Shown here: in pieces, positions 1-41,016 of the stretch
Numbering within the stretch: position 1 is the first letter of the stretch
How the letters are laid out: every line of letters begins with the position of its first letter
Assembly: GCA_013214635.1 (NCBI GenBank)
Contig: JABSSC010000044.1
Span: forward strand, 1-41,016
Reading direction: 5' to 3'
DNA: 41,016 nucleotides
Source of the DNA: Paracoccaceae bacterium
GTDB lineage: Bacteria > Pseudomonadota > Alphaproteobacteria > Rhodobacterales > Rhodobacteraceae
Made by a program: the position numbers and the translations under genes
The notes under the pieces: generated by a model
The model's database searches: none
What the model was told of the DNA's origin: nothing
The model's input: only the letters and a program-made list of their open reading frames with translations

Positions 1-392
1 CGCACGGGATTGGCGTGAGCCGTCTGATGGGCGCGATCATTGAGGCGAGCCATGACGACAACGGGATCATCTGGCCGGAGGGTGTGACGCCGTTTGCCTG
101 TGGGATCGTGAACCTCAAGCAAGGCGATGCAGAGGCGGATGCGGCTTGTGAAGGGCTTTATTCTGCACTGATGAAAGCCGGGCTGGAGCCGCTTTATGAT
201 GACCGCTCTGAGCGAGCGGGCGCAAAATTCGCAACGATGGATCTGATCGGATTGCCATGGCGGATCACGGTTGGCCCGCGCGGTTTGAAAAATGGCGTCG
301 TCGAAGTGACCTCGCGCCGGACCGGGGAAAGCGTAGAGCTGAGCCCTGAGGATGCCGTCGCGCGGATCGTTGAGATTTACGCAGCACATTAG
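1..392 (+). CDS. proS: Prolyl-tRNA synthetase, C-terminal fragment (5' end outside window)
   Basis: This is the last ~130 codons of cytoplasmic prolyl-tRNA synthetase, which charges tRNA-Pro with proline. Reading begins in frame at base 3 with [19 protein letters not shown], matching the HGIG(V/I)SRL segment that closes the class II catalytic core. The anticodon-binding domain follows: WPEGVTPF, then a Rossmann-like part with [20 protein letters not shown] and [19 protein letters not shown]. The gene ends TAG at 390-392. No start is visible because the gene enters from the left edge, and a GTG at 15 is internal. The short C-terminus without extension fits the compact bacterial ProRS common in alphaproteobacteria. 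Identification is firm; the missing catalytic part cannot be judged. Confidence 0.95.
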
Positions 393-400
393 GCTAGCGG

Positions 401-420
401 GCGAGGGGCCAGCCCCTCGC
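401..420 (+). terminator. Probable intrinsic terminator hairpin after proS
   Basis: A perfect inverted repeat, GCGAGGGG-CCAG-CCCCTCGC (8-bp stem, 4-nt loop), lies 8 nt after the proS stop codon. A short T-run, GTATTTT, follows about 11 nt downstream. The position and stem strength fit termination of proS. The T-run is short and not directly adjacent, so efficiency is uncertain. Confidence 0.6.
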
Positions 421-428
421 GCTCCCCG

Positions 429-450
429 AGGTATTTTCGGACCAATGAAA
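429..450 (+). repeat. Short interspersed intergenic repeat, copy 1 (AGGTATTT-N4-ACCAATGAA)
   Basis: AGGTATTTTCGG followed by ACCAATGAAA lies just after the proS hairpin. A second copy at 32695-32716 matches at about 18 of 22 positions, also directly downstream of a gene and on the same strand. From memory, similar gene-end motifs are numerous in Rhodobacteraceae genomes. Reverse-strand translation of such motifs often creates spurious small proteins. Confidence 0.6.
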
Positions 451-671
451 TCTGCGCGGCCCAAAAACGACATGGGCGGCGCAAACGGGCAAGATGTGCT
501 TGGCCTGGCGTCAGACGCTCTAAGGTGAACTGGAGGAGTTCGCCCATGGAGGAGCGTGGCTTTATCGCCATCGTTTTTCGCACCATCGGCGCGCGGCGGG
601 GACGCGCGGCGCGCGGTCGTCCGACAGAGTGATGTCACCCATCCTCTGAAACGACCACGAAGGACAGTTCC

Positions 672-2213
672 ATGAATACCCATACTCGACGCCGGGCCGG
701 CGGACGCGCTGAACGCCATAAGTTGCGGGCAGCGCCCTTGGCAGATGATATAAGGCCCGTGCGCTCCGGGCTTGAGGGTGGTCAATACCGACCTCTGTCG
801 GATGCCGATATGGCGACGATTTATGCGGCGGCGATTGAAGTCCTTGAAACCGTAGGTTTGCAGGACGCGCCCCAAAGCGGGGTCGATGCGATGGTCGCGC
901 GCGGTGTCAAATTGGGCGATGACGGGCGGTTGCGCTTTCCGGCGAAGGTTGTCGAATGGGCGCGAGAGGTCGCGGCGAAACCGGTGACACTCTATGGTCG
1001 CGACCCTGCTCACGATCTTCGGCTAGAAGGCCACCGGGTGCATTACGGAACTGCCGGCGCGGCTGTGAACATGGTTGATACCGAGACAGGGACCTACCGA
1101 GAAAGCGATCTGCAGGATCTTTATGACGCCACGCGTTTGGCGGATGCTTTGGACAACATTCATTTTGTTCAACGCCCCATCGTCGCGCGCGATGTGACGG
1201 ACAATTATGAGCTGGATATCAACACGGCCTATGCCTGTGCGGCAGCAACAGTCAAGCACGTTGGCACCTCGATCATCGAGGCCCCGAACGTGGCGGGGTG
1301 CATTGAGCTTTTGCATCTGGTGGCTGGAGGAGAGGCGGCGTGGCGCGACCGGCCGTTCATGTCAAACTCCAACTGTTTTGTTGTTCCGCCACTGAAGTTT
1401 GCCACCGAAAGCTGTCTGGTGATGGAAGAGGCGATCAAGGGTGGCATGCCTGTGCTGTTGCTGAGTGCGGGGCAGGCAGGGGCGACGGCGCCCGCGCCGA
1501 TTGCCGGCGCGATCGTGCAGGCGGTGGCGGAATGTTTGGCCGGTCTGGTCTATGTCAATGCGCTTGTGCCCGGGCACACCGCGATCTTTGGGACCTGGCC
1601 ATTTGTCAGCGATTTAAGAACAGGCGCGATGTCGGGAGGGTCGGGCGAACAGGCGCTGTTGACGGCGGGCTGTGCGCAGATGGGGCATTATCTGGGCCTG
1701 TCCATGGGCGCAGCCGCCGGGATTGCCGATGCCAAACTGCCCGATATGCAGGCCGGTTGGGAGCAGGCGACCTCAAACGTGATGGCGGGGCTTTCTGGGT
1801 TGAACATGGTCTATGAGGCGGCGGGGATGCATGCGTCACTGTTGGGCTTCTGCCTTGATAGCCTGGTGCTGGGCGACGATCTGATCGGGCAATCGCTGCG
1901 CTGCGTTCGTGGAATTGAGGTGACACCCGAAACGCTCAGCATCCAGACAATGCACGACACCTGTATTGGTGGCCCGGGGCATTACTTGGGGCACGCACAG
2001 ACGCTGGGGTTGATGCAGACCGAATATGTGTATCCAGCGGTGGCTGACAGGTCGTCTCCGAAAGAATGGGAAGAGAAAGGGCGACCGGAGTTGCTGGCGA
2101 CTGCGCGCGCGCGCCGCGAGGCGCTTTTGGCGATGCCGCCGCGCGCTGCCTTGGCGCCGGAGGTTGATGCCGAGATCAGGCGGAGGTTCAAAATCCACCT
2201 CAGGACGGCTTGA
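672..2213 (+). CDS. MttB-like (non-pyrrolysine) trimethylamine methyltransferase family protein
   Basis: A 513-residue member of the MttB superfamily (COG5598). Relatives transfer a methyl group from quaternary or tertiary amines, such as glycine betaine in MtgB, to a corrinoid protein. Visible family features are the N-terminal LSDADMATIYAAAIEVLETVG, the early HYGTAGAAVNMVD stretch, the TIM-barrel-like core and GGPGHYLGHAQTL near residue 435. The frame has no internal UAG, so it belongs to the non-pyrrolysine branch. A GAAGGA ribosome site precedes the ATG. No corrinoid protein or corrinoid reductase gene lies nearby, so the methyl acceptor is unknown. The gene sits between proS and lolC, which are usually close neighbours in this order, so it may be an insertion there. 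Family assignment is strong; the substrate is not inferable. Confidence 0.85.
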   Translation: MNTHTRRRAGGRAERHKLRAAPLADDIRPVRSGLEGGQYRPLSDADMATIYAAAIEVLETVGLQDAPQSGVDAMVARGVKLGDDGRLRFPAKVVEWAREVAAKPVTLYGRDPAHDLRLEGHRVHYGTAGAAVNMVDTETGTYRESDLQDLYDATRLADALDNIHFVQRPIVARDVTDNYELDINTAYACAAATVKHVGTSIIEAPNVAGCIELLHLVAGGEAAWRDRPFMSNSNCFVVPPLKFATESCLVMEEAIKGGMPVLLLSAGQAGATAPAPIAGAIVQAVAECLAGLVYVNALVPGHTAIFGTWPFVSDLRTGAMSGGSGEQALLTAGCAQMGHYLGLSMGAAAGIADAKLPDMQAGWEQATSNVMAGLSGLNMVYEAAGMHASLLGFCLDSLVLGDDLIGQSLRCVRGIEVTPETLSIQTMHDTCIGGPGHYLGHAQTLGLMQTEYVYPAVADRSSPKEWEEKGRPELLATARARREALLAMPPRAALAPEVDAEIRRRFKIHLRTA

Positions 2214-2286
2214 CGCCCGGGGAACGCTGTATCGCAAGACTATGCCCAAGCCATGGAGAGGTTTGGCTGACCGTGCCGTGGCCCCA

Positions 2287-2313
2287 TTGACGCCCCAGTC
2301 GGAAAAGTAGACT
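2287..2313 (+). promoter_or_regulatory. Possible promoter for lolC-lolD
   Basis: TTGACG at 2287-2292 and TAGACT at 2308-2313 are separated by 15 nt and lie 32 nt before the lolC start. The spacing is slightly short for a sigma-70 promoter, so this is tentative. Confidence 0.3.
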
Positions 2314-2345
2314 GTCCGCCGCAATGATTGAGCAGGAGTTGACAC

Positions 2346-3638
2346 GTGGCTGGTCGAACCGCCCCATTTAGCCGTTTTGAGTTCATGATCGCCTGGCGAT
2401 ATCTGCGCGCGAAGCGGGCCGATGGTGGTGTGAGCGTGATGACCTGGATCAGTCTGATCGGGATCACGTTGGCAGTGGCCGCGCTTATCATTACGCTGTC
2501 CGTGCGATCCGGCTTCCGGGCGGAATTTGTAGACACCATTCTGGGCGCAAACGCGCATGTAACGCTCTATTCTGCGAACTATCAGACCGATACAGGACGC
2601 ACGGTTCGCTACATAGAGGATTACGCGGGCGCGGCGGCGCGCGTGGCCGAGATACCGGGCGTCACCCGGGTTGCGCCTCTCATCAAAGGGGAGGTCATGG
2701 CGACCCACGGGGCCCAGACGACGGGGGTTCAGGTCTTTGGCATCGCCGAGGAGGATTTGCTGTCGCTTCCGCGCATTGCTGACCCAACCCAAGCGCGGGC
2801 GCAGGGCGATTTGTCGGGCTTTGATCGCGGGATCGCGGTGGGCTCTGGTGTGGCGCGCCAATTGGGCGTGCAGGTCGGCGATGTGATGCGTCTGATCTCA
2901 CCCGATGGGGTGCGTACCGCCTTTGGAACCAGCCCTCGGATTTCCGAATATGAGGTCGTGTATATCTTTACCGCGGGGCGGTTCGATATCGACAGGGTGC
3001 GCGTCTATATGCCGTTTGACGAGGCTCAGGCCTATTTCAACCGCGATGGCGTGGCCGATGAATTGGAGATCATGGTCACGGAGCCCGAGAACATCGAAGC
3101 GTTTCGGGCTGATCTTTTGGAGGCTGGCGGTGCGCGTACGCTGTTGTGGACCTGGCGGGACAGTGCCGGAAACTTCCTGCGCGCGCTTGAGGTTGAAGAC
3201 ACGGTTATGTTCGTGCTGATGAGCGTGCTGGTTCTGATTGCATCGATGAACATCATCTCGGGCCTTGTGATGCTGGTCAAAAACAAAGGCCGCGACATCG
3301 GTATTCTGCGTACGATGGGGCTGACCGAAGGGTCGGTTATGCGGATATTCTTTATCTGCGGCGCACTTGTGGGCGTAATCGGGACCGCAGCGGGTGTCGT
3401 GCTGGGGTCACTCTTTTCGATCTATTTTGATCAGATCCTGGCCTTTGTGAACGGCGCCTCGGGCGGTGGCGTCTGGGATGCCTCGGTGCGGGGTATTTAC
3501 CGACTGCCGGCCAAGCTTGAGTTGGCTGATGTACTGGCGGCTGTCGGGCTCTCTTTGGTGTTGTCCTTTGGCGTGACGATTTTCCCGGCGCGACGTGCGG
3601 CACGCATGAACCCGGTTGAGGCGCTGCGCTATGAGTGA
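2346..3638 (+). CDS. lolC: Lipoprotein-releasing ABC transporter permease LolC/LolE
   Basis: The membrane subunit (430 aa) of the Lol system, which extracts mature lipoproteins from the inner membrane and hands them to LolA. The layout is canonical: a short cytoplasmic start ([17 protein letters not shown]), first membrane helix around residues 30-52, a MacB-type periplasmic domain around 55-290, then three helices near 290-315, 335-360 and 390-415. It ends with [18 protein letters not shown], the typical C-terminal signature. The start is GTG at 2346, chosen because a good AGGAG site lies 8 nt upstream. Many alphaproteobacteria have one merged LolC/E protein (LolF), and only one permease is seen here. 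It overlaps lolD by 8 nt, indicating translational coupling. Confidence 0.93.
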
Positions 3639-4308
3639 ACCTGAACTGGCTCTGCGCGGGATCGAGAAGACCTATAAACCCGGCACACCCGGCGCGCTTC
3701 AGGTGCTCAAGGGGCTGGAATTGACGCTTATGGCGGGTGAGGTCGTGGCGCTTGTGGCGCCATCCGGTGCCGGGAAGTCCACGCTGTTGCATATAGCGGG
3801 CTTGTTGGATTCTGCGGATGCAGGCGAGGTACGTTTGGGCGGTACCGATTATGCGCGACTGAACGATCGACGCCGCACGGAGGCGCGGCGTCAGGACATC
3901 GGCTTTATCTACCAATTCCATCACTTGCTGCCCGAATTCTCGGCCACGGAAAACATCGTGCTCCCGCAGCTTGCCAATGGCGCTGGCTCGGAGGCCGCAT
4001 CTGATCGGGCCGCGATGCTGCTGGACCGGGTCGGGCTGACGCCCCGAGCGCATCACCGCCCGGCTGAGCTTTCTGGCGGTGAACAGCAGCGTGTTGCGTT
4101 TTGCCGCGCGTTGGCCAATGCGCCGCGCCTTCTTCTCGCTGATGAGCCTACGGGCAATCTTGACCCCGGCACATCTGACACCGTGTTTCAGGCCTTGCTC
4201 GGTCTTGTGCGAGAAACTGGGATGGCGGCGCTGGTGGCAACGCACAACCCTGAGCTTGCCGCGCGCATGGACCGGACAGTGCGATTGGAAAACGGGGTGC
4301 TCGTCTAG
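3631..4308 (+). CDS. lolD: Lipoprotein-releasing ABC transporter ATP-binding protein LolD
   Basis: The cytoplasmic ATPase (225 aa) of the Lol complex. Motifs in order: Walker [10 protein letters not shown] (about residues 46-54), Q-loop [17 protein letters not shown], the ABC signature [15 protein letters not shown], Walker [13 protein letters not shown] and the H-loop VATHN. The QFHHLLPEF stretch is characteristic of LolD among MacB-like ATPases. Walker A begins with Ala where Gly is usual, a conservative change outside the phosphate-contacting GKS/T. The start ATG at 3631 overlaps the end of lolC; an earlier in-frame ATG at 3616 lies deeper in lolC and is less likely. The 3' end overlaps the convergent kinase gene by 4 nt. 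Confidence 0.94.
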
Positions 4309-5240
4309 TTTTCGTGCGCGAGAAACGCTTCGATCATCAAAAGCAGCTTCGCTTCTTTCTCGCTACCCGGTGCTGCGTGGGTCAGCCGCTGTAAAAGCTC
4401 TAGCCCCACATGAGCGCCGAGAAGCGCCTCGGAAAAAGCGCCTGAGTTCAACGTTTCATGGCCTAGGAACGGGGCAAAAACCGTCTCCGAAATGCCAAAC
4501 CGCGTCGGAAAAGCACGGATATCGCGCAAGTCGCAAGTTTCCACGGCAAAGCGGGCAATGTCCCTTTCCGGAGGGGCCAGCGACAGTTCGGTGATATCGA
4601 CCCCATAAGTCGCGTCCGGGCCAAGGATAAGGTTCTTGGGCGCAAAGTCGCCGTGGCTTTGAACGACCGCCATGTCCTGACAGTCATGCGGGGTGGACAA
4701 CGACTTGATCCGGTCTCTGAGGCGGGTCCCGGCATACTCCTGATCCGCGCCATCCAAATTCGACAGCCGCGTCTCGGTGGAAACCACAAGTTTGGCGGCA
4801 TCAAACTGGCGCGTCTCCTGCATCGATTGGGCAAAGCCATACAACCACTCAGCCGCGCGGTTCAGGAGGGTGGGAATTTCCTTGTCCGACACGTCGGTCA
4901 ACAGCGTCTCAAAATCCGGGCCGGGAATGAAGCGAGTGATGAGAATCCCGCGCTTTGGCAGCAACTCAACAAATTCGGGCGTACACCCGGGGTGGGTGGC
5001 TCGACGTCGGTTCAGTTCGATAATTGCTCGGCCCGCGCGCTTGGCCTGGCGGGTGGCATTTGGCCCGTGGAACAGTTTTACCACAACAGCCGATGCGTCG
5101 GATTGTGCAGAAAACACGGAGGCCCGGGCGGTAGCTGAGATGATTTTAACCTCTCGCAGTCTCGACAGTCGCGGCGCTACACGCTGAAGCTCAGCCATTT
5201 CGGCGCTTGCACGCAGAATATGGGACAGGTCTGAGGTCAC
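4305..5240 (-). CDS. Aminoglycoside phosphotransferase-like kinase (APH/choline kinase fold)
   Basis: A 311-residue protein with the APH-type kinase fold. A candidate nucleotide-binding lysine is K55 in VVVKLFHG. The catalytic loop reads [10 protein letters not shown] (residues 196-205), giving catalytic Asp198 and metal-binding Asn203. The metal loop is GVDITE (Asp215), followed by PPERDIARF, the usual APH-family continuation. All motifs needed for phosphotransfer are present, but fold relatives act on antibiotics, choline, homoserine or sugars, so the substrate is not predictable. The GTG start overlaps the upstream membrane-protein stop by 3 nt (GTGA), so the two are translationally coupled. 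It is the last gene of the adaptor / RND permease / DMT / kinase run. It may be a housekeeping small-molecule kinase rather than a resistance gene. Confidence 0.75.
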
Positions 5241-5689
5241 GTGCGCTGTGTGAGCGCGAGTCCCAACGCCATTAGAGCGATGCCAGACGCACGCGGAAGC
5301 GTCAAAGGCGAGATGCGCGCGCCGAACAGGCCAAAATGATCGATCGCAGCGGCAGCGATGAGTTGACCAAGAAGGACAAAGAACACCGCATTACCAATCC
5401 CGAAATGCGGTGCGATGAACGTGATGGACAGGATGTAAAACGCGACCAGCGCCCCGGCGAGATAGAGATGTCGCGGCTGCGCTGCCAATTCGGAAAAGCC
5501 GCGCCCGCCACCCGTAGCCAGAACCACAAAAAGCGTCACCGCGCCAGCTACGCAAAACAGACAAAGGGCCGCCATGGCCGGGCTACCGATCCGTTGACCG
5601 AGCGCGGCATTAAGCGCGGCAAGCACCGGAATACCGATGCCTGCTGCCAGCATAATCGCGGCATATCGAAGATAGTCCGCTGATCCCAT
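5237..5689 (-). CDS. DMT-superfamily membrane protein (YdcZ/DUF606-like)
   Basis: A 150-residue, very hydrophobic protein with about five predicted membrane helices (near residues 8-28, 38-60, 75-95, 98-118 and 130-147). Its size and pattern fit the YdcZ/DUF606 group, half-size members of the drug/metabolite transporter superfamily that may work as dimers. PAMAALCLFCVAGAVTL and GNAVFFVLLGQLIAAAAIDHFG resemble that group; the latter pattern recurs in EamA relatives. A ribosome site (AGGG) overlaps the stop codon of the RND permease, which ends 10 nt upstream. The kinase gene starts within its stop codon. Transport substrate unknown. Confidence 0.75.
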   Translation of the reverse strand: MGSADYLRYAAIMLAAGIGIPVLAALNAALGQRIGSPAMAALCLFCVAGAVTLFVVLATGGGRGFSELAAQPRHLYLAGALVAFYILSITFIAPHFGIGNAVFFVLLGQLIAAAAIDHFGLFGARISPLTLPRASGIALMALGLALTQRT

Positions 5690-5699
5690 GTGCTGCGCC

Positions 5700-8600
5700 C
5701 TATGACGTCTCTTGAGTGAGGCCGAGCTTGGACTTGATCCACTCGCGTGATGTCTGGAAAACGACGTACAGCGCCGGCACGACGAACACGCCGATAAAGA
5801 TCGCGGCTAGCATGCCCCCAAACACGCCCGTTCCAATGGCACGGCGCGACAGCATGGAGGCACCCGTGGCAAAGACGAGCGGCAGGATGCCCGCAATGAA
5901 CGACACCGACGTCATCATGATCGCCCGGAAGCGAAGTCGCGCGCCGTTGGTGGCGGCATCCACGATAGTCTCACCTTCCTCGCGTTGCTGCTTGGCAAAT
6001 TCGACGATCAGAATGGCGTTCTTTGCTGCCAGTGCAATCAGCACCACCAGCCCGATCTGGCCGTACACGTCCAGCGGCAGACCCGCGACCATGAGTGCGA
6101 TAAATGACCCGGCAACTGCGAATGTCACCGACAGCATCACCGGTAAGGGGATCATCCAGCTTTCATAAAGCCCGACCAGGAAGAGATAGGCAAAGACCAG
6201 CGCCATGATCAGGATAACACCGGTTTGACCCGCGGCCTCGATTTCCTGAAACGCCGTGCCGGTCCAGGAATAGCTATATCCCGGGGGCAGGGTGGTCGTA
6301 GAGATCTCCTCCATCGCGTTCAGCGCGTTGCCCGACGATACGCCTTCTGCGGGCCCGCCAAGCAGTGTTACCGACCGGAAGTTGTTATATCGCTGGATCG
6401 TCTGGGGGCCGACGATGTAACGCGCCGTCGCAACAGCGGCGAGCGGAACCATCTCGCCGTTTGCGTTTCTCACATGAATCCGCCCGATGTCATCAGGCGT
6501 AACGCGGTCAGCTTCTTGGGCCTGAAGGTTGACGCGCCATGAGCGACCAAAAAGCGTGAAGTCGTTGACGTAAACCAGCCCCAAGGTGCCGCCGAGCGCC
6601 GCGAACATGTCATTCACGGACACGCCAAGCGTCTGCAAACGGTCCCGATCAATATCGAGATAGACTTGCGGCGTTGCCGCGCTGAAGGTTGTGAACACAC
6701 CGCCAAGAAGAGGGTTCTGGCTCGCCGCGACGCTCATCCCGCCAGCCACGGCCGAGAGATCTTCCACGGAGCGGCCTTGCGTATCGAGAAGCTGATACTC
6801 AAAACCGGAACCCGTTCCCAACCCTGCAATGGGGGGAAGGTTATAGGCAAAAACCGCAGCCTCTCGAAGTGCAGCGCTTTGAACCATCGCTGTCTGGATC
6901 GCGGCAAAAACACTGTCCTCATAGCCGGGACGTTCAGAGAACGACTTCATCTTTCCGATCAGGAAGCCAGAAGACGAGATCGATGCGTTGTCGAGAAGGC
7001 TGAAGCCGCCGATGCTCACGACGCTTTCAACACCTTGGATCGCGGCAACGACATCTTCGACTTGGTCAAGCACCTCATCGGTACGGTTGAGCGACGCACC
7101 TTCAGGCAAACGCACCTCGACAAAGAATGCGCCCTGATCCTCTGCTGGCAGGAAGCCGGTTGGGACCACCCGGAAGAGAAAGCCAGTGAACGCAATCGCG
7201 ACGACAAGGAAGATCGCGCCCAAAATTGCGCGGCGTGCTAACCACCCTGCGATGCGAGCATAGCCATCGCGCGTGTTGTCGATGCGCGCCGAGATCCATC
7301 CGAGGATACCCTTAGGCTCGCCCCGGCGTTTGAGGAGAATAGCGCAGAGTGCAGGTGACAGAGTAAGCGCGTTGATCGACGAGATGACAGTCGATACCGC
7401 GACCGCGACAGCGAATTGTTGGAAGAGTGCACCAACGATACCGGGGATGAACGCGACAGGTACAAAAACCGACAGCAGCACGAGGGTCGTTGACACAACC
7501 GCGCCTGAGATTTCGCGCATCGCTTCTGTGGCGGCCTTTGCCGATGTCCAGTCCGGGTTTTCTGCCAACAGACGCTCGGTGTTTTCAACCACGATGATCG
7601 CGTCGTCCACCACGATGCCAATCGCCAGAACAAGCGCAAGCAGTGACACCGTGTTGATTGTGAAGCCCATCGCCAGCATGAAACTGAACGTGGCCACAAG
7701 CGCGACGGGAATGGCCACGAGCGGCACGATGGTCGCCCGCCACGATCCCAGAAACAGGAAGATCACAAGCACAACCAGCGCCAACGCCTGATAGAGCGTC
7801 ACGATCACTTCGTTGATACTGTCCTCGATAAACTCTGTGTTGTCGAAGGTGACGGCATATTCAAAGCCTTCTGGGAAATTTGTCGAAAGGTCTTCAACAA
7901 GCGTCAGGACGCCTTCTGCCGTAGCCAACGCGTTGGCCTCTGGCGCCTGAAAGATCGCGAGCATCACGGTTTCATTGCCGTTGAAGCGGGCAAAGTTGTC
8001 GTAGTTCGACGCGCCCAACTTCACATTGGCGACGTCCCGCACCCGTAAGAAGGACCCGTCAGGATTGGCTCTGATGACGACATTTCCGAATTCTTGGGTC
8101 TCAACCAAACGCCCTTGCGTTTGGAGGTTGAGCTGGAACAGCGGGTCATCGGCCATTGGCTGTGCGCCAAGGCGACCAATTGCGGCTTGGACGTTCTGCG
8201 CCCTCAGCGCAGCGGTCACATCATCCGGGGTCAGGCCCAGTTGGGTGATCCTGTCGACATCTAATTCGACCCGCATTGCATAGTCGCGCACGCCAAAAAG
8301 GCGCGCGTCGCCAACCCCGGGCACACGTTTGACCGCGTCAAGGATGTTGATCGTGGCGTAGTTCGACAAAAAGAGATCGTCATACGTACCGTCGGGTGAG
8401 AAAAAGCTGATTGTCAGCAACATGCCCGACGACGACTTTCGAACACTCACGCCGTTTCGCTGAACCTCTTCGGGCAAGGTAGCTTCCGCGAGGGACACAC
8501 GGTTTTGCACATTGATCGTGTTGAGATCAGGGTCGGTCCCCACGGCAAAACTGACTGTAAGTGAGTAACTGCCGTCGGCAGAGGAATTCGACTTCATGTA

Positions 8601-8831
8601 GATCATGTCGTCGACGCCGTTGACCTGCGTCTCGATCGCTTGTGCAATCGTCTGTTCTACGGTCTCAGCGCTTGCACCGGGGTACGAGGTTGAGACATTG
8701 ACCTGCGGTGGCACGATGTCCGGCAGTTGCTCGACCGGCAGCGCTGTCAGCGACACGAGGCCTGCGATGGTCAGAACGATTGAGATGACCCCGGCAAGGC
8801 GTGGGCGCTTGATAAAGGCCTCAGAAATCAT
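5700..8831 (-). CDS. RND efflux transporter, inner-membrane permease (AcrB/MexB type)
   Basis: A 1043-residue hydrophobe/amphiphile efflux (HAE1) proton antiporter of the inner membrane. The usual landmarks appear in order: N-terminal [13 protein letters not shown], then [20 protein letters not shown] and [10 protein letters not shown]. The proton-relay helix [16 protein letters not shown] carries Asp409 and Asp410, and the second half has [14 protein letters not shown] with Lys937. Together these are the D-D-K relay of AcrB. Two large periplasmic loops are present, and the length is normal for the family. It follows the adaptor gene with a 2-nt gap. No outer-membrane TolC-type gene lies in the cluster, so the pump probably borrows one encoded elsewhere. 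Substrates cannot be read from the sequence. Confidence 0.95.
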
Positions 8832-8833
8832 CG

Positions 8834-9946
8834 TTAGCCACCCGCCACAGCGGCGTCGACCTGAATACCCGGTCGGACCTTGTTGATCCCTTCGGTGATC
8901 ACGTTTTCGCCTGCTTCAAGGCCGCTGACGACTTCCGTCAGCCCGAGCGCGGAGATGCCCGTATCGATACGGCGCTGCTCCACTGTTGAGTTGGCATCAA
9001 CGACCATGACAAAGGGTCCAGCCAAGTCTCGTGAAATCGCCTGTGCCGGGATGGCGAGTCGCTGTTCGGGATCAAGTTCGCTGATCAGAACTTGAACAAG
9101 TCCTGAGTCTGGGAGCACATAGTCGGGATTATCAAAGACGGCCCGGATCAGGATTGTGTCCGTGCCCTGATCGACTTCCGGATTGATGAAGTTCGCCTGC
9201 CCTACCTCGTCATAGACGGTGCCATCCGGAAGCCGGATCTTAATCTCGGCCACGCGAACTTCCTCGACAGCGCCCACTGGCGCGTCGGCGCGAAGCCTTA
9301 GAAAGACGGCTGTTGGAATTGCAAACTCAACGAACATTGGATCCAGCGCGGTAAGTGTCACAAGGATACCGCTCTCCGGGCTTAGAAATGCACCGGGGTC
9401 AAAAGTCGAAAGACCAGTGATGCCATCAAAGGGTGCTGTGACTTGGGTATATGACAGCTCAATATTGGCCTGATCCAACTGGGCTCTCAGTGTTGCGAGC
9501 GATCCTTCGGCGCGGCCGACGGCTGCTTCGTTTCGGTCGAGGTCCGCTTGGGCCAGCGTTCCCCTTTCTACCAACCTTGCGGTACGTTCTCGTTCCAGTT
9601 CTGCAAGCTTCAATTCGGCTTCAGCGGCAGAGATCTGACCTTCGATCTGAGCAACATTTGCTTGATAAAGATCGTCTTCGATCACAAAGAGCGTATCACC
9701 CAACGCAACTTCCGCACCTTCCCGGAATGCCACCTCTTCGAGATAGCCGGAGACTCGCGCACGAAGTTCAACCCGGCTCGCCGCCACAAGGCGTCCGGAA
9801 AAACTTGTCGTCGCAGTCATCGATTCCATGGAGGCCGTTGCCACCGTGACAGCGGGGAGAGGTGCCTCCTGCGCAAAACCTGTCGATGCGGCGCACGCTA
9901 TGGCACTCGCTGCAATGGTTTGCCGAAATGATCGAAGGAATTGCAT
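8834..9946 (-). CDS. RND efflux periplasmic adaptor (membrane fusion protein)
   Basis: A 370-residue periplasmic adaptor that joins the RND permease to an outer-membrane channel. An N-terminal export signal ends near residue 25 ([11 protein letters not shown]). It has no lipobox cysteine, so it is probably not a lipoprotein. A lipoyl half-motif follows ([21 protein letters not shown]), then a helical hairpin around residues 100-165 rich in Glu, Ala and Leu, then [17 protein letters not shown], the second lipoyl half. Beta-barrel and membrane-proximal domains make up the rest. It is the first gene of the pump operon. A long inverted repeat separates it from xylA upstream. Confidence 0.93.
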
Positions 9947-9972
9947 GGGAAATCACCCGCTGGCCAAAGTCG

Positions 9973-10009
9973 TTGACCCAATTCGCGCCTGTACGGCGCG
10001 AAGGGTCAA
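9973..10009. repeat. Long interrupted inverted repeat between xylA and the efflux adaptor gene
   Basis: The inner arms TTCGCGCC and GGCGCGAA surround a 5-nt loop (TGTAC). The outer arms TTGACCC and GGGTCAA extend the pairing, with only two unpaired A residues on the left side, giving 15 paired positions. The repeat sits in the 96-nt gap after xylA and before the efflux adaptor. It could terminate or attenuate xylA transcription, or be an operator for the pump genes. On the minus strand no T-run follows it, whereas on the plus strand GGCTTTTCT does. Confidence 0.7.
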
Positions 10010-10042
10010 GGCTTTTCTAAGCGCTGAAGGTGATTTACCAAC

Positions 10043-11347
10043 TTAGCAGTAGCGCGCGACGATGTTTTCCAGGATTTCCTGGCGCCCAGAGCGGGGATCA
10101 GGATTAATCCCATGCTCGCGTACCCGGCTCTCTAGCCCTTCGAGGGTTCCACCCTCCAGCATCATGACGGCGGCGTCGCTCTCCCATCCTGCATAACGTT
10201 CGGCGCGCATTTGTTCGAGCACGCCATCTTCAATCATGGCGGCAGCGGCTTTGAACGCCCGGGCGCAGATATCCATTCCGCCCACATGCGCAGCTACCAG
10301 ATCAATGGGGTCAAGCGACTGGCGGCGCAGTTTCGCGTCAAAGTTGGTCCCACCGGTCTTAAACCCGCCTACCTTGATCACTTCGTAATATGCGAGCGCC
10401 GTTTCCTTGACCGAGAACGGAAACTGATCCGTGTCCCAGCCTGACTGATAGTCGTTTCGATTCATATCGATAGAGCCAAAAATCCCCAGCGCAGCAGCGG
10501 TGGCCAACTCGTGCTCAAAGCTGTGCCCGGCAAGAATTGCATGTCCCTGCTCGATGTTTACTTGAACCTCGGTTTCCAGCCCAAATTCTTTGAGGAAGGA
10601 ATAGACCGTGGCGACATCATAGTCGTATTGGTGCTTGGTGGGTTCCTGCGGCTTGGGTTCAATCAGGATCGCGCCGTCGAAACCGATTTTGTGTTTGTAA
10701 TCGACCACCATTTGCAAGAAGCGCCCGGCCTGTTGCCGTTCGCGTTTCAGGTCGGTGTTCAGAAGCGTTTCGTACCCTTCACGACCACCCCAAAGGACGT
10801 AATTCTCGCCGCCGAGTTTCACGGTTGCATCCATACATGTCTTCACCGTCGCCGCGGCAAAGGCAAAGACATCCGGATCAGGGTTTGTGGCCGCACCGGC
10901 CATATAGCGGCGATGGGAAAACAGGTTGGCGGTGCCCCAAAGCAGCTTGGTCTTCGAACTTTCCATCTTCTGACCGATGTAATCGACCATTTCTTCCAGA
11001 TTGCGCGTGTTTTCGGCGAAATCTGCGCCTTCGGGCCGGATGTCGGCGTCATGGAAGCAGAAGAAGGGCTGGCCGAGGATGTCAAAGAGGTCAAAGGCAA
11101 CGTCCGCTTTTAGTTTGGCAAGTTCCATCGTGTCGCCGAACCAAGGGCGGTCAAAGGTCTGCCCGCCAAAGGGGTCTCCGCCAGGCCAGGCAAAGCTATG
11201 CCAATAGGCAACAGCAAACCGCAGGTGATCCTCCATCCGCTTGCCCATGACGACCTCGTCGGCATCGTAGTGGCGGTAGGCCAGATCTGAGGTGCTTTGA
11301 ACGCCTTCGAACGAAACGGGCGATATACCATCAAAGAAGTCGGTCAT
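10043..11347 (-). CDS. xylA: Xylose isomerase
   Basis: A 434-residue cytoplasmic enzyme that converts D-xylose to D-xylulose, class II xylose isomerase by length. Conserved segments are [16 protein letters not shown], the catalytic His/Asp region [12 protein letters not shown], and the metal-binding stretches [36 protein letters not shown] and [35 protein letters not shown] and [11 protein letters not shown] close the protein, as in most bacterial homologues. The ATG overlaps the xylB stop by 4 nt (ATGA), so the two are translationally coupled. It is the last xyl gene in the operon. Function is firm from motifs and context. Confidence 0.97.
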
Positions 11348-12783
11348 GTCAGATCCTTGAGTGCGAAGTATGTGGATTTGTATCGGGCATGGGCATCCGA
11401 AAATGCCGCGCCCAGCGTGGGGTTCGGGTCGATCGTGCGCTCAATTGGTGGGCGGCTTACGACATCCCAGACGGAGCCGCCTGTCGCGAGCATTGCCAGG
11501 CGGGCCGCGCCGAATGCGCCCCCAAAGTCACCGGCGACCGGGACATGGATTGGCATGTCCAGTGTGGTCGCTATGGCCTTGAGCCAGTATTCGGACCGCG
11601 AGCCACCGCCCAAGGCAAGGAGATGCTCAAAGGTTGTGCCCGTTGCCTTAAGCGCATCGAAACAGTCGGCGACAGCGAAAGTCACGCCTTCCAGAACGGC
11701 CCGTGTTGCGGCCTGCCTATCGGTTGCGTGATCAAGGCCTATGAACGCCCCGCGAATTTTCGCATCGTTATGCGGTGTTCGCTCTCCACCGAGATACGGC
11801 AAAAACGTGCCCCGTCCGGGGGCTTGGAGGTCACCCAAATCGGATGTCAGCGTTGCCGCATCCGACCCTGTCAGGGACGCAAACCAGTTCAACGCATCTG
11901 TCGCGGCCAAAATCACACCCATCTGGTGCCATGTCTCTGGCACAGCATGGCAGAAGGTGTGGACGCCGGTTGCGGGGTCGGGGCGATAGGTTCCGTTGGC
12001 GGCAAAAAGCACACCTGAGGTGCCTAGCGACACGAAGGCCTCGCCGGGACGCGCAACGCCCGCGCCGATCGCCGAGGCTGCATTGTCGCCACCACCACCT
12101 GCGACGGGCGTGTCTTTCGGTATTCCCCAGCGGGCAGCGAGTTCAGGACGCAAGGTTGCGGAAACCTCGGACCCTTCGACGAGGCGGGGCATGTTGGCCC
12201 GTGTAAGCCCGGTCTTGGCAAGAAGGTCGTCAGACCAATCCCGCGCACCTGTATCGAGCCAACTTGTGCCAGCGGCGTCCGACATTTCGGATACCGCTTC
12301 GCCTGTCAGCCAAAGCCTGAGGTAATCCTTGGGCAACAAGACTAACGCAACCTTGTCAAACAGCTCAGGTTCATTTCGGTGAACCCAGGCCAGTTTGGGG
12401 GCGGTGAACCCAGGAAAGACGATGTTTCCGGAAATCGCGCGCCAGGGCGCGTCTCCGTCCATCTCAGTCGCCTCGGCAAAAGCGCGCGTATCGTTCCACA
12501 AGATCGAAGAGCGCAAAACATCATGGCTGGCATCAAGAAGCGTCGCGCCGTGCATCTGACCCGACAAGCCAATCCCACGTACCGCGTCGAGGGCATGCTT
12601 TGACGCAAGCTCGTCCAGGGCAAGACCCGTCGCCGCGATCCAGTCTGCCGGGGCCTGTTCTGACCATCCGTCATGCGGCCTCGACACCGACAGGTCGGCA
12701 TGCGCCTCGGCCAAGATGGTCTGCGCGTCGTCAATCAGCAGCGCCTTGAGGCCCGACGTGCCGAGATCGAGCCCGATATACAT
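11344..12783 (-). CDS. xylB: Xylulokinase
   Basis: A 479-residue FGGY-family sugar kinase that phosphorylates D-xylulose to xylulose 5-phosphate for the pentose phosphate pathway. The N-terminal ATPase motif is [18 protein letters not shown]. Other landmarks are [28 protein letters not shown] and [15 protein letters not shown] in the linker between domains, and [18 protein letters not shown] in the C-terminal domain. SGQMHG is typical of xylulokinases within the family. The start codon shares one base with the xylG stop (TGATG). Its position between xylG and xylA in one transcription unit agrees with the assignment. Confidence 0.96.
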
Positions 12784-13544
12784 CAGGCTGCCTTCTCAGG
12801 GGCCTTGCCGAGGATGATCATGCTCAGCAAGTCGTCTTCGGTGACCTCGTCAACATTGACTGTCCCGACGAGTTGGCCGTTTTTCATCACGCTTGCCCGG
12901 TCGCAAAGCTGCATCACCGAGTGAATATCGTGATCGATCAGGAAAATCCCGATGCCATCTTTGCGCAGTTCTTCGATCAGGTCAGCGACCATCTTGGTCT
13001 CTTGGACACCAAGCGCAGCCGTTGGTTCGTCCATGATCAGGATCCGCGCATTGAAATACACCGCACGACTGATCGCGACGGATTGACGTTGACCACCCGA
13101 AAGTGCCGAGACAGGTGCCTCGAACTTGCGGAAGTTGGGGTTGAGACGCCCCATGATCTTGCGCGTTTCCGCCTCCATCTTAGCGTCATTGACGAAGCCA
13201 AGCGGTGTTACGATCTCACGCCCGAGAAAAAGGTTCGAGGCAGCATCGAGGTTATCTGCAAGCGCGAGCGTTTGATAGATCGTCTCGATGTTATGATCGC
13301 GCGCGTCACGAGGGTTGTTGATCTCGACAGGCTTGCCGTTGATCAAGACCTCGCCCGAGTCCTTTTGATACGCCCCGGACAGGCACTTGATCAGGGTGGA
13401 TTTGCCCGCACCGTTGTGGCCCAACAGGCCCACGACTTCGCCAGGATAGAGATCGACGCTGACGCTATCGACCGCCTTAATGCCGCCAAACGAGATCGAG
13501 ATGTCGCGCAGCTCGACGAGGGGGGTTCCGCTTCTGTCAACCAT
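12783..13544 (-). CDS. xylG: Xylose ABC transporter ATP-binding protein (single-domain XylG)
   Basis: A 253-residue ATPase that powers the XylFH sugar importer. Motifs are Walker [10 protein letters not shown], signature [14 protein letters not shown], Walker [13 protein letters not shown] and the H-loop [11 protein letters not shown]. coli XylG is about twice as long, with two ATPase modules; this one is a single module like the FrcA type common in alphaproteobacteria, so it presumably acts as a homodimer. Nothing downstream suggests a lost second half, since the xylB start overlaps the stop by one base. The xylH stop lies 3 nt upstream of its start. Substrate is inferred from the operon. 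Confidence 0.93.
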
Positions 13545-13547
13545 GGC

Positions 13548-14846
13548 TCAGTCTCCGATCCGCTTGCGATAGATGATGTCGATCAGCACGGCCACGACGA
13601 GCACGGTGCCAACCACGATGTTCTGGAACGGCGCATCCACGCCAACCATTGCCATACCTGACTGAAGTGACTGCATGATGAGTGCACCAAGGATTGCGCC
13701 ATAGATCGTGCCGATCCCTCCTGCGAGAGCCGTTCCGCCAATCACCGCCGCAGCGATGACGCGTAGTTCGTCGAGCGTCCCGATGTCATTGGTGTGGAAC
13801 GTCAAACGCGCCGAGGCGACGACTGCAGAGATCGCACAGAGCGCGCCCATGATGGCGAATACCTTGATCGTCAGGTTCTTGATGTTCACGCCAGAAAGTT
13901 CGGTTGCTTCTGGGTTGCCGCCTGCAGCGAAGATGTAGCGGCCCAGACGGGTGCGCGTGGCGACAACGGTCATCACGACCGCAACCGCAATCAGGAGCAG
14001 AACCGAGAAGGGGATGCCATAGGCCTCGGTATAGCCTTCCGGCATTGTCAGGCCGCGCGCTTCGAATTCGCGGGCAAGAACGCGGGCGGGTTTCTCGTAG
14101 TTGTTCAGGATTGCGACGAACCCAAGGATCGCGCCGCTGACGATCGCGCCCAGCGCAACCTCGGCCCACATCGGTTTGACGGGGAAATCGTGGCTGATCT
14201 TGTTGCGCCGTGCGCTAAACAGCGCCCAGAGCGAAAAGGCGGCGGCAACGAGGCCGAACACCCAGCTCCATGTTTCGCCCATCGTTCCGTTGATCCCGCC
14301 GAGCTTCAAGAAGCCTGCGTCGAGGGGGCCGATCGTTTGGCCGTTGGTCAGGAACCACGCGACGTTGCGCCAGACCAGCAGACCGCCAAGCGTCACGATA
14401 AAGGCCGGGATGCCGAGATACCCTACGAGCCATCCATGGAAACACCCGATCAGAACACCGACGCCGATACCGGCGGCAATTGTGATCCAAGGGATCAGAG
14501 GGTTGCCGATCTCGATCCCGAAAAACTGCGGAAGATAAACTGTTTGCGTCATCGCCATAAAGGCTGAGCAGGTTGCAAGCAGGGCGCCCACGCTCAGGTC
14601 GATGTGGCGGGTCACAATCACGAACACCATGCCGGTCGCCATGATCGCGACGCTGACTGTTTGGATCGTCAGGTTAAAGATGTTGCGCGGTGTCAGAAAC
14701 CGCCCGTCGGTCAGGACATTGAAGACCAGACAGACAACGATGAAAGCTCCGATCATGCCAAGAAGGCGCGTGTCGATCTCAAGCTGTGCGAGGAGATTCC
14801 GGCGTGGCGTATCAGCGCCCGTCGCCGCTGGTTCGGCTTGGCTCAT
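13548..14846 (-). CDS. xylH: Xylose ABC transporter permease
   Basis: A 432-residue inner-membrane permease of the carbohydrate uptake 2 (ribose/xylose) family. About ten hydrophobic segments are visible. NIFNLTIQTVSVAIMATGMVF, TRHIDLSVGALLA, PAFIVTLGGLLVWRN and TRLGRYIFAAGGNPEATELSG match family signatures; the last is the loop that contacts the ATPase. The length and the extra central region (about residues 195-265) fit XylH rather than the shorter RbsC. It lies between xylF and xylG, separated from xylF by an 81-nt gap that contains a stable hairpin. Confidence 0.94.
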   Translation of the reverse strand: MSQAEPAATGADTPRRNLLAQLEIDTRLLGMIGAFIVVCLVFNVLTDGRFLTPRNIFNLTIQTVSVAIMATGMVFVIVTRHIDLSVGALLATCSAFMAMTQTVYLPQFFGIEIGNPLIPWITIAAGIGVGVLIGCFHGWLVGYLGIPAFIVTLGGLLVWRNVAWFLTNGQTIGPLDAGFLKLGGINGTMGETWSWVFGLVAAAFSLWALFSARRNKISHDFPVKPMWAEVALGAIVSGAILGFVAILNNYEKPARVLAREFEARGLTMPEGYTEAYGIPFSVLLLIAVAVVMTVVATRTRLGRYIFAAGGNPEATELSGVNIKNLTIKVFAIMGALCAISAVVASARLTFHTNDIGTLDELRVIAAAVIGGTALAGGIGTIYGAILGALIMQSLQSGMAMVGVDAPFQNIVVGTVLVVAVLIDIIYRKRIGD

Positions 14847-14881
14847 TGGTCCTGTCCGGTTTGTGGTGGTTGGTTTTAGAG

Positions 14882-14909
14882 GCCGCCCCGCGCATGGACG
14901 CGGAGCGGC
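14882..14909 (-). other. Intercistronic hairpin between xylF and xylH
   Basis: On the transcribed (minus) strand the arms are GCCGCTCCGCG and CGCGGGGCGGC around a 6-nt loop. This is an 11-bp GC-rich stem with one U-G wobble. It lies shortly after the xylF stop and before xylH. Such a stem is well placed to block 3'-exonuclease decay and keep binding-protein mRNA more abundant than permease mRNA, as known for malE-malF in enterobacteria. It could instead act as a partial terminator. Confidence 0.7.
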
Positions 14910-14927
14910 AGAGCATCACAGTTGTGA

Positions 14928-15953
14928 TTAGTTACAAGGCGCAGGGCCGTTTTCGACGCCCTGACACAGTGCTTCGCGGCTGATCCAGCCAGCGGTCGTC
15001 ACGGTTGTCAGGTTGTCTGCCGTGATCGGCACGGGTGCAAGGAACATCGAGCGCACCGAGACGTTGTTCGGCGTCTTGAAGATCACAGTGTCTGCGATCA
15101 TCTTCGGCTCCGTTCCGCCACCGAGAGCGACGGCGATCTGGCCGGCTGCATTGCCCAGTTCACGTGCATCCTTCCAAACCGACACTGTTTGCGTGCCTTT
15201 GGCGACGCGGTTCAGAGCGGCGTGGTCACCGTCCTGACCCGAAACCGGGATGCCGTCCATGCCCTGGGCGGTAAGAGCGGCGACAACACCACCGGCAGTA
15301 CCGTCGTTCGATGCGACAACAGCGTCGACTTCGTTATCAACGGCGGTCAGGATCTGCTCCATGTTGCGCTGTGCATTCGCTGGAACCCAGCCGTCGGTGT
15401 AGGCTTCGCCAACGATCGTGATTTTACCGCGATCGATAGCGTCCTGCAGAACCTCTTGCTGGCCACCACGCAGGAAGTCTGCGTTCGGGTCGGTGGGCGA
15501 GCCCTTGATCATCACATAGTTGCCTTCAGGCGCTGCTTCGAGAACGGCGCGTGCCTGCATGCGGCCAACTTCAACGTTGTCGAATGTCAGGTAGAATGCG
15601 CGGGTGTCTTCGATAAGGCGGTCATAAGCGATGACTGGAATGCCTTCTGCCGAAGCAGCTTCAACCGCAGGAATGATGGCCTGCGTGTCCTGGGCAAGAA
15701 TGATAAGAACGTCGACGCCCTGTGCAATCAGGCTTTCAACGTCGGACAGCTGCTTGGCCGAGGACGACTGAGCGTCTGCGGAAACGTAAGCTGCGTTGTT
15801 GGCGTCAAGAGCGGCCTTGATTGCCGACTCGTCCGTCTTCCAACGCTCTTCCTGGAAATTCGACCAGCTGACGCCAACGGTCAGGTCCTGAGCGAGTGCC
15901 GATGTGGCGAAAGCGGCAGACGCCAAGGCCGCCGCGAAAAATGCTTTGCGCAT
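14928..15953 (-). CDS. xylF: Xylose-binding periplasmic protein
   Basis: A 341-residue periplasmic sugar-binding protein, the receptor for XylGH. A Sec signal ([22 protein letters not shown]) is followed by the type I fold start [19 protein letters not shown]. Further XylF-like segments are [62 protein letters not shown] and [19 protein letters not shown], ending in [20 protein letters not shown]. The YDRLI and SNDGTAGG motifs are typical of D-xylose binding proteins. A strong GGGAGG site lies about 8 nt before the ATG. It is the first gene of the operon, with a structured leader and a probable XylR operator upstream. Confidence 0.95.
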
Positions 15954-15971
15954 TAGTTAACCTCCCAAAGT

Positions 15972-15997
15972 GCACCTTGCGGTGCGATTAGTCGCAC
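15972..15997 (-). promoter_or_regulatory. Two mutually exclusive hairpins in the xylF leader
   Basis: On the xylF transcript, GTGCGA-CTAA-TCGCAC (15997-15982) is followed by GCACC-GCAA-GGTGC (15985-15972). The two stems share four nucleotides (15982-15985), so both cannot form fully at once. The second has a GNRA-type GCAA loop and ends only a few bases before the GGGAGG ribosome site. This suggests control of xylF translation or RNA stability, but it could be an incidental pair of short stems. Confidence 0.5.
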
Positions 15998-16036
15998 GAC
16001 TCGTGCTGGCCGAAACTTTTAGGAATTTTATTCAGT

Positions 16037-16042
16037 TGTCAA
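16037..16042 (-). promoter_or_regulatory. Consensus -35 element of the probable xylF promoter
   Basis: TTGACA reads on the minus strand (TGTCAA on the plus strand), 7 nt from the near edge of the operator-like dyad at 16049-16071. No good -10 element stands out; TAAAAG after 15 nt (16021-16016) is the best candidate. It is the only perfect -35 hexamer noticed in the intergenic region. Confidence 0.45.
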
Positions 16043-16048
16043 AATAAA

Positions 16049-16071
16049 TATTTTGCTGCACGTGCAAAATA
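16049..16071. promoter_or_regulatory. Probable XylR (ROK) operator in the xylF-xylR intergenic region
   Basis: A perfect dyad, TATTTTGC-N7-GCAAAATA, sits in the A/T-rich gap between xylF and the divergent ROK regulator, close to the xylF -35 element. AT-flanked dyads of this size are typical of ROK repressors such as Mlc and NagC. A second, weaker dyad, GCAAA-N7-TTTGC, lies at 16075-16091 with its core in the opposite arrangement. Binding by the adjacent regulator is inferred, not shown. Confidence 0.7.
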
Positions 16072-16130
16072 CCGGCAAATAGCTAGTTTGCAGGCCAGAA
16101 ATTTAAGTATTCCCGCACTAAACTTCGCTA

Positions 16131-16159
16131 TTGCCAGATATTTATTTCATCTAGAAAAT
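16131..16159 (+). promoter_or_regulatory. Possible promoter of the ROK regulator giving a leaderless transcript
   Basis: TTGCCA at 16131-16136 and GAAAAT at 16154-16159 are separated by 17 nt. A start point 7 nt after the -10 would be the A of the ATG at 16166, where no Shine-Dalgarno sequence is present. This is a weak match, kept because the spacing and the missing ribosome site agree. Confidence 0.35.
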
Positions 16160-16165
16160 TAAATC

Positions 16166-17428
16166 ATGGATGATTCGCGTGATCCCAAAGCCCTCTTTGA
16201 CGAGACTGCCGCGCAAGGCGGATGTGGCCCCTTGGCGCGTTCAATGGCTGCTGGGCCTTACGGGCTAAAGCAGCAGGTTTACGAAGCGGTTCGCGCCTTT
16301 GGCAACGTTTCGCGGGCGGACTTAGCCAAGCATCTCGATGTCAGTCCAGCCTCGGTGACCACGATTGTGTCTGACCTGATATCGCATGGGTTTCTCAAGG
16401 AATATCAAGCAGCTAAGCGTGAGCAGCATCGTGGACGCCCACCCGTGGCGCTCGCGCTTGAACCGCGCGCTGGGTACGTGCTTGGCATGAAACTCTCTGA
16501 CGCCAAGCATTCGGCGGTCATTGTCGATCTTACCGGTGATGTCATTGCAGAAGCGGCGCTCGATGCACCGCCGCGGCGTCGTGATGTTGAAACGCTCATG
16601 GCGCAAATTGACGATGTCGTGGCCCGTGTCCTGACCGCGGCAGAGATTCGACTTGAGGATCTGACGGCGATCGGGATCGGGTTGCCGGGCGGAGTTGACC
16701 ACACTGCGGGCCGCGTCGTTTGGTCACCCATACTCGACACACAAAACATCGAACTGCGTGCGCTTGCAGAAAAACGGTATGGTCGACCCGTCACGATCGA
16801 CAACGATACCAATCTCATGGCGATGGCCGAACTTTGGTTTGGCGAGGGCCGCCGCATGGCGAATTTTGCGGTCGTCACGATCGAGCATGGCGTGGGTATG
16901 GGCGTTGTTATTGACCACGCGATCTTCCGGGGCAGCCACGGCCTTGGCATGGAGCTTGGGCACATCAAGGTTCAACTCGACGGTGCTCTATGCCGTTGCG
17001 GACAGCGTGGCTGCCTTGAGGCCTACATCGCGGACTACGCTTTGGTACGCGAGGCGTCGATCGCACTCGACTGGACGCCAAGTTCAAGCGATGCGAACCA
17101 CGTGCTTCTCGAAAGCCTCTTTGATCAGGCGAAGGCAGGGAACGAGGCCGCACGCACCATCTTTCGCAGGGCCGGGCGGTATTTGGCCGTTGGGCTTGCA
17201 ACTGTGGTCAACTTGTTTGATCCGGCGCTCATCATTCTGTCCGGCGAGCGGATGCGGTTTGATTATCTCTATGCTGACGATGTGCTGGCAGAAATGCGTG
17301 GGCTGTCTTTAAACGGCAAACTCGCTCCGCCGGTTCAGATCAATGCCTGGGGCGACATGGTCTGGGCGCGGGGGGCCGCGGCGTTGGGGCTGGAGAAGGC
17401 GACCACGTTGCTGTTGGAGGCGGAATGA
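16166..17428 (+). CDS. xylR: ROK-family transcriptional regulator, probable xylose repressor
   Basis: A 420-residue regulator with an N-terminal winged helix-turn-helix (about residues 35-80: VSRADLAKHLDVSPASVTTIVSDLI) and a ROK sugar-kinase-like domain (about 100-415). The ROK zinc motif is intact: His266 in ELGHIKV and Cys276, Cys278 and Cys283 in CRCGQRGCLE. The kinase-fold IGIGLPGGVD and DNDTNLMAMAE segments are present. It is divergent from the xyl operon, with a perfect dyad in the shared 212-nt gap, so it most likely represses xyl genes until xylose binds. No Shine-Dalgarno precedes the ATG. The next gene overlaps its stop by 4 nt. The specific ligand is inferred from position only. 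Confidence 0.85.
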   Translation: MDDSRDPKALFDETAAQGGCGPLARSMAAGPYGLKQQVYEAVRAFGNVSRADLAKHLDVSPASVTTIVSDLISHGFLKEYQAAKREQHRGRPPVALALEPRAGYVLGMKLSDAKHSAVIVDLTGDVIAEAALDAPPRRRDVETLMAQIDDVVARVLTAAEIRLEDLTAIGIGLPGGVDHTAGRVVWSPILDTQNIELRALAEKRYGRPVTIDNDTNLMAMAELWFGEGRRMANFAVVTIEHGVGMGVVIDHAIFRGSHGLGMELGHIKVQLDGALCRCGQRGCLEAYIADYALVREASIALDWTPSSSDANHVLLESLFDQAKAGNEAARTIFRRAGRYLAVGLATVVNLFDPALIILSGERMRFDYLYADDVLAEMRGLSLNGKLAPPVQINAWGDMVWARGAAALGLEKATTLLLEAE

Positions 17429-18975
17429 AGCGGACTTTGGTCTTGGCGATGGTGGCGGGTCTACCCGCCAACGCAGACGTTGCGTTTGAGGACTGGTCGT
17501 CTGCCCTGCCGGTCGACCATATCTATGGCGGCGGGTGGGAACACTTCGTTGGTGGCGGCGTTGCGGTCTTTGACTGCGATGGCGATGCGCGCCCGGAAAT
17601 CTGGGCAGCGGGGGGCGAGCACCCGGCGATCTTTCTGCGCAACCAGACGGCCAGCGACGACGGATTTGTGGCGGATATGACCGGAGTGCTGGACGTCACG
17701 GGGGCTGTTGGGGCCTATCCCCTCGACATCAACTCCGATGGGGCTTTGGACCTTTTCGTGCTGCGCGTGGGCCCGAACAAAGTGTTCTTGGGTAACGGTG
17801 CGTGCGGTTTTGCGGATGCGACCGAAGCGCTAAATCTCGGCGGTACGGATCGGTGGAGCACCGCGTTTTCCGCAACTTGGGAATCGGGACAAGATCGTCC
17901 TACACTGGCGGTGGGCAACTACGTAGACCGAACAAATCCCAATGGCCCGTTTGAGGCCTGCGATGTGAACGAGGTCTACCGGCCCGTTGGGTCGACCTAC
18001 GGCCCCGCTTTGGAGCTCAAGCCGGGCTATTGCGCGCTCTCTATCTTATTCTCAGATTGGGCCCGGACAGGAACCGCTGACCTGAGGTTGTCCAATGACC
18101 GTCACTACTATGTGCGTGGCGGGTCCGAACAGATGTGGCGATTGGCAACGCAAGATTTTCTTGGTGCCGCCGATGGGTGGGACGAAATCTCGATCTGGGG
18201 CATGGGGATTGCCAGCCAGGACATCACTGGCGATGCGCGCCCCGACATCGTGCTGACCTCGATGGGTGATCAATTGCTGCAATACGCGACCGATGGCCCG
18301 GGCTATGTCGCGGCGCCTTATGCGGTTGGTACCTATGCGCAACGCCCGCATACCGGCGATGACGGCCGCCCAGCGACGGGGTGGCATGCCGAATTTGCGG
18401 ATGTCGATAATGACGGGTTCGCCGACCTGTTCATTGCAAAGGGCAATGTCGATCAGATGCCCGGCAGTGCAGTGAATGACCCTAATAACCTCCTTAAACA
18501 GCGACCTGATGGCACATTCACGGAAGTCTCCGTCGAGGCCGGTGTTGCCTCAGGCCATCGCTCGCGAGGCGCAGCACTGGCGGATTTGGACGGTGACGGG
18601 CGGCTTGATCTGGTGGTCGTGAACCGGCGTGCGCCGATGGAACTCTATCGCAATGTCTCAGAGGCAGGCAATTTCGTGAGCCTGACACCACGGCTCGCGG
18701 CGAAGAATACCCGCGCCGTCGGGGCGTGGATCGAACTGCGTACCCCCGACGGTCGGATCAACACGCAAGAGGTGACGGTCGGGGGCGGTCATGCCGGCGG
18801 GAAAGCCGGACCGCTTCATTTCGGGTTGGGCACAGCGAAGGCCGCTGAGGTGCGGGTTCTTTGGCCCGACGGCAAACAAAGTGTGTGGACGCCCATAGGG
18901 GCGGGCACGCAGGCCACGCTTTGGCCCGGGTCCGATAACGACCTCCGCGTTCACACCTTAGCGGTCGATGGGTAG
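17425..18975 (+). CDS. Exported FG-GAP/VCBS repeat protein with ASPIC/UnbV domain (CRTAC1 family)
   Basis: A 516-residue secreted protein. A short N-terminal signal (MKRTLVLAMVAGLPANADV) precedes a beta-propeller of FG-GAP/VCBS-like repeats, visible as recurring Ca-binding loops: VFDCDGDARPEIW, DINSDGALDLFVL, DITGDARPDIVLTS, DVDNDGFADLFIA and DLDGDGRLDLVVV. The C-terminus (about residues 430-500) is an ASPIC/UnbV domain: AVGAWIELRTPDGR, VTVGGGHAGG, LHFGLGTAKAAEVRVLWPDG. The function of these proteins in bacteria is not settled; binding or adhesive roles have been proposed. The ATG overlaps the ROK regulator stop (ATGA), so the two are probably co-expressed. It ends 18 nt inside the convergent di-haem peroxidase gene. 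Confidence 0.85.
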   Translation: MKRTLVLAMVAGLPANADVAFEDWSSALPVDHIYGGGWEHFVGGGVAVFDCDGDARPEIWAAGGEHPAIFLRNQTASDDGFVADMTGVLDVTGAVGAYPLDINSDGALDLFVLRVGPNKVFLGNGACGFADATEALNLGGTDRWSTAFSATWESGQDRPTLAVGNYVDRTNPNGPFEACDVNEVYRPVGSTYGPALELKPGYCALSILFSDWARTGTADLRLSNDRHYYVRGGSEQMWRLATQDFLGAADGWDEISIWGMGIASQDITGDARPDIVLTSMGDQLLQYATDGPGYVAAPYAVGTYAQRPHTGDDGRPATGWHAEFADVDNDGFADLFIAKGNVDQMPGSAVNDPNNLLKQRPDGTFTEVSVEAGVASGHRSRGAALADLDGDGRLDLVVVNRRAPMELYRNVSEAGNFVSLTPRLAAKNTRAVGAWIELRTPDGRINTQEVTVGGGHAGGKAGPLHFGLGTAKAAEVRVLWPDGKQSVWTPIGAGTQATLWPGSDNDLRVHTLAVDG

Positions 18976-20274
18976 CCCACTGGGCACCGCGTCTGGAATT
19001 CCCAAACGTCCCTCTAGTGCGGCGCTGTCGCTCAGCGCATCAAGAAAGGCGATCAGCTCGTCTATCTGAGCGGCTGAGAGTTCGTTTGGGGCCGGTGCCG
19101 CGGCCAAAATCGCCTGAACCTCCGTCGCATCATCGAGGATGCGCCAATCCTTGGCAGAGGCCAGGTCCGGAAGATCAATGTCATCTCGCTCCAGCACGGC
19201 AAGGCCCGCCGCCGCATCGACATGGGCGCGAAGAAAGTCACTCAGCTTGGCATGCGCACCTGCATGTCCGTAAGGGGCAGTGTGAGTGACGTTGCGCAGG
19301 GACGGCGTTCGGAACGCAAACGCGTCTTCGGCGCGCCCCGTCACGCGCATGCGGCCATCGTCACGGGCATGGGTTTCAAACCGAGCCGCTTTGCCCGGGC
19401 CAATCTGCGCTGTGCCCATGGCGTGAAATCCGTGATCGGTTTGGAAAACACCAGAATGGCACGTGGCGCATCCCGCTTCACCGTAGAACAGCAAACGCCC
19501 GGCCTCCGCGGCTGCAGGCAGGGGTGTCCTGTCCCTGAGATAGCTGTCGAAGGCGCTCTCGTCCGACCGCCATTCAAAGGCGATGAAGGCGGCAATCGCA
19601 TCGGATATATGCGTGAAATCCGCGGGTTCTCCGTCTGCAATCTCGGGAAAACCCTCAATCAGCAGGTCGCGGTACTCCTGAAGGGCCCAGACCCTTTGCG
19701 TGATGATGTCCCACGCGCCGCCCTCACCCGTGATCAAACCGCGCCGCACCGCTTGGGAGACGTCGTTTTCGCTGTAGTGCCCGGCCATCTCATCTGCGCT
19801 GAGGACAGGAAACATGGTTTGTGCCGACAGAACACCTGAAAACCCCTGAACCATATCCTCGCCCAAAGGCGTGCGTAGGCCTGAGGGTCGCGAGGGATCG
19901 GTCTCAATCCGTCCATCGTGGAACAAAACGGTGAACTCGTGAGCCCCGAGATTGAACAGAGCCGGCGAATGGCGCGGGATGCGTTGTTCGGGCAGGTTCG
20001 CAGGATCAACGCGTCGCTCTGGTCCCAGTCCAATGCCGCCCTCTCCAATCCCCAGTGCCAGACCGTCCCCGGTCCCAAAATTCGGGTGGTGGCATGTCCC
20101 GCACGAGATGTTTTTGTTGCCCGAAAGGATCGGGTCCCAAAACAGTAACTGCCCGAGTTTGACTTGGGTCGGATCGGTTTCGCCATAGTCAGCGTCGGTC
20201 ACGGGGTGCGGCATCTCCGCATGCGCGCCCGTCGCGCCAAAACACAGCGCGAAAGCAAAGAGTGCTGATTTCAT
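18958..20274 (-). CDS. Di-haem cytochrome c peroxidase / MauG family protein
   Basis: A 438-residue periplasmic protein with a signal peptide (MKSALFAFALCFGATGAHAE) and two c-type haem motifs, CGTCH at 58-62 and CATCH at 269-273. The family segments GQLLFWDPILSGNKNISC, RHSPALFNLG, LFHDGRIETDP and FRTPSLRNVTHTAPYGHAGA are all present. The family includes bacterial cytochrome c peroxidases, which reduce hydrogen peroxide, and MauG, which modifies proteins. After the second haem I do not see the Met-rich stretch that gives the sixth haem ligand in classical CcpA, which leans toward a MauG-like type; this is inference. The ATG overlaps the AI-2E-family gene stop by 4 nt. Confidence 0.88.
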   Translation of the reverse strand: MKSALFAFALCFGATGAHAEMPHPVTDADYGETDPTQVKLGQLLFWDPILSGNKNISCGTCHHPNFGTGDGLALGIGEGGIGLGPERRVDPANLPEQRIPRHSPALFNLGAHEFTVLFHDGRIETDPSRPSGLRTPLGEDMVQGFSGVLSAQTMFPVLSADEMAGHYSENDVSQAVRRGLITGEGGAWDIITQRVWALQEYRDLLIEGFPEIADGEPADFTHISDAIAAFIAFEWRSDESAFDSYLRDRTPLPAAAEAGRLLFYGEAGCATCHSGVFQTDHGFHAMGTAQIGPGKAARFETHARDDGRMRVTGRAEDAFAFRTPSLRNVTHTAPYGHAGAHAKLSDFLRAHVDAAAGLAVLERDDIDLPDLASAKDWRILDDATEVQAILAAAPAPNELSAAQIDELIAFLDALSDSAALEGRLGIPDAVPSGLPIDR

Positions 20275-21347
20275 GCGTTTGCGTCCTGTAGGTCTTCCTC
20301 TGGCACGCGTTGCGACAGTAGAATTGGAATAAAGCGCGTGGCCTCAAAGCTGCGCAGCACTATGCCGAAAACTGAAGTCAGTGGGATCGCCAGAATCGCA
20401 CCGGGCAAGCCCCAAAGCGCCGACCAAACCGACAGCGACAGGATGACCACAAACGGGCTCATATTCATCTGGTTGCCGATCCAGCGCGGCTCAAGATAGT
20501 TGCCGACATAGACCTGTGCAGTTGTAAGCAGCGCGGCCAAGCCCAAGGTTGTTCCAATGGCGCCAAACTGCGCGATGGACCAGACGACCGGAAACATCAC
20601 ACCGATCAACGAGCCGACATAGGGGATGTAATTAAACAGCGCGATCATTAGCGCCCAAAACAGCGCGAAATCGACGTTGAAAGACCACAAAATTACATAG
20701 GACATCGCCCCCAGCACGATGTTGATCAGCGTCTTGATGGCCAGATAGTTGCCGATGCGATCGTTGATGTCGTTCACAACGCCGCGGATGCGCTCAGCCT
20801 CTCCGGACTGAGGGAACGCGGCGGCGATCTTTTGCGGGAAGGTGCCTGTCTCGCTCGTCAAAAAAATCGCATAAATGACGACGAGAAAGACGGTCGCTCC
20901 CAGCGACGTGATCGAGCCTATGAACGCCAGCAAATAGGATTGAAAGTTGATCTCGGCAAAGAAGTCCTGCCTGAGGTCCGTGAAAGTCCGGTCTGTCTCG
21001 ACATTGAAGAGTTCAGTGAGTTGCACCACAAGGCCTTCGATGCGCGCCTCATATGACGGAGCCAGTTCCGCAAGTTCCCGAACGGTGACCGAGATCAAAA
21101 GCCCGATCCCAAACAGGATCAAGGTAAACCCGATCAGAACGGTACCCCGCAGCAGGATCATGGGCAGACGCCGCATCACCGGAAGATGCCGCAGCAAATC
21201 CGTGGCCGTGTTCAGCACATAGACCGAGATCACTGCCGTCACGACAGGGATCAGGATTGAGCGGCCAATGACCATCAGCCACCCAATCATGATGGCCAAC
21301 GCCAGCCCGAGGACCAGCGTTAGCAGGATGTTGCGCGGGGCCTCCAA
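20271..21347 (-). CDS. AI-2E family transporter (PerM/YdiK-like permease)
   Basis: A 358-residue inner-membrane protein of the AI-2E exporter/PerM family. Hydrophobic helices lie near residues 9-50, 62-90, 140-165 and 200-330. Family landmarks are ILIPVVTAVISVYVLN near the start, INDRIGNYLAIKTLINIVLGA, ALMIALFNYIPYVGSLIGV, NYLEPRWIGNQMNMSPFVVILSL and WGLPGAILAIPLTSVF. Members include autoinducer exporters and sodium/proton antiporters, so the name does not fix a substrate. It starts 1 nt after the HdeD-like gene stop and overlaps the peroxidase start, making a compact three-gene operon. Confidence 0.88.
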   Translation of the reverse strand: MEAPRNILLTLVLGLALAIMIGWLMVIGRSILIPVVTAVISVYVLNTATDLLRHLPVMRRLPMILLRGTVLIGFTLILFGIGLLISVTVRELAELAPSYEARIEGLVVQLTELFNVETDRTFTDLRQDFFAEINFQSYLLAFIGSITSLGATVFLVVIYAIFLTSETGTFPQKIAAAFPQSGEAERIRGVVNDINDRIGNYLAIKTLINIVLGAMSYVILWSFNVDFALFWALMIALFNYIPYVGSLIGVMFPVVWSIAQFGAIGTTLGLAALLTTAQVYVGNYLEPRWIGNQMNMSPFVVILSLSVWSALWGLPGAILAIPLTSVFGIVLRSFEATRFIPILLSQRVPEEDLQDANA

Positions 21348-21348
21348 C

Positions 21349-21867
21349 TCAGGCGTTGGCGACCTGACGGATGGTCAGCGCCATGGCGATCAGAGCTACA
21401 CCGTTCGAGATCAGTTCAACCGCCAGCAGGATGCCCAGCGTGAACACCGCAGAGCCGGGCAACTGAGTCCAGATGATCCCGGCCAAAACTACCGAAACTA
21501 CGCCAGATAAGATCAGCGCCCAACGGGCTCCACCGTCGATTTGGAACGCGTAAATCACCTTGAAGATACCGCCGATGAAAAAGCCGAGTGCGACCGCAAC
21601 GGTCAACGTCAGAACAGCTTGCAGCGGGTTATTGAACAGCACGATCGCGATGTAGACGCCCAGAACACCCAACAGAATGTTTCCAAGTTTCGCCCATCCA
21701 CCTTCTGCACCGAAGCCGCCGATGATCTGCAGAATACCCACAAACAAGAATATCCATGCGGCCAGCACTGTGGCGGTCATTGTCGCCGCCAGAGGATTAG
21801 CGATCGCAAAGAAGCCGCCCACAAGCGACAAGATGCCCATCAAGAGCCAGAGTATCCAACTACCCAT
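21349..21867 (-). CDS. HdeD-family membrane protein (DUF308)
   Basis: A 172-residue protein with about six membrane helices in three pairs, the DUF308/HdeD pattern. GILSLVGGFFAIANPLAA, AAWIFLFVGILQIIGGF, GVLGVYIAIVLFNNPLQA and GIIWTQLPGSAVFTLGILLAVELISNG are repeats of the family unit of glycine-rich helix, NP turn and helix. E. coli HdeD helps acid resistance at high cell density; a stress role here is by analogy only. AAGGAAG lies about 8 nt before the ATG. It is the first gene of an operon with the AI-2E permease and the di-haem peroxidase. Confidence 0.85.
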   Translation of the reverse strand: MGSWILWLLMGILSLVGGFFAIANPLAATMTATVLAAWIFLFVGILQIIGGFGAEGGWAKLGNILLGVLGVYIAIVLFNNPLQAVLTLTVAVALGFFIGGIFKVIYAFQIDGGARWALILSGVVSVVLAGIIWTQLPGSAVFTLGILLAVELISNGVALIAMALTIRQVANA

Positions 21868-22047
21868 AATTTTCTTCCTTTTGGTTCCCTTCCAAGGGCA
21901 TCATTGGAGTGTCTGCCTTGATGGGGCAAGTGTTCTTTCGTGACGCTACGTCGTGACGGCGCTGTGCGACGGAATTGCGACGCCACGCCGTTCGATCAGG
22001 GCAAACAGCAAAAAAGACGGCGAAAAACGCCTGGAAAGGATGGGAAC

Positions 22048-23442
22048 ATGCTACGGAGACTTTTGCTTTTGGTGGCGACCGCGATGGGGCTGGCGACAGT
22101 GGCGCAGGCGCAAAACTCGGTCACAGGAACAGCTACGTTTCGAGAGCGCATCGCCGTTTTGCCGGGCACGACGTTCACCGCAACGCTTCTCGATGTGTCA
22201 AAGCAAGACGTGCTGGCGACGGTCGTGGGCGATTATCAGGCCGCCGATGCGGGAAACCCGCCCTACGATTTCAACATTCCCTACAATGCTTCCGACATTA
22301 AAGAGAGTAACACATACGTCGTCCGCGCCGAGCTGCGGCGCGAAGGTACGCTCCTCTTCACAACAGATACCGCATATCCGGTGCTCACGCGTGGGGCAGG
22401 TGACAGCGTGAATATCGTCATGATCAAAGTTCCTGCGGCTCGTCCTGCGCCGCCCCCGCCAAACTCACATGGTCTCGAACTGCCGCAGAGCTTTGTGGGT
22501 GTTCTTCCTTGCGCTGATTGCGAGGGCATCCGCCACCATGTCGATCTCTGGGCGGACGGTGTGTTCCACATGCGCCGCGAGTGGTTGAAAGGTGAAGAGA
22601 GCCTGACCCGCGACGATCTCGGACAATGGACCGGGGCCGAGGATCGCGCGGCGTTGATCCTACGTGGAGGCGCTGAGGCTCCGATGGTTTTCGAGGTGAC
22701 TGGACCAGCCACGCTCAGAGCAACGGATATCGACGGCAACACCATCGTTTCGGACCTGCCATATGACTTGGAGGGAACCGGTGCGCTTGAGCCGACGGAC
22801 ATCCAGACCTTCATGAATGGTGAAGTGATCTACATGGCCGACGCGATGGTGTTTCAAGAATGTCTGACGGGTCGGACCTATCCTGTCGCGATGGAGGCAG
22901 ACTATCTGCCGCTTGAACAAGCCTATCTTGCAAACCGATCCGCGCCGGGCGCACCGCTTCTTTCCGTCATTGAAGGACAGATTGCCGAGCGTGAGGGCAT
23001 GGAAGGTGGTCCGCGCCCAACGATTGTCGTGGACCGTTTCGTGCGTGTGGCCCAAGACCTAACTTGCGAGCGCAGCCGCGCCGATGCGTCGATCACCGAG
23101 AATGGCCTTTGGACGATCCAGTCTCTGCTGGGGGTCCCCTTTGAACCGGTTGAAGGCGCGCGTGAGGCGCGACTGACCATTCTCGAAGGTGGAACGGCTT
23201 GGGGCGCAAGCGTGGGCTGCAACCAGATGCGCGGTGCGCTGACATTTGGTCCGGATAACGCGATCAGCTTCGGTCCGGGTGCGGCCACCATGATGGCCTG
23301 CGCGCCGCCACTTGATCAGTTGGAACGCGACTTGGCTCAGGTGTTGGGCAGTGCCGCGAGCTATCAGATTACCGGCCAGACGTTGGAGCTTTTTGATGCC
23401 GACGGCGCGTCCATCGCCATCTTTGAGGCGCTGTATCTATAG
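22048..23442 (+). CDS. Exported multidomain envelope protein (YbaY-like, NlpE-like, META domains)
   Basis: A 464-residue exported protein. The start at 22048 is preferred because an AAGGA site precedes it and the protein then begins with a signal peptide (MLRRLLLLVATAMGLATVAQAQ). An upstream in-frame ATG would add 36 charged residues before the signal. Domains: a YbaY/YscW-like beta-sandwich at about 24-128 (VTGTATFRERIAVLPGTTF, LLFTTDTAYPVLTRG); an NlpE N-terminal-like barrel at about 140-250 with CADC at 155-158; an NlpE C-terminal/OB-like part at about 255-355; and a META (HslJ) domain at about 360-460 with GCNQM. There is no lipobox, so it is probably soluble in the periplasm, unlike NlpE. 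Function unknown; envelope stress or metal sensing is plausible. Confidence 0.8.
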   Translation: MLRRLLLLVATAMGLATVAQAQNSVTGTATFRERIAVLPGTTFTATLLDVSKQDVLATVVGDYQAADAGNPPYDFNIPYNASDIKESNTYVVRAELRREGTLLFTTDTAYPVLTRGAGDSVNIVMIKVPAARPAPPPPNSHGLELPQSFVGVLPCADCEGIRHHVDLWADGVFHMRREWLKGEESLTRDDLGQWTGAEDRAALILRGGAEAPMVFEVTGPATLRATDIDGNTIVSDLPYDLEGTGALEPTDIQTFMNGEVIYMADAMVFQECLTGRTYPVAMEADYLPLEQAYLANRSAPGAPLLSVIEGQIAEREGMEGGPRPTIVVDRFVRVAQDLTCERSRADASITENGLWTIQSLLGVPFEPVEGAREARLTILEGGTAWGASVGCNQMRGALTFGPDNAISFGPGAATMMACAPPLDQLERDLAQVLGSAASYQITGQTLELFDADGASIAIFEALYL

Positions 23443-23895
23443 TGACGCGCCGGTTGGGTTCTCTGGCGTGCATGTCGCCAGAGCGCCCGCCTGATCCGCG
23501 ACGGCGCTGATTGTGCGCGCGACAGCCTTATCAATGAGCACGCCGGGGTCCTGCATCAGGGCCTCGGCGCGCGCGTTCATCGCCGCAAGCTTATCGTCCA
23601 CCGCTTGCGCCCGTGTGTTCAACCGGGTGAGGGCCGCACTTTGAAGCTCGCCTCCAGCAGCCGTCACGGTCGCCAAGTCTTCGCGCAGCGCAGCGACCTC
23701 TGTCCGCAAACCGGCGACTTCGTCACGCAATGGGGCCACATCAATCAGGTTCTGCGCGAAGTCGGCCGTGATACTCCGAAGGTTGTTGGACACGCCCCAT
23801 GCCAGAGCGAGGCTGACGACGACCAGAATAAGCGTCGCATTCAGCAGGGCGAGAAACAGGTTCCACAGGGTACGCCCCAACGTACGATCAGCCAT
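23437..23895 (-). CDS. Membrane-anchored coiled-coil protein of unknown function
   Basis: A 152-residue protein I do not recognise. It has one N-terminal membrane helix at about residues 12-34 (LFLALLNATLILVVVSLALAWGV). A probable coiled coil at about 45-125 follows, with heptad-like Leu/Val/Ala spacing (LRDEVAGLRTEVAALREDLATV). A short tail contains a single Cys (ATCTPENPTGASL). The likely topology is a short cytoplasmic N-terminus with the coil in the periplasm. The last 6 nt overlap the end of the convergent YbaY/NlpE/META gene. An AAGGA site lies close to the ATG. Confidence 0.7.
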   Translation of the reverse strand: MADRTLGRTLWNLFLALLNATLILVVVSLALAWGVSNNLRSITADFAQNLIDVAPLRDEVAGLRTEVAALREDLATVTAAGGELQSAALTRLNTRAQAVDDKLAAMNARAEALMQDPGVLIDKAVARTISAVADQAGALATCTPENPTGASL

Positions 23896-23957
23896 GGTTG
23901 TCCTTCCGGATACGCATTTAGGTCATCGTCACCGCCACGGGCAGTGACATGACTTTC

Positions 23958-25355
23958 TTAAAATATTTTTCCCGGGTTGAGGAGGTTGTCTGGATCAAGC
24001 GCCATTTTTATTGCGCGCATCACCTCGGGGGCATCGCCTAATTCCTGTGGCAGGTACTTGCGTTTGCCTTGGCCAATACCGTGCTCTCCGGTGCACGTCC
24101 CTTCCATCGAGATCGCCATTTCGTTCAGCCAACCCACAAATGACTTCGCCCTCTCAAAGGCTGCCTCGTCGCCCTTTGGTATCAAAATGGTAAGGTGAAA
24201 ATTCCCGTCACCCACATGACCGATCACCGGGGCCAGCACGTCCAGCTCGCGCGCCTTGTCCTGAGCGGCGTTTACCGCATCGGCCAGCCGAGAGATGGGT
24301 ACGCACACATCCGTCACCAGCGAGGCCATATTGGGCATGTATTGCATGTTCGCCCAATAGGTATCGTGGCGGGCCTGCCAAAGCTTGGTGCGGTCCTCCG
24401 CGCGACCAGTCCACTCAAAATCCTGCGCACCCGCATCATCCGCAATCTCGCCAAAGCTTTTGGCCTGCTCCGCCACGCTGTCCTCAGATCCATGGAATTC
24501 CAAAAGCAGGAGCGGTTGTTCAGGCAGCGTAAGGCCCGAATATTTGTTGACCATCTTGACCTGAAGCGCATCCAGCAGCTCGATTCGGGCGACGGGAATA
24601 CCAAACTGGATCGTCGCAATCACTGCGTCGCAGGCCGCCGAGACCGTGGGAAAGGTGCACCGGGCAGATGCCATCGCCTCAGGTATCCCATGAAGCCGAA
24701 GCGTCAGTTCGGTAATAACGCCCAGCGTGCCTTCGGAGCCCACCAGCAACCGTGTCAGGTCATATCCTGCCGAGCTTTTGCGCGCGCGCGTCCCCGTTCG
24801 GATAATGCGGCCGTCGGCCATGACCGCTTCAAGGGCGAGAATGTTGTCCTTCATCGTGCCGTAACGCACGGCATTGGTACCCGAGGCGCGCGTCGCTGCC
24901 ATGCCGCCCAACGTTGCATCTGCGCCAGGATCAATCGGAAAGAACAGTCCCTGATCGCGTAGGTGCGTGTTCAACTGCGTGCGTGTGATGCCCGGTTCCA
25001 CGACCACGTCCAAATCCTCGGGATGCACGGATTTCACGGCGTTCATCTGGGCAAAGTCGATGGACACGCCACCTGCCGCTGCGTTCACGTGACCTTCGAG
25101 CGATGTGCCGACGCCAAATGGGACAATGGGCACCTTATACTGGGCTGCCGTCCGGACGATCTCGGCCACTTCTTCGGTCGACCGGGGAAAGACCACCGCA
25201 TCGGGCGGCTGATTGGGGATATGGGTCGTCGTATGACCATGCTGCTCGCGCACACCCGGATTGGTCGTGAAGCGTTCCCCAAAACGTTGGCGCAGGACGC
25301 CGAGTGCGGCTTCAAGCTGATCCGCGGCGGGGCGGGGCAGGGTCTGGTCATTCAT
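23958..25355 (-). CDS. FAD-linked dehydrogenase, D-lactate dehydrogenase (cytochrome) / glycolate oxidase GlcD type
   Basis: A 465-residue flavoprotein of the vanillyl-alcohol oxidase superfamily that oxidises a D-2-hydroxy acid and passes electrons to the respiratory chain. The start at 25355 is chosen because AAGGA lies 8 nt before it; an upstream in-frame ATG adds 11 unlikely residues. The PCMH-type FAD domain covers about 40-220 (VVFPRSTEEVAEIV, VPFGVGTSLEGHVNAAAGGVS, GMAATRASGTNAVRYGTMKD). The C-terminal oxidase domain includes PVIGHVGDGNFHL and GTCTGEHGIGQGKRKYL. The length and the GEHGIG/GDGNFH motifs fit Dld/GlcD. No glcE or glcF neighbours are present, which favours a stand-alone D-lactate dehydrogenase. 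The exact substrate is open. Confidence 0.87.
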   Translation of the reverse strand: MNDQTLPRPAADQLEAALGVLRQRFGERFTTNPGVREQHGHTTTHIPNQPPDAVVFPRSTEEVAEIVRTAAQYKVPIVPFGVGTSLEGHVNAAAGGVSIDFAQMNAVKSVHPEDLDVVVEPGITRTQLNTHLRDQGLFFPIDPGADATLGGMAATRASGTNAVRYGTMKDNILALEAVMADGRIIRTGTRARKSSAGYDLTRLLVGSEGTLGVITELTLRLHGIPEAMASARCTFPTVSAACDAVIATIQFGIPVARIELLDALQVKMVNKYSGLTLPEQPLLLLEFHGSEDSVAEQAKSFGEIADDAGAQDFEWTGRAEDRTKLWQARHDTYWANMQYMPNMASLVTDVCVPISRLADAVNAAQDKARELDVLAPVIGHVGDGNFHLTILIPKGDEAAFERAKSFVGWLNEMAISMEGTCTGEHGIGQGKRKYLPQELGDAPEVMRAIKMALDPDNLLNPGKIF

Positions 25356-25494
25356 GATCACGTCCTTTCGCTGCGCCTTGTGCCGCAACCAGCCCCCGCC
25401 AGCAAGCCATGGGGGGTTGCCATCGAATGCGGGGTGAGCTTCCCAAATTCATCAACCTTCAGAAAAAGCGTCATACGCGAGTCATATCGCAAAG

Positions 25495-25503
25495 TTATCC
25501 ACA
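25495..25503 (+). promoter_or_regulatory. Perfect DnaA-box sequence in the dld / PhnM-like intergenic region
   Basis: TTATCCACA matches the strongest E. coli DnaA-box consensus exactly. It lies in the 176-nt divergent gap, next to two GTCATA copies 11 nt apart and a TCAC-N5-GTGA dyad. A single box does not make an origin and can arise by chance in a window of this size. It could also be part of an unrelated operator. Confidence 0.4.
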
Positions 25504-25531
25504 GCGTCACTTTTCGTGATTCAATGACTTC

Positions 25532-26665
25532 ATGCCAATCGAATTGACCGACATAACACTTAGCGGAGCGCAAATTTTGCTCTCAGAAGGTTGGACCGAG
25601 ACCTCCTTGTCCATCCGTGCTGGGCGTATTGTTGACACCGGAGCGAAAGCTTTGGACGTAACCGGCTTTCAAGTCTTGCCCGGCTTGGTAGATCCCCACG
25701 TCGAAGTCGCTGCCGCTGTGGATGACCCTGTTGCACGATTGGCTGCGCTAGACGTTTGGTTGGCGCGCGCTGGCATCACAACTGCTTGGATCGCGCAGGA
25801 CTGGAGCCTTGATGAAGGCCCACGGTCGCCGGAATACGCTGAGGCATTCCTCGAGGGACTGAATACCTATCAGCCGCTGACAGATCTCGATCTGCGGGCA
25901 CGGTTGATGGTGGAAACGCATATGCCTGAAACCGCAGCGGTTATGCTTGCCGCGATACGGCGATACAGCGTCGACTATGTTGTGTTCGGATCTGAAATTG
26001 CGCCACCCGGTCAACTGTCGCAACGTGCAGAGGCTCAGTTGCGTGTGCGGAGCGAGCTTCACGCTGTTCGGCTCAAAGCCGCGGCTGAGCGGAGGTCGGA
26101 AGTTCCCCGGCATCTGTGCCGGTTGGCCGAGGCGTTCGATGTGCTAGGCGTTTACTACGCGAGCCACGCCGATGTTTCGGCCGAGGGACGTGAGACCTAT
26201 TCCATGATCGGTGCGCGGATCGCTGAGTTCCCTGCCACCCGGAGCGCTGCAGCGACGGCTCATGCGATGGGGGACCCGGTCGTTTTGCGGGCGACGGACA
26301 TTTGCCGGGGCGATGGGCCGGGGCGGGCGTCTGCGCTTGAACTCGTGGCGGCGAATTTGTGCACCGCGCTTGCGTCGGGCAATCACGCGCCGTCGCTTGT
26401 TCAGGCCGCGTGGACGTTGGTCGATCTCGGTGTGGCCAGTCTTCCCAAGGCTTGGGCGCTCGTGTCGTCAGGGCCAGCACGGATGCTGGGGCTTCGCGAC
26501 CGTGGCGCTTTGATCCCGGGGATGCGGGCAGACATGATCATCGTTGAACAGGGATCGCGCGACATTTCCTGTGTCATTGCACGCGGGCGCGTGGTCTTTG
26601 CCAACGACAGCTTTGCACGCCGCCTGGATGGCAGCGCGCCACCCCCGCACCTCGCAGCCGAATAA
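25532..26665 (+). CDS. PhnM-like amidohydrolase with eroded metal-binding motifs
   Basis: A 377-residue protein with the composite amidohydrolase layout. An N-terminal beta part (LSIRAGRIVDTG) leads to VLPGLVDPHVEV; a barrel follows; and the C-terminus is MLGLRDRGALIPGMRADMIIVE. The barrel most resembles PhnM, the C-P lyase accessory diphosphatase: YYASHADVSAEG, IAEFPATRSAAATAHAMGDPVVLRATDICRG and APSLVQAAW align with SHDDAT, AEFPTT and ASLL in PhnM. Ligand positions differ: HVE at 56-58 where HTD is usual, SHAD for SHDD at 211-214, and no Asp in ASGNH at 281-285 where SSDYY is expected. No other phn gene is nearby. It is probably a non-canonical or inactive relative. No clear ribosome site precedes the ATG. 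Confidence 0.7.
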   Translation: MPIELTDITLSGAQILLSEGWTETSLSIRAGRIVDTGAKALDVTGFQVLPGLVDPHVEVAAAVDDPVARLAALDVWLARAGITTAWIAQDWSLDEGPRSPEYAEAFLEGLNTYQPLTDLDLRARLMVETHMPETAAVMLAAIRRYSVDYVVFGSEIAPPGQLSQRAEAQLRVRSELHAVRLKAAAERRSEVPRHLCRLAEAFDVLGVYYASHADVSAEGRETYSMIGARIAEFPATRSAAATAHAMGDPVVLRATDICRGDGPGRASALELVAANLCTALASGNHAPSLVQAAWTLVDLGVASLPKAWALVSSGPARMLGLRDRGALIPGMRADMIIVEQGSRDISCVIARGRVVFANDSFARRLDGSAPPPHLAAE

Positions 26666-26666
26666 C

Positions 26667-27866
26667 CTAGGCAGAGATCCCAAGTCTCTGAAGATGCTTG
26701 GGAATATCCTTTTTGAAGCGAAAGAACCCTGCGGTCGCGGACGGCCAGCAAATGCGATCATAGGTCTGCATGTGCCGCGCGATCTTGTGCGTTCTGGTGA
26801 TGCGCGCCAGGGCCTCCGCACCGGGACCGACGGGCGCATAAGTGGCGACGATCTGGGTCGCGGGTTCCGCGGAAATCACGTCATTCAGCGCGTCCGCCCC
26901 GTCGGCGTCCAGCGTGACGTGCGTGACCTCTCCCAATCGATCTGCCATGCGCGTCACCGCATCTGCCATAGCGGCTTTTGCAAAGGCCTTTGATCTATCG
27001 GACACGATCAGCGGTGATCGCAGCGCCGTGGTGTCGAGCACCACCGTACGCTGAATTTCGATGCCCTCGGGGATCGCGCGGGATGACAAATCATCATCGG
27101 TCAGGATCAGCGTCGCGGGCTGCGGATCGTATGTCGGCAAAACGTCGGAAATTGGTCGGCGTTCTGTCGGCGGAAGTGCGGGCAAGGGGGCTGGGTTGGT
27201 CACAAGTTGGCCGGGTGGCAACACGAAACGGCCTTCTGTGTATTTCGAGATATTTGACGCCCGCGCAACGTAGTTTTTACCAACCGTCTGCAGCCCCGCG
27301 ACCCAGCGCCACGACAACGTGTTTGAGGCCGCATCCGCGTCCAGAAGGTGCCGCATGAAGAAATCTGCCCCAAGCTCCCACGGCAGGTTGAGCGTGAACA
27401 CCCAGATTGAGGCGAACCACATCCGCGCGTGATTGTGGAGGTATCCGGTATCCGCGAGTTCTTTTGCCCAGTGATCGAACGCGGAAATCCCGGTATCGCC
27501 CCGACAGGCTGCCTCCCAGTCTGCACGCAGCCCCCCTTCGGTCGCGATCCGGTTCCGGGCCCCATTCAAGCCGCGCCGATAATCGGACCAAACGGTGGGA
27601 CGCTGTTCGAGCCAGCCTTTCCAGTACGTCCGCCAAAAGACTTCCTGAACGAATTTCTCGGCCGCCGACAGGCTGTGGCGTCCCAGCACGGCGCGCAAGA
27701 CCTCTTCTTCGGTCAGAATGCGATGGCGGATATAGGGCGACAGCCGGGACACATCATCGTGACCGGGTCGGTCGTAATTGCGCTGGGCGGCATAGGCGCG
27801 ACCGGCCAAGGGCACAAAGGCGGATAGCCGTTCGAGGGCGGCTGTGCGGGTGGGGTCAAATGTCAT
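26667..27866 (-). CDS. Photolyase/cryptochrome-family FAD protein with apparently permuted domain order
   Basis: A 399-residue protein. Residues about 25-215 match the helical FAD-binding half of photolyases: [61 protein letters not shown] in two parts, and [16 protein letters not shown]. Trp163 and Trp186 keep the 23-residue spacing of Trp359 and Trp382 in E. coli photolyase. Asn182 matches the flavin-contacting Asn378. The normal N-terminal antenna domain is missing. Instead, residues about 245-399 look like an alpha/beta fold ([66 protein letters not shown]) resembling that domain placed at the end. The usual RIFNP..Q segment is replaced by [13 protein letters not shown]. Repair, signalling or another role is undetermined. 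Confidence 0.75.
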
Positions 27867-27929
27867 CGCAGGGAGGTATTTTTGCAGACCCCGGCTTCAA
27901 GTGCGACGGCAGGCAAAAAGGTGCCAGCC

Positions 27930-27958
27930 CTTGAAGCCCCCGGATCGCGTCACTAAGA
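27930..27958 (+). promoter_or_regulatory. Possible heat-shock (RpoH-type) promoter of clpP
   Basis: CTTGAA at 27930-27935, within CCCTTGAAG, is the RpoH -35 core. After 17 nt comes CTAAGA (27953-27958) as a weak -10. clpP is a typical RpoH target. The -35 match is good and the -10 is poor, so this is tentative. Confidence 0.35.
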
Positions 27959-28011
27959 CATGGGTAACCCCAAGCCTTTATGGCACCTCCACACCAAAGC
28001 AGGCAGTCATC

Positions 28012-28638
28012 ATGCAAGACCCTTATGAGACCTATATGAACCTCGTCCCTATGGTCGTCGAACAGACCAGCCGGGGGGAGCGCGCTTACGACATTTTCTC
28101 GCGTTTGCTGAAAGAACGGATCATTTTTCTGAACGGTCCGGTGCACGATGGAATGAGCCATCTGATCGTTGCGCAGCTGTTGTTCCTTGAGTCGGAGAAC
28201 CCGAACAAGGAAATCAGCATGTACATCAACAGCCCCGGGGGTGTCGTGACCGCCGGCCTGTCGATCTATGACACGATGCAGTACATCCGTCCCAAAGTGT
28301 CCACACTTATCGTGGGCCAGGCGGCGTCGATGGGATCTCTGCTGGCGGTTGCGGGCGAAAAGGACATGCGCTTTGCCCTGCCGAACGCTCGTATCATGGT
28401 TCATCAACCATCTGGCGGGTATCAGGGGCAGGCGACAGACATCATGATCCATGCCGAGGAAACCCAGAAGCTCAAGACGCGTTTGAACGAGATTTACGCG
28501 AAACATACCGGTCGCCCGGTAGAAGAGATTGAGGCGGCGCTTGAGCGGGATAATTTCATGTCGCCAGAAGAGGCGCTGGAATGGGGTCACATCGACCAGA
28601 TCTTTGAAAACCGTGGCGGCGACGCCGACGCGGATTGA
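28012..28638 (+). CDS. clpP: ATP-dependent Clp protease proteolytic subunit
   Basis: The 208-residue serine peptidase of the ClpXP/ClpAP protease, a tetradecameric barrel in the cytoplasm. The catalytic triad is Ser106 ([10 protein letters not shown]), His131 ([10 protein letters not shown]) and Asp180 ([11 protein letters not shown]), each shifted by the same offset from the mature E. coli residues 98, 123 and 172. [17 protein letters not shown] is the conserved SPGG segment. The start at 28012 is chosen because [19 protein letters not shown] is the usual N-terminus and AGGCAG precedes it; the open frame extends 56 codons upstream without family similarity. clpX follows after 143 nt. Confidence 0.97.
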
Positions 28639-28666
28639 CGCAATTAAGGGCCGGGCCAGTTTGACG

Positions 28667-28695
28667 TTGTGCCCGGTCCACGCCTGCCCTAGGCT
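28667..28695 (+). promoter_or_regulatory. Possible separate promoter for clpX
   Basis: TTGTGC at 28667-28672 and TAGGCT at 28690-28695 are separated by 17 nt, within the 143-nt clpP-clpX gap. A GC-rich dyad (GGGCCGGGC with GCCCGGTCC) partly overlaps the -35, and it could instead terminate clpP. The match is partial. Confidence 0.3.
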
Positions 28696-28781
28696 GCGAT
28701 GCATTAGGGCGGGGGTGCCGTGCTGAACACCAGTCAGTACGGATAGAAACGACAGAGGCTTCGGGCCGCAAAGGATACGTG

Positions 28782-30044
28782 ATGGCAACGAATTCGGGCG
28801 ACGGCAAAAACACTCTCTACTGCTCCTTCTGCGGAAAGAGCCAGCATGAGGTCCGCAAACTGATCGCGGGACCGACGGTGTTCATCTGTGACGAATGCGT
28901 CGAGCTTTGCATGGATATCATCCGGGAAGAGACGAAATCGGCCGGGCTAAAATCCACCGATGGCGTGCCGAGCCCAAAGGAAATCTGTGAAGTTCTGGAC
29001 GACTATGTCATCGGGCAGGCACATGCAAAGCGCGTGCTGTCGGTGGCCGTTCACAACCACTACAAGCGCCTCAATCATGCCTCGAAATCCGGTGATATTG
29101 AGTTGGCAAAGTCCAACATTCTGCTGATCGGGCCCACAGGCTGCGGCAAGACGTTGTTGGCGCAGACGCTGGCGCGGATTTTGGATGTGCCGTTTACGAT
29201 GGCCGATGCCACGACACTGACCGAAGCAGGTTATGTCGGTGAGGACGTCGAGAACATCATTCTCAAGCTTTTGCAGGCCAGTGAGTACAACGTTGAACGC
29301 GCGCAGCGCGGCATCGTGTATATCGACGAAGTCGACAAGATCACCCGCAAGTCTGACAACCCTTCGATCACCCGCGATGTGTCGGGCGAGGGTGTGCAGC
29401 AAGCGCTGTTGAAAATCATGGAAGGCACGGTTGCCAGCGTTCCGCCACAGGGTGGTCGCAAGCATCCGCAGCAAGAATTCCTGCAGGTCGATACGACAAA
29501 CATCCTGTTCATTTGCGGCGGTGCGTTTGCGGGTCTCGAAAAGATCATTGCGCAGCGCGGTAAAGGCTCTGCCATGGGCTTTGGCGCCGAGGTCAAAGAA
29601 GAAGACTCGCGCGGCATCGGTGAAATGTTCATGGAGCTTGAGCCGGAAGACCTGCTGAAGTTCGGGTTGATCCCGGAATTCGTTGGCCGCCTGCCGGTGA
29701 TCGCGACGCTTCAGGATCTGGACGAGGATGCGTTGGTCACCATCCTGACCGCGCCGAAGAACGCGCTGGTCAAGCAGTACCAGCGTCTGTTCGAGTTGGA
29801 AGACGCCAAGCTGACCTTTACTGACGACGCGTTGAGCGCCATCGCCAAGCGTGCGATTGAGCGCAAGACCGGCGCGCGGGGTCTGCGGTCGATTATGGAA
29901 GATATCCTGCTTGATACGATGTTCGATCTGCCCGGAATGGACAGTGTCGAAGAGGTTGTGGTCAACGAAGAGGCCGTGAATGCGGACAAGGCCCCGCTGA
30001 TGATCCACGCTGATCAGAAACAGGAACCTGCCAGCGCAAGCTAA
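28782..30044 (+). CDS. clpX: ATP-dependent Clp protease ATP-binding subunit ClpX
   Basis: A 420-residue AAA+ unfoldase that feeds substrates to ClpP. The N-terminal zinc domain has Cys14, Cys17, Cys36 and Cys39 ([18 protein letters not shown]). The ATPase core has Walker A GPTGCGKT at 117-124, pore loop GYVGEDVE at 150-157, Walker [10 protein letters not shown] near 178-186 and the RKH loop at 226-228. The ClpP-binding IGF-type loop is replaced locally by AMGFGAEVK, as in many alphaproteobacteria. The C-terminal [21 protein letters not shown] is canonical. ATG at 28782 is preferred over GTG at 28779 because AAGGA is better spaced. A methyltransferase gene follows after 13 nt. Confidence 0.97.
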
Positions 30045-30057
30045 GCCCGCGCCGGAC

Positions 30058-30861
30058 GTGTCGCGTTCAAGCCGCACAGGCCGATGGTTCAAATACGCAG
30101 TCGCGGCGCCCGTTTTGGGCGCCGTTGTGCGTTTTACACCCTTTCTCGACGGTAACGGGGCACCTCCGGATTTCATGAACTTCGCGGGCGCGGGCGAATT
30201 TCGCGCCGTCGGTCGCCATCAGCGCGCGATGCTTCAACAACGCGCTGGCCTGACGGGCGCGGACCGCGTGCTCGACATTGGAAGTGGGATTGGTCGGTTG
30301 GCGGTCGCGTTGGCCGAGATTTATCCGGATATGACCTATCGCGGTTTCGATCCGGTTGAGCTTGGCGTCGCGTGGTCGCGCAAGGCGCTCCAGGGCTATA
30401 GCGGGTTTGAGGTTCTGCGGGTGCGGGTCGCCAACAGCTTTTACGCGCCAACGGGCGGGATACGCGCCGAGGAGTTTGAGTTTCCCTATCCGCCGGGATC
30501 GAAGGATCTGGCGGTTGCGCTGTCGGTCTTTACTCATCTCGGTGCTGCTGCGGCGCGTCAGTATTTTTCGCAGGCGATCCAATGCCTTGCACCGGGTGGT
30601 CGGCTTTATCTGACGACGTTTCTGTTGCGTGATGGGCCAGCGCACACGGCCGCAGCCTTTGAGTTTTATGCGCTTGGCGAAGGAACATATGTCGCGTCGG
30701 CAGATGAACCCGATCTTGCGGTGGCGTTTGAACAGTCGTTCTGGGCGGGACTTGCGCAGGAGCATGGGGTGCAGCTTGACCAGGTTTTTCCGGGAACTTG
30801 GGCGGATGGCAGCGTCGGGGATGATTTTCAGGACGCGCTGCTTTTCGTAAAGCCGGGCTGA
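30058..30861 (+). CDS. Class I SAM-dependent methyltransferase
   Basis: A 267-residue protein with a Rossmann methyltransferase core. Motif I is VLDIGSGIGRLAVAL (about residues 71-85), followed by the acidic end of strand 2 in YRGFDPVELGV. Motif IV is DLAVALSVFTHLGAAAARQYF and motif V is CLAPGGRLYLTTFLL. An N-terminal helical segment (FMNFAGAGEFRAVGRHQRAML) precedes the core. The start is a GTG 13 nt after clpX with only a weak ribosome site, so it may be co-transcribed with clpX. The substrate is unknown; small-molecule methylation is more likely than rRNA judging by its lack of an RNA-binding extension. Confidence 0.8.
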   Translation: MSRSSRTGRWFKYAVAAPVLGAVVRFTPFLDGNGAPPDFMNFAGAGEFRAVGRHQRAMLQQRAGLTGADRVLDIGSGIGRLAVALAEIYPDMTYRGFDPVELGVAWSRKALQGYSGFEVLRVRVANSFYAPTGGIRAEEFEFPYPPGSKDLAVALSVFTHLGAAAARQYFSQAIQCLAPGGRLYLTTFLLRDGPAHTAAAFEFYALGEGTYVASADEPDLAVAFEQSFWAGLAQEHGVQLDQVFPGTWADGSVGDDFQDALLFVKPG

Positions 30862-31031
30862 GGGTGTCTGTTGCGCGCAAAACATATCAGCCTTGCGCGC
30901 GGGCCGGTGCCCTTGCCGTAAATCGGACTTGGCTTTAAAGGCCGCTTAACCTGCATACCCAAGAATACCGTGCTTTGAGGACGCGACTGCCCTAAGTGGC
31001 GTTCCCAAGATCGAGCGAAGAAAGCCAGACG

Positions 31032-32657
31032 ATGACAAAGATTATGATGGCGGCTTTGGCCGCACGCCCCGGATTTGCTGATTTCTGGGGCGGGGAAATG
31101 AACGGCGTCGCACGGGTTCGGACAGAGTTGTTGTCGGGTTTGACGGTCGCCCTTGCGCTTGTCCCGGAAGCGGTCGCGTTTGCCTTTGTCGCGGGCGTGC
31201 ATCCCCTCGTCGGGCTCTATGCGGCGTTCATCGTTGGCTTGATCACGGCTGTTTTTGGCGGACGGCCCGGCATGATCTCAGGCGCGACAGGCGCGCTGGC
31301 TGTGGTCATGGTGTCGCTGGTTGCGACGCATGGGGTTGAGTACCTGTTTGCCACCGTTGTGTTGATGGGGCTGATGCAAATCGCTGCGGGGATCTTTAAG
31401 CTGGGTAAGTTCATCCGGCTGGTGCCGCACCCGGTGATGCTGGGATTTGTGAACGGCTTGGCGATTGTGATCTTCCTTGCCCAACTTTCGCAGTTTCAGG
31501 TGCCGGGCACGGCAGAATCCTCGGGCCATGGCATGGCCCATGGCGAATGGCTGAGCGGGTGGCCCTTGTTCCTGATGTTGGGGCTTGTGGCGCTGACGAT
31601 GGCGATCATCTGGGCGACGCCGAAAGTGACGCGTGCTGTCCCTGCGCCGTTGGCTGGGATAGCGATTGTTGGGCTTCTGGTCATTGCGTTCAACATCGAT
31701 GTGCCGCGGGTTGGTGATCTGGCCTCGATCGAAGGTGGTTTGCCCAGCTTTCACATCCCCGCCGTCCCGCTGACGTGGGAGACGCTGACGATCATTCTGC
31801 CCTACGCGCTGATCTTGTCGGCCATTGGTCTGATCGAAAGCCTTCTGACGCTGAACCTTGTGGGCGAGATCACGGGCAAGCGCGGCGGCGCGAGCCAGGA
31901 ATGCATTGCGCAAGGCGCCGCCAACACGGTCACCGGTTTTTTCGGCGGCATGGGCGGCTGTGCGATGATCGGGCAATCGATGATTAACGTAAAATCAGGT
32001 GGCCGCACGCGGCTGTCGGGCATCTCGGCCGCGCTGTTTCTGCTCCTGTTCATCGTTGTTGCAGCCCCGTTGATCGAACAGATCCCACTGGCGGCGCTGG
32101 TAGGCGTCATGTTCATGGTGGTGATTGGCACCTTTGCCTGGAACAGCTTCCGCATCATGCGGAAAGTGCCGCTGACCGATGCGCTCGTGATCGTTCTGGT
32201 GACGGTTGTGACCGTGGCCTATGACCTTGCGATTGCGGTTGTGGTGGGCGTGATCGTCTCGGCCTTGGCCTATGCGTGGAACAACGCCACGCGTATCCGC
32301 GCGACAACTTATGAAACCCCCGAGGGTGCGCGCGTGTACAAAATTCAAGGGCCGTTGTTCTTTGGATCGGCTGAAGGGTTCGGAGAGCTTTTCGATCCCG
32401 CGAATGACCCGTCGATGGTGGTCGTTGACTTTGCCGAAAGCCGGGTGGTCGATCAATCCGCGCTCACGGCAATCGACGCTTTGGCGGCAAAATATGAGGC
32501 CGCAGGCAAGCGGCTGACCCTGCGCCATCTGAGCCGGGATTGTCACCAGTTGTTGTCGCGGGCCGGTGCCTTGATGATCGACAGCGATGACGACCCCGAC
32601 TACCAGATCGCGGCGAACTATGCGGTGCGGACCGGCATTATGGGTGGGGCGCACTAG
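31032..32657 (+). CDS. SulP family anion transporter with STAS domain
   Basis: A 541-residue inner-membrane transporter of the SLC26/SulP family. About 12-14 membrane helices occupy residues 20-430. Family landmarks are [49 protein letters not shown] and [18 protein letters not shown] in the membrane part, then [27 protein letters not shown] cytoplasmic STAS domain follows (about 445-535: [36 protein letters not shown]). Relatives carry sulfate, bicarbonate or dicarboxylates, and the sequence does not decide between them. The start at 31032 is the first ATG near a purine-rich stretch; an in-frame extension to 30996 is less likely. The gene is followed by the second copy of the short intergenic repeat. 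Confidence 0.92.
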
Positions 32658-32694
32658 CGCCCGCGCTTGGTTCTAATGTGTTCCGTGCGGCATC

Positions 32695-32716
32695 AGGTAT
32701 TTGAAGACCAATGAAG
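32695..32716 (+). repeat. Short interspersed intergenic repeat, copy 2
   Basis: AGGTATTTGAAG followed by ACCAATGAAG, matching copy 1 at 429-450 at about 18 of 22 positions. It lies 38 nt after the SulP stop and before the RidA gene. Like copy 1, it is directly downstream of a gene and in the same orientation. No strong hairpin adjoins this copy. Confidence 0.6.
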
Positions 32717-32777
32717 TCGGGGCGCGTGCGCTCCGCCGCCCTTGAAACGGCTGTTCTGTGCGGATAGCCCATGTCCC

Positions 32778-33161
32778 ATGAAGCGTCTTATTTCCACCGG
32801 ATCGCCGTTTGAGGCCAGCATTGGGTATTCCCGTGCCGTGGTGTGCGACGGCTGGGTCTTTGTGGCCGGGACGACGGGGTATGACTATGACACGATGGTG
32901 ATGCCAACTTCGGTCGCGGATCAGTGCCGCAACGCGTTGAATACGATCGCATCGGCTCTGAACGAGGCTGGCGCCTCTCTCTCGGACGTGGTGCGCGTGC
33001 GCTATATCCTGCCGGATCCGGCGGATTGGCCGGCCTGCTGGCCCGTGACGTCGGAGGTGTTTGGGGAGGTCCGTCCTGCGGCGACGATGATTTCGGCAGG
33101 GTTGCAGGAGCCGGAGATGAAGATCGAAATTGAAGTGACGGCGCGCCTGCCGCAGGGGTGA
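32778..33161 (+). CDS. RidA/YjgF family enamine/imine deaminase
   Basis: A 127-residue RidA-superfamily protein. Members hydrolyse reactive enamines such as 2-aminoacrylate, or serve as accessory enzymes. It has the usual pattern: N-terminal RLISTGSPFEASIGYSRAVV, the strand VFVAGTTGYDYDT, the helix NALNTIASALNEAGASLSDVVRVRYIL, and the active-site Arg region VFGEVRPAATMISAGLQ. It ends IEIEVTARLP. The start at 32778 fits the family N-terminus; an upstream in-frame ATG at 32742 adds 12 residues. No clear Shine-Dalgarno is visible, so the start is moderately certain. The subgroup is probably not canonical RidA, since GTTG replaces the usual SGQ. Confidence 0.85.
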   Translation: MKRLISTGSPFEASIGYSRAVVCDGWVFVAGTTGYDYDTMVMPTSVADQCRNALNTIASALNEAGASLSDVVRVRYILPDPADWPACWPVTSEVFGEVRPAATMISAGLQEPEMKIEIEVTARLPQG

Positions 33162-33233
33162 GGCGGCCTGACCACTGGACGCCCCCACTCAAGCCTGTAT
33201 ACGTGAAGGCAGGCTCTGACCTTGGAGACAGAT

Positions 33234-33617
33234 ATGGGACTTGGCTCTTCGATTGTGCGTGCGCTGACTTGGTGGAATGGTCAGACGTTTGGCACGCAGC
33301 TGTTCACCTCGCGCAAGGGTGTGAAGGTGGGCGAAGACGACGAAGGCAACGTCTATTATCGCACCAAAGATGACAGCAAGCGCTGGGTCATATTCAATGG
33401 TGAGATTGAGGCGAGCCGGATCAGCCCGGATTGGCATGGCTGGCTGCACCGCACCTGGGACACCCCGCCAAGCGAAGCGCCGTTGCCGAAGAAATCGTGG
33501 GAAAAGCCGCATCAGGAGAATCTGACAGGTACGATGGCGGCTTATGCGCCGTCGGGGTCGCTTAAGCAGGCCAAGCCCAAGGATTACCGTGATTACGAGG
33601 CGTGGCAGCCGGAGTAG
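33234..33617 (+). CDS. NADH:ubiquinone oxidoreductase subunit NDUFA12 family protein
   Basis: A 127-residue protein of the NDUFA12/B17.2 family, a supernumerary subunit of respiratory complex I shared by alphaproteobacteria and mitochondria. Typical segments are [32 protein letters not shown] and [32 protein letters not shown]. The C-terminus has [25 protein letters not shown]; the YxxWxP end is characteristic. The start is ATG at 33234 with GGAGA upstream. The genes that follow (mlaD-like, DUF2155, aat, accC, accB) form a neighbourhood commonly seen in Rhodobacterales. Confidence 0.9.
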
Positions 33618-33624
33618 GGCCGCA

Positions 33625-34071
33625 ATGTCCGAACAAACATCAGAAGTCATCATCGGCGCGGTCGTTCTGGCGACGGCGATTGGGTTCGCGGCCTATGCCA
33701 CGCAGTTCAGCGGTGTCGGCGGTACAAGCGGCGACAGCTATGACCTGACCGCGTCCTTCCGGTCGGTGGAGGGGATTTCGGTCGGAACGGACGTGCGGTT
33801 GGCCGGTGTGAAGGTCGGCACGGTGACAGGGCTGGATCTGAACCCACAGACCTTTCGGGCCGACACCACGTTTACGCTGGACAGTGATCTGACGCTTCCC
33901 GAGGATACCGCCGCGATCATCGCGTCAGAGGGTCTTTTGGGGGGCAGCTTTGTCGAGCTGCTACCGGGGGGATCCCCATTTGATCTTGAGCCCGGGGCCG
34001 AGATTGAAGACACGCAAAGCTCGGTCAGTCTGATACAGCTGCTGCTGCGATTTGCATCGGGCAGCGAATGA
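33625..34071 (+). CDS. mlaD: MlaD-type MCE-domain lipid-trafficking protein
   Basis: A 148-residue membrane-anchored periplasmic protein of the outer-membrane lipid asymmetry (Mla) pathway. One N-terminal helix spans about residues 8-27 (EVIIGAVVLATAIGFAAYA). The MCE domain covers about 38-118: LTASFRSVEGISVGTDVRLAGVKVGTV and TFTLDSDLTLPEDTAAIIASEGLLGGSFVELLPGG. The LLG(G)S/K.(V/I)EL core is characteristic. ATG at 33625 is chosen as the start, since it follows the NDUFA12 stop by 7 nt. The stop overlaps the next start (ATGA). The other mla genes are not nearby, so its partners must be encoded elsewhere. Confidence 0.88.
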   Translation: MSEQTSEVIIGAVVLATAIGFAAYATQFSGVGGTSGDSYDLTASFRSVEGISVGTDVRLAGVKVGTVTGLDLNPQTFRADTTFTLDSDLTLPEDTAAIIASEGLLGGSFVELLPGGSPFDLEPGAEIEDTQSSVSLIQLLLRFASGSE

Positions 34072-34670
34072 TCCGAATTCTGGTACTTTGCCTCGCCATG
34101 ACGGGGCCGGTTTGGGCGCAGCAATCGACCATTACGGTTCAGCCGTTGGATGCGCCCTTTGACTTTGACAACGACCAGTCGGGGAATGCGTCTGGCGCCG
34201 AGGCACGTCCGGAACAGGACCTCTCTGAATTTGGACAAACGCCTGAGACCGGCGATCCCCTGTTCCCAAGTCAAGAGACCGGACCGGTCTTTGACTTCGA
34301 AATTGAATCGCGGTCGGTAACCGTTCGCGTTCAGCGCGCCGATGGTGCGATGCTGAAGGGTCTGGACAAAGTCACTGGTGAAGTGGTCGAGATGGAATTG
34401 GCCAATGGCGACACGCAACGCCTTGGACGCATTATCGTGCGCATGGCCGAATGCCGCCAACCTGCGGATAACCCCACTGGCGACGCGTTTGCCTGGGTCG
34501 AGGTTCAAAGTGACGGTCGTGACGCCCCGGACTTTGCGGGGTGGATGGTCGCCTCAAGCCCCGCGTTGAGCGCGCTTGATCACGCGCGCTATGATGTTTG
34601 GGTGATGCGCTGCACCAATGACGCGCCGCTTGAAAACGGCTCGGAGACGGACAGCGAGGGCGCGGACTGA
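34068..34670 (+). CDS. DUF2155 domain-containing exported protein
   Basis: A 200-residue protein with a signal peptide ([18 protein letters not shown]), then an acidic linker to about residue 75, then a DUF2155-like domain (about 80-185). That domain includes [56 protein letters not shown] and [27 protein letters not shown]. Its two cysteines, in MAECRQ and VMRCTND, are the ones conserved in this family and may form a disulfide. Function is unknown; the family is largely alphaproteobacterial and occurs in this gene neighbourhood. It overlaps mlaD by 4 nt. Its last 82 nt overlap the convergent aat gene. Confidence 0.85.
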
Positions 34671-35233
34671 AGCGCTTTTGCCAGTCGCGCGCGATAGGCG
34701 TCGCGGCTGATCTCGACCGCGCCAAGGCTGGCGAGGTGGTCTGTTAGAAACTGCGCATCAAACAACGTGAAACCCGATTGCTTGAGCCGGTCGATCAGAT
34801 AGGCCAGCGCGACCTTCGAGGCGTCTGTCCGCGCCGAAAACATGCTTTCCCCAAAAAAGGCCGCGCCCAACCGCACGCCATAGACCCCTCCGACGAGGTC
34901 ATCGCCCTGCCAGACTTCCAAGGAATGGGCGTGTCCTATCCGGTGAAGATCGGCGTAGAGCCGACGGATCGGCGCGTTGATCCACGTCTCAGGCCGGGCC
35001 GCGCAACGGTCGATCACGGTTTCAAAAGCCCGATCAAGCGACGGGCGGTAGATGTCCGACCGCAAGCGGCGCTTCAATGAGCGTGAGAGGTGAAACCCGT
35101 CAAGCGGCAGAATGCCCCGTTCGGTCGGGTCGACCCAGAACACATCCGGATCGTCCCGTGAGTCCGCCATCGGAAAAATGCCCGCCGCATAGGCGCGCAG
35201 CAGATGTTCTGCCGTCAGATCCTCTGCGCGCAT
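34589..35233 (-). CDS. aat: Leucyl/phenylalanyl-tRNA--protein transferase
   Basis: A 214-residue cytoplasmic enzyme that adds Leu or Phe to N-terminal Arg/Lys of proteins, making them N-end-rule substrates for ClpS-ClpAP. Landmarks are [39 protein letters not shown], the central [32 protein letters not shown], and [24 protein letters not shown]. The length is normal for alphaproteobacterial Aat. Its 3' end overlaps the DUF2155 gene on the opposite strand by 82 nt, and both C-termini look genuine. accC ends 21 nt upstream of the aat start, so accB-accC-aat may be one transcript. Confidence 0.94.
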
Positions 35234-35254
35234 CGGCGCAACGCGTCGGTCTGC

Positions 35255-36601
35255 CTAGCCAAGGTTTGTCTCCAGCCACCGCTCCAGCCAGTGAATATTG
35301 TAGTCACCGGTGAGGATGTCGGGTTCGGCCAGCAACGCGTTGAAAAGCGGCACGGTGGTGTTGATCCCGTCGACGATCAGCTCACCAAGCGCGCGGTCGA
35401 GCCGCGCAAGCGCCTCGGGCCGGTCGCGACCATAGACAACGAGCTTGCCGATCAGGCTGTCATAGTAAGGGGGGATCGAATAGCCGGCGTAAAGCGCTGA
35501 ATCCATCCGTACGCCCAGACCGCCGGGCGCGTGATACTGCGTGACCTTGCCCGGAGAGGGCGAAAAGTTCGGCAGTTTTTCTGCGTTGATGCGGATTTCG
35601 ATGGAGTGGCCGTGAACCTCAAGTTCCTCTTGGGAAAACGACATCGGCAAACCGGCGGCCACGCGAATTTGCTCGCGCACCAGATCGACACCAAAGATGG
35701 CCTCTGTCACGGGGTGCTCGACTTGAAGGCGCGTGTTCATCTCGATGAAATAGAACTCGCCGTCTTCATAAAGAAACTCGATCGTGCCGGCGCCGATATA
35801 GTTGATCCGGGCCACGGCATCCGCGCAGATCTTACCGATTTTCGCGCGGGTCTCGGCGTCGATTGCGGGGCCGGGGGCCTCTTCAAAGACTTTTTGGTGA
35901 CGCCGTTGGAGCGAGCAATCGCGTTCACCCAAATGGACGGCATTGCCCTTACCATCGCCAAAGACCTGAATTTCGATATGGCGCGGTTTGCCGAGATACT
36001 TCTCGATATAGACCTCGTCATTGCCAAAGGCCGCTTTGGCCTCGGACCGCGCGGTGCGAAACGCGGTTTCCATTTCTTCTTCTGAGGTCGCGAGCTTCAT
36101 ACCCCGACCGCCGCCGCCAGCGGTTGCTTTGACGATCACGGGATAGCCGAATTCGCGCCCTATGGCTTTGGCCGCCTCGACATCTGGCACGCCGCCGTCA
36201 GAACCGGGCACAACCGGCACGCCAAGCTGCTTCATCGTTTCTTTGGCGGTGATCTTGTCCCCCATGGTGCGAATATGTTCCGCAGTGGGACCGATGAAGG
36301 TCAGTTCATGATCTTCGACGATCTGAACGAAACCGGCGTTTTCGCTAAGAAACCCATACCCGGGATGGATGGCTTGCGCGCCGGTAATTTCGCAGGCCGA
36401 GATAATGGCCGGGATTGACAGATAGGACTCCGGGCTGGGCGGCGGTCCGATACAGACGCTTTCGTCGGCCATGCGCACATGCATCGCGTCGGCATCGGCG
36501 GTCGAATGAACGGCGACTGATTTGATGCCCATCTCGCGGCAGGCACGGATGACGCGCAGGGCAATCTCGCCACGGTTGGCGATCAGGATCTTGTCGAACA
36601 T
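35255..36601 (-). CDS. accC: Acetyl-CoA carboxylase, biotin carboxylase subunit
   Basis: A 448-residue cytoplasmic ATP-grasp enzyme that carboxylates biotin on AccB, the first half-reaction of malonyl-CoA synthesis. Motifs: N-terminal [34 protein letters not shown]; the glycine-rich ATP loop [32 protein letters not shown]; the catalytic [20 protein letters not shown]; and EIRINAEKL. All are intact, and the length equals that of other AccC proteins. It is transcribed after accB with a 5-nt gap. Confidence 0.97.
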
Positions 36602-36606
36602 GACGC

Positions 36607-37098
36607 TTACTCGACCACCATGAGCGGTGCGCCAAATTCGACCGGCGAGGCATCTTCGACCAGAATACGCTTCACCGTACCGGCGCGGGGCGACGGGATG
36701 TGGTTCATCGTCTTCATGGCTTCCACGATCATCAGGGTCTGGCCCTCGGTCACCTTGTCGCCAACGCTCACAAATGCCGCAGCACCTGGTTCGGCGGAAA
36801 GATAAGCTGTGCCAACCATGGGCGATGTAACTGCACCGGGAAGCGCGGCGGGGTCTGTTACTTCTTCTGCGGGCGCAGGGGCGGCGGGTGCGGCTGGGGC
36901 TGCCGGTGCCGCGACTGGCGCGGGGGCGGCAACAACTGGTGCGGCCATAACGGGCCCACCGCGACTTACGCGGACACTCAGGCTGTCGTCTTCACCATAT
37001 TCACGCTCGACCTCCAATTCGGTAAGGTCGTTTTCCCGCAAGAGCTTTGCCAGTGCTTCGATAAACGCAACATCAGTCTCATGTTTCTTGGTTGTCAT
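36607..37098 (-). CDS. accB: Acetyl-CoA carboxylase, biotin carboxyl carrier protein
   Basis: A 163-residue carrier that moves carboxybiotin between AccC and the carboxyltransferase. The N-terminal segment [23 protein letters not shown] leads into a flexible Ala/Pro linker (about 50-80). The biotinyl domain (about 88-162) has [22 protein letters not shown] and the biotin-accepting Lys129 in EAMKTMNHI, with Thr where Met is the commonest residue after Lys. [12 protein letters not shown] closes it. accC follows 5 nt later. The 5' region has a promoter-like -10 and a stable hairpin. Confidence 0.95.
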
Positions 37099-37144
37099 GC
37101 GTGCTCCGGCTCCCAGGCCCAGTGTTATTCAATTCGTTCCGGCG

Positions 37145-37187
37145 CTTATACGCGAGGTGCGCGCGCCTGAAAAGCGCGCGTCTCGCG
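37145..37187 (-). promoter_or_regulatory. accB upstream hairpin and possible promoter
   Basis: A long GC-rich dyad spans 37151-37187: outer arms CGCGAG and CTCGCG, inner arms CGCGCGC and GCGCGCG, loop CTGAAAA. On the minus strand TATAAG at 37150-37145 could be a -10, 17 nt from TTTTCA (37073+95 to 37173) in the hairpin loop as a weak -35, located at 37173-37168. The dyad overlaps the putative promoter, so it may be a regulatory site. On the plus strand GGGTTTTGC follows, so terminator activity in that direction is also possible. Confidence 0.35.
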
Positions 37188-37370
37188 GGTTTTGCGCTCG
37201 ATTGCGGACTAATTCGAAAGTGACACGCATTAATCACCGGAAATATGCATGCCGTTTTGCGTTTTTTCGCTTTATTCGACGCCACCAAGGTGGAGGGCGA
37301 TCACCCCTTCGAATATGTCCTTCCCATCGCGATTTCGACGCGGTACCAAAACGGCAAAGAAGGAACGAAC

Positions 37371-38384
37371 GTGGCGCGTCACCCCCTTGAATTCTCTTGT
37401 GCCAGTTGCGGCGTCGCGCGGCCCGTCGAAACGTATGCGGCCCCCTGTTCGGCTTGCGGACACGTGGCGACGTCGGCGGAGGGGTTTCTGGACCTCCGGG
37501 CTGATCCCGACGCGGATACACTCCTCGATATCGAAACTTACGATGCCGATCACGCGGTTGGTGTTTCAAGCGACGGAATTGCCCGGGTATATCAGAGGCT
37601 ATTTCGGGAAGTGGGCCGACCCGATCCTATGGCCGTTCTCGAGATCGGGGCTGGATCGGGGAACCTGACGCGCGGACTTCTTGCCGCGTTCTCGCTCGAT
37701 CGGCTGGTGGCGACGGATATCTCTCCGAGCTTCCTCAAGAGACTAACGGCGTAACCTTGGGCGAACAACGATGCACTGATCCTTGCGGCAGTGGACGGCA
37801 ATGAAATCGGATTTTCAAAGGGTAGTTTCGACGCGATTGTGGGGCATTCTGTTCTCCATCACATCGCCCGTTTCGAGGATACCCTCCGCGCCTGCTTCAA
37901 TCTGCTCAACGATGAGGGTGTTTGTGCCTTTGGCGAACCCGTACTCGACGCGCACGCATTTGCGTCGCTGCTGGCGCAGAATATCAAAGTCTGCGCCCAG
38001 CTCAGCGGTGATGAGCTATCCCACGAAGAGCGTATGGTCCTGAATGCGGTCGCTATGCGCGCAGGGCAGAAGCGTCGGCAACTTGAAGGTTCGCGCGATG
38101 CGCTTGGCGCGATTGAGGACAAATTTCAGTTTCCTGTCGACGATATGGCGGATCTTGCACGGCAGATCGGGTTTAGCGCGTTTCGGTTTGAACCAAGTAA
38201 TACTGCTGCGTCCCTTGGTGACACTTCGATGCGCGCTTTGCGACAGGTCAGTGCCCAAGTGGGCATTTCAGGTGATTTTCTTGACCGGTATCAGGCGCTC
38301 GCAGATGCGTTGACTGACGTTCATGCCGACGCAACGCGCCTGGCGCCTCAATCGCTCTTTGGCTTTTTTGTTTTCGCCAAATAG
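37371..38384 (+). pseudogene. Zinc-ribbon SAM methyltransferase interrupted by one in-frame stop
   Basis: One continuous reading frame of 338 codons, broken only by TAA at 37752-37754 (codon 128). The start is GTG at 37371 with AAGGA 7 nt upstream. The N-terminus has a zinc-ribbon-like CASCGVARP..CSACGHV. Motif I is VLEIGAGSGNLTRGLLAAF and LVATDISPSFLKRL follows. After the stop, the same frame resumes with ALILAAVDGNEIGFSKGSFDAIVGHSVLHHIARFEDTL, exactly the motif that should come next, so both parts belong to one protein. No frameshift is needed. A C-to-T change of CAA to TAA would explain it; sequencing error or stop readthrough are alternatives. The C-terminal half (about 37791-38384) is intact, which suggests recent inactivation. 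Confidence 0.8.
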
Positions 38385-38391
38385 TCTAGCC

Positions 38392-38832
38392 TCATAAGGA
38401 TTTGCTGATCCCGATCTCGGTTGGGTCGTCTGGCGTCAGGGCCTGCTGTGACGCGGAGTAGGTTTCGGTCAGAAGTTCGTCAGGCAAGTTTGGGAACCCT
38501 TCGCGCTGCGCTTGCAGCGGGCTTCGATCAAAGGCTGGCGGTGGTCCAAACGGACCATCTGATCCGGGATCGATGGGGGCGACGTCGGTGTCGCGAACCT
38601 CGTTGAGAGACGCGATTAGGTCCGCGGGCTCTGGGGGCGTCTCATCGATCTCAGCGGGTGGCAGTTCAGGCGGTACGGGCCGCGCGCTCTCAGTTTCCGG
38701 CGCGGGTTGCACCGCGCTTGGGCTGGTCCCCGCGGTTGGCGCGGGCGCGGCAGGAACCTGTGGCGCATCGGCGCGGCGGTCTGGCGTGATTGGCGGCGCA
38801 GCAGCGCCGGTAACGGGGGCAGGGGCAAGCAT
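38392..38832 (-). CDS. Proline-rich acidic hypothetical protein
   Basis: A 146-residue protein I do not recognise. The first ~70 residues are Pro/Ala-rich (APPITPDRRADAPQVPAAPA) and probably disordered. The second half is acidic with a more ordered-looking end (GFPNLPDELLTETYSASQQALT). It has no signal peptide, membrane helix or cysteine. GGAG lies about 8 nt before the ATG, which supports translation. It is convergent with the interrupted methyltransferase (7-nt gap). Composition-driven ORFs are frequent at this GC content, but the ribosome site and conserved-looking C-terminus favour a real gene. Confidence 0.55.
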   Translation of the reverse strand: MLAPAPVTGAAAPPITPDRRADAPQVPAAPAPTAGTSPSAVQPAPETESARPVPPELPPAEIDETPPEPADLIASLNEVRDTDVAPIDPGSDGPFGPPPAFDRSPLQAQREGFPNLPDELLTETYSASQQALTPDDPTEIGISKSL

Positions 38833-38928
38833 CCCACACTCTCCACAAGTTGGGCCCCCACAGCAGCCGTCAACATGGGGCTAAAGTGTTAAGGCACAGT
38901 AAATTTGCGCCGCGACTTCAGTCAGTGG

Positions 38929-39564
38929 TTAAGCGGGCGTTAACGCGCGCCGATAGAAATCGGTCAGAAATCGCTCTGCATCTGCAAAGGTTTTTGCGTT
39001 CTTTTCGGCCAAGATTCCGCGCACCTGCACGTCGAAATCGGCATAGTGCTGCGTCGTGGCCCAGATTGAGAAGATCAGATGCCGCGGCTCGGCCACACAG
39101 ATGCGTCCGGCATCGCGCCAAGTCGCAATGACCTGAGCCTTTTCTTCGACAAGGTCACGCAGCGGTCCTTTGATTACATCGAGAATTCCAGGCGCGCCCT
39201 GGAGGATTTCATTCGCAAATAGCCGACTTTCGCGCGGGTATTTCTGCGCCATTGAAAGCTTGAGCCTGAGATAACTCAAGATCTCTTCCACCGGCTCTCC
39301 GTCAGGATCGATCCCTTCGAGCGGCTCCAGCCATGTGTTGAGCTGTTTTGACACCAGCGTCTGGTGCATCGCGGCCTTGGATGGGAAGTAATACAGGAGA
39401 TTGGGTTTGTTCAGCCCGGCCGCCTTGGCAATCTCGTCAATTGTTGCGCCGCGAAACCCTTGGGCTGAGAACACCTCTAACGCGGCTTCGAGGATCGCCT
39501 CGAAGTTTTGCCGCTGAATCCGCGTTTTAGGCTCTGGCATGCCTGTTTCTTCGTCACGCGTCAT
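38929..39564 (-). CDS. rutR: TetR-family regulator of the RutR (pyrimidine) type
   Basis: A 211-residue TetR-family protein. The DNA-binding domain covers about 22-70, with helix-turn-helix ATIDEIAKAAGLNKPNLLYYFPSKAAM. The C-terminal region follows RutR closely: LRLKLSMAQKYPRESRLFANEILQGAP and EPRHLIFSIWATTQHYADFDVQV; SRLF and IFxIWAxTQHYADF are strong RutR markers. E. coli RutR is released from DNA by uracil. A perfect RutR-type operator lies 62 nt upstream, shared with the divergent amidohydrolase gene. The start at 39564 has GGAG about 7 nt upstream; an in-frame ATG 8 codons later is possible. It probably represses pyrimidine catabolism and itself. Confidence 0.88.
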   Translation of the reverse strand: MTRDEETGMPEPKTRIQRQNFEAILEAALEVFSAQGFRGATIDEIAKAAGLNKPNLLYYFPSKAAMHQTLVSKQLNTWLEPLEGIDPDGEPVEEILSYLRLKLSMAQKYPRESRLFANEILQGAPGILDVIKGPLRDLVEEKAQVIATWRDAGRICVAEPRHLIFSIWATTQHYADFDVQVRGILAEKNAKTFADAERFLTDFYRRALTPA

Positions 39565-39625
39565 GCGACTCTCCGAACTGAGCAGGGCTTGCTTGACTGA
39601 CCCCTGCGCTCTGCTAGCGTGATCC

Positions 39626-39639
39626 TGACCATTTGGTCA
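39626..39639. promoter_or_regulatory. RutR-type operator between rutR and the carbamoyl-amidohydrolase gene
   Basis: A perfect palindrome, TGACCA-TT-TGGTCA, within CTGACCATTTGGTCAA. It matches the published E. coli RutR consensus TTGACCA-N2-TGGTCAA except for one outer base. It lies between the divergent genes and overlaps the probable -35 of the downstream gene. It is the only such palindrome I noticed in this window. Confidence 0.85.
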
Positions 39640-39659
39640 AACCAAGTCTTTGATATAGT
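39632..39659 (+). promoter_or_regulatory. Possible promoter of the carbamoyl-amidohydrolase gene
   Basis: TATAGT at 39654-39659 lies 16 nt after TTTGGT (39632-39637). The -35 falls inside the RutR operator, so RutR binding would block RNA polymerase. The -35 is weak, as expected for a regulated promoter. Confidence 0.45.
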
Positions 39660-39703
39660 GCAAAGTCTGGTGGAATTGAACGACTGGCAGGAGTGCTGCG
39701 ACC

Positions 39704-40954
39704 ATGGCCGCCCCGACTGACAACCTCAAGATCAACGGCGAACGGCTGTGGGACAGCCTGATGGAAATGGCCAAGATCGGCCCCGGCGTTGCAGGTGGCA
39801 ACAATCGCCAGACAGTCACGGACGAAGATGGCGAGGGGCGTGCGCTTTTCCAGAAATGGTGCGAAGATGCGGGCTGCACGATGGGGCTCGATCAGATGGG
39901 CAACATGTTTGCGCGTCGCGAGGGAACTGATCCTGATGCGCTTCCGGTCTATGTGGGCAGCCACCTTGATACGCAGCCGACGGGTGGCAAGTACGACGGG
40001 GTTTTGGGCGTGCTGGGCGGTCTGGAAATCCTTCGCACGCTTAATGATCTCGACATCAAAACCAAGCATCCGATTGTGGTAACGAACTGGACCAATGAGG
40101 AAGGGACGCGGTTTGCACCCGCGATGCTGTCTTCTGGCGTGTTTGCGGGCATCCACACGCAGGACTGGGCCTATGATCGCGAAGATGCGGACGGCAAGAC
40201 GTTTGGCGACGAGTTAAAGCGGATTGGCTGGCGCGGTGAGGAAGAGGTTGGCGCGCGCAAGATGCACGCGTTTTTTGAGCTTCATATCGAACAAGGCCCA
40301 ATTCTGGAAGCCGAGGGCAAAGATATTGGTGTTGTGACGCACGGGCAGGGGCTGAGCTGGACGCAAGTCACGATTACTGGAAAAGACAGCCATACCGGCT
40401 CCACCCCGATGCCGATGCGGCGTAATGCCGGGCTGGGCATGGCGCGGGTTCTGGAACTGGTCGATGAGATCGCCTTGAGTCACGCGCCGGATGCTGTTGG
40501 CGCGGCGGGACATATCGATGTCTACCCGAATTCCCGCAATGTCATTCCGGGCAAGGTCGTTTTCACCATCGATTTTCGCTCGCCTCAGTTGGAGGTGATC
40601 GAAGATATGGAGCAGCGGCTGCGTCTTGGGGCCGCGACCATCTGTGAGGAGATGGGTTTGAGCGTCGAGTTTGAGAAAGTTGGCGGCTTTGATCCCGTTG
40701 CGTTTGATGAAGGCTGCGTCACAGCTGTGCGGAGTGCGGCGGAGCGGTTGGGCTATTCCCACCGCAACATCATTTCGGGCGCGGGGCACGATGCCTGCTG
40801 GATCAATCGGGTGGCACCGACGGCTATGGTTATGTGCCCGTGCGTCGATGGGTTGAGCCATAACGAGGCTGAAGAGATCTCACCCGACTGGGCGCGCGCC
40901 GGGGCGGATGTGCTTTTTCACGCCGTGGTCGAGACGGCGGAGATCGTGGAGTAG
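39704..40954 (+). CDS. Zn-dependent hydantoinase/carbamoylase family amidase, probable beta-ureidopropionase
   Basis: A 416-residue M20-type metalloenzyme of the HyuC/AllC group, which hydrolyses N-carbamoyl amino acids. Metal ligands fit the family: His87 (VGSHLDTQPTGGKYDG), Asp98, Glu133 (TNEEGTRF), His194 (ELHIEQGPILE) and His386 (GLSHNEAEE). ISGAGHDACWINRVAPTAMVMCP is also conserved. The dimerisation lid lies between, at about 215-330. Because the divergent regulator is RutR-like and a RutR box lies between them, the likely substrate is N-carbamoyl-beta-alanine in reductive pyrimidine breakdown. Allantoate or other carbamoyl amino acids cannot be excluded. AGGAG lies 10 nt before the ATG. 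The next gene starts 4 nt after the stop. Confidence 0.88.
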   Translation: MAAPTDNLKINGERLWDSLMEMAKIGPGVAGGNNRQTVTDEDGEGRALFQKWCEDAGCTMGLDQMGNMFARREGTDPDALPVYVGSHLDTQPTGGKYDGVLGVLGGLEILRTLNDLDIKTKHPIVVTNWTNEEGTRFAPAMLSSGVFAGIHTQDWAYDREDADGKTFGDELKRIGWRGEEEVGARKMHAFFELHIEQGPILEAEGKDIGVVTHGQGLSWTQVTITGKDSHTGSTPMPMRRNAGLGMARVLELVDEIALSHAPDAVGAAGHIDVYPNSRNVIPGKVVFTIDFRSPQLEVIEDMEQRLRLGAATICEEMGLSVEFEKVGGFDPVAFDEGCVTAVRSAAERLGYSHRNIISGAGHDACWINRVAPTAMVMCPCVDGLSHNEAEEISPDWARAGADVLFHAVVETAEIVE

Positions 40955-40957
40955 CCG

Positions 40958-41016
40958 ATGGATGGAACCCAACCCACATATCGCGTTAGCGAAGACGAAT
41001 TGCGTGTAGACCTCGC
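40958..41016 (+). CDS. Start of an unidentified gene running off the right edge
   Basis: An ATG at 40958 with GGAG about 7 nt upstream opens a frame of 19 codons (MDGTQPTYRVSEDELRVDL) that continues to the window end. It starts 4 nt after the amidohydrolase stop and so is probably co-transcribed with it. The fragment is too short to identify; genes in this position commonly belong to the same catabolic pathway. Confidence 0.55.
   Translation, partial: MDGTQPTYRVSEDELRVDL

Follow-up and report, generated by a model that had tools for sequence, protein, structure and literature searches.

A FAD-first photolyase-family protein of the NewPHL/SPL type in a Paracoccaceae genome and the probable relationship of its C-terminal domain to photolyase antenna domains

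Canonical photolyases begin with an alpha/beta antenna domain and end with a helical FAD domain. A gene of a Paracoccaceae bacterium (assembly GCA_013214635.1, 3.35 Mb in 348 contigs) encodes a 399-aa photolyase-family protein in which this order is inverted, and it raises the questions of what kind of photolyase this is, where its C-terminal domain comes from and whether it would still repair DNA. The window analyzed here is the whole 41,016-nucleotide stretch of contig JABSSC010000044.1, and the features discussed below are as follows.

26667..27866, minus strand: photolyase gene of the NewPHL/SPL type with the FAD domain first, 399 aa (ATG at 27866; Pfam and 66-member alignment)
27177..27866, minus strand: predicted catalytic FAD domain, residues 1-230 (Pfam FAD_binding_7; VIA-align Z 18.1 to 2j4d_B)
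27117..27176, minus strand: linker, residues 231-250 (without regular secondary structure in the model)
26670..27116, minus strand: C-terminal alpha/beta domain (Z-domain), residues 251-399, with an antenna-like fold (model, structure search, profiles)
27867..28011, no strand: 145 bp separating the start of the photolyase gene from that of the divergent clpP (gene coordinates)
28012..28638, plus strand: clpP, divergent neighbor (NCBIfam; 57 of 80 related loci)
28779..30044, plus strand: clpX (NCBIfam; 54 of 80 related loci)

Domain order and described class

The initial annotation, made from the sequence alone, proposed that the FAD domain comes first and an alpha/beta domain last. The open reading frame was confirmed at 26667-27866 on the minus strand, and both Pfam and structure matches bear out this order. 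Pfam returned a single match for the protein: FAD_binding_7 covers residues 72-207 with an E of 1.2e-21 and is matched over positions 1-133 of its 203. In addition, phmmer aligned residues 4-191 with the class I photolyases 1tez and 1owl at E ~3e-16. Since photolyases from the PDB align from residue 4, the FAD-type domain begins at the N-terminus rather than near residue 25, as had been suggested. An N-terminal antenna is absent, the alignments with photolyase FAD domains beginning at residues 1-4 in both phmmer and VIA-align. Pfam also detected no PF00875 antenna domain, neither in the 399-aa protein nor among the 66 members of its alignment. This alignment comprises 65 of the best 80 related loci plus the protein itself; a second alignment holds 29 of these 80 plus the protein. 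Weak BLH_phosphatase-type Pfam matches in 3 of the 66 members (best E 3.4e-4) were judged to be chance matches.

We modeled the protein with AlphaFold2 using a 66-row alignment and obtained a mean pLDDT of 95.6 and a pTM of 0.93. The model is helical to residue 209, and residues 251-399 form five strands with intervening helices, placing an alpha/beta domain at the C-terminus as had been proposed. In VIA-align, the FAD domain matches 2j4d_B with a Z of 18.1 (208 residues, 2.4 A), followed by 1dnp (17.6) and 1owl (17.2). Trp163, Trp186 and Asn182, to which photolyase spacing had been ascribed, are invariant in 66 of 66 members and align with class I residues. Likewise, the reported divergence after the WRWVAG motif is real: the Pfam FAD profile match ends there, and G196, Y199 and N205 form a family signature that is invariant in all 66 members.

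The FAD-first order belongs to an already described kind, NewPHL or short photolyase-like (SPL), so the suggestion of an undescribed clade does not stand; a well-described subfamily with this order is one of the two outcomes that the initial annotation had itself named as refuting. As described in the available text of PMC9426592 and PMC13274461, NewPHL (Emmerich et al. 2020, NAR 48:12845) has an N-terminal FAD domain and a C-terminal Z-domain, occurs in alphaproteobacteria including the Roseobacter group, and has reported repair activity in another species of that group; the latter source ascribes the inverted domain topology to NewPHLs or SPLs. Compared by description with NewPHL, whose characterized members are A8LJA9 and M7YZC8 (D. 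shibae / M. mesophilicum), the 399-aa protein shares the N-terminal FAD domain, the C-terminal Z-domain and an alphaproteobacterial host, and no difference was found. In the portions at hand of the sources on SPL (Xu et al. 2021, Mol Biol Evol; SePhrC of Synechococcus elongatus), SPL is placed near the class I/III CPD photolyases (PMC9649867, PMC9178010), as a separate and possibly ancestral class (PMC9178010, PMC9649867, PMC9498864), and is described with an Fe-S cluster (PMC9649867); the 399-aa protein differs in having only two cysteines and a second domain at its C-terminus. The picocyanobacterial Phr4/Phr5 and Phr6, placed nearest Phr7 by their authors, also carry a FAD domain ahead of a photolyase (antenna) domain, but the available passages report Fe-S cysteines and an InterProScan antenna domain for them (PMC9426592), and sequence search finds neither in the 399-aa protein.

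Origin of the C-terminal domain

The C-terminal part had been likened to the usual N-terminal antenna domain. Modeled alone, it retains a mean pLDDT of 92, and its best VIA-align match is the photolyase antenna domain 8ijy (Z 9.8 over 117 residues). Further antenna matches are 4dja (9.4 over 148) and 9hnk (8.9 over 149), while class II photolyases give 8.3 over 145-147 residues and 1owl gives 8.0 over 142. Eight of the ten highest-ranking matches are photolyases or cryptochromes, as are 32 of all 50 listed, many of those 32 being entries of one class II enzyme. The aligned length is 142-149 of 158 residues in 28 of them and 117-119 in 4, and in 4 the aligned range extends into the FAD domain. 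Foldseek with the Z-domain alone returned nothing under E 0.001, photolyase 9q8f coming first at 0.001. The fold of the modeled Z-domain is thus antenna-like, but its Z values are tied with those of other Rossmann-like folds: the universal stress protein (USP) 1q77 reaches 8.9 over 113 residues, and USP-family matches align over 108-120.

Relatives that lack the fused domain bear on this question. A search at the level of the class recovered eight shorter alphaproteobacterial relatives (L105-L112) in which the FAD domain has no fused Z-type tail, and at all eight loci an antenna-like ORF of ~140-150 aa (L144-L151) directly adjoins the short FAD gene, an arrangement resembling the picocyanobacterial phr4/phr5 pair. 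Pfam matched PF00875 in three of six of these split ORFs, weakly and under the cut-off (E 0.013, 0.041 and 0.11). A profile built from six of the ORFs adjoining short FAD genes found matches with E <= 0.001 in 14 of the 289 genomes searched. Eight matches were strong (E 8e-33 or better), and each lies next to one of the eight short FAD genes; six of the eight had served to build the profile, and those in G259 and G028 are independent of it. Another seven matches were weak (E 2e-5 to 4e-4) and lie in frames of 383-648 aa, two of which (G237 and G244) share their frame with a match to the FAD query and one of which (G072) adjoins such a match.

Fused proteins with the same order occur outside the alphaproteobacteria as well. 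The plasmid protein L240 (1387-2757) of Deinococcus sp. AJ005 carries FAD_binding_7 at residues 102-218 and a PF00875-like domain at 300-395 in one chain, the latter match lying under the curated cut-off (E 7.2e-4; 20 bits against 26.6). Two ORFs on Persicobacter (Bacteroidota) megaplasmids, L242 (1426-2601) and L243 (1264-2565), are likewise FAD-first with a similar order. As separate observations, cysteines of L240 (CAGCP...CPF) resemble Fe-S ligands, and the Persicobacter tails end in FFAFWKK and FFAYWKK.

We compared profiles of these domains with one another. The Z profile comprised 100 rows, leaving out L072 (whose extracted reading is only 116 aa) and L084 (our protein again); 28 of the 30 antenna loci went into the classical profile and 7 of the 8 split-antenna loci into the split one (the motif missed L150), and L113, a classical gene, was left out. 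The split antenna scored 40.3 over 134 columns against the classical antenna, and the Z-domain scored 30.1 over 128 columns against the split antenna; none of 200 column shuffles, a lenient null, came as high in either case. The direct comparison of the Z-domain with the classical antenna gave 24.9 over 66 columns, a score reached by 1 of 200 shuffles. As controls, the Z-domain scored 24.6 over 34 columns against USP, 15.4 against ETF and 20.7 against the FeS-BCP antenna family DPRP, the split antenna scored 27.5 over 29 columns against USP and 20.9 against DPRP, and reversed profiles gave 12.8-17.6. With the Deinococcus domain added to the split profile, the score rose to 35.0 (probability 66) for the Z-domain, 45.8 (probability 92) for the classical antenna and 29.4 over 32 columns (probability 41) for USP. 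When the Persicobacter tails were added too, these scores were 30.8, 44.8 and 27.4.

These comparisons suggest that the Z-domain is homologous to the antenna domain through intermediates rather than by a direct match, a relationship that we regard as probable rather than proven. The main competing explanation is that an independently recruited Rossmann-like domain of the USP type gave rise to the Z-domain and that its antenna likeness is one of common fold only. Such recruitment would agree with the lack of PF00875 across the 66 members, the equal Z-domain scores against classical antenna and USP, the missing signal against DPRP although an FeS-BCP structure is among the top structural matches, the tie of 1q77 with photolyases, and the drop to only 30.8 against the split antenna once the two Persicobacter tails are included. 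However, photolyases and cryptochromes dominate the structural matches and for the most part align over greater lengths than the USP entries; the profile alignments of the Z-domain with the split antenna, and of the split antenna with the classical one, run end to end, whereas the USP profile matches span just 29-34 columns; and Deinococcus carries its PF00875-like domain, under the cut-off as it is, at the same place behind the FAD domain. We hold recruitment from a USP-type fold to be unlikely. Of the initial proposal of a natural circular permutant or distinct clade, the inverted order, the antenna-like fold and an indirect profile link of the tail to antenna domains are supported, and the status of an undescribed clade is not. 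A literature search found no paper on circular permutation together with photolyase and antenna domain. What we add is profile, neighbor-gene and tree evidence for the tail as a relocated antenna domain, evidence that is indirect and not decisive.

For the tree, we used 85 FAD-domain rows and a quick method with SH-aLRT as its only support measure. The rows are our protein and 29 of 99 other Z-domain proteins, 28 of 30 antenna loci plus L001, L002 and L241, 13 of 17 FeS-BCP (iron-sulfur (6-4) photolyase) proteins, 8 short proteins and 3 fused ones; they include one long row (L002), nine rows of odd composition and one (L110) whose start is cut off. The 30 Z-domain rows, nearly all alphaproteobacterial, form one group with our protein inside it (SH-aLRT 99), the 31 classical rows form another (99) and the 13 FeS-BCP rows a third (100). 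Class I membership was rejected on this separation from the classical rows and on the lack of an N-terminal PF00875. The Deinococcus protein falls in with the eight short rows (92), and the two Persicobacter rows lie outside these groups. The unconstrained, free tree joins the Z rows to the classical ones with a support of 61.7, which leaves that placement unsupported. Constraining the 41 FAD-first rows to lie together gave a log-likelihood 22.95 above that of the free tree (p-AU 0.79), so these alignments are compatible with a single FAD-first lineage, which they do not prove.

We lean slightly towards the view that all FAD-first photolyases (NewPHL, the alphaproteobacterial split pairs and the Deinococcus and Persicobacter fusions) form one lineage, founded by a single reversal of the order of domains, in which the Z-domain would be a worn-down antenna and the separate-gene stage a surviving intermediate. 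Papers name different ancestors for the photolyase/cryptochrome family in their available text (PMC9649867, PMC9498864). As SPL has been put forward as the ancestor of the whole family, a single reversal, if true, would allow the order of events, that is, the side on which the antenna first stood, to be tested. As a gene, the locus is nothing unusual within an already described repair class; more useful is the chain of intermediates between Z-domain and antenna, since it bears on the origin of the two-domain build in this family.

Conserved pocket and probable function

We examined the putative active site in a joint alignment of family, classical and FeS-BCP rows. Assignments to pocket and triad follow the residue numbers and roles of the Anacystis and E. 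coli enzymes, matched through the phmmer alignment. All 30 family rows carry the same eleven residues, E75, W78, R79, N145, M149, W163, D176, D178, N182, W186 and W188, which are also the majority residues at these positions in the classical rows (27-31 of 31). All 13 FeS-BCP rows differ, with Q, H and L at the positions of E75, N145 and M149. Given that the pocket residues match the classical ones and not the Q/H/L of FeS-BCP, a CPD photolyase is a better fit than a (6-4) enzyme. Assignment to FeS-BCP was rejected on the same E, N and M residues and on the presence of two cysteines rather than four ligands. The class I CPD photolyases (E. coli PhrB, 1dnp; Anacystis, 1owl) share the FAD domain fold and the CPD pocket but have the antenna first, a full-length end of the FAD domain and Trp at the distal triad site.

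That site counts against the CPD photolyase reading. W186 and W163 of the class I Trp triad are kept in all 30 family rows; at the distal site every one of these rows has Ala120, and each of the 31 classical rows has Trp. Photoreduction must therefore take another route, for which W133, W150 and W155, invariant in the family, are candidates. A further difference lies at the flavin-contact site V39, which is V in 25, I in 3 and T in 2 of the 30 family rows and T in 25 of 31 classical rows. These differences notwithstanding, we consider the 399-aa protein very probably a flavin-dependent CPD photolyase of the inverted-order NewPHL/SPL class, a judgment in which the D. shibae and M. mesophilicum members figure by description only.

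On this reading, the N-terminal helical domain would bind FAD, with N182, D176 and D178 placed at the flavin, and a flipped-out pyrimidine dimer would enter a class-I-like pocket formed by E75, W78, N145, M149 and W188. Blue light would then drive an electron from the reduced FAD to split the dimer. The antenna-type Z-domain would pack on a FAD domain that has a shortened version of the usual C-terminal part, and probably closes the flavin site, whether or not it carries a second chromophore; the C-terminal domain of NewPHL is likewise said to seal the flavin site. As has been reported for the NewPHL class, the enzyme probably acts on CPDs in single-stranded DNA.

Alternatively, the protein could be a blue-light or redox sensor that keeps the photolyase pocket but signals rather than repairs, with the Z-domain as its output module. 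A sensing role had been raised at the outset, and the lost distal Trp, the pairing with the protease genes clpP-clpX and the presence of further photolyase-family genes on contigs C40, C18 and C54, beside which a repair function could look redundant, might be read that way. However, all 30 family rows keep the CPD-pocket residues, the fold of the tail is antenna-like, and members of the class are reported as repair enzymes in the available text of PMC9426592. Nothing found here favors sensing over repair, and we consider a sensor improbable.

Distribution and gene neighborhood

Relatives of the putative CPD photolyase occur in many other genomes. In contigs from one genome per species, at least 585 of 595 pattern-matching stretches encode relatives, and in the best 80 loci, which were kept, the match covers nearly the whole query, so the domain order is neither chance nor a frameshift. 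A search of its own family at E <= 1e-40 found the protein in 49 of 149 genomes, its own included. Across 289 genomes of the class, 171 have some match, mostly to ordinary photolyases, and 21, again including its own, have one at E 7.8e-73 or better (L084-L104); for L101-L103, with frames of 392-441 aa, the initial match covers the FAD part only. Among 162 matching plasmid records, 7 cover at least 80% of the query, six annotated as "FAD-binding domain-containing protein" and one without a feature. That an assembly or frameshift artefact fused two unrelated genes, as the fragmented assembly of 348 contigs might invite one to suppose, is already refuted for practical purposes because independent genomes carry the same order, full-length in the best 80 loci of other organisms and with strong matches in those 49 family genomes.

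On one side of the photolyase gene, clpP is divergent from it in 56 of the 80 best related loci and lies ~132-269 bp away in 47 of them, distances extrapolated from alignments. clpP is missing from 23 loci, 8 with Rhodobacteraceae-type names and 15 with other names; some of these absences may be contig ends, since both flanks are full in only 62 of the 80 loci. The two genes may share a start region, or the locus may simply be stable: because the 80 loci are the closest relatives, shared descent alone may explain the pairing. On the other side, a convergent PhnM-like amidohydrolase gene (25532-26665; PhnM families under the NCBIfam cut-offs) lies downstream of the photolyase gene and has a counterpart in none of the 80 related loci.

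Elsewhere in the same genome, C40 carries a classical-order photolyase (under the NCBIfam cut-offs) and C18 a gene of the DPRP/FeS-BCP type. A further FAD_binding_7 gene on C54 (2-1102) is cut by the contig end, and a PF00875 piece on C28 (2-355) perhaps continues it as one gene.
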